DNA of 64,000 nt from Blastococcus colisei (lineage in GTDB: Bacteria > Actinomycetota > Actinomycetes > Mycobacteriales > Geodermatophilaceae), in contig NZ_VFQE01000001.1 of assembly GCF_006717095.1 (NCBI RefSeq), positions 124,001 through 188,000 of the forward strand. Reading direction: 5' to 3'. Shown here one piece after another: positions 1 through 64,000 of the stretch. The first letter of the stretch is position 1. Each line of letters starts with the position of its first letter. Below the pieces are notes generated by a model. It was not told the origin of the DNA. It was given only the letters and a program-made list of their open reading frames with translations, and did no database searches. A program made the position numbers and the translations under genes.

Positions 1-1
1 G

Positions 2-1612
2 CCCGCCCAGCCCAGCGACCTGGTCGACGTCCCCGCGCTCGTCAGCGCCTACTACACGGTCGAGCCCGATCCGGGCGAGCCGGCGCAGCAGGTGGTCTTC
101 GGCACCTCCGGGCACCGGGGGTCCAGCTTCGACGCCGCCTTCAACGAGGCGCACATCCTGGCCACCACCCAGGCGATCTGCGAGTATCGGGCGCGGCAGG
201 GGTTCGACGGCCCCCTGTTCATCGGCCGCGACACCCACGCGCTCTCCGAGCCGGCCTGGGCGACGGCGCTGGAGGTCCTCGTCGCCAACGACGTGACCGT
301 GCTCGTCGACGCCGGAGAGCGCTACACGCCCACGCCGGCGGTCAGCCACGCCATCCTGGCCGCCAATCGCGGGAAGACGACCGGCCTGGCCGACGGCATC
401 GTCGTCACCCCGTCGCACAACCCACCGCGGGACGGCGGCTTCAAGTACAACCCGCCGCACGGCGGCCCGGCCGACACCGACGCCACCGGCTGGATCGCCG
501 GCCGGGCGAACGACCTGCTGCGGGCGGGGCTCAGCGGCGTCCGCAGGGTGCCCCTCGAGCAGGCCCGCCGCGCCGTCAGCGGATACGACTTCCTCGGCAG
601 CTACGTCGACGACCTGCCGGACGTCGTCGACCTCGACGCCATCCGGAACGCGGGCGTGCGGATCGGCGCCGATCCCCTGGGCGGCGCCAGCGTCGACTAC
701 TGGGCCGCGATCGCCGAGCGCCACCGCCTGGACCTCACGGTGGTCAACCCGCTGGTCGACCCCACCTGGCGGTTCATGACGCTGGACTGGGACGGCAGGA
801 TTCGCATGGACTGCTCCTCCCCGTCGGCCATGGCGTCCCTGGTCGGCCGGAAGGACGAGTTCCAGATCGCCACCGGCAACGACGCCGACGCCGACCGCCA
901 CGGCATCGTCACCCCCGACGCCGGGCTGATGAACCCCAACCACTTCCTCGGCGTCGCGATCGCGTACCTGCTCAGCCACCGGCCGGGCTGGCCCGCCGGA
1001 GCCGCCGTCGGCAAGACGCTCGTCTCGAGCTCGCTGATCGACCGGGTCGTGGCCGACCTCGGCCGCAGGCTGGTCGAGGTCCCGGTGGGCTTCAAGTGGT
1101 TCGTGCCCGGCCTGCTCGACGGGTCGGTCGGCTTCGGGGGCGAGGAATCGGCCGGCGCCTCGTTCCTGCGGCGGGACGGCGGCGTCTGGACGACGGACAA
1201 GGACGGCATCCTGCTGGCGCTGCTGGCCGGTGAGATCCAGGCCGTGACGGGCCGGTCCCCCTCGAAGCTGCACAAGCAGCTGACCGACCACTTCGGCGAG
1301 TCCGCCTACGCCCGGATCGACGCCCCGGCGAGCCGGGAGCAGAAGGCCGCGCTAGGCAAGCTGTCCCCCGACGACGTCACCGCGACGGAGCTCGCCGGCG
1401 AGCCGATCACCGCCAAGCTGACCCGAGCGCCGGGCAACGACGCCGCGATCGGCGGGCTCAAGGTGACGACGGAGAGCGCCTGGTTCGCCGCCCGCCCGTC
1501 GGGGACCGAGGACGTGTACAAGATCTACGCCGAGTCCTTCCGGGGCTCCGAGCACCTCGCGCAGGTGCAGGAGGAGGCCCGCGCCGTCGTGAGCACCGCG
1601 CTCGGCACCTGA
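2..1612 (+). CDS. pgm: phosphoglucomutase (alpha-D-glucose), 5'-truncated by window edge
   Basis: Interconverts glucose-1-phosphate and glucose-6-phosphate in the cytoplasm, linking glycogen, trehalose and nucleotide-sugar synthesis to glycolysis. The frame is open from base 2 and encodes a typical Pgm N-terminal region (...[15 protein letters not shown]...) before the VFGTSGHRG motif, so the real start lies outside the window and the GTG at 92 is internal. The phosphoserine loop [13 protein letters not shown], the metal-binding [10 protein letters not shown] motif, the sugar-binding GGEESAG motif and the phosphate-binding [12 protein letters not shown] near the C-terminus are all intact. This is the 546-residue class. 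It ends six bases before a palindrome that forms the end of the convergent gene. Confidence 0.95.
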
Positions 1613-1618
1613 CAGCGT

Positions 1619-1630
1619 TTATGGCCATAA
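1619..1630. repeat. palindromic repeat TTATGGCCATAA, copy 1
   Basis: Perfect 12-bp palindrome. On the minus strand it supplies the last codons (Leu-Trp-Pro-stop) of the DUF559 gene. Together with flanking bases it shares 17 bp (GTTATGGCCATAAACGC), in inverted orientation, with copy 2 at 2549, so the pair brackets the gene. Function unknown. Confidence 0.75.
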
Positions 1631-2491
1631 CTGCCGCGTGAGGAGGGCCCGCATCCGGGCGACGACGGCATCCAGGTCGCGGAGGTCCGCGGCGCTCAGG
1701 CGGATGACGGTCCACCCGGCGGCTCGGAGCCGGGCGTATCGGACGTCGTCGCGCACGATCTGGTCGTCCTCGAAGTGGTACGCGCCCTCGTACTCGATGG
1801 CGATGCGAGCATCCGGGAACGCCAGGTCCACATGGATCGGACGTTCTCCACCGCAGACCTCGTACTGCGGAACGGGTTCCAGTCCGGCGAGGACGAGCGA
1901 CACCCGAACTCTCGACTCCGGTGCCGACTGCGCGCGGGGATCGACCAGGCCGACGGCCCGGCGGACCTTCGCGACGCCCCACTGTCCGGCGCCTGCCAGC
2001 GTCATCGCCGACAGCTCGGCGAGCCCGACGGCCTCGGACCGCACCATGGCATCGAGGGCGGCGACCGCGGTCCCGAGCGGCTCCAGTGCCGCGGTGTCCC
2101 ATGCAGTCCGCACCGCCGTCGTCACCGGAACGCCGTCGGCGTCGGTGACGACGCCGAACGGTGATCGGCTCCGATGGACCCGGACGCCCCGCGGACCCTT
2201 CCACTCGAGAGTCGGGGGGCACACCACGGTGACCGGATCGGAGGTGCCGGCGAACGGTGCGCCGTACCACGCGGCCGCCGAATGCCCGCCGATCGCGGCG
2301 CCTGGCGGCAGGAGGAGGGCGGCGCCACGGCACCGGAGCCGGTGGTCGTACTCGATCCCCGGGTCGGCATAGACGCCGTGCAGGAGGCGCCGGTATCCGC
2401 GGCGACGGAGCTGACCCGGGGTCAGCAACCCTTCGGCGACGGCGTGGCTCCCGATGAAGACACCTGGGAGCAGTCGCACGTAGGTGGTCAC
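1619..2491 (-). CDS. DUF559 (endonuclease-fold) domain protein with AbiEi-like N-terminus
   Basis: 290 residues from a GTG start. The N-terminal part (about 1-100: 'LTPGQLRRRGYRRLLHGVY', then a GHSAAAWYG segment) resembles the winged-helix AbiEi antitoxin-like region common in actinobacteria. The C-terminal part (about 190-290) carries the DUF559/Vsr-like core: HVDLAFPDARIAIEYEGAYH, then an R-x8-R-x-AGW-V-I-R-L segment. This is the restriction-endonuclease fold with the D...E-x-E metal site. Such proteins are abundant in actinobacterial genomes and mostly uncharacterised; a nuclease role is only inferred. No toxin partner is adjacent. Both ends of the gene lie against copies of a 12-bp palindrome, and the stop codon is inside one of them, which may mean the cassette moves or was inserted as a unit. 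Confidence 0.8.
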   Translation of the reverse strand: MTTYVRLLPGVFIGSHAVAEGLLTPGQLRRRGYRRLLHGVYADPGIEYDHRLRCRGAALLLPPGAAIGGHSAAAWYGAPFAGTSDPVTVVCPPTLEWKGPRGVRVHRSRSPFGVVTDADGVPVTTAVRTAWDTAALEPLGTAVAALDAMVRSEAVGLAELSAMTLAGAGQWGVAKVRRAVGLVDPRAQSAPESRVRVSLVLAGLEPVPQYEVCGGERPIHVDLAFPDARIAIEYEGAYHFEDDQIVRDDVRYARLRAAGWTVIRLSAADLRDLDAVVARMRALLTRQLWP

Positions 2492-2548
2492 GCCGGAAGC
2501 CTCGCCGGAGCGGCGATCCCCGGTCGGCGCCGTCCACAGGCGTGGCGG

Positions 2549-2560
2549 TTATGGCCATAA
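2549..2560. repeat. palindromic repeat TTATGGCCATAA, copy 2
   Basis: Second perfect copy of the 12-bp palindrome, 57 bases upstream of the DUF559 start and 20 bases before the TetR operator. Flanking bases extend the match with copy 1 to 17 bp in inverted orientation. Confidence 0.75.
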
Positions 2561-2579
2561 ACGCACCTGTGTGGCCCTC

Positions 2580-2603
2580 GATACATCGCTGTATCGGATA
2601 CAG
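2580..2603. promoter_or_regulatory. TetR-type operator made of three half-sites
   Basis: Three alternating half-sites lie just upstream of the regulator: GATACA (2580-2585), TGTATC (2590-2595) and GATACA (2597-2602). CTGTATC-G-GATACAG (2589-2603) is a perfect 15-bp inverted repeat. It ends 12 bases before the TetR ATG, a typical position for autorepression of a regulator-exporter operon. Seen directly; the binding protein is inferred from adjacency. Confidence 0.65.
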
Positions 2604-2615
2604 TTCTGCATCGTG

Positions 2616-3251
2616 ATGGCTGACTCGCAGAGCCTGGACGCCACCGAGCGGCCGAGACGGCGCCGGGCGGAGACCGTCGAGCGCCTGCTCGACGCCGCGC
2701 TCGAGACCTTCGCCGACGTCGGGTTCGCCGCGGCCAGCGTCGAGGACATCTGCCGCCGCGGCGGCTTCACCCGCGGCGCCTTCTACTCCAGTTTCCGCAC
2801 CAAGGACGAGCTGTTCGGGGCGCTGTTCGCACGGGAGACCGCACGCAACCTCGCGCTGGCCGAGCAGCAGCTGGTCGGCATCGAGCAGGAGTCCGACCCG
2901 GTCACCGCCGCCGTCGAGCGTTGCCTGTCCACCTTCCGCGCCGACCGCACCTGGGTGCTGGTCCTCACGGAGTACCGCCTGCACGCCGCCCGGCACGCCG
3001 AGGCGGCCGCCGCGCTGCTCGAGCACTCGGCGACCCTGCACGCCCGGCTCACCCAGCTCATCGACGACGGCGTCGCGCGGGCCCGCCTGCGGCTCACCCT
3101 CCCGGCGGACCGACTGGCCCGCATGGTCCTCGCGCTGCACGACGGCCTCGTGGTCGCGCAGGCCACCGACCCCGCCGGACGCGACGATGCGACCGACCTC
3201 GAGCGGACCGCCCTGCTCCTCCTGCTCCGTTCCGCCGTCACGTCGTCCTGA
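2616..3251 (+). CDS. TetR/AcrR family transcriptional regulator
   Basis: 211-residue repressor. The N-terminal helix-turn-helix is canonical: RRAETVERLLDAALETFADV followed by GFAAASVEDICRRGGFTRGAFYSSFRTKDELF (residues about 15-65). The C-terminal ligand-binding half is helical and unassigned. I chose ATG 2616; the in-frame GTG at 2613 is equally possible, and the longer open frame from 2484 runs through the operator and is unlikely to be translated. The gene starts immediately after inverted GATACA/TGTATC repeats and is followed 32 bases later by an MMPL transporter, so it most likely represses itself and the exporter and is released by the exported compound or a lipid. Confidence 0.92.
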   Translation: MADSQSLDATERPRRRRAETVERLLDAALETFADVGFAAASVEDICRRGGFTRGAFYSSFRTKDELFGALFARETARNLALAEQQLVGIEQESDPVTAAVERCLSTFRADRTWVLVLTEYRLHAARHAEAAAALLEHSATLHARLTQLIDDGVARARLRLTLPADRLARMVLALHDGLVVAQATDPAGRDDATDLERTALLLLLRSAVTSS

Positions 3252-3283
3252 TCCCTGCCCCCGACTTCGGAGAACTCCTTCCC

Positions 3284-5536
3284 ATGGCAACCCTGCTCGC
3301 CCGGCTCGGCCGCGGCTCCTACCGCCACCGCGGCCTGGTCTCGGTGGCGTGGCTGGCCGTCCTCGGCGCCGTCGTCGCCCTCCTGCTCACCGTGGGCAGC
3401 AGCTTCGACGACGAGTTCACGATCCCCGGCTCGGAGTCGCAGGACGCCCTCGACCAGCTGGACGAGGCCTCTCCCGGCGCCGGTGGGGCGAGCGCCCAGA
3501 TCGTCTTCGTCGCCCCCGACGGCGCCACCGTCGCCGACCCCGCGTTCGCCGCCGCCATCCAGGAGGTCGTGGCCACGGCCGCGGCCACCCGCCAGGTCGG
3601 CTCGGTGGCCGACCCCTTCCAGACCCGGGCGATCGCGCCCGACGGCGGCGCGGCGCTGGCCACCGTCTCCTTCGACGTGGAGCGCGAACTGCTGGACCCG
3701 GGGACGCTCGACGCCCTGCAGGAGACGACGACGGCCGCCGAGGAGGCCGGGCTCGAGGTCGCCGTCGGCGGCAACGCCTTCGGGACGACGGGCGTGGCGA
3801 TCGGCGCCACCGAGTTCATCGGCGTAGCCGTGGCGGTGCTCGTGCTGGTGCTGACCTTCGGCTCGCTGCTGGCCGCCGGGATGAACCTGCTGATCGCGTT
3901 CATCGGCATCGCCATCGGCATGGGTGCGCTGCTGCTCACCTCGAACCTGGTGACGCTGTCCTCGTCGGCGCCCACGCTGGCGCTGATGATCGGCCTGGCG
4001 GTCGGTATCGACTACACGCTGTTCATCCTGTCCCGGCACCGCACCCAGCTGGCCGCGGGGATGGACCCCGAGGAGTCCGCGGCCCGGGCGGTCGGCACCG
4101 CCGGCTCCGCGGTCGTCTTCGCCGGGCTCACCGTGGTCATCGCCCTGTCGGGCCTGGCCGTCGTCGGGATCCCGTTCCTCACCGTGATGGGCGTCGGGGC
4201 GGCCTGCACCGTGCTGCTCGCCGTCCTGGTGGCGCTGACCTTGCTGCCCGCCCTCCTGGGCTTCGCCGGGAAGCGGCTGGCCCCGAAGCCGGGCTCCCGG
4301 GCCGAGCGACGCGAGCTGGCCGACGCCCAGGAGGGCACCGGCACCGGCGGCTCGATGGGCGCCCGCTGGACCCGGCTCGTCACCCGCCGGCCGCTGCTGA
4401 CCGTCCTCGCCGTCCTGGCCGGTCTCGTGGTGCTCGCCATCCCGGCGCCGCAGCTGCAGCTCGCGCTCCCGGACAACTCCACCGCGGCGGAGGAGAGCCC
4501 GGAGCGGCAGGCCTACGACCTGATCAGCGAGAACTTCGGGCCCGGCCTCAACGGCCCGCTGGTGGTGCTGGTGGAGGGCCTCGACCCGGCCACCGCCGAG
4601 CGGTCCGTCGGCGCGATCGCCGCCGCCATCGGCGGCACGCCCACCGCCACTCCGGGCGAGTTCCAGGGCGGCCTGGACGACGTGGCCTACGCCCAGCCGA
4701 CCCTGCTGCCCGACGGCACCACCGCGATCGTGACCGTGATCCCGGAGAGCGGCCCGCAGGAGGAGGCCACCAACGCGCTGGTCGGCGACATCCGCGACCT
4801 CGCACCGGAGCTGGAGGCGCAGACCGGTGCCGCCCTGGCGGTCACCGGGCAGACGGCGGTCGCCATCGACGTCTCCGACCGGCTGGGCCAGGCGCTGCTG
4901 CCCTTCGCCGTCGTGGTGGTGGGGCTGGCGCTGGTGCTGCTGCTCCTGGTCTTCCGCTCGATCCTCGTGCCGATCAAGGCCGCGGTCGGGTTCCTGCTGT
5001 CGGTGGCCGCCTCGTTCGGCGCGGTGGTCGCCGTCTTCCAGTGGGGCTGGTTCAGCGACCTGCTCGGCGTCCCCGCCACCGGCCCGGTGATCAGCTTCCT
5101 GCCGATCCTGCTGATGGCCGTCCTGTTCGGGCTGGCCATGGACTACGAGGTGTTCCTCGTGTCGCGGATGCGGGAGGAGTACGTGCACGGGGCCACCCCC
5201 CGCGAGGCCGTCGTCATCGGTGCCCGGCACGCCTCCCGGGTGGTCGTGGCGGCTGCGCTGATCATGTTCTCGGTCTTCGCCAGCTTCGTGACGATCGAGG
5301 ACGTCATCGTGAAGGCGATCGCCCTGGGCCTGGCGGTCGGCATCCTCGTCGACGCCTTCCTGGTGCGGATGACGCTGGTGCCCGCCGTCCTTGCCCTGCT
5401 CGGCCGGTCGGCCTGGTGGCTGCCCCGCTGGCTGGACCGCATCCTTCCGGACCTCGACGTCGAGGGCGCCCATCTCGCTGCCGCGCCGGAGCCGGCCGCT
5501 CCCCGCCCGGCGGAGGCGCTCGCCGCGGGGCGCTGA
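3284..5536 (+). CDS. MMPL/RND family transporter
   Basis: 750-residue inner-membrane exporter of the actinobacterial MMPL family, which uses the proton gradient to move lipids or drugs. The duplicated RND architecture is clear: TM1 at about 18-38, a periplasmic loop to about 175, a cluster of TMs with GIDYTLF at 241-247 carrying the proton-relay Asp-Tyr pair, then a second half with its own TM1 near 375, a loop, and the matching AMDYEVFLVSRMREEY motif at about 616-631. ATG 3284 is preceded by GGAGA (3269-3273). The gene follows a TetR regulator and is presumably controlled by it. The substrate cannot be read from sequence; no mycolate-type lipid genes are adjacent, so drug or lipid efflux is only a general inference. 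Confidence 0.93.
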   Translation: MATLLARLGRGSYRHRGLVSVAWLAVLGAVVALLLTVGSSFDDEFTIPGSESQDALDQLDEASPGAGGASAQIVFVAPDGATVADPAFAAAIQEVVATAAATRQVGSVADPFQTRAIAPDGGAALATVSFDVERELLDPGTLDALQETTTAAEEAGLEVAVGGNAFGTTGVAIGATEFIGVAVAVLVLVLTFGSLLAAGMNLLIAFIGIAIGMGALLLTSNLVTLSSSAPTLALMIGLAVGIDYTLFILSRHRTQLAAGMDPEESAARAVGTAGSAVVFAGLTVVIALSGLAVVGIPFLTVMGVGAACTVLLAVLVALTLLPALLGFAGKRLAPKPGSRAERRELADAQEGTGTGGSMGARWTRLVTRRPLLTVLAVLAGLVVLAIPAPQLQLALPDNSTAAEESPERQAYDLISENFGPGLNGPLVVLVEGLDPATAERSVGAIAAAIGGTPTATPGEFQGGLDDVAYAQPTLLPDGTTAIVTVIPESGPQEEATNALVGDIRDLAPELEAQTGAALAVTGQTAVAIDVSDRLGQALLPFAVVVVGLALVLLLLVFRSILVPIKAAVGFLLSVAASFGAVVAVFQWGWFSDLLGVPATGPVISFLPILLMAVLFGLAMDYEVFLVSRMREEYVHGATPREAVVIGARHASRVVVAAALIMFSVFASFVTIEDVIVKAIALGLAVGILVDAFLVRMTLVPAVLALLGRSAWWLPRWLDRILPDLDVEGAHLAAAPEPAAPRPAEALAAGR

Positions 5537-5613
5537 ACGCCTCTGGTCCGGACGGGTGACGCGTGCCGCCGTGATGACCGGCACGGGCGCCTTTCCCCGG
5601 CAGACTGACCGGC

Positions 5614-6231
5614 GTGAACGGTGAGGGCACCACGCAGGACTGGGACGCCTACCCGCCGCCGGGCTACGGCCCGCCGCCCGGCTACGGCCCGCCGCCGGGC
5701 TACGGCCCACCGCCGGGCTACGGCCCGCCCGGCTACGGCCCGCCCGGCTACGGCCCACCGCCGGGCTACGGCCCGCCGCCGGGCTACGGCCCGCCGCCCG
5801 GTTACGGCTACGGGATCCCTGGCACCTGGCCGTACGGGCCGGGACGACCGGGGGCCGCCACGGCAGCGGCCGTGCTCGGGTTCGTCACCGGAGCGCTCAC
5901 GCTCCTGGTGTGCATGGTCGTCGTTCTCACGCTCGGGAGCGGAGACCACGACCCGTCGGCGCTGCTGATGCTGCTGGGCCTCCCGTGCGCGGTCGCCGTC
6001 ATCGCCGGAGCGGCGGTCCTGCTGGGGCGTGGGTCCCCCGTGCTGCTGCTCCGCGGGGCCTTCGCGTCCGTGGCGGTGCTGGCCCTCGTCACGCTCGTCG
6101 GCACGGTCACCCTCGACGGCGGCGACCTCGGAGGCATGCTCATGGTCGTGGTGCTCGCCCTGCCGCTCCCGGTGCTGACGGCAGTCTTCGCCCGTCAGCC
6201 GCAGGTCCGTGGCTGGGCCGCCGCGGGCTGA
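5614..6231 (+). CDS. four-TM membrane protein with N-terminal PPPGYG repeats
   Basis: 205 residues from GTG 5614. Residues 14-65 are nine tandem (P)PPGYG units, a low-complexity cytoplasmic-type tail seen on many actinobacterial membrane proteins. About four hydrophobic segments follow (roughly 88-112, 117-140, 147-172 and 177-198). No enzymatic motif is visible and I do not recognise the family beyond 'DUF4190-like' small membrane proteins, to which this layout is similar. It stands alone between the MMPL gene and a convergent diguanylate cyclase (16 bases apart). Function unknown. Confidence 0.75.
   Translation: MNGEGTTQDWDAYPPPGYGPPPGYGPPPGYGPPPGYGPPGYGPPGYGPPPGYGPPPGYGPPPGYGYGIPGTWPYGPGRPGAATAAAVLGFVTGALTLLVCMVVVLTLGSGDHDPSALLMLLGLPCAVAVIAGAAVLLGRGSPVLLLRGAFASVAVLALVTLVGTVTLDGGDLGGMLMVVVLALPLPVLTAVFARQPQVRGWAAAG
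5653..5808 (+). repeat. in-frame tandem repeat encoding nine (P)PPGYG units
   Basis: Nine consecutive 15- or 18-bp units. Seven encode PPPGYG and two (the fifth and sixth) are shortened to PPGYG. Unit-length differences are whole codons, so copy-number change keeps the frame. Confidence 0.9.
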
Positions 6232-6247
6232 CCGCCTGCCGGCCCGG

Positions 6248-7156
6248 TCAGGACTCCCGGCGCGCCCGTCGCCGACGGCGCGACTTGTCGGCGTACATCG
6301 CGTCGTCGGCCTCGCGGACGACACCTTCGTAGACGTCGCTGGGGTGGTCCCCGCCGGCGACCGAGCCGATGCCGATGCTCAGCCCCACGGTGACCGTCGT
6401 CCCCTTGAGCACCAGCGGCTCGGTCACCTGCGCGCGCAGCCGTTCCGCGAGCACCTCCGCGTCGACCGGCTCGGTGTTCTCGCAGACGATGCTGAACTCG
6501 TCGCCGCCCAGCCGCGCCGCGGTGTCGCTGGCGCGCAGCACCGAGCGCAGGCGCTCGGCGAAGGTCACCAGAACCAGGTCGCCCATGGGGTGGCCGAGCT
6601 CGTCGTTGATCGCCTTGAACCCGTCGAGATCGATGATCAGCACGCAGGTCGGGGTGCTCTCCCGACGGCCTCGCTCGAGGGCGTGCCAGAGCCGGTCCTG
6701 GAACAGCAGGCGGTTCGGCAGCCCGGTGAGCGGGTCGTGCAGGGATCGGTGGACCAGCTGCGCCTCGAGAGCCTTGCGCTCGGTGATGTCCTCGACGATG
6801 AGCACCAGGTGGGCCGCCTGGCCGCCCGCCGTCTCCGGAACCCAGGAGCCGGTCACCTGGACGGGGAGCTCGGTGCCGTCGGCGTGGACGAGCCGGGTCT
6901 CGTGTCGCATCGGACGGGTGGGCTGGGCCGCGAGCGCGGCGTGCGCCGCGCGGGCCGTCGAAGCGGCATCCGGATGGACGGCCCCGAGGTAGGAGTGGCC
7001 GTAGAGGTCCTCCGCCGTCCGCCCGAGCATCGCGCAGAGCGCGGGATTGGCATCGACGAGCACGCCGGACGGGGTGGTCAGCGCGATGCCCATGGGGGCG
7101 TTGGCGAAAGCGCTCCGCCGGTCTGCCGGCGGCAGGGACACATCCACGTCGATCAC
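6248..7156 (-). CDS. PAS-GGDEF diguanylate cyclase
   Basis: 302 residues. An N-terminal PAS domain (about 14-125, ending in the typical VEDITERK linker) feeds a GGDEF domain (about 133-295). The catalytic GGDEF motif is intact at 217-221, with the metal-binding D in IIDLDGF (about 176) and the substrate-binding N/D in AINDELGHPMGD. An RxxD inhibitory I-site (RASD, 208-211) sits five residues before GGDEF, so product inhibition by c-di-GMP is expected. There is no transmembrane segment, so this is a soluble sensor. No EAL phosphodiesterase is adjacent, but an EAL relic exists near 41.2 kb. C-di-GMP output fits the motility genes further on. Confidence 0.93.
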   Translation of the reverse strand: MIDVDVSLPPADRRSAFANAPMGIALTTPSGVLVDANPALCAMLGRTAEDLYGHSYLGAVHPDAASTARAAHAALAAQPTRPMRHETRLVHADGTELPVQVTGSWVPETAGGQAAHLVLIVEDITERKALEAQLVHRSLHDPLTGLPNRLLFQDRLWHALERGRRESTPTCVLIIDLDGFKAINDELGHPMGDLVLVTFAERLRSVLRASDTAARLGGDEFSIVCENTEPVDAEVLAERLRAQVTEPLVLKGTTVTVGLSIGIGSVAGGDHPSDVYEGVVREADDAMYADKSRRRRRARRES

Positions 7157-7314
7157 CGATCACCTTCTTCCCCCACGTCCATCTTGCGCGCCCGGTACCC
7201 CGTTCCACCGGATAGACGTCACGGAACCGTTCCGCGTCACCCGCCAGGGTGTTCGCCGCGATCCCCGCCGAGAGGTGCAGGATGCGGGGGACCACTGACA
7301 GTCGAGGAGTTTCC

Positions 7315-8253
7315 GTGATCGAGTTCGACCTTGTGCTGCCCACGGCGGTCGACATCCGCGAGGTGGGCATGCGCGACGGTCTCCAGCTGGAGGCGCCCCT
7401 CCCCCTCGACGCCAAGCTCGCGATGCTCGACGCCCTGGTCGCCACGGGCGTCCGGCGGATCGAGGCCACGTCGTTCGTCTCCCCCAGGGCAGTTCCCGCC
7501 CTCGCCGACGCCGACCAGGTGGCCGCAGAGCTCTCCCGCTGGGGCGACGTGCACTGGTCGGCGCTGGTCGCCAACGCGCGCGGGGCGGTACGGGCGGTCG
7601 ACGCCGGGGTGGCCCACCTCGAGTACGTCGTCTCGGCGTCGGACGGGCACAGCCGCGCCAACGCCGGCCGCCCCACGGCCGCCGCGGTGGGCGCGGTGGG
7701 CGAGATCGCCGGCCTCGCGCACGGTGCCGGCGGGTCGCTCGAGGTCATCATCGCCACCGCCTGGGACTGCCCCTTCGACGGACGGACGCCGATCCCGCGC
7801 ACGGTGGACGTCGCCCGGGCCGCCGTCACGGCCGGTGCGGACCAGCTGTGCCTGGGCGACACCATCGGCACGACCACCCCGCTGCGCGTCGTCCAGCTGC
7901 TCGACGCCGTCCGGCGCGCCTGCCCCGGCGTGCCCGTCGGTGTGCACTTCCACGACACCCGCGGCACGGGGCAGGCGAACGCGCTCGCCGCGATCCAGGC
8001 CGGCGTGACCCAGCTGGACTCCTCCGTCGGCGGGCTCGGCGGCTGCCCGTTCGCGCCCGGTGCCAGCGGCAACATCGCCACCGAGGAGCTGGTCTACCTC
8101 CTCGAGGAGTCCGGCGTGCGCACGGGGCTGGACCTCGAGGCCGTCCTCGCCGCCGCCCGCATCACCGAGGACGCCGTCGGGCACGAGCTGCCCAGCTCCC
8201 TCTACCGCGCCGGCGGCCGCTCGGTCCCCCGGCCGGCGCCGGACGCCTCCTGA
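7315..8253 (+). CDS. mvaB: hydroxymethylglutaryl-CoA lyase family protein
   Basis: 312-residue DRE-TIM metallolyase. Probably cleaves 3-hydroxy-3-methylglutaryl-CoA to acetyl-CoA and acetoacetate, the last step of leucine degradation. Diagnostic features are IREVGMRDGLQLE near the start (metal and catalytic Arg-Asp), HFHDTRGTGQANALAA (metal-binding His) and the signature SVGGLGGCPFAPGASGNIAT with the catalytic Cys. GTG 7315 is chosen because GAGGAG (7304-7309) sits five bases upstream; the frame continues to 7249 without an RBS. A flavin reductase-like gene follows with a 16-base gap, suggesting a two-gene operon. Related lyases of the family act on other 3-hydroxyacyl-CoAs, so the exact substrate is inferred. 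Confidence 0.85.
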   Translation: MIEFDLVLPTAVDIREVGMRDGLQLEAPLPLDAKLAMLDALVATGVRRIEATSFVSPRAVPALADADQVAAELSRWGDVHWSALVANARGAVRAVDAGVAHLEYVVSASDGHSRANAGRPTAAAVGAVGEIAGLAHGAGGSLEVIIATAWDCPFDGRTPIPRTVDVARAAVTAGADQLCLGDTIGTTTPLRVVQLLDAVRRACPGVPVGVHFHDTRGTGQANALAAIQAGVTQLDSSVGGLGGCPFAPGASGNIATEELVYLLEESGVRTGLDLEAVLAAARITEDAVGHELPSSLYRAGGRSVPRPAPDAS

Positions 8254-8269
8254 TGGAGCAGGCGGCGTG

Positions 8270-8785
8270 ATGGACCAGGTGGCACCGGACGGCGCCCCTC
8301 AGATCGTCGACCCGCGCCTGATGCGCGAGGTGCTCGGCCACTTCCCCTCCGGCGTCACGGTGCTGACCGCGGACACCGCAGACGGCCCGATCGGCTTCAC
8401 CTGCCAGTCGTTCAGCTCGCTGTCGCTCGACCCGCCGCTGATCGCCTTCGCACCGGCGCGGACGTCACGGACCTGGCCGCAGCTGCGCGAGATCGGCCGG
8501 TTCTGCGTCAACGTCCTCGCCGAGGGGCAGGACGCCGTCTCGCAGAACTTCGCCCGCTCCGGGACCGACAAGTTCGACGGCGTCCCGTGGACCGCATCGC
8601 CGCACGGCTCGCCGGTGCTGGACGACGTCGTGGCCTGGATCGACGGCGAGCTCTGGGCGGAGTACGACGGCGGCGACCACACGATCGTCGTCGCCCGGGT
8701 TCTGGACCTCGGCTCGCATCCCGACCGGCGTCCCCTGCTGTTCCACCGCGGCTCCTACGGCCTGCTGCACCGCGACGACGCCTGA
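8270..8785 (+). CDS. flavin reductase-like domain protein
   Basis: 171 residues of the FMN-binding split-barrel flavin reductase family. Such enzymes use NAD(P)H to reduce FMN or FAD for a two-component monooxygenase, or bind flavin themselves. Typical features are LGHFPSGVTVLTA at the N-terminus, CQSFSSLSLDPPLIAFAPAR (flavin contacts), FCVNVLAEGQ and the GDHTIVVARVLDL segment with the conserved His. ATG 8270 and GTG 8267 are both in frame after GGAG (8255-8258); the GTG has the better spacing. It follows the HMG-CoA lyase gene closely. No oxygenase partner lies nearby, so the acceptor is unknown. Confidence 0.88.
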   Translation: MDQVAPDGAPQIVDPRLMREVLGHFPSGVTVLTADTADGPIGFTCQSFSSLSLDPPLIAFAPARTSRTWPQLREIGRFCVNVLAEGQDAVSQNFARSGTDKFDGVPWTASPHGSPVLDDVVAWIDGELWAEYDGGDHTIVVARVLDLGSHPDRRPLLFHRGSYGLLHRDDA

Positions 8786-8806
8786 TCCGGCTCCGGACGG
8801 GCGGAT

Positions 8807-11113
8807 CTAGCCGAAGCGGACGGCGAGCAGCGCGACGTCGTCCCGGTGGTCCAGGGCCGCGCTGACCGCGGCGTCGCAGAGCTCCCGCGGCCCCGCGCCG
8901 ACCGGTGCCGCGGCGATCCGCTCGCGCAGCTCGTGGATGCCCTGGTCCATGTCCTCGCCCGGGCGCTCGATGAGCCCGTCGGTGTAGGCGATGAGCGTCG
9001 AACCGGCAGGGACGTCGAGGACGACGGTCGAACGGTGGGCCTCCGCGTCCACGCCGACCAGCATCCCGGTGATCTCCTCGAGCACCCGTACGTCGCCGCC
9101 GGGTGACCGCAGCAGCGCCGGGGGATGGCCGGCGCTGGCCAGGTGCAGCCGCCACGGCGCTCCCGCCGTCTCGGGCCGGACCGCGCGGGCGTAGACCATG
9201 GTGGCGAGCGAGGCGACCCCCAGACCCTGGACCAGCCGGTCCACGCGCGCCAGCATCCGCCCCGGGTCGGCGTCCTCGGCGTCCCAGATGCAGGCCCGCA
9301 GGAGCCCGCGCAGGTGCCCCATCGCCGCGGCGGCGGCCACGTCGTGACCGACCACGTCCCCCACCACCATGCCGACGGAGTCGTCGGGCAGGTGCAGCAG
9401 GTCGTAGAAGTCGCCGCCCACGTCGGCCACCGACGAGGCACTGACGTAGTGGGCGGAGGCCACGATGCCCGGCACCTCGGGCAGGACCGGCAGCAGGGAG
9501 CGCTGCAGGGTATCGGCCACCGCGTGCTCCCGCTGGTAGAGCCGCACGTTGTCGATCGCCAGGGCGGCCCGCCCGGCGAGGTCCTCGAGGATCTCGACGT
9601 CGTCGCGGGTGAAGGCACGGTCGGCGGACGTCCGGACCAGAGCGATGGCGCCGAGCGTCCGGCGGCGGGCGAGCATGGGAACGGTCAGCACCGAGCTGCC
9701 GCCCAGCCGGTGGAAGGCCTCCCGCGCGGTCGGGGACGTGACGGCCTCCTCGAGGATCTCCGGCGTCACCTCCGCCAGCAGCACCGGTTGTGACGTCGAG
9801 ATGCTCCGGCGGCTGGGCGACATGGCCGGCAGGTGCATCACGTGCTGGGCGGTGAACTCCCGCAGATCCGCCTCCCGGCCGTGGCGGTGGCGGGCGACGG
9901 CGTCGTGGATCTCGCCGTACTCGTCGAGCACCGTGACGTAGGCCCAGTCGGCGAGCCGGGGCACGCACAGGCCGGTCAGCCGGTCCAGGAGCTCGGACAT
10001 GTCGAGCGTGGCGATCAGCGTGCTGGTGGCCTCGGCCATGAGCGCCAGCCGGCCCTGGGCGCGCTCCGCCGCTGCCTGGGCGTGCTCGGCATCCGTCTGC
10101 GCCTGCTCCGCCACCGAGCGGGCGAGCTCGGCCTCCTGCCGCGCGGCCTGCTCGGCCGCGAACGCCGCCTCCCGCTCCCGCTCCACCCGCACGCGCTCGG
10201 TGACGTCGGTCTGCACGCCCACGAAGCTGACCAGGTCGCCGTCCCCGTCGAACACCGGGCTGACCGACAGCTGGTTCCAGAACGCGGTGCCGTCCTTGCG
10301 GTAGTTCAGCAGCGTCGTGGTGACCGTCTCGCGCGCCTCGAGCCCCGCCCTGATCGTCGCCACCGCGTCGGCGGCGGTGGCCGGCCCCTGGAGGAACCGG
10401 CAGTTGCGCCCGATGACCTCGTCGGCCTCGTAGCCGGTGACCCGCGTGAACGACGGGTTGACCCAGACGAGCGGGTCGTCCGGCTGGCGGGGGTCGGTGA
10501 TGGTGAAGGTGATGTCGGTGGCGATCACCGCCCGCTCCCGCAGCGCCTGCAGGTAGGCGTCCGGGTCGCCGCTCTGCTCCGGCGGGTCCAGGTGCAGGAA
10601 GACCACGAGGGAGAGCTGCTGGTCGCTCCCGGCCCGGGACAGCGGGAAACCGGTCACCCAGAGCAGCTGGTCACCGAGGCCGCCGGCGTCCGCGGCCCCC
10701 GCACGTCCGGGCTCGGTGCTCGTCCCGGGCGCCAGCCGCACGGCCTCGCCGGTGACCGGGCGCCCCTGGGCCACCGTCGACAGCGGCCCGCTGCTGGTCG
10801 CCAGCGGCCGGCCGGCCAGGTCGGTCAGACCCGCCGCCGCGCCCCAGGTGTCGATGTCCACGGGCAGCCCGACGTCGCCGGCCAGGTGCACCGCCGCGGT
10901 GTTGGCGTAGACGACGGAGCCGGCCTCCCGGTCGATGACCAGCACGGCGACCGGCACGTCGGCCAGGACGCCGGGAAGGCCGGCGTGCGCCGCCTTCCCG
11001 GAATCGGCGACGGCGGCGCTGGCGGCGGTGACGATGCCCACCTGCTGCCCGAGGTCTGCCTCGGGTGCGAGGGGAGTCCCGGAACGGTCACGCTCGGACG
11101 GCACGGAGGCCAT
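8807..11113 (-). CDS. LOV-domain photoreceptor phosphatase (PAS-LOV-GAF-PP2C)
   Basis: 768 residues. Order: N-terminal PAS-like region (about 45-175), a LOV domain (185-312), a short Glu/Ala-rich coiled coil (about 312-360), GAF (365-525) and a SpoIIE/RsbU PP2C phosphatase (about 545-768). The LOV core is textbook: GRNCRFLQG with the photoactive Cys at 238, NYRKDGTAFWN, and SFVGVQTDVTER containing the flavin-contacting Gln 301. The phosphatase keeps its metal aspartates (VGGDFYDLLHL, VGDVVGHD, HRDDVALLAV). It should sense blue light through an FMN-cysteinyl adduct and dephosphorylate an anti-sigma antagonist, activating a stress sigma factor. The target is not adjacent; an RsbW-type kinase is encoded at 38.6 kb. 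Start ATG 11113. Confidence 0.92.
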   Translation of the reverse strand: MASVPSERDRSGTPLAPEADLGQQVGIVTAASAAVADSGKAAHAGLPGVLADVPVAVLVIDREAGSVVYANTAAVHLAGDVGLPVDIDTWGAAAGLTDLAGRPLATSSGPLSTVAQGRPVTGEAVRLAPGTSTEPGRAGAADAGGLGDQLLWVTGFPLSRAGSDQQLSLVVFLHLDPPEQSGDPDAYLQALRERAVIATDITFTITDPRQPDDPLVWVNPSFTRVTGYEADEVIGRNCRFLQGPATAADAVATIRAGLEARETVTTTLLNYRKDGTAFWNQLSVSPVFDGDGDLVSFVGVQTDVTERVRVEREREAAFAAEQAARQEAELARSVAEQAQTDAEHAQAAAERAQGRLALMAEATSTLIATLDMSELLDRLTGLCVPRLADWAYVTVLDEYGEIHDAVARHRHGREADLREFTAQHVMHLPAMSPSRRSISTSQPVLLAEVTPEILEEAVTSPTAREAFHRLGGSSVLTVPMLARRRTLGAIALVRTSADRAFTRDDVEILEDLAGRAALAIDNVRLYQREHAVADTLQRSLLPVLPEVPGIVASAHYVSASSVADVGGDFYDLLHLPDDSVGMVVGDVVGHDVAAAAAMGHLRGLLRACIWDAEDADPGRMLARVDRLVQGLGVASLATMVYARAVRPETAGAPWRLHLASAGHPPALLRSPGGDVRVLEEITGMLVGVDAEAHRSTVVLDVPAGSTLIAYTDGLIERPGEDMDQGIHELRERIAAAPVGAGPRELCDAAVSAALDHRDDVALLAVRFG

Positions 11114-11275
11114 CTAACCGTGTGCCACGTACCTGTCTCCACGGCTGTTGCTCCGCCCTGACCTGGGCTCCTGCCTGGGAGCGTGTGGCGGGACGTCGTC
11201 CGGGGAACGCCTGTCCCGGTCCGTTCGTCACCGGAGCGGACGCCGCGCTCCGCGGTCACGCCGAGAGGAACCACC

Positions 11276-11977
11276 ATGGGACTGCTCGATCGCCTCTTCG
11301 GCCGCCATCCGCGCGGGGGCCCCCAGCAGCACGGCTCCGGTCAGTACGGGCAGCAGGCGTACGCACCGCAGCAGTACGGGCCGCCGGGCGGGCCGTCCGG
11401 CCGCCGCGAGCAGTTGCCCGACGACCAGGCGATCGCCCGGTACCGCTACCTGCTGCGCACGGCGCCGCCCGAGCAGATCGAGCAGGCCCACACCGAGGCG
11501 TTCGGCCAGCTCACCGTCGACCAGCGACAGCAGGTGCTGGCGCAGCTCGCGGCCGCCGTGCCCTCCGGTGAGCGGCCACGCACCGACGACCCCGAGACCC
11601 TCGCCCGGGTCGCCACCCGCGCCGAGATGCGGCAGCCCGGCACCCTCGAGCGGGCCCTCGGCGGCTACGGGCCCGGCTACGGCGGGGGCAATGGCGGTGC
11701 CTACGGCAGGGGCTACGGCGGGCCCGGGATGGGCAGCATGATCGGCGGCAGCCTCCTCGGCACCATCGGCGGGCTCGTGATCGGGACCGCCGTCGCCGAC
11801 GCGCTGTTCGACTCCGGGATCGGTGACGGCGGCCTGTTCGGCGGAGGGGACGAGGAGGCCTACGCCCAGGGCTTCGAGGACGGCGCCGGCGACTACGGGG
11901 ACGGCGGCGGCGACTTCGGCGGCGGGGACTTCGGGGGCGGGGACTTCGGGGGCGACTTCGGGGGCGGCGACTTCTGA
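11276..11977 (+). CDS. hypothetical protein with Gly/Asp/Phe-rich tail
   Basis: 233 residues; ATG 11276 follows GAGAGGA with good spacing. A basic, Gln/Tyr-rich N-terminus precedes a helical region (about 45-120, including 'DDQAIARYRYLLRTAPPEQIEQAHTEAF' split over two helices), then a Gly-rich stretch with one hydrophobic segment (SLLGTIGGLVIGTAVADALF, about 160-180). The C-terminus is an acidic tail ending in GGGDFGGGDFGG repeats. This resembles small actinobacterial cationic/glycine-rich proteins with no known role. Its last 85 bases overlap the 3' end of the convergent gene. Confidence 0.7.
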   Translation: MGLLDRLFGRHPRGGPQQHGSGQYGQQAYAPQQYGPPGGPSGRREQLPDDQAIARYRYLLRTAPPEQIEQAHTEAFGQLTVDQRQQVLAQLAAAVPSGERPRTDDPETLARVATRAEMRQPGTLERALGGYGPGYGGGNGGAYGRGYGGPGMGSMIGGSLLGTIGGLVIGTAVADALFDSGIGDGGLFGGGDEEAYAQGFEDGAGDYGDGGGDFGGGDFGGGDFGGDFGGGDF

Positions 11978-12402
11978 GCCGTGGGCCGTCGCAGCAGGAG
12001 CAGCCCCAGCACCGGCAGGACCAGCGGCACGAAGTAGTAGCCACGGCCGTAGCCCGACCACACCGTCTCGTCGGGGAAGGCCGCCGGATCGGCGATCGAG
12101 AGCGTGCCGACGACGAGCACGCCGATCAGCTCCACCGTGATCGCCACCAGGGCGGTCCGCCGTCCGGCCACGCCGCCACGGACCAGCCCGACGGTGGCCA
12201 CCACGTAGACCGCCGCAGCGAGCGCCGACAGCAGGTAGGCCACCGGTGCCTCGTCGAACCGGGTGGCCAGCTGTACTGCCGCCCGGGCGCCGGCAGCCAG
12301 TGCGAAGGTGCCGTAGACCGCCACCAGCACCCGCCCCGGGCCCGATGTCCCCGGGCCGCCACCGCTCTCGGCCGGCGCGCCCAGTGCGCGGTCCTCACGC
12401 AC
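11893..12402 (-). CDS. small membrane protein, tail overlaps convergent gene
   Basis: 169 residues from GTG 12402, which overlaps the last eight bases of the upstream gene (12395-12402), so the pair is translationally coupled. Four hydrophobic segments (about 24-45, 54-74, 81-103 and 117-136, ending VPLVLPVLGLLLL) are followed by a basic C-terminal tail of SPPPK repeats. Those repeats are the antisense reading of the GGGDF codons of the convergent gene, so the real protein may have gained the tail when an earlier stop was lost. No recognised family. Confidence 0.65.
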   Translation of the reverse strand: MREDRALGAPAESGGGPGTSGPGRVLVAVYGTFALAAGARAAVQLATRFDEAPVAYLLSALAAAVYVVATVGLVRGGVAGRRTALVAITVELIGVLVVGTLSIADPAAFPDETVWSGYGRGYYFVPLVLPVLGLLLLRRPTAQKSPPPKSPPKSPPPKSPPPKSPPPSP

Positions 12403-12760
12403 CGGTGGTCTCCCAGAGCTGCAGCAGCCGCCAGACCATGACGCCGACGACGGCACCGGCCACGGCGAGCACGGTGCCCGCCCAGCGGGTGCGCTCCGTC
12501 CGTGCCCACAGCACACCCGCGACCGGCACCAGCGCGACGCCGATGAGGTAGCTGAGGAACGTCGGGGTGTCCTCCGGGCTCTCGCCGCCCACGAGGGCCG
12601 CGACCGCGAGGGCGGCCTGGAGCAGGAGCAGTGCCTCCAGCAGCCCGGCAGCGGCCAGGTGCAGCAGGCCGATGCGCCGGTGGGCGAGCGTGGAGAGCAG
12701 TCCGAGCAGCGTCACGACCACCGCCACCACCGTGATCGTGCCCACGAGGAACGGCGTCAC
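12395..12760 (-). CDS. small four-TM membrane protein
   Basis: 121 residues from GTG 12760, starting MTPFLVGTITVVAVVV. About four transmembrane helices, with a conserved-looking AHRRIGLLHLAAAGLLEALL in the middle and a WARTERTRWAGTVLAVAGAV segment near the end. It is the first gene of a two-gene unit with the overlapping downstream membrane protein. No domain recognised. The open frame upstream of 12760 has no other plausible start and low coding character. Confidence 0.65.
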   Translation of the reverse strand: MTPFLVGTITVVAVVVTLLGLLSTLAHRRIGLLHLAAAGLLEALLLLQAALAVAALVGGESPEDTPTFLSYLIGVALVPVAGVLWARTERTRWAGTVLAVAGAVVGVMVWRLLQLWETTGA

Positions 12761-12968
12761 CGGTGTCGATCCGCGAGGAGGAGGCTGGCCTGCACGGGGC
12801 CCATCCTCTCCCGCTCGCTGCCGCGACCGTCGCAGGCCCGGCGGGCAGTGCTGCGGGACGGCCACCTGATCGCCGTTCCGTGGAATTGACCGTAACTACC
12901 GAGTAACCCCTACGGCGCAGCCTCGTTGTCCGGTCACGTCCGCCGCCGTGACCCCCGCGAGGAGCGCC

Positions 12969-14495
12969 ATGAACCCGTCGTCCCGTCGTCTGCTCGGGGT
13001 GGTGTCCGGCGCCGTCGTCGCCGGCGCCCTCCTCGCCGCGCCCGCCCACGCAGCGCCGTCCGATCCGCTCGCTCCCGTGCAGGACTTCCTCGCCGGCCAG
13101 CTCGAGGGGTTGGCCGGCGCGGCGCGGGCGACGGTGCTGGTGCACGGCACCGGCATCGACGCCGCCCGGGCCGCGGTCGACGCGACCGGGATGCGGGCGG
13201 TGACGGAGTTCGAGCGGATCGGCGTCGTCGTGGCGTCGGGCACCGCCGACCAGATCGAAGCGGCGCGGACCGAGCCGGGGGTCACCTACCTCGAGGGCAA
13301 CACCCCCATCGCCTTCACGCAGGAGACGTCGAACACCGCCACCCGCGGCGCCGAGGCCGTGGCCACCCTGACCGGCGCGAACGGCTCGGCGCTGGACGGC
13401 AGCGGCGTCTCGGTGGCCGTCATCGACTCCGGCGTCGACCCGACGCACCCCTACTTCCGCAATCCGGACGGCAGCAGCGCCGTCGTCGCGAACCTGAAGA
13501 GCCTGTGCCTGGTGGAGTCCGACACCGGCACCGACTGCGTCGTGGAAGTCCCCACCGTCGTCGACACCGACACGATCTCCGGTGGGGGGCACGGCACGCA
13601 CGTCAGCGGCATCGTCGCCGGCCGGCCGACGGCTCTGGGCGACGGGGGCTCACTGCAGGGCGCCGCGCCCGGCGCGAGCCTGGTGTCCATCTCCACCGGT
13701 GCGGTGCTGCTGATCGTGGGCGCCGACTCCGCGCTCAACTGGGTGCTGGAGAACCACCAGGCGCCGTGCGGCGAGGGCGTCCCCGCCGCGGAGTGCCCGC
13801 CCATCAAGGTCACCAACAACTCCTACGGCCCGGTGGGCGGCGGCGAGTTCGACCCGAACTCGGCCACGGTCAAGCTCCAGCGCGCGCTGGCCGCCGAGGG
13901 CGTCGTCACCGTCTGGGCCGCCGGCAACGACGGCGGCGACGGGTCGGCGTCGGTCACCAACCCGTCCGGCCAGGACCCGACCGGCGGCATCCTCTCGGTG
14001 GCCTCCTACTACGACCAGGACACCGGCACCCGGGACGGCGTGGTCAGCGAGTACTCCTCGCGCGGCGACTCGTCCGACCCCTCGACGTGGCCGGACCTCT
14101 CCGCCCCCGGCGAGAACATCACGTCGGCCTGCCGGCTCTACCTGCCGATCTGCGCCACCGGCCTGGACCCGCGCAACGGCCCGGGCCTGCTCGACGCCGG
14201 CACGTTCAACACCATCAGCGGGACGTCGATGGCCGCGCCGCACGTCGCCGGCATCGTCGCCCAGCTCTTCCAGGCCGACCCGACGGCGACCCCCGCCGAG
14301 ATCGAGGCGGCGCTGAAGGGCACCACGCACCGGTACTCCGACGGCGCCGCCTACCAGACGGTCGGCGGGTACACGACGTCCTACGACAAGGGCACCGGCC
14401 TGGTGGACGTCGTGGCCGCGGCGCAGTCCCTCACCGGAACGTCCGAGGGACAGCAGGGACGGCGTCCGGTCACCGGACCCAGGAAGCGGCGCTGA
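12969..14495 (+). CDS. secreted S8 family serine peptidase (subtilase)
   Basis: 508 residues. ATG 12969 sits five bases after GAGGAG, giving a clear Sec signal peptide (RRLLGVVSGAVVAGALLAAP, cleavage near AHA-AP). A short I9-like pro-region (about 40-110) precedes the catalytic domain. The triad is complete: Asp in VAVIDSGVDPTHP, His in GGGHGTHVSGI and Ser in ISGTSMAAPHVAGI, with the oxyanion Asn in WAAGNDGG. It ends in a short basic tail without a membrane anchor, so it is probably released as an extracellular protease. A strong hairpin terminator follows. Confidence 0.93.
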   Translation: MNPSSRRLLGVVSGAVVAGALLAAPAHAAPSDPLAPVQDFLAGQLEGLAGAARATVLVHGTGIDAARAAVDATGMRAVTEFERIGVVVASGTADQIEAARTEPGVTYLEGNTPIAFTQETSNTATRGAEAVATLTGANGSALDGSGVSVAVIDSGVDPTHPYFRNPDGSSAVVANLKSLCLVESDTGTDCVVEVPTVVDTDTISGGGHGTHVSGIVAGRPTALGDGGSLQGAAPGASLVSISTGAVLLIVGADSALNWVLENHQAPCGEGVPAAECPPIKVTNNSYGPVGGGEFDPNSATVKLQRALAAEGVVTVWAAGNDGGDGSASVTNPSGQDPTGGILSVASYYDQDTGTRDGVVSEYSSRGDSSDPSTWPDLSAPGENITSACRLYLPICATGLDPRNGPGLLDAGTFNTISGTSMAAPHVAGIVAQLFQADPTATPAEIEAALKGTTHRYSDGAAYQTVGGYTTSYDKGTGLVDVVAAAQSLTGTSEGQQGRRPVTGPRKRR

Positions 14496-14502
14496 CCGCC
14501 GC

Positions 14503-14516
14503 GTTCCACGTGGAAC
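14503..14516. promoter_or_regulatory. candidate parS-like palindrome GTTCCACGTGGAAC
   Basis: Perfect 14-bp palindrome located directly after the subtilase stop codon. It matches the ParB parS consensus GTTTCACGTGAAAC except for one symmetric base pair change (T-A to C-G at position 4). A 13/14 copy (GTTCCACGTGCAAC) lies at 60288-60301 inside yaaA. Binding is inferred only. Confidence 0.45.
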
Positions 14517-14519
14517 ACC

Positions 14520-14553
14520 GGCCCGGGGTGGGTGAGCTGCGCCACCCCGGGCC
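14520..14553 (+). terminator. hairpin terminator after subtilase gene
   Basis: Perfect 12-bp stem GGCCCGGGGTGG / CCACCCCGGGCC with a 10-base loop, 25 bases after the stop codon. No U-tract, as usual in high-GC actinobacteria. Confidence 0.75.
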
Positions 14554-14599
14554 GTCCCGGCGTCGCGTTCGGTGAGTGGCGGGAGTTAGATCAGTACGT

Positions 14600-16384
14600 A
14601 TGTGCGGCCTCTGCGGCGAGATCACTTTCGACGGGTCCCTGGCCGACACGACCGCGGTCGCCCGCATGGTCGAGTCCCTCGTACCCCGCGGCCCCGACGG
14701 TCAGGGGCTCGCGAGCAACGGCCGGGTGGCCTTCGGGCACCGCCGGCTGTCGGTCATCGACCTCTCCACCTGCGGTTCCCAGCCGATGGTGGACAACGAG
14801 CTCGGGCTGACCGCCGTCTTCAACGGCTGCATCTACGACTACCAGGAACTGCGGGCCGAGCTCGAGGGCCACGGCTACCGCTTCTTCTCGCACAGCGACA
14901 CCGAGGTGATCCTCAAGGGCTATCACCACTGGGGCACCGACGTCGTCTCCCACCTGCACGGGATGTTCGCGTTCGTGATCCACGAGCGGGACACCGGCCG
15001 GCTGGTCATGGCCCGCGACCGGCTGGGCATCAAGCCGCTCTACCTGGCCGAGACGCCGGGTAAGCGGCTCCGGTTCGCCTCGACCCTCCCCGCGCTGCTG
15101 AAGGGCGGCGGGATCGACACCTCGATCGACCCGGTCGCCCTGCACCACTACCTGACCTGGCACGCCGTCGTCCCGGCGCCGCGCACCATCCTGAACGGCG
15201 TCCGCAAGCTCCCCCCGGCCACCGTGCGGGTGGTGGAGTCCGACGGGTCGAGCACCGAGCAGCGTTACTGGGAACCGCGCTACGAGCGCCGTCCCGAGCA
15301 GCGGAACTGGTCGCCCCGTGACTGGGAGGACGCCGTCGAGGAGGCGCTGCGGGTCGCCGTCCGCCGGCGCCTGGTCGCCGACATCCCGGTCGGCGTGCTG
15401 CTGTCCGGCGGCCTGGACTCCAGCCTGATCGTCGGACTGCTCGCCCAGGCCGGGCAGGCCGGCCTGGCCACCTACTCCATCGGCTTCGAGTCCGTGGGCG
15501 GACGGGAGGGCGACGAGTTCGCCTACTCCGACGTCATCGCCGACCACTTCGGCACCGACCACCACCGCATCCGGGTGACCTCCGACGAGCTGTCGGCGGC
15601 GCTCGGGCACGCGATCGGAGCCATGGCCGAGCCGATGGTGAGCCACGACGTCGTCGCCTTCGACCTGCTCAGCGAGCGGGTGAGCGAGACGATCCGCGTG
15701 GTCCAGTCCGGGCAGGGCGCCGACGAGGTGTTCGCCGGCTACCACTGGTATCCCCCGCTGGCCGGCGCCGGGCGCGAGGAGGCCGTGGAGAAGTACGCGA
15801 AGGCGTTCTTCGACCGCGACCACGCGGCCATGGGGCGCGTCGTCGCCGACCGGTACGCGCTGGACTCCGACCCGAGCCTGGCCTTCGTCCGCGACCACAT
15901 GTCGCGCCCCGGAGCCGAGACGGCCGTCGACGCCGCGCTGCGTCTGGACAGCGAGGTCATGCTCGTCGACGACCCGGTGAAGCGGGTCGACAACATGTCC
16001 ATGGCCTGGGGCCTGGAGGCGCGGGTGCCGTTCCTCGACCACGACCTGGTCGAGCTCGCCGCGCTCTGCCCGCCGGAGCTGAAGCTGGCCGACGGCGGCA
16101 AGGGGATCCTCAAGGCGATCGGCCGGCGGATCATCCCGCCGGAGGTCATCGACCGGCCGAAGGGCTACTTCCCGGTGCCGGCGATCACCCACCTCGAGGG
16201 CAAGGTGCTGGGTCTCGTGAAGGACGCTCTGGCTTCCGAGGCGGCCCGGGAGCGCGGGCTGTTCCGGCCGGAGTACGTTGCGGAGCTGCTCGCCGACCCC
16301 AACGGCGAGCTCACCCCGCTGCGCGGCAACAAGCTCTGGCAGCTCGGGCTGCTCGAGCTCTGGCTGCAGACCCACGCGGTCTGA
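14600..16384 (+). CDS. asnO: N-acetylglutaminylglutamine amidotransferase (asparagine synthase family)
   Basis: 594 residues. Converts N-acetylglutaminylglutamine to its terminal amide (NAGGN), an osmoprotectant dipeptide, using glutamine and ATP. The N-terminal class II glutaminase begins MCGLCGEI, with Cys2 as nucleophile, and contains RGPDGQG and FNGCIYDY. The synthetase half has the PP-loop LLSGGLDSSLIVGL (about 265-278) and GQGADEVFAGY. ATG 14600 is fixed by the required Cys at position 2. By sequence alone it could be called AsnB; the NAGGN assignment rests on the adjoining ngg gene seven bases downstream, the arrangement known from Sinorhizobium and Pseudomonas. Confidence 0.88.
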   Translation: MCGLCGEITFDGSLADTTAVARMVESLVPRGPDGQGLASNGRVAFGHRRLSVIDLSTCGSQPMVDNELGLTAVFNGCIYDYQELRAELEGHGYRFFSHSDTEVILKGYHHWGTDVVSHLHGMFAFVIHERDTGRLVMARDRLGIKPLYLAETPGKRLRFASTLPALLKGGGIDTSIDPVALHHYLTWHAVVPAPRTILNGVRKLPPATVRVVESDGSSTEQRYWEPRYERRPEQRNWSPRDWEDAVEEALRVAVRRRLVADIPVGVLLSGGLDSSLIVGLLAQAGQAGLATYSIGFESVGGREGDEFAYSDVIADHFGTDHHRIRVTSDELSAALGHAIGAMAEPMVSHDVVAFDLLSERVSETIRVVQSGQGADEVFAGYHWYPPLAGAGREEAVEKYAKAFFDRDHAAMGRVVADRYALDSDPSLAFVRDHMSRPGAETAVDAALRLDSEVMLVDDPVKRVDNMSMAWGLEARVPFLDHDLVELAALCPPELKLADGGKGILKAIGRRIIPPEVIDRPKGYFPVPAITHLEGKVLGLVKDALASEAARERGLFRPEYVAELLADPNGELTPLRGNKLWQLGLLELWLQTHAV

Positions 16385-16390
16385 CCCCCC

Positions 16391-18151
16391 GTGGCTCCCC
16401 CACGTGTCGCCGGCCACCGCCGCCGCACGCCCGTGACGCCCACCCCCGTGCTGACCAGCCGGTCCTGGCACGAGCCGTCCGCCCACGAGATCGAGGGCAT
16501 GGGCGCCGACGTCGTCCTCGACCTCGGCTGGGGCCAGCTCGTCTTCGGGCAGACGTTCCGGGACCTGCGCGGCATCGTCGACGTGCTGCGCGGCGAGGAG
16601 ACCGGCCGGCGCGACATCTGCGTCTACCCGCGCGACCCGCAGGTGCTGGTGGGGATGGCACCCGACGAGCTGTTCATCGACCCGTCGCTCACCTACCGGC
16701 TCTACCTGCACCGGTACCGCCCCCGGCCCGAGGTCATCCGCGGCGTCTTCGTGCGCACGGTGACGTCCGAGGCCGAGATGGGGGAGATCAACGACCTCTA
16801 CGCCCGCAACGGGATGGTCCCGGCCGATACGGCGACCATGTGGGCCAACCACCGGACCCGCACCTTCACCTACCTGGTCGCCGAGGACACCCGGACCGGG
16901 AAGATCGTCGGGACCGTGACCGGCGTCGACCACGCGCTGGCGTTCGGCGACCCCGAGGGCGGGACCAGCCTCTGGTGCCTGGTCGCCGACAAGCAGGACG
17001 CGCCCGCGGGCACGGGCGAGGCCCTCGCGCGGGTCCTGGTCGAGCGGTACGTGGCGCGCGGCCGCGCCTATCTCGACCTCTCGGTGATGCACGACAACAC
17101 CCCGGCCATCAAGCTCTACCGCAAACTGGGCTTCGCCCGGGTGCCCGCGGTCTGCGTCAAGCGCAAGAACCCGATCAACACTCCGCTGTTCGCCTCGCGG
17201 CCGCCCGGGCTGGAGAAGCTCAACCCGTACGCGCTGATCATCGCCGAGGAGGCACTGCGGCGGGGGATCCGGGTCGAGGTCACCGACGCCGAGTGGGGCG
17301 AGATGCGGCTGACCGTCGGCGGGCGGACGGTGCTCACCCGCGAGTCGCTGTCGGAGTTCACCACCGCCGTGGCCCTGAGCCGCTGCGACGACAAGCGGGT
17401 GACCCGGCGCATCATGCGGCGCGCCGGTGTCCGCGTGGCCCGGGGTGCCGTCGCCTGCGAGGGCGACCTCGGCGACGCCCGCGCACTCCTGGCCGACGTC
17501 GGCGCGGTGGTCGTGAAGCCGGCCCGCGGTGAGCAGGGGCGCGGGATCACCGTCGGGGTGTCCGACGACGCCGGCCTGGAGCGGGCCGTGGCGCACGCCC
17601 TGCAGTTCTGTCCCGACGTCCTCGTGGAGGAGCTGGTCGCTGGCGAGGATCTGCGGGTCGTCGTCATCGACCGGCAGGTCGTCGCCGCCGCCGTCCGGCG
17701 CCCGGCGGAGGTGGTCGGCGACGGGCAGCACCCGGTGGTGGACCTGGTGAAGGCGACGAGCCGGCGCCGCGAGCGGGCCACCGGCGGCGAGTCGAGCATC
17801 CCGCTGGACGACACCACCGCCGAGGTGGTCGCCGCGGCGGGCTACGGCATGGACGACGTCCCGCCGCACGGCGAGCGAGTGCCCGTCCGGCGGACGGCGA
17901 ACTTGCACACCGGCGGCACGATCGAGGACGTCACCGACCGGCTGCACCCGGAGATCGCCGAGGCCGCCGTCCGAGCCGCCGAGTCACTGGGCATCCCGGT
18001 CACGGGCGTCGACTTCCTGGTCCCCGCCGTCGACCGCCCCGACTACGTGTTCATCGAGGCCAACGAGCGGCCGGGGCTGGCCAACCACGAGCCGCAGCCG
18101 GTGGCCGAGCGGTTCGTCGACCTGCTGTTCCCCGAGACCCGCCGCCGCTGA
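16391..18151 (+). CDS. ngg: N-acetylglutaminylglutamine synthetase (GNAT + ATP-grasp)
   Basis: 586 residues combining an acetyltransferase with an ATP-grasp ligase, the fused enzyme that makes N-acetylglutaminylglutamine. The GNAT domain (about 115-275) includes LVAEDTRTGKIVGTVTGVDH and YLDLSVMHDNTPAIKLYRKL. The ATP-grasp domain (about 290-580) includes VVKPARGEQGRGITVGV, a lysine-containing nucleotide loop, DVLVEELVAGEDLRVVVIDR, and IEANERPGLANHEP near the C-terminus for Mg-ATP. I use GTG 16391; GTG 16433 is a possible later start. It is co-transcribed with asnO. The usual third gene of NAGGN clusters, a peptidase, is not here. Confidence 0.88.
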   Translation: MAPPRVAGHRRRTPVTPTPVLTSRSWHEPSAHEIEGMGADVVLDLGWGQLVFGQTFRDLRGIVDVLRGEETGRRDICVYPRDPQVLVGMAPDELFIDPSLTYRLYLHRYRPRPEVIRGVFVRTVTSEAEMGEINDLYARNGMVPADTATMWANHRTRTFTYLVAEDTRTGKIVGTVTGVDHALAFGDPEGGTSLWCLVADKQDAPAGTGEALARVLVERYVARGRAYLDLSVMHDNTPAIKLYRKLGFARVPAVCVKRKNPINTPLFASRPPGLEKLNPYALIIAEEALRRGIRVEVTDAEWGEMRLTVGGRTVLTRESLSEFTTAVALSRCDDKRVTRRIMRRAGVRVARGAVACEGDLGDARALLADVGAVVVKPARGEQGRGITVGVSDDAGLERAVAHALQFCPDVLVEELVAGEDLRVVVIDRQVVAAAVRRPAEVVGDGQHPVVDLVKATSRRRERATGGESSIPLDDTTAEVVAAAGYGMDDVPPHGERVPVRRTANLHTGGTIEDVTDRLHPEIAEAAVRAAESLGIPVTGVDFLVPAVDRPDYVFIEANERPGLANHEPQPVAERFVDLLFPETRRR

Positions 18152-18167
18152 CCTCCGCCGGCGCCCA

Positions 18168-18226
18168 GGCATAGGTACCTATACATGCGTCTGCGGCCCC
18201 AGAACGCATGCATAGGTACCTATGCC
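18168..18226. terminator. long stem-loop between convergent genes
   Basis: Arms of 23 bases (18168-18190 and 18204-18226) pair with one mismatch around a 13-base loop. Each arm contains its own palindrome ATAGGTACCTAT. It occupies nearly all of the gap between ngg and the convergent CoA-transferase gene, so it can act as a bidirectional terminator. Its AT-containing arms are unusual here and could also reflect a small mobile or protein-binding element. Confidence 0.75.
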
Positions 18227-18233
18227 CAGGTGG

Positions 18234-19331
18234 TCAGAGGCCGAGTTCGGCGCGGATCTCGTCGCTGTGCTGGCCGGGTGCGGGCACCGTGCCGACCGAG
18301 CCGGGGGTCGCGGAGAAGCGGGGGGCGACGTCGGGCTGCACGACCCCGTCGACCTCGGTGAACACGCGCCGCTCGCGGATGTGCTCGTCGCGGGTGGCCT
18401 CCAGCAGTGACCAGACCGGCGCGACGCAGGCGTCGGTGCCGGAGAACTCGGCCCACCATTCGTCCCGCGTGCGGGCGGCGAAGAGGTCGGTGAAGCGCTC
18501 CCGCAGGGCCGGCCACTGGCGCGGGTCGTTCCGATCGGGCAGCGTCTCGTCGCCGGCCACTCCGAGCCCGTCCAGCAGCGCGGCGTAGAACTGCTCCTCG
18601 AGCGCCCCGACGGCGAGGAACCGCCCGTCGGCACACCGGTAGACGTCATAGAACGGGGCGCCGGTGTCGAGCAGGTTCACCCCACGTCGGTCACGCCACA
18701 CGCCGGCGTCGAGCATGCCGTGGATCATCGTGGTGAGCACGGCGGTGCCGTCGACGATGGCGGCGTCCACGACCTGGCCCTCCCCGGTCGTCCGGGCGTG
18801 CAGCAGGGCGGCCAGGGCGCCCAGGGCGAGGAACACTCCCCCGCCGCCGAAGTCGCCCAGCAGGTTCATCGGCGGCGCCGGCCGCTCGTCGGGCCGCCCG
18901 GTGGCGCCCAGCGCCCCGGTCAGCGCGATGTAGCCGATGTCGTGGCCCGCGGTGCTTGCGAGCGGCCCGGTCTGCCCCCACCCGGTCATCCGGCCGTAGA
19001 CCAGCGACGGCTTCAGCGCCAGCAGGTCGTCGGGCCCGAGTCCCAGGCGCTCCATGACTCCGGGCCGGAAACCCTCGAGCAGGACGTCGGCCCGCTCGAC
19101 CAGCGCCCGGACGACCTCGACGTCGGCGGGATCCTTGAGGTCGAGGGCGATGGAGCGCTTGCCGCGGTCGAGGAGCGACGTCGCCCCCAGCGACCCGAGC
19201 ATGCCGCCGCGGGCGCCCCGGCGGTCGATCCGGACGACGTCGGCCCCCAGGTCGGCCAGGAGCATGCCGCAGAACGGACCCGGCCCCAGCCCGGCGAACT
19301 CCACCACCCGCACGCCCTGCAGCGGTCCCAC
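18234..19331 (-). CDS. CaiB/BaiF family CoA transferase, alpha-methylacyl-CoA racemase-like
   Basis: 365 residues from a GTG start. Likely epimerises the alpha-methyl carbon of branched acyl-CoAs (AMACR/MCR group), allowing beta-oxidation of branched fatty acids or sterol side chains. The N-terminal MGPLQGVRVVEFAGLGPGPF and LLADLGADVVRIDR are characteristic. The three catalytic residues of mycobacterial MCR are matched by His130 (GHDIGY), Asp160 (LLGDFGGGG) and Glu245 (GALEEQFY), each displaced by four positions. The transferases of the same fold use a single Asp, so racemase is the better call. It is a lone gene. Confidence 0.88.
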   Translation of the reverse strand: MGPLQGVRVVEFAGLGPGPFCGMLLADLGADVVRIDRRGARGGMLGSLGATSLLDRGKRSIALDLKDPADVEVVRALVERADVLLEGFRPGVMERLGLGPDDLLALKPSLVYGRMTGWGQTGPLASTAGHDIGYIALTGALGATGRPDERPAPPMNLLGDFGGGGVFLALGALAALLHARTTGEGQVVDAAIVDGTAVLTTMIHGMLDAGVWRDRRGVNLLDTGAPFYDVYRCADGRFLAVGALEEQFYAALLDGLGVAGDETLPDRNDPRQWPALRERFTDLFAARTRDEWWAEFSGTDACVAPVWSLLEATRDEHIRERRVFTEVDGVVQPDVAPRFSATPGSVGTVPAPGQHSDEIRAELGL

Positions 19332-19432
19332 GCCGATTCCCTCCCCGGTGTGGGGCCGCCGTCGTGCGACCCTCTCGGGGGCATGCTGCCCGACGCGATC
19401 ACGGGTCCGGACAGAGGGAGGGCGCGGCGCCG

Positions 19433-19804
19433 ATGGCGTACCTGCTGGCGGCGCTGGGTGGTGCCCTCGGCGCGCTGGCGCGCTGGGCGGTCGCCGAGGT
19501 GCTGCCCTCCCCCGCCGGTTGGCCGTGGGCCACGCTGCTGGTCAACCTGACCGGTTGCTTCCTGCTCGGCGCCCTGCTCGCCGTCCTCGCCACGCGGTCC
19601 TCGGAGCCGTCCTGGACGCGTCCGTTCCTCGGGGTCGGCGTGCTCGGTGGCTACACGACGTACTCCACCTTCGCGGTCGAGGTGGTCGACCTGCTCGACG
19701 ACGGGGCCCTCGCCCTGGCCGTCGGCTACGTGCTCCTGTCGACGCTCGGTGGCGTGGCCGCCGTCGCTCTCGGCGCGGTGGCGGCACGGCGGGCGGCTCG
19801 GTGA
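19433..19804 (+). CDS. crcB: fluoride efflux channel subunit CrcB/FluC (first copy)
   Basis: 123 residues, four TM helices. Exports fluoride as a dual-topology or paired dimer. The conserved pore features are present: GALGALARW at the N-terminus, LLVNLTGCFLLG (pore Asn) and GVLGGYTTYSTF (Phe-box and Na-binding loop). ATG 19433 follows a purine-rich GAGGGAGG at some distance. Its stop overlaps the start of the second copy (GTGA), giving the co-translated pair common in Gram-positive bacteria, where the two subunits insert in opposite orientation. Confidence 0.93.
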   Translation: MAYLLAALGGALGALARWAVAEVLPSPAGWPWATLLVNLTGCFLLGALLAVLATRSSEPSWTRPFLGVGVLGGYTTYSTFAVEVVDLLDDGALALAVGYVLLSTLGGVAAVALGAVAARRAAR

Positions 19805-20154
19805 CGCCGCTGCTGGTGGTCATGGGTGCCGCCGCGGGGGCTCCGCTGCGGCTGCTCGCGACCAGGCTGGCTGCGCGCCGGGACGGCGACCCCGCGCGCG
19901 GCACGCTCGCGGTCAACGTGGTGGGCAGCGCCCTGCTGGGGGTCCTGCTCGGCCTGGCCGACCTCTCCCCCGCCGTCCTGGCGCTGGTCGGCACCGGCTT
20001 CTGCGGGACGCTCACCACCTTCTCGACCTTCGGCGCCGACGTCGTCCGGCTGCTCGAGGAGCGGGCGCTCGCGCGGGCGCTGGGTTATCTCGCGGCCACC
20101 CTCGTGCTCGGACTGGGGGTGGCGGCGGCCGGCTACGCACTGACCGCATCCTGA
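19801..20154 (+). CDS. crcB: fluoride efflux channel subunit CrcB/FluC (second copy)
   Basis: 117 residues from GTG 19801, overlapping the first copy by four bases. Conserved [15 protein letters not shown] and [14 protein letters not shown] match the pore and central Phe-box of FluC. Sequence divergence between the two copies fits an obligate heterodimer with fixed opposite topology. I looked for a fluoride riboswitch in the roughly 100 bases before the first copy and could not recognise one. Confidence 0.92.
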
Positions 20155-20215
20155 TCGGCGACGTGCCGGGGCCGGAGGGCGGGACCGGCGGCGGCTCAGT
20201 AGGGTCGGGGGCGGT

Positions 20216-21721
20216 ATGGCGGACAACGACGGGGACGACGGCACGGGCGACGGCGTGGGGGCGGACAGCCCCGTGGTCGTCGTCGCGAACCGGCTGCCGG
20301 TCGACCAGGTCACCGGGGCCGACGGCGAACCGCGATGGCAGCGCAGCCCCGGCGGGCTCGTCACCGCGCTGGAACCGTTCGTCGCGGGCCGCGGCGGGGC
20401 CTGGGTCGGCTGGTCGGGCTCGGCCGGCGAGGCGCCCGAGCCCTTCGAGTCCGGTGGCATGTCGCTGATCCCGGTCGCCCTCACCGACGACGAGGTGGAC
20501 CGCTACTACGAGGGCATGTCCAACGCCTCGCTGTGGCCGCTCTACCACGACGTCGTCGAAAAGCCCGAGTACCACCGGAACTGGTGGGACACCTACGTCC
20601 AGGTCAACAAGCGCTTCGCCCAGCGGGCCGCGGAGGTGGCCGCGGAGAACGCGATCGTGTGGGTGCACGACTACCAGTTGCAGCTGGTCCCCGCGCTCCT
20701 GCGCCAGCAGCGGCCGGACCTGACGATCGGGTTCTTCCTGCACATCCCCTTCCCGCCCTACGAGCTGTTCACCCAGCTGCCCTGGCGCTCGGCGATCGTC
20801 GAAGGTCTGCTCGGCGCCGACCTCGTCGGCTTCCAGCGGCCCGCCGCGGCGCAGAACTTCGTCCAGCTCGCCCGGCGGCTGCACGACCTGCCGGCCCGCG
20901 GTCAGGTGGTCGAGTACGACGGCCGTACCGTCGCCGCCCGGGCCTTCCCCATCTCCATCGACGTGGCGGCCTTCGACGAGCTGGCTCGCTCCCCCGAGGT
21001 CCTCGCGCGGGCGAAGGAGATCCGCGAGGAGCTCGGCAGCCCGTCCACGATCATCCTGGGCGTCGACCGGCTCGACTACACCAAGGGGATCGGCGTCCGC
21101 CTGGAGGCCTTCGAGGAGCTGCTCGAGGACGGCGCCGTCGAGGCGCCCGACACCGTGCTGGTCCAGGTCGCCACGCCCAGCCGCGAGCGCGTCGAGCACT
21201 ACGTCCACATGCGGGAGACCATCGAGCAGCAGGTCGGCCACATCAACGGGGTCTTCGGCTCGATCGCCGGGCCGGCGGTGCACTACTTCAACCAGTCGAT
21301 GCCGCGGGAGGAGCTGGCCGCTCTCTACCGCGCCGCCGACGTGATGCTGGTGACCCCGTACCGCGACGGGATGAACCTCGTCGCCAAGGAGTACGTCGCC
21401 GCCCGCGGCGACCTGGGCGGAGCCCTGGTGCTCTCGGAGTTCGCGGGCGCCGCCGCCGAGCTCAAGCAGGCGTTCCTGGTCAACCCGCACGACATCGCCG
21501 GTGTGAAGAGCCAGCTGCTCCGGGCGCTGCGCATGGAACCGGCCGAGGGAGCCAAGCGCATGCGCGCGATGCGCAGGCACCTGTTCAAGAACGATCTGGA
21601 CCACTGGGCCAGCTCCTTCTTCGAGGCTCTGCGCAGCCAGGCCTCCGGCCAGCCGACCGGCCGCGCGGCGGGCCGGGAATCGGCTCCCTTGTCGGCGGGG
21701 CGCGGCGGGGCGCAGGGGTGA
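20216..21721 (+). CDS. otsA: trehalose-6-phosphate synthase
   Basis: 501-residue GT20 glycosyltransferase that joins a nucleotide-activated glucose (UDP- or GDP-glucose) to glucose-6-phosphate. Recognisable blocks: [22 protein letters not shown], the glucose-6-phosphate-binding [46 protein letters not shown] (nucleotide-binding Arg and Lys) and [14 protein letters not shown]. The stop overlaps the start of otsB, so the two are made together. Trehalose protects against osmotic and desiccation stress and complements the nearby NAGGN genes. Confidence 0.96.
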
Positions 21722-22464
21722 GCGGCCTGCCTCCGGATCTCGACGCGGCACTCGTTGCATTCGGGAGCCGGCGGCCGCTCCTGGTCGCGAGCGACTACGA
21801 CGGCGTCCTGGCCCGGCTGCGCGACGACCCGTCGGCCGCCGTCCCGGAGGCGGGGGTCGCCGAGGTGCTGGCCCGGCTGGTCGACGCCGACCGCGTGACG
21901 GTGGCTCTGGTCAGCGGCCGGGGCGTCGCCGACCTGCGGACGACGAGCGGGCTGTCCGGCCCCTTCCGGTGGGTGGGCAGTCACGGGGCCGAGTTCGACG
22001 GTCCCCTCACCGGCGAGCTCGCCGCCCGACGCGACGCACTGGTCACCCAACTCGCGCCGGTCGTCGCCCGCGTTGCCGGGGCCCGGCTCGAGGTCAAGCC
22101 GGCGAGCGTCGCGGTCCACGTTCGACCGGTTCCTGATCGCGTTGCCGCCGCCGCGCTGCTCGATGAGGTGCGCACGCTCGCAGATTCGTCACTGACGATG
22201 AAGCCCGGCAAGGACGTGCTCGAACTGGCCGTCACCGACGCCGACAAGGGCAGTGCCCTCCTCCGCCTGGCCGGCGAGCTCGGCGCCGCCGCCACCGTCT
22301 ACCTCGGCGACGACGTCACCGACGAGGACGCCTTCCGTGCGCTCGGCGCCTCGGACGTCACGATCAAGGTCGGCGATGGCGAGACCGACGCCCGCCACCG
22401 GGTGCCCGACACGGCCGGTGCCCTCGCCGTCCTGGAGCGGCTGGCGGACCTGCTCGACGCCTGA
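21718..22464 (+). CDS. otsB: trehalose-6-phosphate phosphatase
   Basis: 248-residue HAD-superfamily phosphatase that removes phosphate from trehalose-6-phosphate. Motif I is DYDGVL with the nucleophile and acid/base aspartates, motif II is VALVSGR, and motif IV is [16 protein letters not shown]. Cap residues GSHGAEF and [10 protein letters not shown] are typical of the family. GTG 21718 overlaps the otsA stop (GTGA). It is the last gene before the 312-base gap that precedes the receptor array. Confidence 0.94.
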
Positions 22465-22532
22465 GGCAATCAAGTTGCGCGTGAGGGTGTCGTCGATGAC
22501 GTGCGTCCCGCGCTCAGGTCGCCGCCCTGCCG

Positions 22533-22542
22533 TTGTCGACAA
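22533..22542. promoter_or_regulatory. TTGTCGACAA palindrome upstream of receptor 1
   Basis: Perfect 10-bp palindrome, 244 bases before the GTG start, with a half-conserved second GTCGACA at 22619. The same element precedes receptors 2-4 and cheB. Confidence 0.55.
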
Positions 22543-22643
22543 TCGGTGGGCTCCGTCGCTTTCTCCCAGGTCGCTGGCTTTCTGCGCCGTTTCTCGGCTC
22601 GAGTCATGGCCGGCGGAAGTCGACAAAAAGTTAGGCGAAAAGC

Positions 22644-22678
22644 GCTGACCCGATCCAAACATCACAATTCGGGTCAGC
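22644..22678 (+). terminator. stem-loop, possible otsAB terminator or leader hairpin
   Basis: 10-bp perfect arms GCTGACCCGA / TCGGGTCAGC with a 15-base loop, 180 bases after otsB and 99 bases before the receptor start. Could terminate otsAB read-through or sit in the receptor leader. Confidence 0.5.
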
Positions 22679-22776
22679 CTTGAGTCTCTTAGACTTCCGG
22701 GTCGACTGGAGTCGCAACAATCATGGCGTCATCACATCCGGCGCGTGTACGCCATGCTCTGTCAGGACGGTCCCCC

Positions 22777-24384
22777 GTGAACTCCACTGCCCATTCCCCC
22801 GCCGCCCCGCGGCGCGCCGGTTGGTTCGCCGACCGCCCGCTGGCGGTGAAGTTCGGTGTCCTCCTCACCGTCGTCGTGCTCGCCCTCGGGGGCGTGCTCG
22901 CCGCCGTGGTCGTCGGCAACGCCGACGTCCACGAGGCGAACACCGAGCTCAGCAACCTCAACGAGGCCGAGAAGCTGGTCCTCCAGATCGACACCCGCGC
23001 CAGCGAGCTCAAGGTCGACGACTTCAAGACGCTCGTCCGGGACGACCCCGCGGCGCAGCTGACGGAGCTGGCCGATGACATCGCCACCCCGGAGGGCATG
23101 CTGGCCGAGCTCGCCACGATCCCGCTCGAGGGGCCGGCGGCCGACTCCGTCGCCGGACTGGATGACAGCTTCCGCGCGTACACCGACGCGATCACCGCGT
23201 GGGTCGACGAGGCGGTCGCCGACCCGGTGGCCATGCGGGCACGCTGGGAGGAGATCCAGGCGGCGAACGACCTCACCGACGGCGCCGTCAGCTCGGCGAA
23301 GGACGCACTCGCCGCCGAGAGCGACGCCGCCCAGGGCCGGCTGGACGACGCGATCGCCCGGTCCCAGCTGATCGGGATCGTGATCACGCTCGGCGGGCTG
23401 ATCGTCATCGGCTTGGTGAGTTGGGTGACCATGCGCTCCATCACTCGTCCGGTGCGGGCGGTCAAGACAGCCCTCGAGGCTCTCGCCGTCGGCGACCTGA
23501 CCGTCACCACGGGGATCCGGTCGCAGGACGAGGTGGGTCAGATGGCGGCGTCCCTGGACGCGGCGCAGGCCAGCCTCCGCGAGGTGCTCGCGGGTGTGGT
23601 CACCTCGGCGGACGCGGTGGCGGCCTCCTCGGAGGAGTTGAGCGCGTCCTCGGCGCAGATCGCCGCCTCGGCGGAGGAGACCTCGACCCAGTCCGGAGTG
23701 GTCGCATCGGCGGCCGAGGAGGTGTCCCGCAGCGTCGAGACCGTCGCGGCCGGTGCCGAGCAGATGGGCGCCTCGATCCGGGAGATCGCGTCGAACGCGG
23801 CGGAGGCCAGCGAGGTCGCCAGCCGGGCGGTCCACGCCGCGGCGACGACGAAGGCCACGGTCGACAAGCTGGGCCAGTCCTCGGCCGAGATCGGCAACGT
23901 GGTCAAGGTGATCACGAGCATCGCCGAGCAGACCAACCTGCTCGCTCTCAACGCCACCATCGAGGCGGCGCGTGCCGGTGAGGCCGGCAAGGGCTTCGCC
24001 GTCGTCGCGAACGAGGTCAAGGAGCTGGCCCAGGAGACCGCCAAGGCCACGGAGGACATCGCCAAGCGCGTCCTCGCCATCCAGGGCGACACCACGGCCG
24101 CCGTCTCCGCGATCGACGAGATCTCCCAGATCGTCGCGCAGATCTCCGACCGGCAGACCACCATCGCCAGCGCGGTGGAGGAGCAGACCGCCACGACCAG
24201 CGAGATGTCGCGCTCGGTGCAGGAGGCGGCCGGCGGCACCGGCGAGATCGCGGCCAACATCACCGGGGTGTCCACCGCCGCTGACTCCACCACCCAGGCG
24301 CTGACCCAGACACGCGTCGCCGTGGACGAGCTGTCGCAGATGGCGGTCGAGCTGCGCGCGGCCGTCGGGCGGTTCACCTACTGA
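22777..24384 (+). CDS. methyl-accepting chemotaxis protein 1
   Basis: 535 residues. Inner-membrane chemoreceptor that controls CheA. TM1 is at about 24-47, an extracellular helical sensor (about 48-195, four-helix-bundle type with two DDxxAT-like turns) follows, then TM2 (196-217), HAMP (218-270) and a long signalling coiled coil. The hairpin tip [20 protein letters not shown] that binds CheA and CheW is perfect. GTG 22777 follows AGGA; the frame opens at 22723 without an RBS. The C-terminus is VGRFTY, with no CheR/CheB tether pentapeptide. The sensor is unlike those of the next three receptors, so the ligand differs and is unknown. Confidence 0.93.
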
Positions 24385-24422
24385 GCGGGCGAGTGGCGCA
24401 CCGGCGCTGACCCGGACGACGA

Positions 24423-24453
24423 GGAGCGCACGACCACACCGGTCGTGTGCTCC
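24423..24453 (+). terminator. hairpin terminator after receptor 1
   Basis: 13-bp arms GGAGCGCACGACC / GGTCGTGTGCTCC (one G-T wobble), 5-base loop, 39 bases after the stop. The left flank is nearly the same as that of the terminator after receptor 2, showing that terminators were duplicated with the genes. Confidence 0.8.
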
Positions 24454-24499
24454 CCGCGCGTTTCCGCCGCCATTCTGGCCATTCCAAGACGCGGCCGAA

Positions 24500-24509
24500 T
24501 TGTCGACAA
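24500..24509. promoter_or_regulatory. TTGTCGACAA palindrome upstream of receptor 2
   Basis: Perfect 10-bp palindrome 174 bases before the ATG. A CGACACG box follows 56 bases downstream (24556-24562), matching similar boxes after the palindromes of receptors 3 and 4. Confidence 0.55.
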
Positions 24510-24673
24510 GAAGAGGGCCGGAAGGCAGTCACCTGACTTTCTCTGACGATTGCCGCGACACGTGTTTGATCCTGTTTCGGATCCGTACTGCGTGCGTCAC
24601 TCTTCCGCCGTCGGGCCGCCGTTCCCGACGCCGCCCGACTGCGAAGCCCCGCATCCGTCCCCAGGAGCCCGTC

Positions 24674-26290
24674 ATGACCGTCCCAGCCCGCACGACTCGA
24701 TCCGGGCGACCGGGTGGATGGTTCGCCGACCGTCCGATCGGGGTGAAGATCGGCGCGGTCGTCGCACTGCTCGCCATCGTCGTCCTCGGCACCAACTGGC
24801 TGGCCGTCGAGCGCATCAGCGAGATGAAGGAAACCCGGGAGGCCCTCTACACCGAGAACCTCCAGCCGCTCACCGCGTTGGCCGAGGTCCAGCGCGCGCA
24901 CGCCGCGCACCGTGCCCGCACGCTCGAGTACGCCGTCTCCACGCCCGAGCGCCGGGTGGAGCTCGTCGAGCAGATGGAGGAGAAGAACGCCGATCTCCAG
25001 GCCGGCTACGACGCCTACGAGCCGTTCATCACGGCGCCGGAGGAGATGACCCGGATGATGGAGACCCGGGCGCAGTTCGTCGACGCGGTCGCCACCCAGC
25101 TCTTCCCGGCGGCCGACCGTGGCGACTTCGAGGCCTTCTCCCGGGTGCAGTCCGAGGTGCTCCAGCCGCTCCTGCAGATCATCGCCGACGACATGGAGGC
25201 CGAGGGCCTGGCCCAGGCCGCCCAGGCCGCCGCCCGCAACGAGGCGGCCGCCGCCGAGGCGGACGACGCCATCACCGTCCTCCTGGTCACCGCGCTGGGC
25301 TCGGTCGCCGTGACCGTCGGCCTCACCGTCGTCGTCGTCCGCCGCATCACCCGGACGGTCCGCTCGGTCCAGCGCTCCGCCGAGGCCATGGCGACCGGCG
25401 ACCTCACCGTTGCGACAGGAATCACCTCGGCGGACGAGCTCGGCCAGATGGCCGCGGCCCTGGACTCGGCACAGGTGAGCCTGCGGGAGGTGCTCTCGTC
25501 GGTCGTGCAGTCGGCGGACGCGGTGGCCGCGAGCTCCGAGGAGCTGTCGGCGTCCTCGGCGCAGATCTCGGCGTCGGCGGAGGAGACCTCGGCCCAGTCG
25601 GGTGTGGTGTCGAGCGCTGCGGAGGAGGTCAGCCGGAACGTGCAGACGGTGGCGGCCGGTGCCGAGCAGATGGGTGCCTCGATCCGGGAGATCGCCTCGA
25701 ACGCCGCGGAGGCCAGCGAGGTCGCCGCCCGGGCCGTGACCGCCGCCGAGACCACCACCGCGACGGTCGCCAAGCTGGGTGACTCCTCGGCCGAGATCGG
25801 CAACGTCGTCAAGGTCATCACCAGCATCGCCGAGCAGACCAACCTGCTCGCGCTCAACGCCACCATCGAGGCCGCGCGCGCCGGTGAGGCCGGCAAGGGC
25901 TTCGCCGTCGTCGCGAACGAGGTCAAGGAGCTGGCGCAGGAGACGGCGAAGGCGACCGAGGACATCGCCAAGCGGGTCCTGGCGATCCAGGGCGACACGA
26001 CCGCCGCGGTGGCCGCCATCGAGGAGATCAGCTCGATCGTCGCGCAGATCTCCGACCGGCAGACCACCATCGCCTCGGCCGTGGAGGAGCAGACCGCCAC
26101 CACCAGCGAGATGTCCCGCTCGGTGCAGGAGGCGGCCAGCGGCACCGGCGAGATCGCCACGAACATCACCGGCGTCTCCACCGCCGCGGAGTCGACCACG
26201 CAGGCGCTGACCCAGACCCGCACCGCGGTCGACGAGCTGTCCCGGATGGCAGCGGACCTGCGCACGACCGTCGGGAAGTTCTCCTACTGA
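24674..26290 (+). CDS. methyl-accepting chemotaxis protein 2
   Basis: 538 residues. ATG 24674 is six bases after AGGAG. TM1 at about 22-43, a sensor of the 4HB_MCP type to about 195 (rich in Glu, Arg and Gln), TM2 199-221, then HAMP and the signalling domain. From about residue 265 to the end it is almost identical to receptors 3 and 4 in protein and DNA. N-terminus [11 protein letters not shown] is shared with receptor 4, pointing to recent duplication. Hairpin tip intact; C-terminus VGKFSY. Ligand unknown. Confidence 0.93.
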
Positions 26291-26328
26291 CCGGCCACCA
26301 GCCGCACCGGCGCTGATCCGGACACACC

Positions 26329-26362
26329 AGGAGCGCACGGCCCCACGGGGCCGTGCGCTCCT
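26329..26362 (+). terminator. hairpin terminator after receptor 2
   Basis: Perfect 16-bp arms (26329-26344 and 26347-26362) around AC, 38 bases after the stop. The gap to receptor 3 (26291-26656) contains this hairpin, the regulatory palindrome and no gene. Confidence 0.85.
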
Positions 26363-26465
26363 CTCGTGTCCCCAGAGCCGCCGGCCCCGCCACCCAGCAC
26401 TCGGTCGGACCCGCACCGCGGTCGACGAGCCGCGCCTTTCCCCTGTCAGGAATCGGGCGAGCGGA

Positions 26466-26475
26466 ATGTCGACAA
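26466..26475. promoter_or_regulatory. ATGTCGACAA element upstream of receptor 3
   Basis: Nine of ten bases of the palindrome, 191 bases before the GTG start, followed 55 bases later by TGACACG (26521-26527). AT-rich bases at 26545-26585 probably include the promoter. Confidence 0.5.
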
Positions 26476-26656
26476 GACGCCGATCCGGAGGCGGTCAGCT
26501 GTCGATCTCCGGCCATTTCCTGACACGCTGCGAAGCATCGCTAACGACTTATCCTGATGCCCCATCCTCGGGGACGTATTAAATGAACAGTCCGAGAAGT
26601 GCTGCGCACTGCGGCGACGCGCAGCCTTCCGGTCCCCGAGCAAGGAGCACCTCATC

Positions 26657-28252
26657 GTGAGCACCACCCTGATGGCCCGCCGTCGCGGCCGCTGGTTCCT
26701 CGACCGTCCCCTCGCCGTGAAGCTCGCCGCCGTCGTGGCGACCATGGGACTCGTCGCCCTCGTCATCACCCGGGTCGGCGTCAGCGGAGTGCAGGAACTG
26801 CGTGACGGCGAGCAACGCCTCTACCAGGAGCAGGTCCAGCCGATGGACACCCTGGGCGCCATCCAGCGCAGCTTCCAGGGCGACCGCGTGCGCGTCGTCT
26901 CCTACAACGTCGCCGACGCCGAGACCCGGGCCTTCCTGCGGGAGAACCTGGCCGAGCGGCAGGTCGCGCTGCAGGCTCTGCTGGATCGGTACGACGGCCA
27001 GCAGGCCGACGACGCCGCGTGGACGGCGGTCAACGAGGCCCTGGCCGCCTACTACGCCAACGCCACCCAGCAGATGAACGCCATCGACGCCGGTTCCGCC
27101 GCGTACTACGGGTTCAACGAGGAGAAGCCGCTGGCCAGCGGTGTCATGGACCCGTACGCGGTCGAGAGCGATGCCCAGGCGGCAGCGGCCGCCGCTGAGG
27201 CGGCTGCCGGTGAGGACCTCGCGGGCGACGTCGTGCTGCAGATCGTCACCGCTCTCGTCGTCGGGCTGCTGCTCGCGTCGGCGCTGGCTGTCGTCGTCGT
27301 CCGGCACCTGACGCGGACCGTGCGTTCTGTCCATGCCGCAGTCGACGCGCTCGCGGCAGGAGACCTGACGCACGCACCCGAGGCGACGTCGGGCGACGAG
27401 CTCGGCCGCATGGCCGACGCCCTGGCCGCTGCCCAGGGGAACCTGCGGGAGGTGCTGTCCGGGGTGGTCGCCTCGGCGGACGCGGTGGCGGCGAGCTCGG
27501 AGGAGCTGTCGGCGTCGTCGGCGCAGATCTCGGCGTCGGCGGAGGAGACCTCGGCCCAGTCCGGTGTGGTGTCCGGTGCGGCGGAGGAGGTCTCGCGCAG
27601 CGTGCAGACCGTCGCCGCCGGCGCGGAGGAGATGGGTGCCTCGATCCGGGAGATCGCCTCGAACGCGGCTGAGGCCAGTGAGGTGGCGGCCCGCGCGGTG
27701 ACCGCTGCGGAGACGACGACGGCGACGGTGGCGAAGCTGGGTGACTCCTCGGCCGAGATCGGTAACGTGGTGAAGGTGATCACGAGCATCGCCGAGCAGA
27801 CGAATCTGCTGGCGCTGAACGCCACCATCGAGGCCGCGCGTGCCGGTGAGGCCGGCAAGGGCTTCGCCGTGGTGGCCAACGAGGTGAAGGAGCTGGCGCA
27901 GGAGACGGCGAAGGCGACCGAGGACATCGCCCGCCGGGTGCAGTCGATCCAGGGCGACACCACCGCCGCCGTTGCGGCGATCGAGGAGATCAGCCAGATC
28001 GTCGCCCAGATCTCCGACCGGCAGACCACCATCGCCTCGGCCGTGGAGGAGCAGACCGCCACCACCAGCGAGATGTCGCGGTCGGTGCAGGAGGCGGCGA
28101 ACGGCACGGCGGAGATCGCCAGCAACATCACCGGCGTCTCGACCGCGGCCGGTTCCACCACCCAGGCCCTGGGGCAGACCCGGACCGCCGTGGACGAGCT
28201 GTCCCGGATGGCCGCGGACCTGCGGACCAGCGTCGGGCGTTTCACCTACTGA
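26657..28252 (+). CDS. methyl-accepting chemotaxis protein 3
   Basis: 531 residues from GTG 26657, with AAGGAG nine bases upstream. TM1 at about 20-38, a helical sensor to about 190 containing several Tyr and Gln residues ([20 protein letters not shown]), TM2 194-216, HAMP and the signalling domain with the intact CheA/CheW tip. The sensor shares the '[19 protein letters not shown]' helix pattern with receptor 4. C-terminus VGRFTY. Ligand unknown. Confidence 0.93.
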
Positions 28253-28272
28253 CGCTCTCCACCCACACGATC

Positions 28273-28304
28273 GGGGTGGCAGCCGGATGTCCGGCTGCCA
28301 CCCC
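28273..28304 (+). terminator. hairpin terminator after receptor 3
   Basis: Perfect 15-bp arms GGGGTGGCAGCCGGA / TCCGGCTGCCACCCC around TG, 20 bases after the stop. Its sequence differs from the terminators after receptors 1 and 2. Confidence 0.85.
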
Positions 28305-28347
28305 GTTCGCGCATTCCGGGCACCTTTCCCGACACGTCAATGGCGTC

Positions 28348-28357
28348 ATGTCGACAA
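28348..28357. promoter_or_regulatory. ATGTCGACAA element upstream of receptor 4
   Basis: Same nine-of-ten form as before receptor 3, 205 bases before the ATG, with CGACACG 48 bases downstream (28396-28402). The 300-base gap holds nothing else beyond the terminator of receptor 3. Confidence 0.5.
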
Positions 28358-28552
28358 CGACGATGCGGTCATCGACCAATCTTCCGCGCCGTTCGCGACA
28401 CGCTGGAAATGCGGACGATCCCGATTCGGACGTGCCCTACCTTTCTGCCAGTCGCACACGCCCCACGTGATGGACCGCTTTCTGTCGAGGCCATTCGCGG
28501 CGCGACGATGCCCCGCCTGCCGTGCACATCAGTCTCTTCCAGGAGAACCACC

Positions 28553-30166
28553 ATGACTGTTCCCGCCAAGACCACCCGCTCCGGACGAGGAGGCTGGTTC
28601 ACCGATCGTCCGATCGGCGTGAAGATCGGTGCCGCCCTCGCCGTCCTCGCGATCGTCGCCTTCGGGCTCACAGCTCTGGCCGTCCAGCGGATAGGAACGC
28701 TGGCCGACGCGGGAGACATGCTGTACGAGGACTCCATCGTGCCGCTCGAGCGGCTGGGTGAGGCCCAGCGAACGTTCCAGGGCATCCGTGCGCGCAACAA
28801 CGTCTACGGCCTGGCCGACGCGGCGACCCAGGAAAGCCTGCGGGCCGACCTGGAGGCTCGCACGGAGCAGTTCGTCGGCGAGGTGCAGGTCTACGTCGAC
28901 ACCCTGGGAGACCCGAACGACTTCGCGCCGGTCCAGGAGGCCGTCGACGCCTACTTCGCCGTGGTGGAGGGGCAACTCTACCCGGTCGCCGCCACCGGCG
29001 ACGCCGCTGCGGCCCTCCAGGTGGTCAGCGGTCCGCTCGCCGAGACCGGGCGGGCCCTCTCGGACTCGTTCGGTGTCGAGCAGGCGCGGCAGGGAGAGGA
29101 CGCCAAGGCCGACGCCGCGGCCGGCCAGGACCTCGCCACGGCGGCGCGGTACACCCTGTGGATCGCCCTCGCGATCGGGGTCGCCGTCGCCGGGCTGCTC
29201 GGTGGGTGGGTCGTGCGCCAGATCGTCCGGACCGTGCGGTCGGTGCAGGCATCCGTGGATGCGCTTGCCAAGGGCGATCTGACCGTCATCCCCGAGGTCA
29301 ACTCGGGTGACGAGCTCGGCCGGATGGCCGCCTCGCTCGGCACGGCCCAGGAGGGCCTGCGGTCGGTCCTGGCCGGTGTGGCCGCCTCGGCGGACGCGGT
29401 GGCGGCGAGCTCGGAGGAGCTGTCGGCGTCGTCGGCGCAGATCTCGGCGTCGGCGGAGGAGACCTCGGCCCAGTCCGGTGTCGTGTCCTCGGCGGCGGAG
29501 GAGGTCTCGCGCAGCGTGCAGACCGTGGCCGCGGGTGCGGAGCAGATGGGTGCCTCGATCCGGGAGATCGCCTCGAACGCGGCGGAGGCCAGCGAGGTGG
29601 CGGCCCGGGCCGTCACGGCAGCGGAGACCACCACCGCGACGGTGGCCAAGCTGGGCGAGTCCTCGGCCGAGATCGGCAACGTCGTCAAGGTCATCACCAG
29701 CATCGCCGAGCAGACCAACCTCCTCGCGCTCAACGCCACCATCGAGGCCGCGCGGGCCGGGGAGGCCGGCAAGGGCTTCGCGGTCGTGGCCAACGAGGTC
29801 AAGGAGCTGGCGCAGGAGACGGCGAAGGCGACGGAGGACATCGCCCGGCGGGTGCAGTCGATCCAGGGCGACACGACCGCGGCGGTGGCCGCGATCGAGG
29901 AGATCTCCCAGATCGTCGCCCAGATCTCCGACCGGCAGACCACCATCGCCTCGGCGGTGGAGGAGCAGACCGCGACCACCAACGAGATGTCGCGCTCGGT
30001 CCAGGAGGCCGCCGGCGGGACGACGGAGATCGCCAGCAACATCACCGGTGTCTCCACGGCGGCGGAGTCCACCACGCAGGCGCTGACCCAGACGCAGACG
30101 GCCGTGGAGGAGCTCTCCCGCATGGCCGCCGACCTGCGGACGAGCGTCGGCACGTTCACGTACTGA
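28553..30166 (+). CDS. methyl-accepting chemotaxis protein 4
   Basis: 537 residues. ATG 28553 follows AGGAGA with ideal spacing. TM1 at about 22-44, a helical sensor to about 198, TM2 201-221, HAMP, then the signalling coiled coil with the conserved tip. N-terminal 30 residues and the whole C-terminal half closely match receptor 2, whereas the sensor between them is different. C-terminus VGTFTY. It is the last receptor before cheA, separated from it by a terminator. Ligand unknown. Confidence 0.93.
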
Positions 30167-30249
30167 GCACCACCCCTGTCGACGTGGCCACTTCGGCGGG
30201 GCAGCAGGTGTCGGCTCCACCTCGCGGGTGCCGATAACTGCACCGACGG

Positions 30250-30288
30250 CGGTGCCGGGCGGGTTCACCTTGACTCCGCCCGGCACCG
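30250..30288 (+). terminator. hairpin terminator between receptor 4 and cheA
   Basis: 13-bp arms (core GGTGCCGGGCGG / CCGCCCGGCACC) with a 13-base loop. It ends 62 bases before the cheA start, so cheA probably has its own promoter in or near this hairpin, or the hairpin attenuates read-through. Confidence 0.75.
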
Positions 30289-30350
30289 GCCGATGACCCA
30301 ACCGGGCGGGCTCCCAGCCCGGTCGCAACGTGAGAGAGAAGGCACCAACG

Positions 30351-32837
30351 GTGGACGGTCTGGACGACATCGTCGAGGAGTTCCTGGTCGAGAGCCACGA
30401 GAACCTCGACCAGCTGGACTCGGACCTGGTCGCGCTGGAACAGGACCCGAATTCCCGCGAGCGGCTCTCGAGCATCTTCCGGACCATCCACACGATCAAG
30501 GGCACCAGCGGCTTCCTGGCCTTCAACCGGCTCGAGGAGGTGACCCACGTCGGGGAGAACATGCTCTCCCGGCTGCGGGACGGCGAACTGGCGCTGACTC
30601 CCGCCCGCACCAGCGTGCTGCTGCAGATGGTGGACACGGTCCGGGCCCTGCTGACCTCGATCGAGGCGAGCGGCGGTGAGGGTGCCGTGGAGGTCGCCGG
30701 CGTCGTCGCCGCGATCACCGCCGCGATGGACGACGCCCCGGCCGCCGCGGCCATCCCGGCCCCCCGGACCGGGACGCCGGCGAAGGCCACCGCCGTCAAG
30801 GCCCCGGCCAAGGCTCCGGCCAAGGCCGCCGCGAAGGCTCCCGCCAAGGCTGCCGCCAAGGCCCCGGTCAAGGCCGCGAAGACCCCGGCCAGGAAGACCA
30901 CCGCACGCAAGGCCACCACGCCGCGTGCCACGACGACCCCGGCGGCGCCCGCCGCCGGGCCGCTGGACGACGCACCGCTCGCCGTCCTCGTCGACGAGCT
31001 GCCCGAGGGAGCGAACGCAGTCATGCCCGAGCGCACTGTGGAGGAGCCGGCCGCCCCGGCTCCCGCCGCCGAGCAGACCGAGACCGAGGCGCCGTCGGCC
31101 GGCGGTGACGGTCAGGCGCGGCGCGGGGTCGCCGACAGCACCATCCGGGTCGACGTCGACCTGCTCGACGAGCTCATGCTGCTGGTGGGCGAGCTGGTCC
31201 TCACCCGCAACCAGATCGTGCAGAACGTCGCCCGGCAGACCGACACGGACCTGATCCGTGCCTCCCAGCGGCTCAACCTGATCGCCAGCGAGCTGCAGGA
31301 GGGCGTCATGAAGACGCGCATGCAGCCGATCGACCACATCTGGTCCAAGCTGCCGCGCGTCGTCCGCGACCTGGGTCTGCAGTGCGGCAAGAACGTGCGG
31401 CTGGAGATGGAGGGCCGGGAGACCGAGCTCGACAAGACGCTGCTCGAGGCCGTCAAGGACCCGTTGACCCACCTGGTGCGGAACTCGGTGGACCACGGCA
31501 TCGAGGCCGTCGAGGCGCGCAGGAAGGCCGGCAAGCCCGCCGAGGGCGTCCTCACCCTGCGGGCGCGCCACGAGAGCGGCCAGGTCGTGGTCGAGGTCGC
31601 CGACGACGGCGCGGGCATCGACCCCGCCAAGCTGGGCGCCAAGGCCGTCCAGCGCGGCCTCGTCACCCCCGATGCGCTCACCCGGATGAGCCCGGCCGAC
31701 ATCCTGCAGCTGATCTTCCTGCCCGGCTTCTCCACCGCAGCGGCCGTCACGAACGTCTCCGGCCGAGGCGTCGGCATGGACGTCGTCAAGACCAACATCG
31801 AGGCGATCGGCGGCACGATCGAGGTCGAGTCCGACGCCGGTGTGGGCACCGTCTGCCGGCTGCGCATCCCGCTCACCCTCGCGATCGTCCCGGCGCTGAC
31901 CGTCGAGTGCGCCGGCGACCGCTACGCCATCCCGCAGATCAGCCTGCAGGAGCTGGTCAGCCTGGACGCCGAGAAGGCAGCGAATGCCGTCGAGGAGGTC
32001 GGCGGCGCGCAGGTCTACCGGCTCCGGGGTGAGCTACTGCCCCTCGTCCGGCTCACCGACGTCCTGGGCCTGACCTCCGAGCGGCACGACGGCCACGTGG
32101 TCATCGCCGTGCTGCGCTCCGAGGGCCGGCGCTTCGGCCTCGTCGTGGACCGCGTCATCAACACCGAGGAGATCGTCGTCAAGGCGGTCGGCGGCCAGAT
32201 GAAGGCGATCGGCCTCTACTCCGGCGCGACCGTCCTCGGCGACGGCACCGTTGCGCTCATCCTCGACGTCCAGGCGCTGGCCCGCCGGGCCCTGCGCACC
32301 GAGACCACCGAACGGAGCCAGGAGGCCGCCCGGGACGCGGCCGCGGCCGCGGCGTCGAGCGAGACCGACCGGCAGCGGATGCTCCTGGCGGCGATCGGCG
32401 GCGGCCGCCGCGTGGCCATCCCCCTCGACACCGTCACGCGCCTCGAGCAGGTGCGCACGGAGTCGGTGGAGAAGGTCGGCAACCGGGAGGTCGTGCAGTA
32501 CCGCGGCGCGATCCTGCCGATGGTCCGCCTCGACCGGCACCTGGGCGCGTACGGCGAGACCGACCGCGAGGTCCTCGAGGTGATCGTCTACAGCGACCAC
32601 GGGCGCAGCGTCGCGATCGTCGTCGAGGAGATCCTCGACATCGTCGACGGCGAGGCCGCGGTGCGCAGCGACATCGACGACCTGGGGCTGCTCGGCTCCG
32701 CCGTCCTCGGCGACAAGGTGACCGAACTGCTCGACGTGCGCGCGGCCATCCTGGCTGCCGACCCGGCCTTCTACTCGGCCCACCCCACCGCCCCCGCGAC
32801 GCCCACCGGCGTCCCCGCCTCTCTGCTGGAGGTCTGA
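30351..32837 (+). CDS. cheA: chemotaxis histidine kinase CheA with two CheW-like domains
   Basis: 828 residues. HPt/P1 domain (1-105) has the phosphorylated His47 in IHTIKGTSGF. A long Ala-Lys-Pro linker (about 135-195, PAKA-type repeats) replaces a recognisable P2. The dimerisation domain starts near 264 (VDVDLLDELMLLVGELVLTR). The ATPase domain has the N box LVRNSVDHGIE (about 375), DDGAGID and GRGVGMDVVK. Two CheW-like domains follow, at about 510-650 and 674-810; one is usual. GTG 30351 is preceded by GAGAAGG, and the in-frame GTG 30330 adds seven unusual residues. cheW follows after one base. Confidence 0.95.
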   Translation: MDGLDDIVEEFLVESHENLDQLDSDLVALEQDPNSRERLSSIFRTIHTIKGTSGFLAFNRLEEVTHVGENMLSRLRDGELALTPARTSVLLQMVDTVRALLTSIEASGGEGAVEVAGVVAAITAAMDDAPAAAAIPAPRTGTPAKATAVKAPAKAPAKAAAKAPAKAAAKAPVKAAKTPARKTTARKATTPRATTTPAAPAAGPLDDAPLAVLVDELPEGANAVMPERTVEEPAAPAPAAEQTETEAPSAGGDGQARRGVADSTIRVDVDLLDELMLLVGELVLTRNQIVQNVARQTDTDLIRASQRLNLIASELQEGVMKTRMQPIDHIWSKLPRVVRDLGLQCGKNVRLEMEGRETELDKTLLEAVKDPLTHLVRNSVDHGIEAVEARRKAGKPAEGVLTLRARHESGQVVVEVADDGAGIDPAKLGAKAVQRGLVTPDALTRMSPADILQLIFLPGFSTAAAVTNVSGRGVGMDVVKTNIEAIGGTIEVESDAGVGTVCRLRIPLTLAIVPALTVECAGDRYAIPQISLQELVSLDAEKAANAVEEVGGAQVYRLRGELLPLVRLTDVLGLTSERHDGHVVIAVLRSEGRRFGLVVDRVINTEEIVVKAVGGQMKAIGLYSGATVLGDGTVALILDVQALARRALRTETTERSQEAARDAAAAAASSETDRQRMLLAAIGGGRRVAIPLDTVTRLEQVRTESVEKVGNREVVQYRGAILPMVRLDRHLGAYGETDREVLEVIVYSDHGRSVAIVVEEILDIVDGEAAVRSDIDDLGLLGSAVLGDKVTELLDVRAAILAADPAFYSAHPTAPATPTGVPASLLEV

Positions 32838-32838
32838 C

Positions 32839-33291
32839 GTGACCGCCCCCGCCCGCACTGCCGCTCCCGCCACGAGCGGGCAGCTGGCCACCTTCCGGCT
32901 GGACGGTGACCTGTACGGCATCGAGGTCGAGCACGTGCAGGAGGTGCTGCGCAGCCAGCAGCTCACCCGCGTGCCCCTCGCGCCCACCGCCGTCGCCGGG
33001 CTCATCAACCTGCGTGGCCAGGTGGTGACCGCGATCGAGCTGCGCGAGCGCCTCGGCCGACCGCCGCGTCCGGAGGGCACCGACCCCGTGGTCATCGTCG
33101 TCCGCCTGCACGGCGAGGCCGTCAGCATGCTGGTCGACTCCATCGCCGACGTCGTCGACGTGGACGCCAGTGACTTCGAGGCGCCGCCGGACACGCTGGA
33201 GGGCCAGGCCCGTGACCTGATCCGCGGCGCGTACAAGCTGCACGGCCAGCTGCTGCTGGCGCTGGACGTCCAGAAAGCCGTCAGCGCCTGA
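32839..33291 (+). CDS. cheW: chemotaxis coupling protein CheW
   Basis: 150-residue SH3-like adaptor that links receptor tips to CheA. Recognised by QLATFRLDGDLYGIEVEHVQEV (split by strand turns), AGLINLRGQVVTAIELRERLG (with the conserved NLRG) and VDSIADVVDVD. An N-terminal Ala/Thr-rich extension of about 13 residues is present. It starts one base after the cheA stop, so translation is coupled. A weak hairpin and a 147-base gap follow. Confidence 0.95.
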   Translation: MTAPARTAAPATSGQLATFRLDGDLYGIEVEHVQEVLRSQQLTRVPLAPTAVAGLINLRGQVVTAIELRERLGRPPRPEGTDPVVIVVRLHGEAVSMLVDSIADVVDVDASDFEAPPDTLEGQARDLIRGAYKLHGQLLLALDVQKAVSA

Positions 33292-33309
33292 GTCGCTCAC
33301 TCGACGCAA

Positions 33310-33334
33310 TCGGGCGCTGACAGTCTTCGCCCGA
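33310..33334 (+). terminator. short stem-loop after cheW
   Basis: 7-bp arms TCGGGCG / CGCCCGA with an 11-base loop, 18 bases after the cheW stop. Weak; may be a terminator for cheA-cheW. Confidence 0.4.
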
Positions 33335-33438
33335 ACGCGCGGCCGTTCCCCCATCGCTCTCCTGCCTTGGGGTGACGGCCGCGTGGCGTTTCCGGGACGG
33401 AGCATTCAGAGTGGACCAACCCATCTCTGGAGGCGACC

Positions 33439-34332
33439 GTGCCCTACTCCCTGGTCAGTGCCGCAACGCTCGGCTTCGACCTGGTGCGCCTGCCCGCCGG
33501 CCAGGCGGTCGCCGGTGTCCTGCTGACCGGGCTGGGGTCCGATGCCGTGGCCCTGTCGGGCCTCGCCACCATGAACCCGAGCCGGGGACTCGCTCTCGAG
33601 GAGCGCGGGGTGCTCGCGGTCCGTGGTCGCCGCGCCCGGGAGCTGGCTGCCTCCGTCCCGCACATGCGCAGCGCCGCCGCCGCGGATGATCGCGCCGCCG
33701 TGCTCGTGAGCCAGCTCGAGCAGGGCACGATCGGTGACGCGCCGACGCTGGAGCGCCTGCTCCGCGACGACGTCCTGGGCCCCGAGCACGCCGCGGCCGG
33801 TGAGCTGTCGGACGACGAGCGGGACGAGGCCGTGGCCGTCCTGGCCGACGCCGCGGTCGGCTACTGGGCCGCAGGCGTCCTCCCCCCGCTGGTCCGGCGT
33901 GAGCTGACCGGCCCCTACGACCGGGCCGTGGAGCGTGCACTCGTCGCCGTCCCCGAGGTCGGCGGCGACCTCGGCCCGGCCGCCGCCGCTCTGGCAGGCC
34001 TGCTCGATGCGATCCGCGGGCTGGACGAGACCGGCCGGGCCGCCTGGCGCGCGGCCGTCGACGAGGGCCGCGCCGAGCACCGCCCGTGGGCCACGGCCAT
34101 GCACGAGGCCTCCTGGGCCGCGCACGTGTCCGGCCGGACCCGATCCCTGGCGGCGGCCCAGCTGCACGCCGTCCAGGCATTCCTCGACGGCGGCTTCGAC
34201 CTGCACGACGGCGCCGCGGGCGTGTGGAACGCCGTCGCGGGCTGCGTCCAGGGTCTGGCCATGGGCGACCTGCTCGACGAGGGGGCTCAGGCGGTCCTGC
34301 AGGCGCCCTTGCGCCGCGTCAGCGCTGCCTGA
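33439..34332 (+). CDS. unrecognised 297-residue protein inside the chemotaxis cluster
   Basis: GTG 33439 is well placed after GGAGG (33429-33433), and codon use is like its neighbours, so this is a real gene. I do not recognise the family. The protein is soluble, Ala/Leu-rich and mostly helical. The first 60 residues contain hydrophobic strands (FDLVRLPAGQAVAGVLLTGL), and the rest alternates acidic and aliphatic helices with conserved-looking HRPWATAMHEASWAAH and GVWNAVAGCVQGLAMG segments. No HTH, receiver, kinase or membrane segment is evident. It lies between cheW and cheB and probably has a chemotaxis or motility role specific to this lineage; this is inferred from position only. Confidence 0.6.
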   Translation: MPYSLVSAATLGFDLVRLPAGQAVAGVLLTGLGSDAVALSGLATMNPSRGLALEERGVLAVRGRRARELAASVPHMRSAAAADDRAAVLVSQLEQGTIGDAPTLERLLRDDVLGPEHAAAGELSDDERDEAVAVLADAAVGYWAAGVLPPLVRRELTGPYDRAVERALVAVPEVGGDLGPAAAALAGLLDAIRGLDETGRAAWRAAVDEGRAEHRPWATAMHEASWAAHVSGRTRSLAAAQLHAVQAFLDGGFDLHDGAAGVWNAVAGCVQGLAMGDLLDEGAQAVLQAPLRRVSAA

Positions 34333-34776
34333 GCAACCCTTCTCCCTCCCGCCTGCGGCGCCTGCCGCGTCTCGCGGTGGTCGCGGGCGTTGCACGTGCT
34401 CGCGGTGACCTCATCGCCGAAGAGGCGGTCATGCGCGCACCTCGGCTCGATCGCTGGCGGGATGCGGCTGCTGCGGGCCGGTGACCTGCAGCTCTCCGCC
34501 TGATCCGGCGACCGCATCGCCATTGTCGACAGATGGCCAAAATGCTATTGCGACCATTCCGGGGCGGTCGCCGATGAATCGCGTAACGAGTTCGGCCGGT
34601 CCCTTTCCTTTTCATTGCGCACACCCGAAGCTCAATGTGTCGGTACCGTCGGCGGCGCCTCCGGGAGCCGCTCGCGAAAAGGATCATGCCCGCCCGCTCA
34701 AGGGCCGTTCCCTGGTGCCGATACAGGAATGACAGCCTGCCGGGCTGAGCCTGCGCAGGGAAGCTGGAGGACACGC
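34333..34776. other. 444-base gap upstream of cheB
   Basis: No convincing ORF. The segment 34515-34640 is distinctly less GC-rich than its surroundings and contains the TTGTCGACAG element. It probably contains the promoter of the cheB-R-Y-X-Y-C operon. Confidence 0.6.
34523..34532. promoter_or_regulatory. TTGTCGACAG element upstream of cheB operon
   Basis: Nine of ten bases of the palindrome found before the four receptors, 254 bases before the cheB GTG. Confidence 0.5.
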
Positions 34777-35895
34777 GTGAACCCGATCAGGGTGATGGTC
34801 GTCGACGATTCCGTCGTCGTCCGGAAGATCGTGACCGACGTCCTCTCCGCCGACCCGGACATCGAGGTCGTGGGCACCGCCGTCAACGGCAGGATCGCCC
34901 TGGGCAAGCTCGAGCAGCTGAAGCCGGATCTCGTCACGATGGACATCGAGATGCCGGAGATGAACGGCATCGAGGCAGTGCGCGCCATCCGCGCCTCTCG
35001 CAGCCGGGTGCCGATCGTCATGTTCAGCACGCTGACCGAGCGAGGCGCCTCGTCCACCCTGGACGCCCTGTCCGCGGGCGCCAACGACTACGTCACGAAG
35101 CCGGCGAACGTCGGCAGCGTCGGGCAGTCGATGGAGAGCGTCCGCGAGCAGCTGATCCCGAAGATCAAGGCGCTCACCGGCCGCCCGGTCACCCCGGGGC
35201 CGGCCCGCGCCGCCGCACCACTCCCCCCTCCTCCCCCCGCCGCGCCCCGCACCGGCCCGCACAAGTTGCCGGCCGTGCTGGTGATCGGTTCCTCCACCGG
35301 CGGGCCCGAGGCGCTTGCCAAGGTGCTCCCCCAGCTGCCCGCCTCGCTGCCGGTCCCGGTGCTCCTGGTGCAGCACATGCCGCCCGTCTTCACCCGGCAG
35401 TTCGCCCAGCGCCTCGACCGGCTGTGCCCGCTGCGCGTGGTGGAGGCCTCCGACGGCACCCCGATCCTCCCGGGCACCGTCCACCTGGCACCGGGCGATC
35501 ACCACCTCGTCGTCCGGGGCGGTGGGGCCCGCGGGCGGCAGGCCCTGCACACCGGGCTCCACCAGGGCCCGCCCGAGAACTTCTGCCGTCCGGCCGTCGA
35601 TCCGCTCTTCCGCTCGGCCGTGACCGCGTTCGACGGCGCCGTGCTGGCCGTCGTCCTGACCGGCATGGGTTCCGACGGACGCAACGGCGCCGGGGAGATC
35701 CGCGCCGCTGGAGGCACCGTGCTCGTGCAGGACCAGACCACCTCCGTCGTCTGGGGGATGCCCGGCGCCATCAGCCAGGCCGGCTACGCCGACGAGGTGC
35801 TGCCCCTGGACCGCATCCCGGAGGCGATCAACCGCCACCTGTCCGGCGTCGCGGGTACGCGTCCGGCCGCGGCCGTCGCAGGAGGCGCGCGATGA
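34777..35895 (+). CDS. cheB: chemotaxis protein-glutamate methylesterase/deamidase CheB
   Basis: 372 residues. Removes methyl groups from receptor glutamates to adapt signalling. Receiver domain 1-125 has DD at 10-11, phosphoacceptor Asp56 (TMDIEMP) and Lys108 (VTKPAN). A Pro/Ala linker (about 137-160) joins the esterase domain, whose triad is Ser173 (IGSSTGGPEAL), His200 (LVQHMPPVFT) and Asp300 (LTGMGSDGRNGA). GTG 34777 is six bases after GGAGG. The end overlaps cheR by four bases (ATGA). Confidence 0.96.
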   Translation: MNPIRVMVVDDSVVVRKIVTDVLSADPDIEVVGTAVNGRIALGKLEQLKPDLVTMDIEMPEMNGIEAVRAIRASRSRVPIVMFSTLTERGASSTLDALSAGANDYVTKPANVGSVGQSMESVREQLIPKIKALTGRPVTPGPARAAAPLPPPPPAAPRTGPHKLPAVLVIGSSTGGPEALAKVLPQLPASLPVPVLLVQHMPPVFTRQFAQRLDRLCPLRVVEASDGTPILPGTVHLAPGDHHLVVRGGGARGRQALHTGLHQGPPENFCRPAVDPLFRSAVTAFDGAVLAVVLTGMGSDGRNGAGEIRAAGGTVLVQDQTTSVVWGMPGAISQAGYADEVLPLDRIPEAINRHLSGVAGTRPAAAVAGGAR

Positions 35896-36716
35896 CCCTC
35901 ACCGCGACCAGCTTCGACTGGGTGCGCGCCCTCGTGCACAAGGAGAGCGCGATCGTCCTCCAGCCGGGCAAGGAGTACCTCGTCGAGGCGCGCCTGCTGC
36001 CCATCGCCCGGGAGAAGGGCATTTCCGACGTCTCCCAGTTCGTGGACTCGGTCCGGAGCCGGCCCGACCAGGACAGCAATCGCCGGATCGTCGAGGCGCT
36101 GACCACCAACGAGACCTCGTGGTTCCGGGACGGCGACCCGTTCACCGCGCTCACCTCCACGGTGATGCCGGCGCTGCTGGCCGCTCGCGGACCGAACGAG
36201 CGGCTCCAGATCTGGTCGGCCGCCTGCTCCAGCGGGCAGGAGCCGTACACGATCGCGATGCTGCTCGAGGACGCGATCCCCAACGCCGGCTCCCGGGTCT
36301 CCATCACCGCGACCGACCTCTCCCGCGAGATGGTGGCGCGCACGCGGGCCGGCCGGTTCTCCCAGCTCGAGGTCAACCGCGGCCTGCCCGCGCCCATGCT
36401 CGTCCGGCACTTCGTGCGGGCGGGCAGCGAGTGGGAGGTCTCCGCGCCGCTGCGCCGGATGGTCACCGCCTCCGAGTGCAACCTCGCGACGCCGCTGCCG
36501 CGGATGGGTCCGTTCGACGTGGTCTACCTGCGCAACGTCCTCATCTACTTCGACCTGCCCACGAAGCAGGCGATCCTCCGCCGCGTGCGCGATCTCATGC
36601 GCCCCGACGGATGGCTGTTCCTGGGCGCGGCAGAGACGACGCTCGGGGTGGACGACTCCTGGGAGCGGGTCGTCGTCGGCCGCAGCTCCGCCTACCGCCC
36701 GCTGAAGGGAAAGTGA
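35892..36716 (+). CDS. cheR: chemotaxis receptor methyltransferase CheR
   Basis: 274 residues. Uses S-adenosylmethionine to methylate receptor glutamates. The helical N-terminal domain (1-75) with EYLVEARLLPIAREKG precedes the catalytic domain: TTNETSWFRDGDPF, the SAM-binding IWSAACSSGQEPYTIAMLL and the GPFDVVYLRNVLIYFD motif, ending in LFLGAAETTLGVDDSWERV. ATG 35892 overlaps the cheB stop and has GGAGG six bases upstream. The adaptation pair CheB/CheR implies the receptors are methylated. Confidence 0.95.
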   Translation: MTLTATSFDWVRALVHKESAIVLQPGKEYLVEARLLPIAREKGISDVSQFVDSVRSRPDQDSNRRIVEALTTNETSWFRDGDPFTALTSTVMPALLAARGPNERLQIWSAACSSGQEPYTIAMLLEDAIPNAGSRVSITATDLSREMVARTRAGRFSQLEVNRGLPAPMLVRHFVRAGSEWEVSAPLRRMVTASECNLATPLPRMGPFDVVYLRNVLIYFDLPTKQAILRRVRDLMRPDGWLFLGAAETTLGVDDSWERVVVGRSSAYRPLKGK

Positions 36717-36718
36717 TC

Positions 36719-37102
36719 GTGCGCGCTCTGGTGATCGACGATTCGAAGGTCATGCGCCGGATCGTCGCCGGGATCCTCGAGGGTCTCGGGTACGAGGTGC
36801 AGCAGGCCGGCCACGGCCGCGAGGGGCTCGACGTCCTCGAGGGCGGCTACGTGCCGGACCTGGTCTGCGTCGACTGGAACATGCCGGTGATGGACGGGCT
36901 CCAGTTCGTCTCCGCCGTCCGCTCCAACCCGGCCTGGCGGCAGGTGACGATCATGATGGTCACCTCCGAGAGCGAGCACGGCCAGATCGTGCGGGCGCTC
37001 GCGGCCGGCGCCCACGAGTACGTCATCAAGCCCTTCACCGCCGACGCGATCCGCGACAAGCTCGCGCTCCTCGGCCTGCTGCCCGAGGAGGTCGTCCTGT
37101 GA
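36719..37102 (+). CDS. cheY: CheY-like response regulator (first)
   Basis: 127-residue stand-alone receiver. Acidic pair in VIDDSK, phosphoacceptor Asp52 (VCVDWNMPVMDG), Thr/Ser switch in MMVTSES and Lys in VIKPFT are all present. GTG 36719 has AAGGGA eight bases upstream; GTG 36713, overlapping the cheR stop, is a close alternative. The stop overlaps the next gene (GTGA). It has no output domain, so it acts by binding the flagellar switch or another partner, or drains phosphate from CheA. Confidence 0.92.
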   Translation: MRALVIDDSKVMRRIVAGILEGLGYEVQQAGHGREGLDVLEGGYVPDLVCVDWNMPVMDGLQFVSAVRSNPAWRQVTIMMVTSESEHGQIVRALAAGAHEYVIKPFTADAIRDKLALLGLLPEEVVL

Positions 37103-37668
37103 CCGAGCTGTCCGCGTCCGGGGACACCGGCGAGCGCCGTCGCGCCAGCGACGCCCCGCTGCTGATCACCGAGCTGATCGACGAGGACACCGTCCAGAGC
37201 ATCGCGCAGGAGGCCTGGTCTGCCCTGATCGGGGACGACGAGTTCCTCGTGCCGCTCCCGGGCGGGCTCCCCGACGACGCCGTGAGCTCGTGGGTGGAGA
37301 TCGTCGGGCCGTGGACCGGCGCCGTCGTCCTCACCTGCGGCCGTTCGACCGCCGAGGCGCTCGCCCGGTGCCTGATGGCCGAGCACGCTCCCCCGGTGCT
37401 CGACGCCGACGACATCCAGGACGCCCTGGGTGAGCTCGCCAACGTCGTGGGAGGCAACGTCAAGGCCGTCCTCCCCGGCCCTTCCGTCCTCGGCCTGCCC
37501 GAGGTGGGGTCGGTACCCCCAGCCGGCCACACAGCCGATGCCTCGGCTGACACCTGCCGCGTCGACCTCCTGTGGCGTGGCCAGTCCCTGATCGTCACCG
37601 TCCAGGGCTCCGCCGGAGCCCCGTCCGTCCCCGAGAACAACCAGCACGAAAACGAGGTGCCGCTGTGA
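37099..37668 (+). CDS. CheX-like chemotaxis phosphatase domain protein
   Basis: 189 residues. A CheX/CheC-fold region spans about 25-165. The key helix ALGELANVVGGNVKAVLPG contains the E-x2-N dyad that CheX and CheC use to remove phosphate from CheY, and a Pro lies about 20 residues later as in the family. The N-terminal 18 residues and the Asn/Glu-rich C-terminus are probably flexible. It overlaps both neighbouring cheY genes by four bases, so it is made with them and most likely dephosphorylates one or both. Only one E-x2-N helix is visible, as in CheX rather than CheC. Confidence 0.75.
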   Translation: MTELSASGDTGERRRASDAPLLITELIDEDTVQSIAQEAWSALIGDDEFLVPLPGGLPDDAVSSWVEIVGPWTGAVVLTCGRSTAEALARCLMAEHAPPVLDADDIQDALGELANVVGGNVKAVLPGPSVLGLPEVGSVPPAGHTADASADTCRVDLLWRGQSLIVTVQGSAGAPSVPENNQHENEVPL

Positions 37669-38027
37669 AGATCCTGGTCGCCGACGACAGCCGCGTCATG
37701 CGGCAGATCGTCATCCGTACTCTGCGCCAGGCCGGTTACGACGACCACGACATCGTCGAGGCCGAGGACGGCGCCGACGCGCTGGCCAAGGTCTCGTCCG
37801 AGAAGCCGGACCTGGTCCTGTCCGACTGGAACATGCCCAACATGAGCGGCATCGAGTGCCTGCAGGCCATGCGCGCCTCCGGCTCCGCCGTGCCGTTCGG
37901 GTTCGTCACCTCGGAGGGCTCCCCGGAGATGCGGGAGAAGGCGTCCGACGCCGGCGCCCTCTTCCTCATCGCCAAGCCGTTCACCGAGGACACGTTCAAG
38001 GAGCACCTGGACGGGGTGATCGCATGA
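37665..38027 (+). CDS. cheY: CheY-like response regulator (second)
   Basis: 120-residue receiver with VADDSR, phosphoacceptor Asp54 (VLSDWNMPNMSG), FVTSEGS and IAKPFT. It differs from the first CheY in the alpha4-beta5-alpha5 face (EMREKASDAGALFLI), so the two may bind different targets. GTG 37665 overlaps the CheX-like stop; its own stop overlaps the next start (ATGA). Confidence 0.93.
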   Translation: MKILVADDSRVMRQIVIRTLRQAGYDDHDIVEAEDGADALAKVSSEKPDLVLSDWNMPNMSGIECLQAMRASGSAVPFGFVTSEGSPEMREKASDAGALFLIAKPFTEDTFKEHLDGVIA

Positions 38028-38512
38028 CGACCGGCACCGTGCAGCTGCCCGCTGCCAAGGACGTCCGCGACATGCTGTCCGGCCTGGTCGGCAAGTCGGT
38101 CGGCGTCAACCCCGGCGCCCCGGTCACGCCGACCCCCGACAAGCCGGTGTCCGTGGCGGTCTACGTCGACCCGCACATGGCCATCAACGCGATCTGCGTG
38201 ATGGACCTGGGTGCGTCGGCCTACACCGGAGCCGCCCTGGCCCTGCTCCCGCCTGGTGGTGCGCAGGACGCGGTCGAGGAGGACGGCGAGCTCAGCGGCA
38301 TGCTGGTCGAGGCGCTGCACGAGGTGGTGAACGTGCTGTCGGCGCTGTTCAACATCCCGGGCGCCCCGCACTCCAAGCTGCACAAGCTCTACGCCCCCGG
38401 CGACGACCTGCCCGGTGACATCGAGGGCATGCTCGCCAATTTCAACCGGATCGACCTCGCACTCGAGGTTCCCGGCTACGGCAAGGGAGCACTCTCGCTG
38501 GTCCTGCCGTGA
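38024..38512 (+). CDS. second CheX/CheC-like protein
   Basis: 162 residues, start ATG 38024 overlapping cheY. A helix VEALHEVVNVLSALFN carries an E-x2-N pair in the position used for phosphatase activity, and the flanking strands (VSVAVYVDPHMAINAICVMD, LALEVPGYGKGALSLVLP) suit the CheC/CheX fold. Similarity is weaker than for the gene at 37099, so activity may be absent and it could be a fold relative. It ends the operon, 43 bases before a strong terminator. Confidence 0.6.
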   Translation: MTTGTVQLPAAKDVRDMLSGLVGKSVGVNPGAPVTPTPDKPVSVAVYVDPHMAINAICVMDLGASAYTGAALALLPPGGAQDAVEEDGELSGMLVEALHEVVNVLSALFNIPGAPHSKLHKLYAPGDDLPGDIEGMLANFNRIDLALEVPGYGKGALSLVLP

Positions 38513-38555
38513 GGAAGTGACCTCGTAGTCCGACGGGCTGCGATGGTCTGCAATG

Positions 38556-38595
38556 CCGCGACCCCCGCTGCTCACTGAGGTAGCGGGGGTCGCGG
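38556..38595. terminator. bidirectional hairpin terminator at end of chemotaxis operon
   Basis: Perfect 14-bp arms CCGCGACCCCCGCT / AGCGGGGGTCGCGG with a 12-base loop, lying between the convergent last chemotaxis gene and the RsbW-type gene. Confidence 0.85.
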
Positions 38596-38625
38596 CGAGT
38601 GGGCCCGGAGGCGTTGGGTGCCCTC

Positions 38626-39084
38626 CTATGCCATGGCGGGCCGGCGGTTCTGGACGACGGTGGGCAGGCAGGCCCACACGTGCTTGCAGCCCTCGTCGAC
38701 GTACCAGCCGTGGGCCACCGACAGCCGGGCGACCAGGTGCAGGCCGAGGCCGCCCTTGGCGGGGTCGCGGTCGACGGCCGGGGCGGGCAGCGTCTCCGAC
38801 GCCCGGTCGCTCACGTCCAGCAGCCATCCACCGCTGCCGGCCACCACGGTCGCCACCACGGGGGACTCGCCGTGCCGCAGTGCGTTGGAGGCCAGTTCGT
38901 CGAAGGCGAGCACCAGCCGTTCCCCGGCGGTGTCCTCGTCCGGGGGCGGGAACCCGGCCACGCCCAGGCGGGTGCGCAGCGCCGCGCGCGCCGCCGGCAG
39001 CTCGGAGAGCTCGGAGAGATCCCAGCGCCACACCTCGCCGCGTCCGTCGGGCAACGGGCGCAGTGGCCACGACAGTCGACCCAT
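38626..39084 (-). CDS. ATP-binding protein of the RsbW/SpoIIAB anti-sigma kinase type
   Basis: 152 residues of the HATPase_c_2 group. N box FDELASNALRHG, G1-like DVSDRA and G2 GGLGLHLVARL are visible. In other bacteria such proteins bind a sigma factor and phosphorylate an antagonist, but many actinobacterial members have no known target. It is followed on the same strand by nothing and preceded, 60 bases upstream, by the PAS-GAF-PP2C phosphatase, which would act on the same antagonist. No antagonist (STAS) gene is adjacent. Confidence 0.85.
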   Translation of the reverse strand: MGRLSWPLRPLPDGRGEVWRWDLSELSELPAARAALRTRLGVAGFPPPDEDTAGERLVLAFDELASNALRHGESPVVATVVAGSGGWLLDVSDRASETLPAPAVDRDPAKGGLGLHLVARLSVAHGWYVDEGCKHVWACLPTVVQNRRPAMA

Positions 39085-39144
39085 GGCCCTCTCCCCCCGG
39101 TTGCCGGAACGTGCACAGGCGGAGTTGCCCAGCCGATCACGGCG

Positions 39145-40827
39145 TCAACCGTGCGGGGATGTGCTTCCTGACTCGTCCGGGTGGGGATCGGCCAGCCGGA
39201 CGGCCACGAGCGCGACGTCGTCCTGCGGGGTGCCGCGCAGCATCCGGCGCAGCAGGCCGTCGCACAGCTCGTCGAGGGGGCTGCCGGCCAGCTCCCTCAG
39301 ATGTCCGACCAGGGCGGCCGTGCCGGCGTCCAGCGTGCTCTCCCGGCGCTCCACGAGGCCGTCGGTGTACATCAGGACCACGGCCCCCGGCGGCAGGGGC
39401 ACCACCGACTCCGCCCGGACGGCGGCGGGGTCGACGCCGAGCATGAGGTCGCCGAGATCGCCACCCAGCACGGTGGCGGTCCCCTCGGCGGTCAGCAGGA
39501 TCGGTGGGGGATGGCCGGCGTTGGCCCAGCGGAGGATGCGGCCGCCGGCGCCGTCGCACTCGAACCGGGCGACCGCAGCGGTCGCGAGCGTCTCGTCGTG
39601 CATCTGGGCGATGGCCTCGTCCAGCCCGCGCAGCACCTCGGCCGGTCCGGCGCTGCTGTAGTACGCGATCCCGCGCAGCAGCCCGCGCAGCTGCCCCATG
39701 GCCGCGGCGGCGGCGGTGTCGTGCCCGACGACGTCGCCGATCACGACCACCAGGGAGCCGTTCCGCTGGAGGAAGGCGTCGTACCAGTCACCACCCACGC
39801 GAGCGGCCTCCGCCGCGGGGACGTACCGGACGACGACGGCGGTCTCGCCCAGCGCGGGTGGGTCGGTGAGCAGGCTGCGCTGCAGGGCCTCGGCGAGCTG
39901 CGCCTGCTGGTTCTGCCGGTGCACCCGTGCGATCGCCCGGGCGGCCTCCGCCGCGACCTGCCGGGCGGTGTCCACGTCCTCGGCGGTCATGACCCGGCCG
40001 GCGTCCTGGTACAGCGTGAGCACGCCGACGGTGCGGGATTCGGCGGTCAGCGGGAGGACGACGGCCGTGGCGGGGGCCAGCGCGACGAGGAGGTCACGGG
40101 CGGGGCCCTCGCCCATCAGGTCCAGGACGGCGGCGACGGACTCGGTGACGGGCGTCCCGGCGAGCAGGGCCTGTGCCACCGGTGAGGTGCCGGGCAGGGT
40201 GTCGAGCCGGATCTGGGCGTAGCGGTTCATGAGCGGCCGGCGCGCCGGGTCCGCGTGCCAGGAACCGACGTCGCGGGCCCGGCCCTCGCGGTCGACCAGG
40301 GTGACGATGCAGCCGTCGGTCAGGATCGGCACCACCAGCTCCGCGAGCCGGCCGAGCGCGGAGAGGGTGTCCAGCTGGCCGGACAGCTCCGCGCTCACCC
40401 GTGCGAGCAGCCCCGTCCGCGCGGTGGCCCGCCGGGCGGCGTCCTCGGCGTTCCGCCGGTCGGTGACGTCGAGGACGTAGACCGCCAGGCCGTCCGAGCC
40501 CGGCCACATCCGGACCTCGAACCAGCCCTCCGGGACGCCGGGGAAGGAGGTCTCGAAGGTGAGGGGGTGGCCGGTGGCCGTCGCCGTCCGGTAGCTGGTC
40601 TCGAAGAGGCTGCCGACGATGTCGGGGAAGGCGTCCCACAGGGACTGGCCGACGAGCTGCGTCCGGGAGCGGCCCATCAGCCGTTCGGCCTCGGCGTTCA
40701 CGTAGCGGAACCGCCAGCGGGCGTCCAGGAAGGAGAAGGCGGCCGGCATGGTTTCGAGGAACCGGACGAGGTCGGCGTCGGGGCGTCGGCCGGCACCTTC
40801 GCGCTGCCGCAGTTCGCGCTCGTCCAC
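39145..40827 (-). CDS. PAS-GAF-PP2C (SpoIIE/RsbU-type) serine phosphatase
   Basis: 560 residues. PAS (about 20-125: ETMPAAFSFLDARWRFRYVN ... VYVLDVTDRR), GAF (145-300) and PP2C (about 335-550) with the metal site VGGDWYDAFL, IGDVVGHDTAAAAAMGQLRG and DDVALVAVRL. GTG 40827 is chosen because upstream codons to 41034 lack coding character. It closely resembles the C-terminal three domains of the 57488 gene, so the two are paralogues with added sensor domains on one. Probably dephosphorylates an anti-sigma antagonist in response to a small ligand, next to an RsbW-type kinase gene. Confidence 0.9.
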   Translation of the reverse strand: MDERELRQREGAGRRPDADLVRFLETMPAAFSFLDARWRFRYVNAEAERLMGRSRTQLVGQSLWDAFPDIVGSLFETSYRTATATGHPLTFETSFPGVPEGWFEVRMWPGSDGLAVYVLDVTDRRNAEDAARRATARTGLLARVSAELSGQLDTLSALGRLAELVVPILTDGCIVTLVDREGRARDVGSWHADPARRPLMNRYAQIRLDTLPGTSPVAQALLAGTPVTESVAAVLDLMGEGPARDLLVALAPATAVVLPLTAESRTVGVLTLYQDAGRVMTAEDVDTARQVAAEAARAIARVHRQNQQAQLAEALQRSLLTDPPALGETAVVVRYVPAAEAARVGGDWYDAFLQRNGSLVVVIGDVVGHDTAAAAAMGQLRGLLRGIAYYSSAGPAEVLRGLDEAIAQMHDETLATAAVARFECDGAGGRILRWANAGHPPPILLTAEGTATVLGGDLGDLMLGVDPAAVRAESVVPLPPGAVVLMYTDGLVERRESTLDAGTAALVGHLRELAGSPLDELCDGLLRRMLRGTPQDDVALVAVRLADPHPDESGSTSPHG

Positions 40828-41164
40828 CGTGGTGCCCCCACGCCTCGCTGTGTCCGCCGGCCGGCTGCTCCGCTGCTGGAGCGTCCACACCGACACGGGC
40901 GGGGACGGGCCCGATTCTGTCCACCCGACCAGCGGCTGCCAAGGAGGCGCGGAGCGGGGACGACTGTGTCCCGTCCCGGACGCCGCAGGTGCTCGCGCGT
41001 CCGCCGGGTGAACGAGTTCCACCGTGGCGTCCACGACGCCGACGTGCCGCGGAGTCCGCAGACGTGCCGGCCTTGGCGCCTCAGAGGCGCTCGGGCGTCG
41101 TCGTCGCAGCGGGCGTCGGACCTACGCCGAGGCCGTCGCCGGAACGCTCGTCCGGCTGCGGCCC

Positions 41165-41325
41165 CGGTGTCCTCGCCGTCGCCGAAGGGCGCCTCCGGTG
41201 CCTGCGGTCTGCCGAAGTGGTAGCCCTGCCCCCGCTCGGCTCCGACGCTGCGCAGCGTGGCCGCCTGCTCGGGGGTGTCGATGCAGGCTGCAGTGCGGGT
41301 GAGGGCGCTGCCCCACAGGGGTGAC
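41165..41325 (-). pseudogene. relic of an EAL-domain C-terminus
   Basis: Reading the minus strand from 41285 gives CIDTPEQAATLRSVGAER then GQGYHFGRPQAPEA, the unmistakable end of a c-di-GMP phosphodiesterase EAL domain (usual form: GVET.EQ...L...G...GQGY.FGRP). A TAG lies 14 codons before, no EAL core precedes it, and no proper stop follows the motif. The remaining 542-base gap (40828-41369) shows no gene, so this is a decayed fragment. Confidence 0.65.
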
Positions 41326-41369
41326 TACCGGGGTCTCTGCTCGATGCGCCGCGCGACGCCGGCCGAATC

Positions 41370-42563
41370 TCAGTCGGGGTGGCGGAGCAGGTAACGGCCG
41401 AAGTGGGGCACGGTGAAGGCGATCTGCCCGCGCTCGGCGGAGTAGACGAGGCCCTTCTTGATCAGCGAGTCGCGCGCGGGCGAGAGCGACGCCGGTTTGC
41501 GGCCCAGGGAGACCGCGACCTCGCTCGTCGCCACCGCCGTCCCGCCGGGACCACCCAGCTCGGCCATCGCGTGCATGTACTCCCGCTCGGCCGGGGTCGC
41601 CCGGTCGTAGCGCGAGCCGAAGAAGCCCACCGCCAGCTCGGCCTCGGCGACCGGCGCGGCCATGACGACGTCGGCAGCGGTGATGGGGGAGGAGGCCGCG
41701 ACGTCCCAGGTGACCTTGCCGTAGGCCTGGACGAAGTAGGGATAGCCGTCCGCGGCCGCGTAGAGGGCGTCGAGGGCGTCGGTTTCGAACTCGACGTCCT
41801 CCCGGGCGGCCGGTGCGAGCAGCGCGCGGTCGGCGGCCTCCCGGTCGAGCCGGTCGATGCGCAGGTAGCGGAAGAGCCGCTCGGAGTAGCTCTTCGATGC
41901 GGACAGCACGGCGGGTAGGTGGGGGAGGCCCGCGCCGACGACGATCAGCGGCGCGCCCTGCTGGGATAGTTCGTGGCAGGCGGCGCAGATGGCCGAGACG
42001 TCGTCGGGCTGGACGTCCTGCATCTCGTCGATGAACAGGGCGATCCCGCTGCCGATGTCGGCAGCCACCCCGGCGGCGTCGCTGAGCAGCTCGACGAGGT
42101 CGATCTCCATGTCGCCGGAGTCGGCCCGCCCGCTGGCGGCAGGGACGTCGATGCCCGGCTGCCAGCGGTCCCGCACCTTCGCCTCGGCCGGGGCCTGCCG
42201 CTGCGCGAACGCCTTGAGGACGCCCAGGACCTCCTCCATCGACTCCTGGTCCTTGTGCCGCGGGCCGAGCTCGCGCAGGGCCATGTGCAGGGCCGAGGAC
42301 ACCGGCCTGCGCAGCGACTGCTCCGGGCGAGCCTCGATCTTGCCGGTGCCCCAGCCGCGCGAGATCGCGGCCGACCGCAGCTGGTTCAGCAGCACGGTCT
42401 TGCCGACGCCGCGCAGCCCGGTCAGCACGAGCGAGCGCTCGGGGCGGCCGTGCGCGATCCGCTCCAGGACGACGTCGAAGGCGGACAGCTCCGAGTCGCG
42501 TCCGGCCAGCTCCGGGGGGCGCTGGCCGGCACCGGGGGCATACGGGTTCCGCACGGGATCCAT
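41370..42563 (-). CDS. AAA-family ATPase (Orc1/Cdc6- or MalT-like)
   Basis: 397 residues. Walker A is GLRGVGKTVLLNQL (about 50-63) and Walker B IALFIDEMQDV (about 185). Sensor-like VVGAGLPHLP and a C-terminal winged-helix (about 320-397: EREYMHAMAELGG, SVSLGRK..LSPARDSLIKKGL) resemble stand-alone P-loop ATPases of the ATPase/Orc1 group found widely in actinobacteria. Substrate unknown; DNA-binding is suggested by the wHTH. I start at ATG 42563; GTG 42572 adds three residues. It is a lone gene whose 5' region contains a TCTCTAG motif. Confidence 0.8.
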   Translation of the reverse strand: MDPVRNPYAPGAGQRPPELAGRDSELSAFDVVLERIAHGRPERSLVLTGLRGVGKTVLLNQLRSAAISRGWGTGKIEARPEQSLRRPVSSALHMALRELGPRHKDQESMEEVLGVLKAFAQRQAPAEAKVRDRWQPGIDVPAASGRADSGDMEIDLVELLSDAAGVAADIGSGIALFIDEMQDVQPDDVSAICAACHELSQQGAPLIVVGAGLPHLPAVLSASKSYSERLFRYLRIDRLDREAADRALLAPAAREDVEFETDALDALYAAADGYPYFVQAYGKVTWDVAASSPITAADVVMAAPVAEAELAVGFFGSRYDRATPAEREYMHAMAELGGPGGTAVATSEVAVSLGRKPASLSPARDSLIKKGLVYSAERGQIAFTVPHFGRYLLRHPD

Positions 42564-42649
42564 GTCGAGCACCGTATGGCGTTCTCTAGCCGGAACCGTA
42601 GAGATCGGTAGAACGACCTAGCGCGTGTCGCCCGCGGGCATCTCAGCGC

Positions 42650-44725
42650 TCAGTACGGGATGAGCGGGTCGGGCGGGCCGGGGCTGGATGCGCTGATCCT
42701 CGCCAGCGCGGCGGCGTACTTCTCCTGAGCCGTGGGCGGTGACGGGATGACGGTCGGGGTGCTGCCGTCGTCGGTGCCGAAGGCGGGCGGGTGGGTGGTG
42801 AGGGTGCGTCCGCCGGGCAGGGTCCACACCAGGCCGCCGTCGGGGTCGCGGTGCAGCCGCCAGCCCGGGGCCTGGTGGGAGAGGCGGTGATGGTGCTCGC
42901 AGAGGCAGGCGAGGTTGTCGTGCGCCGTGGGCCCGTGGGGGTGTGGGGTCTGGTGGTCGAGGTCGCAGCAGCGGGCGCGGGCGCGACAACCGGGGAAGCG
43001 ACAGCGGCGATCGCGCAGTCTCACGAAGCGGTGCAGGGGGTCGGTGGGCCGGTAGCCGTCGGTGCCCGGTGGGGGCCCGAGTCCGTGTCCGGTGGCGGCG
43101 GCCGCGCGCAGTTCGATGCTGTCGGTCAGCGCCAGCAGCGTCCCGGTCAGCCGGTCGGTCACCGCGATGCGGGGCCGTTCGGCGAGTGCGGTGTCGATCA
43201 GCCGGCGGGTGTCCAGCAGCCGGGTCAACGCCGCCTGCGCCGACGCGGCGGACCCCACGTCGGCGGGCCGGCCGGCGTAGGCCGTCCCCAGCTCCCGGGC
43301 CGCGGCGCGTTCCGCGGCCCGCAACGCGGCCAGGCGCGCCGCCGATCCGCCCTCGCCGGTCGGTGGCACCTTCCCGCCGCCGGCGTCGTGTGGGGTGATC
43401 GCGTCGTTCCCGCCGGCGTCGCTCCCACTGGCGTCGTTCTCGGCGGCAGCACTCGGAACGGCGTCATCGGCCGTGTGGCTGGCCTCATCGTCGGCGTCGT
43501 CGACCGTGCCGGTGAGGTCCACCGTGTCGGTGGGGTCATCGGCGGCGTCGTCGACCGTGTCGGTGGGGTCATCGGCGGCGTCGTCGACCGTGTCGGTGCC
43601 GTCGTTCTCGCTGGCGTGCGCGGCGGTGTCGGTGTCGTGGCTGGGGGTGTGGGGGGTCGCCGGGGCGGGCCGCGGGAGCAGGCCGAACACGTACGCCAGT
43701 TCGCGGGCCAGGGCGGCGGGCACGAGGTCGCCGTCGACCTCGGCCGGCTCGTCGGCACCGGGCCCGTGCCCGGTGAGGGTGTCGGCGCCGGTGACCAGGG
43801 TCAGTGCGATCTGCACCGGCGGGTGGTCGGCGTGCGGGCGCAGGATGAGGTCGGCGAGGCAGTCGGCCATGCGCTGCTGGTGGGTGCGGGGGTCACGGTC
43901 GCCGTTCTCGTCGTACGTGCAGGCCGTGGCGTAGGCGCTGAGCGTCTGGTGGCAGGCGCGGGCGAGCGGAGTGGCCCACAGCGTGGTCATCGCCGACATG
44001 CCGTCGTCGCGGGCGTCCAGCCGCACCTGCCTGTTCCGTACGGCCTCGGCCAGTCGCTGCGCGGCGGCGGCGGCGTCGATGCGGGTGACCGCGCGCCGTA
44101 CGCAGGCCCGCAGCGCGGCGGTGGTCTGCCGCGGGGCCCGGGGCAGCACCGCCGCCTCCACCTGCGCGCGTTTCTGCGGTGTGGACACCGGGCCGGCGAG
44201 CTCGACCAGCACCGTGGCGTGGGCGGGGGAGATGTCGCCGGCGGTGAGGGCGGCGAGGGTGGCGGGCAGGCCCTCGACGAGGGTCACCGCCTGGACCAGC
44301 ATGAGCGAGGCGGCCCGCGCGGAGATGCCCAGCGTGGCCGCGGCCTCGTCCACGGCCCATTCGCTGACCTCGGTGAGTGCGGCGGGCCGGGCGGCGACCG
44401 ACGCCGCCGAGGCCGCGCCCCGTTCGCCGGGTGCGCGGTCGAACATCGCCGCCGGGCGGCTGCGGGCGAAGGCGGCCAGCGCCCGGGCGCGGGCGGCGGC
44501 GGCGCGGGCGGCGTCCCGGTCGGCGGCGGCCGCCTGGTCGAGCTGGGCCGCGCCGGCGCACAGCAGCCGGGCTCGGGCGTCGAGGAAGCGCTGGTGCTCG
44601 TCGCGGACGAAGTCGGCGGCATCGGGGTAGTCGGCGCCGAACTCGGTCTCGAGGCAGGCGATGACGTAGGCGTCGTACTCCTCCGCCGTCAACACCACCA
44701 CGTCGTCGAACACGTGTTCGATCAT
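42650..44725 (-). CDS. DUF222 / HNH endonuclease-domain protein (13E12 repeat family)
   Basis: 691 residues. The DUF222 region covers about 60-350, a low-complexity acidic linker with DDAADDPTDTV repeats spans about 370-450, and an HNH nuclease motif lies near the C-terminus: CRFPGCRARARCCDLDHQ, then H-x-L-x-CLCEHHHRLSH. Proteins of this family occur in several to dozens of copies in actinobacterial genomes and resemble mobile-DNA-associated nucleases, but their function is unknown. An internal 33-bp tandem repeat encodes the linker. Confidence 0.88.
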   Translation of the reverse strand: MIEHVFDDVVVLTAEEYDAYVIACLETEFGADYPDAADFVRDEHQRFLDARARLLCAGAAQLDQAAAADRDAARAAAARARALAAFARSRPAAMFDRAPGERGAASAASVAARPAALTEVSEWAVDEAAATLGISARAASLMLVQAVTLVEGLPATLAALTAGDISPAHATVLVELAGPVSTPQKRAQVEAAVLPRAPRQTTAALRACVRRAVTRIDAAAAAQRLAEAVRNRQVRLDARDDGMSAMTTLWATPLARACHQTLSAYATACTYDENGDRDPRTHQQRMADCLADLILRPHADHPPVQIALTLVTGADTLTGHGPGADEPAEVDGDLVPAALARELAYVFGLLPRPAPATPHTPSHDTDTAAHASENDGTDTVDDAADDPTDTVDDAADDPTDTVDLTGTVDDADDEASHTADDAVPSAAAENDASGSDAGGNDAITPHDAGGGKVPPTGEGGSAARLAALRAAERAAARELGTAYAGRPADVGSAASAQAALTRLLDTRRLIDTALAERPRIAVTDRLTGTLLALTDSIELRAAAATGHGLGPPPGTDGYRPTDPLHRFVRLRDRRCRFPGCRARARCCDLDHQTPHPHGPTAHDNLACLCEHHHRLSHQAPGWRLHRDPDGGLVWTLPGGRTLTTHPPAFGTDDGSTPTVIPSPPTAQEKYAAALARISASSPGPPDPLIPY
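43521..43597 (-). repeat. 33-bp tandem repeat in the DUF222 linker
   Basis: Two full 33-bp units and a partial third, encoding DDAADDPTDTV on the minus strand. Whole-codon period. Confidence 0.85.
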
Positions 44726-44800
44726 AGCCGACGTGCGGGGGTCTGACCAGCGGAAGTGGCGCCCTGCCGGACGACGATCGGGACGGCGACCCGGCGCGTG

Positions 44801-45262
44801 TCAGCGGGGCGGCTGCGGCCGCCCGGACACCCAGCCACGGATCTCGTCGGCCTGCCGCTCGAGCCGCCCGAGGACTTCGCCGCTCGACGGCATCTCCGTG
44901 ACGTCGAGTCGATGCCGGGAGCCGTCCTCGAGGACGAGGAAGACCGCCCAGCCCCGGCCGCGCCCCAGCCAGCCGTCGGCCCGGTCGATGCCGACCACCT
45001 CGACCTGCTGCCGCAGGAAGGTGCGGGTGGATGCGATGTTGCGCACGGTGAGCCGGCCGTCCGCGGTGGCGATCACGCTGCAGAGGGCCACTCGAAGGAG
45101 GAAGGCGACCACCAGCACGGTCAGGAGCGCACCGGGGAGCAGGTAGTAGCCCGGCGGCGGATCGCTGAGGAAGGTGTGCAGCCAGGCGACGACGACCACG
45201 GCGCCGAGTGCCCGCACCCATCCCGGCGGTCGGAGAGCGAGCTGCTCGTCCGTAGTCGTCAC
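44801..45262 (-). CDS. two-TM protein with PH-like C-terminal domain
   Basis: 153 residues from GTG 45262. Two hydrophobic segments (about 19-32 and 37-55) are followed by a beta-rich region (VIATADGRLTVRNIASTRTF, VEVVGIDRADGWLGRGRGWA) and a helix, the layout of bacterial PH-domain proteins (DUF2581/bPH type). GTG 45298 is an in-frame alternative that adds 12 residues. It is divergent from the holin-like gene at 45378; an 11-bp inverted repeat lies between them. No function known. Confidence 0.7.
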   Translation of the reverse strand: MTTTDEQLALRPPGWVRALGAVVVVAWLHTFLSDPPPGYYLLPGALLTVLVVAFLLRVALCSVIATADGRLTVRNIASTRTFLRQQVEVVGIDRADGWLGRGRGWAVFLVLEDGSRHRLDVTEMPSSGEVLGRLERQADEIRGWVSGRPQPPR

Positions 45263-45308
45263 GGTGCGAGTCTGCGGCCGTCCAGGGCTGTCTGCCACTC
45301 TCTAGGCG

Positions 45309-45372
45309 CGACGCTAGACAGCAGTAGTCGAGGCGAGATCCCCCGTCGCCCGCTGCCGGCCGTCTAGCGTCG
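45309..45372. promoter_or_regulatory. inverted repeat CGACGCTAGAC / GTCTAGCGTCG between divergent genes
   Basis: Two perfect 11-bp arms (45309-45319 and 45362-45372), 42 bases apart, ending five bases before the GTG of the downstream gene. CTAG is rare in this DNA. Could be a looped operator, or a partial overlap of the -10 with the right arm. Confidence 0.5.
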
Positions 45373-45377
45373 ACGGC

Positions 45378-45749
45378 GTGATCAAGTTCGCGCTCAAGGT
45401 CGTTCTCCTCGCGGCGGTCTTCTACGGGCTGACCTACTTCGACGTCCTGCCGGGGCTCGAGGTCCTGCCCAACCCCGACGGGCCGCTGGGCGAGTACGGC
45501 ACCTACCTGTGGATCGGACTGATCTTCGGCGTCGTCAACGCGATCGTGGGCCCGGTGCTCCGGCTGCTGTCGCTGCCGTTCGTGCTGCTGACGCTCGGCC
45601 TGTTCCTGCTCGTCATCAACGCGGCGCTGCTCGCGCTGACAGCCGGGATCACCGACCGGCTCACCATCGACGGCTTCACGACCGCCCTCCTCGGCGGCCT
45701 CATCCTGGCCGTGGCCGGGTGGGCGGCCGACCAGCTGCTCGACCGCTGA
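45378..45749 (+). CDS. four-TM phage holin family-like membrane protein
   Basis: 123 residues, GTG 45378. Four transmembrane helices with GLTYFDVLPGLEVLP in the first loop, IGLIFGVVNAIVGPVLRLLSLP, LTLGLFLLVINAALLALTAG and LGGLILAVAGWAADQLL. This is the widespread 'mycobacterial 4-TMS phage holin, superfamily IV' / YvlD-like group. Despite the name, a lytic role is not shown in these lone chromosomal copies. It is leaderless-looking, with no clear RBS, and its start lies next to an inverted repeat. Confidence 0.82.
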   Translation: MIKFALKVVLLAAVFYGLTYFDVLPGLEVLPNPDGPLGEYGTYLWIGLIFGVVNAIVGPVLRLLSLPFVLLTLGLFLLVINAALLALTAGITDRLTIDGFTTALLGGLILAVAGWAADQLLDR

Positions 45750-45839
45750 CCCGGATCCGGCGCAAGGCCGGGCCACGGGTCGGTAACGCCTGCGGCGTCG
45801 CCATGAGAAGTGGCCCGGATCGCAGTAGCGTGGCGTGAC

Positions 45840-48800
45840 ATGGCCAGCACCACCGCCGTACCGCCGACGCCGGTACGCGGACCGGACGGCGGGCCCTCGG
45901 CCGGTTCCCTGACCGAACTCGCCGCGCTCGAGGCCGCCCGCGACGAGAAGCGGCAGCTCCTGGGCCGTGCGGCCGAAGCGGCACTGGCCGCGAAGCGCGA
46001 CCTGCCTACCGGCTGCACCCCCGACGACCTGCCGGCTCTGCTGCAGCGCTACTACTGGAGCGAGCCCGCCGCCGAGGTCCTCGGCCACGAACCTGCCGAA
46101 CTCGCCGAACTCGCACTCGGCCACCTCCGCCTCGCCGAGGTGCGGCCCCCGGGGTCGGCCACGGTCGACGCACACGCGCTCCCCGACGGGAGGGCGGTCG
46201 TCCGGCTCGTCACCGACGACATGCCCTACCTGGTCGACTCGGTCACCGCCGAGGTCGTCCGGCAGGGCTTCACGCTGGCCCACATCGTCCACCCGGTCGT
46301 GGTGGTGCGCCGTGACCTGCGGGGGCAGATCCTGGCCTTCTGCGACAGCAGCGCGGCCGCCGGCTGCGGCGCCGACGCGCTCACCGAGTCCTGGATGGCC
46401 GTCGTCCTCGACGGACCGCTGGACGAGGAGGCCAGCACCGACCTCGTCACCGGCCTGCGCACGGTGCTCGACGACGTCCGGGCCGTCGACGAGGACGCCG
46501 AGCGCCTGCGGACCCGGCTGCTCGAGCTGGCCGGCCGCCTCGACGAGCTCGTCGGCGTCGCTTCCCCCTCCGGCACGGACGCCGACCCCGCCGACGACCC
46601 CGCCGAGGCCGCCGCCCTCCTGCGCTGGCTGGCCGACGGCAACTTCGTCCTGCTCGGTGCGCGGGAGGTCGAGCAGGCGACGGGACGCGGGAAGCCGTCC
46701 GCGGCAGTCGTCCCGGGCACCGGCCTCGGGGTGCTGCGCAGCGACACCGACATGAGCGAGCCGACGACCCGACTGCCCGAGGCCGTGCGGACGCCGGGGC
46801 AGCACCTGCTCACGGTGACCAAGGCCGACACCCGCTCGCCGGTCTACCGGCGGGCGTGGCTGGACCTGGTAGCGGTCACCCTGCCACCCGATCGGGACGG
46901 ACGGGCGCGCCAGTTCCGCTTCGTCGGGTTGTTCCCGTCCGCGGCGTACACGAGCAGCGTCGTCGACGTGCCGCTGGTGCGTCGCCGGGTGGCGGAGGTC
47001 GTGGCCCGCTCCGGCGTCCCGGCCGACAGCCACACCGGCAAGGAGCTGCTGGAGGTACTGGAGACCTACCCGCGCGACGAACTGCTGCAGGTCGGCGCCG
47101 ACCAGCTGCTGCCCGTGGCGACCGCGGTGCTGCACTTGAAGGAACGCCGGCAGACCCGGCTGTTCCTCCGTCAGGACCCGACCGGGCGGTTCTGGTCCGC
47201 CCTGGTCTACGTGCCGCGGGACCGGTACACGACCGAGGTCCGGCTGGCCATGCAGCAGCTGCTGCTGGAGCGGCTCGGCGGCGCCAGCATCGAGTACACG
47301 GCGCGCTCGACGGAGTCGGTCCTCGCGCGGCTGCACTTCGTCGTCCGCGTGCCGGTGGGGCGCCGCGGCAGCCCCAAGCCGATGACCGTCGACGTCGACG
47401 CCCTGCAGGCCGAGCTGGCCGCGGCCGCCCGCAGCTGGACCGACGAGCTCGCCGACGCCCTGCAGGCCCGGCACGGCGCCGAGGCGGAGAAGCTCCTCTC
47501 CCGCGTCGCGGACGCCTTCCCCACCGGCTACCAGCAGGACTTCTCCGCCGAGCAGGCCGTCGACGACCTCACCCGGCTGGACGGCCTCGCCCCGGGCCAG
47601 ATCTCGATGCGGCTCTGGACGCCGAAGGGCGCCGCGGCGGGGGAGCGGCGGCTCTCCATCTACCGGGTCGGGCAGCGGCTGCTGCTGTCGGAGGTGCTGC
47701 CGGTCCTGCAGAACATGGGCGTGGACGTCGTCGACGAGCGGCCGTACGAGATCGACCGCATCGGTGCCCCTCCGACGTGGATCTACGACTTCGGCGTCGC
47801 GGTGCCCGCGGCCGAGCTGCCGCTGATCCGCTCGCTCCCGGAGCGGTTCACCGAGGCCGTCAGCGCGGTCTGGCGCGGCGAGGCCGAGGACGACGGCCTC
47901 GGTGCGCTGGTGCTCCTGGCGGGGCTGAACTGGCGGCAGGTCAGCGTGGTGCGGGCCTACGTGCAGTGGCTGCGACAGGCCGGGCTCCCGTTCGGGCAGT
48001 CCTACGTGGAACAGACCCTGGCCGCGCATCCCGACGTCGTCGCCCGCCTGGTCCTGCTGTTCGAGACGAGGTTCTCCCCGGGCAGGGGAAACGGCCGGGC
48101 CGAGCGCCAGGAGGAGCTGGTCGAGGCGTTGCAGGCCTCGATCGGCGAGGTGGCGTCGTTGGACGCCGACCGGGTGCTCAGCTCGCTGCTCGCCGCGGTC
48201 ACCGCCACCCAGCGGACCACCTACTACGCCATGTCCTCCTCTGCCAGCCCCGCCCTGGCCGTCAAGCTCGACCCGCACGCCGTGCCCGACCTGCCCGAGC
48301 CGCGCCCCGCCCGCGAGGTGTGGGTCAGCTCGCCCCGCGTCATGGGCATCCACCTGCGCTTCGGCGCCGTCGCGCGGGGTGGTCTGCGCTGGTCCGACCG
48401 GCGCGAGGACCTGCGCACCGAGGTGCTCGGTCTGGTCAAGGCGCAGATGGTCAAGAACACGGTCATCGTGCCGACCGGGGCCAAGGGCGGCTTCGTCGTC
48501 AAGAACCCGCCCCCGGACGGGGCCTCGCGCGACGAGGTCGTCGCCGAGGGGCAGGCCTGCTACACGATCTTCATCGGGGCGCTGCTCTCGCTCACCGACA
48601 ATCTGGTGGACGGCACGGTCGTCCCGCCGGAGAAGGTCGTGCGGCACGACGGCGACGACACCTACCTCGTGGTGGCGGCCGACAAGGGGACGGCGACCTT
48701 CTCCGACCTCGCCAACTCCGTCGCGATCGAGCGCGGCTTCTGGCTCGGCGACGCCTTCGCCTCGGGCGGCTCGGTCGGCTACGACCACAAGGCCATGGGC

Positions 48801-50831
48801 ATCACCGCCCGGGGCGCGTGGGAGTCGGTCACCCGGCACTTCCGCGAGCTCGGCGTCGACGTGCAGGCGCAGGACTTCACCGTGGTCGGCATCGGCGACA
48901 TGTCCGGCGACGTCTTCGGCAACGGCATGCTGCTGTCGGAGCACATCCGTCTCGTGGCCGCCTTCGACCACCGGCACGTGTTCGTGGACCCGAATCCCGA
49001 CGCGGCGGCGTCCTTCGCCGAGCGCCGGCGGCTGTTCGGGCTGCAGCGCTCGTCGTGGGCGGACTACAACCGCTCGCGGATCAGCGCCGGCGGAGGGGTG
49101 TGGCCACGGACGGCGAAGGCGATCCCGGTCTCCGAGCCGATGCGGGCCGCCCTCGGCATCGCCGACGGCGCCGACACGCTCACCCCCGTCGACCTCATCC
49201 GGGCGATCCTGTTGGCGCCGGTCGACCTGCTGTTCAACGGCGGCATCGGCACCTACGTGAAGGCGTCGACCGAGAGCGCCCTGGACGCGGGGGACAAGGC
49301 CAACGACGCCGTCCGGGTGGACGGCGAAAAGCTGCGTGCCCGCGTGGTCGGGGAGGGCGGCAACCTCGGCCTGACCCAGCGCGGCCGCGTCGAGTACGCC
49401 CTCACCGGTGGCCGGGTGAACACCGACGCCATCGACAACTCCGCGGGCGTCGACACGTCCGACCACGAGGTCAACATCAAGATCGCGCTGAACCGGGTGG
49501 TGGACGACGGCGAGATCGACGCCGCCGGCCGGGCCGCGCTGCTGGGCGAGATGGCCGACGAGGTCGCCGCCGCCGTCCTCGCCGACAACCACGACCAGAA
49601 CGCGACCCTGGCCGTGGAGGCCACCTCGGCCCGCAGCCTGCTGGACGCCCACGAGCGACTCCTCCGGTCGCTGGAGCGGTCGGGCCGGCTGGTCCGCAGC
49701 GTCGAGGCGCTGCCCGACGACCGCGCTCTGGCCGAGCGCCGGCGGGACGGGCATGCGCTGACCAGCCCCGAGCTCTCGGTCCTGCTCGCCTACGCCAAAC
49801 TCGAGACCGGCGACGTCGTCCTGCAGACCGACCTGCCCGACGACCCCGCGCTCGAGGACCTGCTGACCAGCTACTTCCCGAGCCGGCTGCGGGAGCGGTT
49901 CCCGGCCGCGATCACCGGCCACCCGCTGCGGCGGGAGATCATCGCGACGGCACTGACGAACCGGGCGGTCAACATCGCCGGGGCCACCGGGCTGTTCCGG
50001 CTCTCGCAGGAGACCGGCGTGCCGCTCGACCGCGTCGTACGGGCGCACGTCGTGGCCCGCGCGGTGTTCGACGTCGACCGGCAGTGGGACGCCGTGGGCG
50101 CGCTGGACAACCACGTGTCGGCGACGACGCAGGTCGAGCTGCGCACCGAGGTCACCCGTCTGGCCGAGCGGACGGCGCGCTGGCTGCTGCGCCAGCCCGA
50201 CCTCGTCGCCGACCCGGCGCCTCCCGTCGCCGCTGTGAGGGACCGGTTCGCCTCGTCCGTCACGGCCGTGCGCGCCGCTCTGCCGCACTGGCTGCTCGGT
50301 GCGGAGGCCGAGGCCTATGCCGCCCGTGTCGCCCGGCTGCAGGAGGCCGGAGTGCCGCCCGAGCTGTCCGCCGAGGCCGCGGCGGCACCCCTGCTGCCGG
50401 CCGCCCTCGACCTCGCCGTCGTCACGGAGCGGACCGGGGCGCCGGTCGCCCTCTCCGGACCGGTCATGCAGTGCCTGTCGGAGCGGCTGGGGCTGGTGCC
50501 GCTGCGCGAGCTGGTCCTCGCCCTGCCCCGCGACCGCCGCTGGCCGTCCATGGCGCGGGCCTCCCTGCGCGACGACCTGGCGTCGGAGACGGCATCCCTG
50601 ACCGAGGACGTCCTGAGCGCCCGGCGTTCGGACGAGGACGAGCCGAAGGAGCTGGTGGCGGCCTGGGTGGCCGGCTGGGACGCCACGCAGGCCCGCTCGG
50701 CCGCGCAGCTCGCCGACATCGCCTCCGGTGAGCGGCACGAGCTCGCCGAGCTGCTCGTCGCCGTCCGCACGCTGCGTGGCCTGCGCAAACGCCGCCAGGC
50801 CCGTCGCCTCCCCCGCCCCGCGGCGCCGTAG
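45840..50831 (+). CDS. gdh: NAD-specific glutamate dehydrogenase, large (180-kDa) class
   Basis: 1663 residues, the size of the bacterial L_180 GDH (GDH-4) family. Oxidatively deaminates glutamate to 2-oxoglutarate and ammonia with NAD+. The N-terminal half (about 1-700) is regulatory with ACT-like repeats; the catalytic half contains MGIHLRFGAVARGGLRWSDR, the active-site lysine region PTGAKGGFVVKNPP, and nucleotide-binding FTVVGIGDMSGDVFGNGMLL. ATG 45840 (the frame opens at 45810 without an RBS). It stands alone. A 2281-codon open frame on the opposite strand is a codon-bias shadow. It provides 2-oxoglutarate/glutamate balance relevant to NAGGN synthesis. Confidence 0.95.
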   Translation: MASTTAVPPTPVRGPDGGPSAGSLTELAALEAARDEKRQLLGRAAEAALAAKRDLPTGCTPDDLPALLQRYYWSEPAAEVLGHEPAELAELALGHLRLAEVRPPGSATVDAHALPDGRAVVRLVTDDMPYLVDSVTAEVVRQGFTLAHIVHPVVVVRRDLRGQILAFCDSSAAAGCGADALTESWMAVVLDGPLDEEASTDLVTGLRTVLDDVRAVDEDAERLRTRLLELAGRLDELVGVASPSGTDADPADDPAEAAALLRWLADGNFVLLGAREVEQATGRGKPSAAVVPGTGLGVLRSDTDMSEPTTRLPEAVRTPGQHLLTVTKADTRSPVYRRAWLDLVAVTLPPDRDGRARQFRFVGLFPSAAYTSSVVDVPLVRRRVAEVVARSGVPADSHTGKELLEVLETYPRDELLQVGADQLLPVATAVLHLKERRQTRLFLRQDPTGRFWSALVYVPRDRYTTEVRLAMQQLLLERLGGASIEYTARSTESVLARLHFVVRVPVGRRGSPKPMTVDVDALQAELAAAARSWTDELADALQARHGAEAEKLLSRVADAFPTGYQQDFSAEQAVDDLTRLDGLAPGQISMRLWTPKGAAAGERRLSIYRVGQRLLLSEVLPVLQNMGVDVVDERPYEIDRIGAPPTWIYDFGVAVPAAELPLIRSLPERFTEAVSAVWRGEAEDDGLGALVLLAGLNWRQVSVVRAYVQWLRQAGLPFGQSYVEQTLAAHPDVVARLVLLFETRFSPGRGNGRAERQEELVEALQASIGEVASLDADRVLSSLLAAVTATQRTTYYAMSSSASPALAVKLDPHAVPDLPEPRPAREVWVSSPRVMGIHLRFGAVARGGLRWSDRREDLRTEVLGLVKAQMVKNTVIVPTGAKGGFVVKNPPPDGASRDEVVAEGQACYTIFIGALLSLTDNLVDGTVVPPEKVVRHDGDDTYLVVAADKGTATFSDLANSVAIERGFWLGDAFASGGSVGYDHKAMGITARGAWESVTRHFRELGVDVQAQDFTVVGIGDMSGDVFGNGMLLSEHIRLVAAFDHRHVFVDPNPDAAASFAERRRLFGLQRSSWADYNRSRISAGGGVWPRTAKAIPVSEPMRAALGIADGADTLTPVDLIRAILLAPVDLLFNGGIGTYVKASTESALDAGDKANDAVRVDGEKLRARVVGEGGNLGLTQRGRVEYALTGGRVNTDAIDNSAGVDTSDHEVNIKIALNRVVDDGEIDAAGRAALLGEMADEVAAAVLADNHDQNATLAVEATSARSLLDAHERLLRSLERSGRLVRSVEALPDDRALAERRRDGHALTSPELSVLLAYAKLETGDVVLQTDLPDDPALEDLLTSYFPSRLRERFPAAITGHPLRREIIATALTNRAVNIAGATGLFRLSQETGVPLDRVVRAHVVARAVFDVDRQWDAVGALDNHVSATTQVELRTEVTRLAERTARWLLRQPDLVADPAPPVAAVRDRFASSVTAVRAALPHWLLGAEAEAYAARVARLQEAGVPPELSAEAAAAPLLPAALDLAVVTERTGAPVALSGPVMQCLSERLGLVPLRELVLALPRDRRWPSMARASLRDDLASETASLTEDVLSARRSDEDEPKELVAAWVAGWDATQARSAAQLADIASGERHELAELLVAVRTLRGLRKRRQARRLPRPAAP

Positions 50832-50839
50832 CCGCTGCC

Positions 50840-50862
50840 GAGTCCGGACGACTATCGGACTC
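50840..50862 (+). terminator. short hairpin after gdh
   Basis: 7-bp arms GAGTCCG / CGGACTC with a 9-base loop, eight bases after the stop. Weak alone; the only hairpin in the gap. Confidence 0.5.
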
Positions 50863-50976
50863 TCCAGCTCGGCCGCTAGAGAGGGAGCTGTTCACCAGAC
50901 CGTCATGCGTTCCAGGATTCCCGGCGCCACGCGGGGGAACTGTCCCGGCGACCTGTCGTCCAGCCGAGGATTCCTC

Positions 50977-52836
50977 TTGCCATTGCGTCCCATCGTCCGG
51001 ACCGACGGATATCTGCCCATCGAGGACCACGGGCTGATCGGGGACGGTCTCACCTGCGCCCTCGTGGCCCGGGACGGTGCCATCCCCTGGCTGTGCCTGC
51101 CGAACTTCGACAGCCGACCGTTCCTCGCGGGGATCCTCGACGCCGAACGCGGCGGCTCCCTGGACGTCATCCCGGTCGGCCTCCAGGGGTCCCGGCAGCG
51201 CTACCTGCCCGACACCGGGATCCTGGTGACCGAGATGCAGGGCCCGGACGGGCGGCTGGAGCTCACCGACTGCCTGACGCTGCGGTCGGGCGCGGACCTG
51301 TCCGAGCCGGTGCCCTCCGGCCGCGGCGAGCTCCTGCGGCTGGCGCGCGCCGTCGGGGGCACGGTCGAGGTCGACGTCCTGTTGACCCCGATGGACGGCG
51401 TGCTCGTGCGCTCCGAACTCGGTGCCTGGCGGATCCACTGGGCCGCCCAGCCGAGCCTCGAGATCCTGTTCTCCGCCTCGCACCCGCTCACCGTTGCCGG
51501 CGACGGATCCATCCGCGGGCGGGTCACCCTGCGCGAGGGCGAACAACTGACCGTCGCGCTCCAGTGGTCCGGGCAGACCCATACCCGGATCCGCACGGAA
51601 CCCGAGCGGCTCATCGAGCAGACGGCGGCGGCCTGGCGCAGCTGGGCCGATCGCCTGCAGTACACGGGGCCGCAGACCGACCTGGTCCGCCGGTCCGCCC
51701 TGACCCTGAAGCTGCTCGACCACGCGCCGACCGGGGCGATCATGGCGGCGGCGACGTCCTCGCTGCCCGAGGAGATCGGCGGCGTCCGGAACTGGGACTA
51801 CCGCTACACCTGGGTGCGGGACGCGGCGTTCTCCAGCTACGCGCTGCGGCGCATCGGCATGCAGGACGAGTCCGACGCCTTCCTGGCCTGGACCCTGCGC
51901 AACATCGAGCGCGACGACCGGGCCAGCATCGTCTACACCCTCGACGGCAAGCGCCCCGGCATGGAGTGGCAGGACCTGGCGCTCTCCGGCTACCGCGGCT
52001 CGGGCCCGGTCCGCTGGGGCAACGGCGCGGCACGGCAGGTCCAGAACGACGTCTACGGCGAGTTGCTGGACGTCGCCTACCAGTGGGTGCGCGCCGGAGG
52101 CGCGCTCGACGAGCCGCTGTGGGGTGCGCTGCAGGAGCTGACGGAGCAGGCCATCGGCCAGTGGTCGACGCCGGACAACGGCATCTGGGAGATCCGGGAC
52201 GCCGGACGGCCGTTCACCTACTCGGTCGCGATGTGCCACGTCGCGGTCGACCGGGCGCTCCGGATCGGCGAGATCTGCGGTCTGCCGCATCCGCGGCAAC
52301 GATGGCGCCACGAGGCCGACCGGATCTCCGCGACCCTCCTCGAGTCGTCGTGGGACCCGGATCGGGGCACCTTCACCGAGCACCTCACGCCTCCGGGACA
52401 GGGCGATCGAGGCGGGCTGGACGGCTCGCTGCTCACCCTGCCGCTGCGCGGCGTCGTCCGGGCCGACGATCCCCGGATGGTGGCCACGACCGAGGCGGTG
52501 CGCCGCTATCTCGATGCGGGCGACGGACTCCTCTACCGGTACCTGCACACCGAGTCACCCGACGGTCTGGCGGGCGGGGAGGGTGCCTTCCTGCTCTGCA
52601 GTTTCTGGCTGGTCGACAACCTGGTCGGCCAGGGCCGGCTCGAGGAGGCGCACGGCCTGTACGAGTCGTTGTGCGGCCGGGCGAACGAACTGGGACTCCT
52701 GGCCGAGGAGATCGACCCGGCGACCGGGACGTTCCTCGGCAACTTCCCGCAGGCGTTCAGCCATGTCGGGGTGATCAGCAGCGGGTGGAACCTGACCCGG
52801 GCCGAGGCTGCGGCGGCCGGCGGGACCGCACGATGA
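50977..52836 (+). CDS. glycoside hydrolase family 15 protein (glucoamylase/trehalase-like)
   Basis: 619 residues from a TTG start with GAGGA six bases upstream; ATG 50905 lacks an RBS. Contains the N-terminal beta-sandwich domain (about 10-220) and the alpha/alpha barrel with GGVRNWDYRYTWVRDA (substrate-binding Arg-Asp), EWQDLALSGYRGSGPVRWGN and a C-terminal EEIDPATGTFLGNFPQAFSH carrying the catalytic glutamates. Actinobacterial GH15 proteins of this type include the mycobacterial trehalase, so trehalose or an alpha-glucan is a likely substrate; otsAB are in the same window. It overlaps the following G6PDH gene by four bases, linking glucose release to the pentose phosphate pathway. Confidence 0.9.
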   Translation: MPLRPIVRTDGYLPIEDHGLIGDGLTCALVARDGAIPWLCLPNFDSRPFLAGILDAERGGSLDVIPVGLQGSRQRYLPDTGILVTEMQGPDGRLELTDCLTLRSGADLSEPVPSGRGELLRLARAVGGTVEVDVLLTPMDGVLVRSELGAWRIHWAAQPSLEILFSASHPLTVAGDGSIRGRVTLREGEQLTVALQWSGQTHTRIRTEPERLIEQTAAAWRSWADRLQYTGPQTDLVRRSALTLKLLDHAPTGAIMAAATSSLPEEIGGVRNWDYRYTWVRDAAFSSYALRRIGMQDESDAFLAWTLRNIERDDRASIVYTLDGKRPGMEWQDLALSGYRGSGPVRWGNGAARQVQNDVYGELLDVAYQWVRAGGALDEPLWGALQELTEQAIGQWSTPDNGIWEIRDAGRPFTYSVAMCHVAVDRALRIGEICGLPHPRQRWRHEADRISATLLESSWDPDRGTFTEHLTPPGQGDRGGLDGSLLTLPLRGVVRADDPRMVATTEAVRRYLDAGDGLLYRYLHTESPDGLAGGEGAFLLCSFWLVDNLVGQGRLEEAHGLYESLCGRANELGLLAEEIDPATGTFLGNFPQAFSHVGVISSGWNLTRAEAAAAGGTAR

Positions 52837-54203
52837 CGCAGGCGACGTCCCGGTCGTTCGTGATCCTCGGGGGCACGGGTGACCTCTCGGGCCGGCTGCT
52901 GCTGCCCGGGGTGGCCGAGCTGGTCGACGCCGGGCTGCTCGAGGGCGTCGACGTGCTGGCCGTCAGCCAGGAGGACTGGTCCGACGGCGAGTACCGGGAC
53001 TGGGCGCGGGACCGGCTGGCCGAGCACGCGGGTCATGTGCCGGAGGCGTCGCGGGAGCGGGTCGTCGAGCGGCTGGGGTACCGGCACGGCGACGTGACCC
53101 TCTCCGCCGACCTGCGGTCAGCCCTCGCCCGCGTGGAGGGAGCACCGGTCGTCTACCTGGCGCTGCCGAACACCGTCTTCCTGCCCACCCTCGAGGCACT
53201 GACCGAGGTCGGGTTGCCGGACGGGGCCGTCGTCGCCGTCGAGAAGCCGTTCGGGCGCAACCTGGCCGACGCACGGCGGCTCAACGCCGTCCTCCACCGA
53301 CTCCTGCCCGAGGAGTCGATCTTCCGCACCGACCACTTCCTGGGCATGCAGACGGTGCTCAACATCCTGGGGCTGCGGTTCGCCAACCGGGTGTTCGAGC
53401 CGCTGTGGAACGCGACGCACATCGAACGGGTCGACATCGTGTTCGACGAGACCATCGGCCTCGAGGGGCGGGCCGGCTACTACGACACGGCCGGCGCGCT
53501 GAAGGACATGCTGCAGAACCACCTGCTGCAGATGCTGGCCGTCGTGGCGATGGAGCCGCCGGCCGCGGTGGACGCCCGCAGCCTGGCGGCACGGAAGGCC
53601 GACGTGCTGCGCGCCGTCCGGCCGCCGGAGGACATGCAGCGGGACACCGTGCGCGGCCGGTACACCGCCGGCGCCGTCCGGGGGCGGCCGCTGCCCGACT
53701 ACGCGGCCGAGGACGGCGTCGAACCGGACCGCGGCACCGAGACCTATGCCGAGTACACGGTCGGCATCGACAACTGGCGGTGGGCCGGCGTCCCCTTCCG
53801 GCTGCGCTCCGGCAAGGCGCTGGGCGCGGACCGGCACGAGATCGTGCTGCGGTTCAAGCCCGTGCCGCACATGGCGTTCGGCGGCGAGGCCCCCGAACCC
53901 GACGTGCTCCGGCTGCGGCTGGACCCCGACGGCATCGCGCTGGAGATCAACCTCAACGGGGCGGGGGACCCGTTCGAGATCGAGCGGCGTTCCCTCGACA
54001 TCGCGCTGCCCCCCACGCGGCTCTCGGCGTACGGGCTGCTGCTCAAGGAGATGCTCGACGGGAACGCCGCGCTGTCGATCAGCGACGTCGAGGCGGAGGA
54101 GTCGTGGCGGATCGTCGAGCCCATCCTCGCCGCGTGGCAGGCGGGGGACGTGCCTCTCCGCGAGTACCCCGCCGGCTCCGACGGGCCCACGCGGCACCCC
54201 TGA
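52833..54203 (+). CDS. zwf: glucose-6-phosphate dehydrogenase-like protein, divergent
   Basis: 456 residues, shorter than the usual 480-515. Oxidises glucose-6-phosphate to 6-phosphogluconolactone with NAD(P)+. N-terminal Rossmann motif VILGGTGDLSGRLLLPGV, EKPFGRNLADA, and C-terminal DNWRWAGVPFRLRSGKAL are all clear. The signature RIDHYLGKE is changed to RTDHFLGMQ, so the lysine after Gly (Lys182 of Leuconostoc enzyme, a substrate-phosphate and catalytic residue) is Met here. The Asp-His pair and the QNHLLQ His remain. It may thus have altered activity or a different substrate. ATG 52833 overlaps the GH15 stop (ATGA). Confidence 0.85.
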   Translation: MTQATSRSFVILGGTGDLSGRLLLPGVAELVDAGLLEGVDVLAVSQEDWSDGEYRDWARDRLAEHAGHVPEASRERVVERLGYRHGDVTLSADLRSALARVEGAPVVYLALPNTVFLPTLEALTEVGLPDGAVVAVEKPFGRNLADARRLNAVLHRLLPEESIFRTDHFLGMQTVLNILGLRFANRVFEPLWNATHIERVDIVFDETIGLEGRAGYYDTAGALKDMLQNHLLQMLAVVAMEPPAAVDARSLAARKADVLRAVRPPEDMQRDTVRGRYTAGAVRGRPLPDYAAEDGVEPDRGTETYAEYTVGIDNWRWAGVPFRLRSGKALGADRHEIVLRFKPVPHMAFGGEAPEPDVLRLRLDPDGIALEINLNGAGDPFEIERRSLDIALPPTRLSAYGLLLKEMLDGNAALSISDVEAEESWRIVEPILAAWQAGDVPLREYPAGSDGPTRHP

Positions 54204-54338
54204 CGCCCGGCCTCCGCACGCCCCCGTTCCCGCCGTCATCCGCATGGCGGCGGTCATCCGGGCGCCATAACCGCGCTCATCCGCATATCGGCGATTCTCG
54301 GGCCATCTAGGGCCGCGGCTAGAGAGCCGTAGAGGAGG

Positions 54339-55751
54339 TCAGAGGGCGGGACGGCGCTCGCCGAAGCGGGTGGCCTGCTCGAAGGCGTGCCCCGCCTCCA
54401 GCACCCGCCGGTCGGCGCGGGGCGGGCCGACGACCTGCAGGCCCACGGGCAGCCCGTCCGGCGTGAACCCGCCCGGCACCGACAGCGCCGGGCAGCCGGT
54501 CGCCGAGATGACCGTGCAGGAGCGCATCCACTCCAGGTAGTTGTCCTGGTGGACGCCGGCGATCTCGGTCGGGTACTCGATCTCCACGGGGAAGGGCAGC
54601 ACCTGCGTCGTCGGGGCGAGCAGCACGTCGTACCGCTCGAAGAAGGACACCACCCGCTCGTAGAGCTTCGTGTGCACCTGCTCGGCGCGGGCGACGTCGG
54701 AGCCGGTCAGCTTGGCGCCCAGCTCGGCGTTCCAGCGGATCGACTCCTTGACCTTGTCCGGGTGCCGGCGCGCCAGATCGCTGAACGTCGCGTCGAACAG
54801 CCACGCCCGCAGCGTCCCGAACACCTCGTCCGCGCCGGACAGGTCGGGGCAGGCCTCCTCCACGGACGCCCCCAGCGACTCGAACACCGCGACGGACGGC
54901 GTCAGTACCGCGGTGATCGCCGGGTCCGCGGTCACCTGTCCTCCCAGGTCCGGCGCCCAGGCCACCCGCAGGCCGTCCAGCCGCTCGGGCAGCGGTGCGG
55001 CGAACCCTGCCGGGTCGTCCGCGAGCGCGATCGGCACCCGCGGATCCGGTCCGGCCAGCACCGACAGCTGCAGCGCCACGTCGGCGACGGTGCGCCCCAT
55101 CGGGCCCTGCACCGACAGCTGCGACCACCCCATGGGCGCGGGCCAGGTCGGCACCCGGCCCGGCGTCGGACGCAGGCCCACCACGTTGCAGAACGCGGCC
55201 GGGTTGCGCAGCGAGCCGCCCATGTCGCTGCCGTCGGCCAGCGGTACGAAGCCGGCGGCCAGGGCCGCGGCCCCGCCGCCCGACGAGCCACCGGCCGACA
55301 GCCCGTGCCGGTAGGGGTTGTGGGTGGCGCCGAACAGGGTGTTGAAGGTGTGCGAGCCGGCCGCGAACTCCGGCACGTTCGTCTTCCCCACGCGGATCGC
55401 CCCGGCCGCCGCCATCCGCGCCACGACCAGCTCGTCGCGCAGCGGCACGGTGTCGGCGTGCAGCGGCGAGCCCCACGTCGTCCGCATGCCGCCCGTGGCG
55501 TGGGTGTCCTTGTGCGCCACCGGCAGGCCGTGCAGCGGGCCGACGGGATCCCCCGCGGCAAGCGCCGCGTCGGCCGCGTCGGCCGCCGCCCTGGCGCCGT
55601 CGGCGTCGAGGGTGACGACGGCGTTCACGTCCGGGTCCAGCCGGTCGATCCGATCGAGGTGCGCGGCCAGCAGCTCGCGCGCGGAGATCTCGCGGGCACG
55701 CAGCAGCGCGGCCAGCTCGGTGGCGGGCCGGAAGCACAGGTCGTCGGTCAC
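54339..55751 (-). CDS. amidase signature family enzyme
   Basis: 470 residues, GTG start. Hydrolyses amide bonds by the Ser-cisSer-Lys triad: Lys81 (PVAHKDTHAT), Ser156 (SAGGSSGGGAAALA) and Ser180 (DGSDMGGSLRNPA). The spacing between the two serines (24) equals the family standard. The C-terminal half has LLAPTTQVLPFPV and CPALSVPGGFTPDGLPVGLQ. Specificity (fatty amide, indoleacetamide, amino acid amide) cannot be told. Not GatA, since no gatB/gatC neighbours exist and the sequence is shorter and unlike GatA. It is convergent with zwf and divergent from the helicase. Confidence 0.9.
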   Translation of the reverse strand: MTDDLCFRPATELAALLRAREISARELLAAHLDRIDRLDPDVNAVVTLDADGARAAADAADAALAAGDPVGPLHGLPVAHKDTHATGGMRTTWGSPLHADTVPLRDELVVARMAAAGAIRVGKTNVPEFAAGSHTFNTLFGATHNPYRHGLSAGGSSGGGAAALAAGFVPLADGSDMGGSLRNPAAFCNVVGLRPTPGRVPTWPAPMGWSQLSVQGPMGRTVADVALQLSVLAGPDPRVPIALADDPAGFAAPLPERLDGLRVAWAPDLGGQVTADPAITAVLTPSVAVFESLGASVEEACPDLSGADEVFGTLRAWLFDATFSDLARRHPDKVKESIRWNAELGAKLTGSDVARAEQVHTKLYERVVSFFERYDVLLAPTTQVLPFPVEIEYPTEIAGVHQDNYLEWMRSCTVISATGCPALSVPGGFTPDGLPVGLQVVGPPRADRRVLEAGHAFEQATRFGERRPAL

Positions 55752-55813
55752 CGGCCGAGCCTGTCATGCCCCCGTGACGCGCGGAACGAGCCAGGGGGGA
55801 ACGATGGAGCGCG

Positions 55814-57484
55814 ATGGACGGCGAACGAGACACCAGCGAGGACGGCCCGACCTTCGACGATCTCGGCCTGCGGCCCGAGTTGCTGGCGGCCCTGAGCGCC
55901 CTCGGCTACGAGGAGCCCACGCCGATCCAGCAGGAAGCCGTCCCGCCGCTGGTGGAGGGTCGCGACCTGCTCGGCCAGGCGGCGACCGGCACGGGCAAGA
56001 CCGCCGCGTTCGCGCTGCCGGTGCTGCAGCGGCTGACCGCACACCGCACGCAACGCCCGCCGGTCGCCCTCGTCCTGGTGCCCACCCGCGAGCTCGCCGT
56101 CCAGGTGTCGGAGGCGCTGCACCGCTACGGCAAGGACCTCGGCGCCCGCGTCCTGCCCGTCTACGGGGGCGCCCCGATCGTTCGGCAGCTGCGCAGCCTC
56201 GAGCACGGGGTGGACGTCGTCGTCGCGACACCGGGACGGGCCCTGGACCTGCTCAACCGCGGCAGCCTGCAGCTGGGCGAGGTCGCCACCGTCGTCCTGG
56301 ACGAGGCCGACGAGATGCTCGACATGGGGTTCGCCGAGGACCTGGAGGCGATCCTCGACGAGACGCCGGAGACCCGGCAGACCGTCCTCTTCTCCGCGAC
56401 GATGCCCCGCCGGCTCGACGCGCTGGCCCGCCGGCACCTCAGCGACCCGGTCCGCATCACCATCGCCAAGGAGAAGGCGGCCGCGGGGGAGGCGCCGCGG
56501 GTGCGCCAGACCGCCTACGTCGTCCCCCGTGCGGCGAAGCCCGCCGCACTCGGCCGGATCCTCGACATCGAGGCGCCGACGGCGGCGATCGTCTTCTGCC
56601 GCACCCGCGAAGAGGTCGACTCGCTCACCGAGACGCTCAACGGCCGCGGATACCGCGCCGAGGCGCTGCACGGCGGGATGAGCCAGGAGCAGCGCGACCG
56701 CGTCATGGGCCGGCTGCGCGGGGGGACGGCGGACCTGCTGGTGGCCACCGACGTCGCCGCCCGGGGGCTGGACATCGAGCAGCTGACCCACGTCGTCAAC
56801 TACGACGTGCCGTCGGCCCCGGAGTCCTACGTGCACCGCATCGGGCGCGTGGGCCGGGCCGGCCGGGAGGGCGTCGCGATCACCCTGGCCGAGCCCCGTG
56901 AGCACCGGATGCTCAAGACGATCGAGCGGGTCGCTGGCAACCCGATCTCGGTGCAGACGGTGCCGACCGTCGCCGACCTGCGTGCCCGGCAGCTCGACCT
57001 GACCCGCGGGGCGCTGCGGGAGAGCCTGCTCAGCGACGACCTCGACCGGTTCCGCGTCGTGGTGGAGACCCTGGCCGACGAGTTCGACCTCATGGAGGTG
57101 GCGCTCGCCGCGGTGAAGCTCGCGCACGAGAGCGGGGGCGCGGCCGACGACGACGAGGAGATCCCGCAGGTCACGTTCCGCCCGGACGCAGCTCGCCGGC
57201 CCGACACCCGTGGTTCCGCTCCGAGGACCCGCCGGCCTTCCGGAGGTCCGGTCGCCCGGTTGTTCGTCGGTGCCGGACGGGAGGCCGGGATCCGGCCCGG
57301 TGACCTCGTCGGCGCGATCACCGGCGAGACCGGCCTGACCGGCCGCGACATCGGCGCCATCGAGATCCACCAGCGGTTCGCGCTGGTGGAGGTTCCGGAG
57401 CCGGCCGCCAACGAGGTGATCAGCGCCCTCAAGGCGACGATGATCAAGGGACGGAAGGCGACGGTCCGCCGCGACAAGAGCTAG
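55814..57484 (+). CDS. DEAD-box RNA helicase with DbpA-type C-terminal domain
   Basis: 556 residues. All helicase motifs are present: FDDLGLRPELLAALSALGY with Q motif PTPIQQEA, Walker A ATGTGKT, PTRELAVQ, TPGR, DEAD (VVLDEADEMLDMGF), SAT (LFSATMP), and HRIGRVGRAGREG. The C-terminal 75 residues (LFVGAGREAGIRPGDLVGAI ... IHQRFALVEVP) form a DbpA RNA-binding domain, as in DeaD/CsdA. It probably remodels structured RNA in ribosome assembly or cold adaptation. ATG 55814 has only a weak purine tract upstream (AGGGGGGAACG). Confidence 0.94.
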   Translation: MDGERDTSEDGPTFDDLGLRPELLAALSALGYEEPTPIQQEAVPPLVEGRDLLGQAATGTGKTAAFALPVLQRLTAHRTQRPPVALVLVPTRELAVQVSEALHRYGKDLGARVLPVYGGAPIVRQLRSLEHGVDVVVATPGRALDLLNRGSLQLGEVATVVLDEADEMLDMGFAEDLEAILDETPETRQTVLFSATMPRRLDALARRHLSDPVRITIAKEKAAAGEAPRVRQTAYVVPRAAKPAALGRILDIEAPTAAIVFCRTREEVDSLTETLNGRGYRAEALHGGMSQEQRDRVMGRLRGGTADLLVATDVAARGLDIEQLTHVVNYDVPSAPESYVHRIGRVGRAGREGVAITLAEPREHRMLKTIERVAGNPISVQTVPTVADLRARQLDLTRGALRESLLSDDLDRFRVVVETLADEFDLMEVALAAVKLAHESGGAADDDEEIPQVTFRPDAARRPDTRGSAPRTRRPSGGPVARLFVGAGREAGIRPGDLVGAITGETGLTGRDIGAIEIHQRFALVEVPEPAANEVISALKATMIKGRKATVRRDKS

Positions 57485-57487
57485 GGC

Positions 57488-60094
57488 TCAGGCGGTGCCG
57501 CGCTCCGGCGGCACGGTGGGGGGCACCTTGTTCGGGCCGGCCTCGGCCGGCCGGGGCCGGTCCTGCCGGTGCAGCCGGACGGCGACCAGCGCGACGTCGT
57601 CCTCGGGCCGGCCGTGGACGAGCCGTTCGAGCAGCTCGTCGAGCATCTCCTGCAGCGGCAGGTCGGCCAGCTCGACGAGGGCGTCGCGCAGCCGGACCAG
57701 GCCCGCGTCGAGGTCGGCGTCGCGGCGCTCGATGAGGCCGTCGGTGTAGAGCAGGACCGTCGCGCCCCGGTCCAGCGTCACCACCGACTCCCGGCGGCGG
57801 GCGTCCGCGTCCACGCCCAGGAGCAGGTCGCCCCGCCAGCTGGCGAGCTCGGCCACGCTCCCGTCGGGGTTGACGACCAGGGGTGGCAGGTGGCCGGCGT
57901 TCGCCCAGCGCATCCGGGTGACGCCCCGCTCCAGCTCGTCCGGGGTCTGCTCGAACCGGGCGATGGCTGCCGTGGCCAGCGTTCCCGTCTGCAGCGTGGC
58001 CATCGAGGCGTCCAGGCCGCGGAGCACCTCCGCCGGGCCGGCGTCGCTGTAGGTGGCGATCCCCCGGAGCAGGCCGCGCAACTGACCCATGGCTGCCGCC
58101 GCCTCCGTGTCGTGACCGACCACGTCGCCGATGACGAGCATCGTCGAGCCGCCGGGCTGCAGGAAGGCGTCGTACCAGTCGCCACCGACGCGGGCCGCCT
58201 CGGCGGCCGGCAGGTAGCGGACGGCGATCTCGGCGTGGTCGGGCTCCGGCGGCTCCGTCAGCAGGCTGCGCTGGAGCCCCTCGGCCAACTGCTGCTGGGC
58301 GTTGTAGAGCCGCGCGTTGTCCAGCGCCAGCCCCGCACGGTCGGCCACGTCCTGGGCGATGGCGAGGTCTTCGTCCGTCATCTCGGTCCCCGGCCGGTAG
58401 TAGGCGGTCACCAGACCGAGGGTGCGTCCACGACCGCGCATCGGGAGGACGACGGCGCTGTGCGGGTGCAGGATCTGCGCCAGGTCGCGCGCCTCGCCGG
58501 GCGCCAGCATGCCCAGCACCGTCTCGCCGCTCTCCCTGACCGCCTCGCCGCTGACCAGCGCCCGGGCCACCGGTGAGCCGACCGGCATGGAGTCCAGACG
58601 CACGTCGGCGTACCGCTCCAGCAGCGGCTGGGACGCCGGGTCCGCGTGCCACGACGCGACGTCGCGCGGCCGGCCGTCGGGGTCGACGAGGGTGACGATG
58701 CAGAAGTCCGCCAGGGCCGGGACGACGATCCGCGGGAGGTGCGACACGGCCGTCGGCGCATCGAGGGTGCCGGCGAGCTCCGCGCTGACCTGCGCGAGGA
58801 TCGCCAGCCGGCGCGCCGAGCGATCCGCCCGGTCCTGCATCTGCCGCCGCTCGGTGACCTCGAGGAAGTAGACCGACAGGCCGTCCGGTGTGGGCCAGGC
58901 GCGCACCTCGAACCACCCGTCCAGCGGGGCGGGGTAGTAGGTGTCGAAGGTAGCCGGCTCGCCGGTCCGGACGGCGTTGCGGTAGCTGTCCTCGACGTTG
59001 CTGCCGACCGCAGAAGGGAAGGCGCTCCACAGGACCTGCCCGAGCAGCTCCTCTCGAGAGCTGCCGATCAGTCGCTCGGCCTCGGCGTTCACGTGGGTGA
59101 ACCGCCACTCGCGGTCGAGGCTGTAGAAGCCCGCGGGCATCGCCTCGAGCAGCCGGGTGACGAGGGCGGCACCCTCCCGCTCGCCGGTGGTGTCGTAGGC
59201 GGCGCCCAGGATCCGGACCGCCGAGCCGGCGGACCCCACGAGGGCGCGGCCCCGTGCGTGCACCCAGCGGGTCTCGCCGTCCGGACGGACCACCCGGTAT
59301 TCGGCGTCGTACTCGCCGCAGGTGTCGATGCACTGCTGCAGGGCCTCGGTGACCCGCTCGCGGTCGTCGGGGTGCAGCCGGGCGCTGAACGCCTCGATGG
59401 TCTCCTCGAAGGTGCCGGGCTCGTACCCGAACATCACGTTCAGCTGCTCGTCCCAGGACAGCCGCCCGCTGGCCAGGTCCCAGTCGAAGGTGCCGATGCC
59501 CGCGGCGTCGATCGCCAGGCCCCATCGGATGCGGTCGTTCTCGTACTGCTGGACGAGGGCGGAGAGCTCCAGCTCGGTCACGGTCGACTCGGCCAGCTGC
59601 TGCAGGGTGGCGACGTCGGCCTCGGACCATTCGCGGGGCGCCGGGCCGAACACGCACAGCGCGCCGATGACCAGGCCGCCGGACGTCGTCAGGGGTGTGC
59701 CGAGGTAGGCGCCGACCTGGCCGGAGGCGACCGGCGGCAGGTCGCGCACCCGGTCGTCGGCGCGGGCGTCGGGGACGACGAGGGAGGCGGCGCCGGTCGC
59801 GGTCACGGTGCAGAGCGAGGTCTCCAGCGGGCTCTCGCCCCCCACGGAGCCGGGCGGCAGGCCCGCACCGGCAGCGACCACCTGGACGTCGGTGAGCAGC
59901 GAGATCTGGCTGCCGGGGGTGCCGAGCAGTCGGCCGGCGAGCTCGGTCAGCCGGTCCAGGGCGTTGCTCCCGCCGCGCGCGGATCGCAGCCGCCGGGCCT
60001 CGACCACCCTGGCGGGCTGGCGGCGCAGCTCCGCTGCCGCACGTTCGCCGGATCGCGGGAACCCGGGGGGCGTGCGGTCTGCCGTTCGGTCCAC
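57488..60094 (-). CDS. GAF-PAS-PAS-GAF-PP2C (SpoIIE/RsbU-type) serine phosphatase
   Basis: 868 residues from GTG 60094, preceded by GGAAGGG. Order: GAF (about 45-185), PAS (190-310: WGLAIDAAGIGTFDWDLASG), PAS (315-425: LLEAMPAGFYSLDREWRF), GAF (440-590) and PP2C (620-840) with VGGDWYDAFL, IGDVVGHDTEAAAAMGQLRG and EDDVALVAVRLH. No LOV cysteine motif is present, so the PAS domains are not blue-light receptors. It shares its last three domains with the gene at 39145. It is convergent with the helicase (3-base gap). Target antagonist not identified. Confidence 0.9.
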   Translation of the reverse strand: MDRTADRTPPGFPRSGERAAAELRRQPARVVEARRLRSARGGSNALDRLTELAGRLLGTPGSQISLLTDVQVVAAGAGLPPGSVGGESPLETSLCTVTATGAASLVVPDARADDRVRDLPPVASGQVGAYLGTPLTTSGGLVIGALCVFGPAPREWSEADVATLQQLAESTVTELELSALVQQYENDRIRWGLAIDAAGIGTFDWDLASGRLSWDEQLNVMFGYEPGTFEETIEAFSARLHPDDRERVTEALQQCIDTCGEYDAEYRVVRPDGETRWVHARGRALVGSAGSAVRILGAAYDTTGEREGAALVTRLLEAMPAGFYSLDREWRFTHVNAEAERLIGSSREELLGQVLWSAFPSAVGSNVEDSYRNAVRTGEPATFDTYYPAPLDGWFEVRAWPTPDGLSVYFLEVTERRQMQDRADRSARRLAILAQVSAELAGTLDAPTAVSHLPRIVVPALADFCIVTLVDPDGRPRDVASWHADPASQPLLERYADVRLDSMPVGSPVARALVSGEAVRESGETVLGMLAPGEARDLAQILHPHSAVVLPMRGRGRTLGLVTAYYRPGTEMTDEDLAIAQDVADRAGLALDNARLYNAQQQLAEGLQRSLLTEPPEPDHAEIAVRYLPAAEAARVGGDWYDAFLQPGGSTMLVIGDVVGHDTEAAAAMGQLRGLLRGIATYSDAGPAEVLRGLDASMATLQTGTLATAAIARFEQTPDELERGVTRMRWANAGHLPPLVVNPDGSVAELASWRGDLLLGVDADARRRESVVTLDRGATVLLYTDGLIERRDADLDAGLVRLRDALVELADLPLQEMLDELLERLVHGRPEDDVALVAVRLHRQDRPRPAEAGPNKVPPTVPPERGTA

Positions 60095-60242
60095 GATGCC
60101 CTTCCGCCCGGCGCTGCCGGGGAGCGCGGGAGGCGCGACCCCGATGCTGGAGCCGCACCCCTCTCCCACAGTTATTGCATGCCCGATCCATTGGACGCAA
60201 CCAACCCGGAGGAAGGTCACGTTCGCGAACGGCGGCGGCTCC

Positions 60243-60989
60243 TCACGGAGCAGGGACGACGAGCGTCAGGGCGGTGCCGCCGCCATGTTCCACGTGCAAC
60301 CCCGCCCGTCGCAGCAGGCTCCTCAGCCGCACGACGTCGGCCGGCTCCGCCGTCGACAGGGCGAGCAGCCGGGCGACCCGGCCCTTGTGCGCCTTGTTGA
60401 AGTGGCTGACCACCGAGCGGCGGCCGTCCGGGCGCTCACTGAGCACCTCGAGGGTCACGGCGCCGGGCACGGGCGCGAGCGCGGCGTACGAGCCGCTGCG
60501 GAGATCGACGACGAGGTCGTCGACGGCTGCCAGGACGGGAGAGAGGGCCGGCTTCCACATCGCGCGCAGGGTCGGCAGGCCGGGGAGCGTCGAGCCGGCG
60601 GAGAGCCGGTAGGCCGGGATCGGGTCCTCGCCGCGGACCACCCCGAACAGCGCGGAGCCCACGGCCAGCCGCCGTCCGGCCCGGGCGCGCTGCGCCCGCG
60701 TCATCGAGGCGACGTCCAGCGCGTCGTAGAGGACACCGGTGTAGCGCTCCAGCGCCGGACGGGTGGGGCTCGTCCAGAGCTCGGCGTTGCGCGCGATCTC
60801 GGCGTCCTGCTTCGGTGAGAGGCCGAGGGCGGCGCGCGCGGCCGGGACGTCGCCGGCGAGCTTTCCCAGCGCCTCGGCGATCTCGGTGCGCACCGGGGTC
60901 AGTTCCGGTGCGGTCAGCGCGGCGAGGTCGAGCGGCGCGCCGTCCCCGCCGGGTGCCTTGGTCTCCGACGGCGGCAGCAGGACGAGCAC
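60243..60989 (-). CDS. yaaA: peroxide stress protein YaaA (DUF328 family)
   Basis: 248 residues from GTG 60989. Begins MLVLLPPSETKAPGGDG, the YaaA hallmark, and contains WTSPTRPALERYTGVLYDAL, GVVRGEDPIPAYRLS and VVSHFNKAHKGRVARLL. In E. coli YaaA lowers free iron and protects DNA under peroxide stress. A 14-base parS-like match lies inside the gene near its 3' end. Confidence 0.92.
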   Translation of the reverse strand: MLVLLPPSETKAPGGDGAPLDLAALTAPELTPVRTEIAEALGKLAGDVPAARAALGLSPKQDAEIARNAELWTSPTRPALERYTGVLYDALDVASMTRAQRARAGRRLAVGSALFGVVRGEDPIPAYRLSAGSTLPGLPTLRAMWKPALSPVLAAVDDLVVDLRSGSYAALAPVPGAVTLEVLSERPDGRRSVVSHFNKAHKGRVARLLALSTAEPADVVRLRSLLRRAGLHVEHGGGTALTLVVPAP

Positions 60990-61072
60990 GGAACGTGAGG
61001 TTACAGAATGGGCCCCCCTGCCCCCCGCCGCTCGCAGGCCCGCGGCGGGCCCCTGCAGGGCGGCCGAACGAC

Positions 61073-61265
61073 CTAGCCCGCGAGGTCGACGATCACGGGT
61101 GCGTGGTCGCTGGCGCCCTTGCCCTTGCGCTCCTCGCGGTCGATCCGCGCGCCCGTCACCCGGCCGGCGAATGCGGGGGAGCCGAGCACGAAGTCGATCC
61201 GCATGCCCTCGCGGCGCGGGAAGCGCAGCTGAGTGTAGTCCCAGTACGTGCGGGTGGGGCCCGTT
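61073..61265 (-). pseudogene. xth: 3' fragment of exodeoxyribonuclease III
   Basis: The frame encodes the C-terminal end of exodeoxyribonuclease III: YWDYTQLRFPRREGMRIDF, VLGSPAFAGRVTG and the catalytic SDHAPVIVDL, ending at TAG 61075-61073. Upstream of about 61265 the homology stops abruptly in unrelated, more AT-rich DNA, so roughly 200 N-terminal residues are missing from this side. The cut lies in the middle of a coding region, which points to insertion or deletion. The other half may lie past the window. Confidence 0.8.
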
Positions 61266-61822
61266 GACCAGCGAGACGACGCGCACTTCACCTCTGAGCT
61301 GCAGAGATACATGCCAGCCAATCAGTGTCAACCAACATCAATTACAAGATCATGTGCCCCGATTGTGCCCCACCAGGGTTTCCGGCCGCTCGCCGGCGCG
61401 GCGCTGGTGATCCGAATGCCTCAGCTCGGCCAGTGCGCGTCACGCAGCACCACCGCGCGAGCCCACGCGGTCGGCGCCTTCCACGCTCATCTGCGTCAGG
61501 CCGGGAACGGGCCGGACGTGGGCTCCGCACGGCGGCATCTTCGTACTCACGGGGTCCCGCGCCTGCCCGCGGCCTACCCTGCAGATGACGCTCCTGAGGA
61601 CTCGCCTCGTCGAGGCGGCCCAAGCTCAGGCGTCCTTCGGTGAGCGGCGACACGCCGCCCTGGCGCGACGCGCCGCCAGCTACCTGGCTGTGTGCTCTGG
61701 GTCGTTGTGTCGGTATCCGCAGGCATGATTCGCTCGAAGTGGTGAGCAGGCCTGGACAAGACGACCGCTCGGGCGTACCGGCCGGGGCGCAGTTAAGGTC
61801 GGGTCAAACCGAAGGGGGTCAC
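61266..61822. other. non-coding junction segment, AT-richer at left
   Basis: About 560 bases without a credible gene. Bases 61265-61370 are clearly lower in GC than the surrounding DNA and include a repeated GTGCCCC motif (61351 and 61366 region). The rest returns to high GC. Likely the boundary of an acquired element. Confidence 0.55.
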
Positions 61823-62113
61823 ATGACGGCGACAGTTGCCGACTGGCAGGAAACGGGGCCTGTCGACCTGCGCGGATGGGATCCATTGGCCGCGGACCGG
61901 GCTGCCGAGCGCCTGGAGCGGCGTGCCCGCGACCTCGCGCTCCGGATCGTCAACCGCCCGGGGGTTCACTCTGCCGACGAGGTGCTGCACGCGGTCTCCG
62001 TGCAGACCAGCCCGGACGCTGCCGCAGCGGCGATCGTCGCGCTTCTCTCCGAGGGGCAGCTCCGGCTGACTGGCCAGCACCGGCTCGTCCCGGGCGAGGC
62101 CGACCCTCAGTAG
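61823..62113 (+). CDS. small winged-helix-like hypothetical protein
   Basis: 96 residues. ATG 61823 follows AAGGGGG. The C-terminal half (LRIVNRPGVHSADEVLHAVS then AAAIVALLSEGQLRLTGQHR) looks like a helix-turn-helix with a wing, suggesting a small DNA-binding or adaptor protein. It converges with the dGTPase-like gene and overlaps its last seven bases. It could regulate or partner with it. I do not recognise a family. Confidence 0.6.
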   Translation: MTATVADWQETGPVDLRGWDPLAADRAAERLERRARDLALRIVNRPGVHSADEVLHAVSVQTSPDAAAAAIVALLSEGQLRLTGQHRLVPGEADPQ

Positions 62114-63450
62114 GCCATCCACGAGTCCAGGGCCGACTGCCCGGTCCGGCCGCGTAGCCGACCGTGCAGGTCGATCACCTGCGCCTCGGTCAGCATGGCG
62201 ATGTAATCGGCGACGCAGCGGGCGAGGCGCGCGGTCCTGTCGCGGTACGCGTTCGCATCCGGCTCGTCGTCGGACATGTGCCAGAGGTCTACCAGTCGCT
62301 TCGGGACCCGGTACTCCTCCCCCTCCCTGCGCGCGCGGGGGAACCACTCCATCAGGTCCTCGAACAGTTCGGCCATCAGCCGACGGTTGCCCTCCTGCAT
62401 GGTGGCCAGCGCCGGGTCGTGGATCACGTAGAACCAGATCAGCTGCTTGAGCATCTTGACGGCGTACTTCGTCTGCGCGGGCACGTCGATCGGGTCGTCC
62501 AGCGGTCCGACCCGGACGGCGCTCACGAAGCTGTTGATCATCTGGCCGGACGCTTGCTGGAGGGCAGCCAGGTCGTCCGAGCCCCCGCGGTAGTGCTTCG
62601 AGCGGCTCAGGAACGTCTCGGCGACGGTTCGGAAAGAGCGTTCCGCGAAGTCTGGACTGAACTCCGGGTCCTTGGGCGCCAGCTGCTTCGTCGCCGCGGC
62701 GACGAAGCGCGACATCTCGCGGCCGTCGGTGTCAAGTAGCCGGGCGATTGGAATCCGGCCGGCGCGCAGGAAGTCCTCCAGGTCGTGGACGGCGTAGGTA
62801 ACGTCGTCCGCCCAGTCCATGACCGCAGCCTCGAGGCTCTGGGCCCCGTCGGGGGACCCCCGGCGGGCAGTGTCGAACGCCTCGCGCTCCGTTGGGTAGG
62901 CGTTCCACTTCTGGTGAGGGCCCCGCTGCCCCTCCGGGCGCATTCGTGGGTACTTGATCAGCGCGTTCAGCGTCCGAGGATTGAGTCCGAGCCCGAGGCC
63001 GGTCTGCGGCCCCCGCCGGAGGATCTTCGTGACCAGGCGGAAGGTCTGGGCGTTGCCCTCGAAGCCATCCAGGCCGTTGCCCTCGCACCACTCGTTGAGA
63101 ACGGCCTCGCCGACGTGCCCGAACGGCGGGTGCCCGAGGTCGTGGGCGAGGCCGGCAGCCTCCGCCGCGGCGATGTCGATGCCGCGCCACGGTGCGAGGC
63201 GCGCGTCGCTGCCCGGCGCGCGGGCGAGGTGTTCCGCGAGCCGCCGCGCGATCTGCGCGACCTTCAGCGTGTGCGTCAGGCGGTTGTGGAACAGCGGGAT
63301 CTCGCCGACGGCGATCACCTGGGTCACGCCGCCAAGGCGCCGGAACCCGTCGGAGTACAGGATCCGGTCAACCCCGTGCTCGGACTGGCTCCGCCGGTCC
63401 CGGGTGGGCACCTCCTCCGCGACCGTGTTCTCCTCGCTCACCGGCTGCAC
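62107..63450 (-). CDS. dGTPase-like HD-domain triphosphohydrolase (atypical subfamily)
   Basis: 447 residues, HD superfamily. Likely hydrolyses deoxynucleoside triphosphates to deoxynucleosides and triphosphate. Metal ligands are in NRLTHTLKVAQIARRLAEHL, AAGLAHDLGHPPFGHVGE (His-Asp) and the later WADDVTYAVHDLEDFLRA. The N-terminus RILYSDGFRRLGGVTQVI matches the dGTPase entry helix but differs from the actinobacterial dgt beside dnaG, and the protein is in a segment that appears acquired. Such dGTPases lower dNTP pools and some limit phages. GTG 63450 is used; GTG 63441 is an alternative. Codon use is less GC-extreme than its neighbours. Confidence 0.88.
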   Translation of the reverse strand: MQPVSEENTVAEEVPTRDRRSQSEHGVDRILYSDGFRRLGGVTQVIAVGEIPLFHNRLTHTLKVAQIARRLAEHLARAPGSDARLAPWRGIDIAAAEAAGLAHDLGHPPFGHVGEAVLNEWCEGNGLDGFEGNAQTFRLVTKILRRGPQTGLGLGLNPRTLNALIKYPRMRPEGQRGPHQKWNAYPTEREAFDTARRGSPDGAQSLEAAVMDWADDVTYAVHDLEDFLRAGRIPIARLLDTDGREMSRFVAAATKQLAPKDPEFSPDFAERSFRTVAETFLSRSKHYRGGSDDLAALQQASGQMINSFVSAVRVGPLDDPIDVPAQTKYAVKMLKQLIWFYVIHDPALATMQEGNRRLMAELFEDLMEWFPRARREGEEYRVPKRLVDLWHMSDDEPDANAYRDRTARLARCVADYIAMLTEAQVIDLHGRLRGRTGQSALDSWMAY

Positions 63451-64000
63451 ACCCCCGCGTTACCTTTCCCTCGGACGGGTCGGCTCGCGGCCTTGCCTGG
63501 CTCCGGGGCTCGTAGTTTCATCGGGGACGTCTCCTCTGTCTTGATCCGGACGGCGGGACGAGGACGGGCCTTCAGCTGCAACTGGGGGCCCGTTCGCTGT
63601 CTACTCGCCGGACCCGACGGCCATCCTCGAACCGTGGTTCGAATTCCACGCTTGTAAGGGCAAGAGGGACGGTAGGTGCGCGCTCCAACGACGTCCAACC
63701 CCCGACACCCCAGGGTTCTGCACTACTTGTGGACAGATCAGTGGACGGACGCATGTCGACATGTGGAACGCTCCGGGGACGCGTCGACGACGCGGCTGTT
63801 CTCCGACGGTCTGACCTGCAAAGACACTGCACACGCGCTGTGGACGGGAGAAAGTCGGGAGAAACTTTGCGCGTCGGTCGCCCGGCGTGTCGCTGTGGAA
63901 GTCACCGCTGGGGACAAACCGGCGCCCTCCGCGGGGAAGCCAGGCAGCGTGGTCCCTCGACGAGCACGTCGATCGGACGCGGCATTGATCTCCTGGCGGT
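63451..64000. other. 550-base segment with no recognisable gene
   Basis: No ORF of coding character. Contains a hairpin CGTGG-TTCGAATT-CCACG at about 63630-63650 and several short TGTGGA motifs (63724-63895), which partly match DnaA boxes. Probably regulatory or element-terminal DNA. Confidence 0.5.

Follow-up and report, generated by a model that had tools for sequence, protein, structure and literature searches.

Gene-restoring integrative mobilizable elements (IMEs), such as SGI1 in trmE and the dusA islands, carry a tyrosine integrase, an excisionase-like gene and accessory cargo, insert into a conserved protein gene at its 3' end and have no complete conjugation channel (PMC8409611). The element described here shares these traits, but its target is xth and its relaxase is of the MobF family. 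A 2017 review placed MobF in no known canonical IME and counted a single canonical IME in Actinobacteria (PMC5704250); later work may differ. We found no paper naming xth as an integration target in the open-access subset of the literature. The AICEs also integrate site-specifically into actinobacterial chromosomes, often by means of a tyrosine integrase (PMC3218068). In contrast to AICEs, the present element has a MobF relaxase and a protein-coding target, and no FtsK/TraB-like translocase or replication initiator was recognised among its ORFs.

Two described defence systems are close to its cargo. One is an anti-phage dGTPase encoded by a single gene (NCBIfam NF041026; Tal et al. 2022, as cited in PMC12265719), and the other is Clover, which consists of the dGTPase CloA and the nucleotidyltransferase CloB (PMC12265719). 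Like the former, the locus has an HD-domain dGTPase on a mobile element, and like Clover it pairs a dGTPase gene with a second gene. It differs from the first in that its dGTPase reaches 212.8 bits on NF041026, below the cut-off of 400, and has a small partner. It differs from Clover in that this partner is a 96-aa winged-helix protein; no nucleotidyltransferase was recognised in the element.

The window analysed here is a stretch of 64,000 nucleotides (positions 124001-188000 of contig C1). We consider it highly probable (about 0.93) that positions 61233-64000 form one end of an IME of 12.8 kb in a Geodermatophilaceae bacterium, and that this IME inserted into xth and restored the gene with its own tail.

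Results

The xth repeat and the empty site

Homology to xth begins at the stop codon of the gene (61073) and ends at 61250. This 178-bp piece is a direct repeat (86% identity, E=2e-55) of the 3' end of an intact 267-aa xth located 12.8 kb further on, at C1:197890-198693 and thus outside the window. Judged by the recurrence of the paired arrangement in 18 family genomes, the repeat is far beyond chance. Eight genus-mates have an empty site, at which xth is followed straight away by a yaaA-like gene; in the window this gene comes after the xth remnant. No tRNA is present in the 64-kb window, so a tRNA was rejected as the insertion target.

The preliminary description had taken the xth fragment for the edge of an acquired segment, and the direct repeat, the distant intact xth and the empty site in relatives support this. 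The abrupt end that it reported is real but lies at 61250, not at 61265. Its remark that the DNA beyond this edge is richer in AT also holds, since the GC content of the element is 69.5% compared to 73.2% and 72.7% in the flanks, and its 3-kb windows have the lowest GC of the 96 kb examined. Relaxed codon use, ascribed to the dGTPase gene, is weakly visible there (GC3 of 0.92 against 0.93-0.97 in host genes) and clearer in other cargo (0.76-0.82). The non-coding stretch (about 61251-61822, without a convincing coding signal), the small winged-helix ORF and the convergent dGTPase gene were all present, and the integrase and the rest of xth were found beyond 64 kb, where they had been predicted.

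Table 1. Features of the element and its borders. Plain positions refer to the window, those with the prefix C1 to the contig.
Feature	Position	Strand	Basis
yaaA-like host gene, directly after xth at empty sites	60243-60989	-	PF03883; 8 empty-site genus-mates
Displaced original 3' end of host xth (remnant, attachment-site repeat)	61073-61250	-	178-bp, 86% direct repeat; tail closer to genus-mates
Crossover core GTACTGGGACTACAC, invariant part TGGGACTACAC	61233-61247	-	15/15 junction pairs; Blastococcus DSM 46786 junctions
Conserved element motif GCTGGTC just outside the core, possible integrase arm site	61266-61272	-	Most remnant-side flanks; function inferred
Small winged-helix protein, 96 aa, convergent partner of the dGTPase	61823-62113	+	Homologues L129, L137, L154; winged-helix model
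HD-domain dGTPase, 447 aa, cargo	62107-63450	-	TIGR01353, PF01966, PF13286, PADLOC dGTPase; HD motif kept
Element interior, running past the window to C1:198050	63451-64000	.	
IrrE-like peptidase	C1:188402-189301	-	
XRE protein	C1:189314-189751	-	
SIR2_2 protein	C1:190439-191845	-	
SLFN_AlbA_2 (Schlafen-AlbA_2) protein	C1:191928-193238	-	
TrwC/MobF relaxase	C1:193445-196258	+	PF08751 1e-53
Excisionase-like HTH_17 protein	C1:196418-196627	+	
Tyrosine integrase	C1:196688-197893	+	

The crossover is bounded to 15 bp inside xth

Alignment columns 71-80 were identical in 15/15 element junction pairs, and in all of these the remnant homology begins sharply at TGGGACTACAC. Most flanks on the remnant side have the motif GCTGGTC, or a close approximation of it, upstream of TGGGACTACAC. 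Across columns 151-180, the xth of the host genus was nearer to the remnant than to the intact copy in all seven cases tested; for the remnant in the window, the values to the empty-site xth of genus-mates were 0.86 versus 0.73 for the intact copy.

Blastococcus sp. DSM 46786 (L129, L130) has a 17,669-bp contig with a sibling element, and an empty site on another contig. Its left junction is identical to the host up to the end of GTACTGGGACTACAC and its right junction from the start of GTACTGGGACTACAC; together with the empty site, the two bound the crossover to these 15 bp. The presence of occupied and empty sites in one draft assembly fits excision in culture, and it could also reflect a mixed culture. 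Between the two genera the element DNA was 91-96% identical and the host genes 74-82%, which points to transfer of the element after these genera parted.

Distribution of the element family

Among 112 family genomes, all 16 fetched integrases with at least about 73% identity abut the xth stop, while none of the 14 less similar ones do. An xth remnant besides a fuller xth occurs in 18 of the 107 Geodermatophilaceae genomes with an xth match, on one contig or split over two, and where both ends share a contig they are about 3 to 69 kb apart. The segment is absent from most relatives, as opposed to being conserved in all of them. A near-complete integrase abutting xth was found in 14 genomes, 12 of which have a relaxase match. 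Since the elements of G040 and G062 have none, the backbone is not universal, and in G012 the integrase end alone remains between xth and yaaA.

The order of relaxase, excisionase-like protein and integrase is kept in most near-complete elements, and the cargo differs. It includes a C5-methyltransferase with DndB (G019), PIN_3 with HTH_17, Abi_C and ThiF (G028), a TIR effector (G059), a weak Mrr_cat match (G025) and metal transport (G043); PIN_3 with HTH_17 was also recognised by sequence in G059 and G030. A large share of the family's cargo belongs to defence or toxin-antitoxin types, and some does not.

Three further observations concern integration sites. In G040 and G043 (L120, L121) the remnants have an element-like tail sequence (TNALIDR), possibly due to successive insertions at one site. 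In another family of the order, a 65% identical integrase (L164 of G193, about 10629-12841) lies beside the end of a gene that looks by eye like ychF, which suggests that sister integrases target other conserved genes. Contig 25 of G039 (L145) has an element at a different site, with a distant integrase, a 35% identical dGTPase, a 75% identical relaxase and a PIN-type pair.

The dGTPase and its small winged-helix partner

The dGTPase matches TIGR01353 at 3.5e-64 (217.7 bits, curated cut-off 152.35) and the PADLOC dGTPase model at 8.8e-85, and the residues of its HD motif are kept in homologues. Close relatives are encoded in G020 (97% identity) and G100 (76%), and distant ones (38-41%) in four family genomes. 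A search of 397 genomes recovered the small ORF in three, those that also encode this dGTPase or a close relative. Its homologues are 95%, 60% and 27% identical in L129, L137 and L154, and they are always convergent with the dGTPase gene; in the actinobacterial elements the two ends overlap or nearly do. In G529, which belongs to another family, the gene for a 53% identical dGTPase converges with an ORF of 81 aa that is homologous to the small protein (27% identity; hhalign E 2.2e-5), and a relaxase gene is nearby. Next to this pair is a 1037-aa ORF (L161, 9796-12909).

AlphaFold2 modelled the 96-aa protein as a winged helix with a mean pLDDT of 81. Foldseek gave no match at E<=0.001, and many of the top ones were winged helices; PHROGs, Pfam, NCBIfam and PADLOC gave nothing for the small partner. 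Five viral contigs (L165, L166, L167, L168 and L174) have a winged-helix-like ORF of 60-77 aa immediately upstream of a dGTPase that belongs to the wider clade of the present one. The upstream ORFs of L157 and L156 are of similar size, but their relation is less sure. The models of the two partner types agree in the order of their secondary structure, H-H-H-E-E, with three helices followed by two strands. The partner profiles A3 and A5 matched with E 0.0027 at 11% probability, which is weak alone, and for the partner in L157 the actinobacterial profile gave no match (E 0.29), so we do not claim homology of all partners. Judged from ORF lists, a winged-helix-like partner of 60-97 aa accompanies 11/13 dGTPases of the clade and 0/15 of those examined outside it, by our reading; the clade, which contains some long branches, has a support of 89/94. 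We also observed a short ORF with the motif VSELKTLR... GKWSLT immediately upstream of dGTPases that are more distant (L177, L178, L193, L194), perhaps a second kind of small partner.

The two genes had been proposed as a linked pair, and their occurrence in the same three genomes and their convergent order at three different sites support this. dGTPases also have housekeeping roles, and in G100 the pair lies beside purA-like and purD-like genes, away from xth. The dGTPase could accordingly serve dNTP homeostasis or the needs of the element, with the winged-helix protein as an unrelated regulator, and we give this possibility a little less than an even chance. Against it, the pair stays together and convergent at three unrelated sites (the xth elements, the G100 chromosome and the G529 element), related dGTPases have the winged-helix-like partner directly upstream in the five viral contigs, and the host genome has another dGTPase-like gene. 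We tentatively propose, as a possibility somewhat short of probable, that the dGTPase and the mini-winged-helix protein form a distinct, uncatalogued two-gene anti-phage module on IMEs and prophages. In such a module the small protein would either sense infection or hold the dGTPase in check, and the dGTPase would then deplete dGTP. The chances are roughly even that this dGTPase depletes dGTP during phage infection under the control of its partner.

Mobility genes

The stop codon of the integrase overlaps that of xth, and the integrase has the motifs HDLRH and STYGH. Its site-specific junctions, marked by the direct repeat, and a relaxase of a canonical MOB family are both traits of canonical IMEs. 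The relaxase has the histidine motif RHYTSRAGDPHRHLHLQI and a DDYY stretch. No mating-pair formation gene or coupling protein was found among the element ORFs scanned, part of the small ones included; together with the MobF relaxase, this suggests transfer by the machinery of a helper. The IrrE/XRE pair of the cargo matches capP (2.4e-23) and capH (1.7e-4), regulators of a type encoded beside CBASS genes, and no CD-NTase was recognised in the element. A plasmid origin was considered and rejected; at E<=1e-60 none of the plasmid relaxases matched, and the dGTPase had just six matches, all distant.

Tyrosine integrases and excisionase-like proteins occur in phages too, and viral contigs encode dGTPases of 37-40% identity, so the element might be imagined as a prophage or phage satellite with no link to conjugation. 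We regard this as very improbable, as the MobF relaxase is kept in 12/14 near-complete elements, with its histidine motif here, and none of the element ORFs was recognised as a capsid, terminase or packaging gene.

Fate of xth

Still less credible is a truncation of xth by deletion or rearrangement, with the fragment as an ordinary pseudogene among unrelated host genes: the window by itself shows just a lone 3' fragment, but the intact xth with its abutting integrase 12.8 kb away and the pairing in 18 genomes contradict this, and on the sequences compared the paired junctions and the empty site have already refuted it.

The preliminary description had also supposed that xth was disabled, which would affect base-excision repair unless there was a second copy. 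This was overturned by the intact 267-aa gene at the other end of the element, which is completed by the element's own tail and rules out a loss of xth. The tail, roughly the last 50-odd codons, lies beside the integrase. With a pN/pS of 0.16, the tails of the elements show purifying constraint; displaced tails have a pN/pS of 0.30, a difference that we do not read as decay. When the 5' part of the host gene was joined in silico to the displaced tail, it gave a 267-aa frame without stops, as would be expected of the xth that preceded the insertion. Solved ExoIII relatives align through the part supplied by the element, including the RIDFVL and SDHAP stretches. Given the in-frame gene, the constraint on its tail and this alignment, base-excision repair need not be affected and its loss would not be expected.

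Discussion

Comparison of the sequences establishes the insertion, the tail swap, the intact xth, the sporadic presence and a near-identical element in another genus. In the mechanism that we propose for the IME, the tyrosine integrase would recombine the element with the 3' part of host xth, within the codons of the conserved WDYT motif where the core lies. Because the element carries its own last xth codons beside the integrase, the host 5' part is joined in frame to this tail upon insertion and encodes full-length ExoIII, and the original tail is displaced to the far end of the element. The integrase and the excisionase-like protein would move the element, including its excision, and the MobF relaxase would let the machinery of a helper transfer it. 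The cargo (the dGTPase with its mini-winged-helix partner, SIR2, Schlafen-AlbA_2 and IrrE/XRE) is anti-phage in type, judging by family membership and context, and may defend the host. The dGTPase pair would most likely work by depleting dGTP upon infection, and its small protein would act as a repressor or a sensor.

These results describe a clearly delimited family of MobF-bearing actinobacterial elements and place the crossover in a 15-bp stretch of a conserved repair gene. They offer a clear case in which a mobile element supplies the C-terminal part of a host enzyme, including the RIDFVL and SDHAP stretches. They also point to a small winged-helix partner of dGTPases without a name in the libraries used, and mark the interval between xth and yaaA as a place to seek defence cargo in Geodermatophilaceae.
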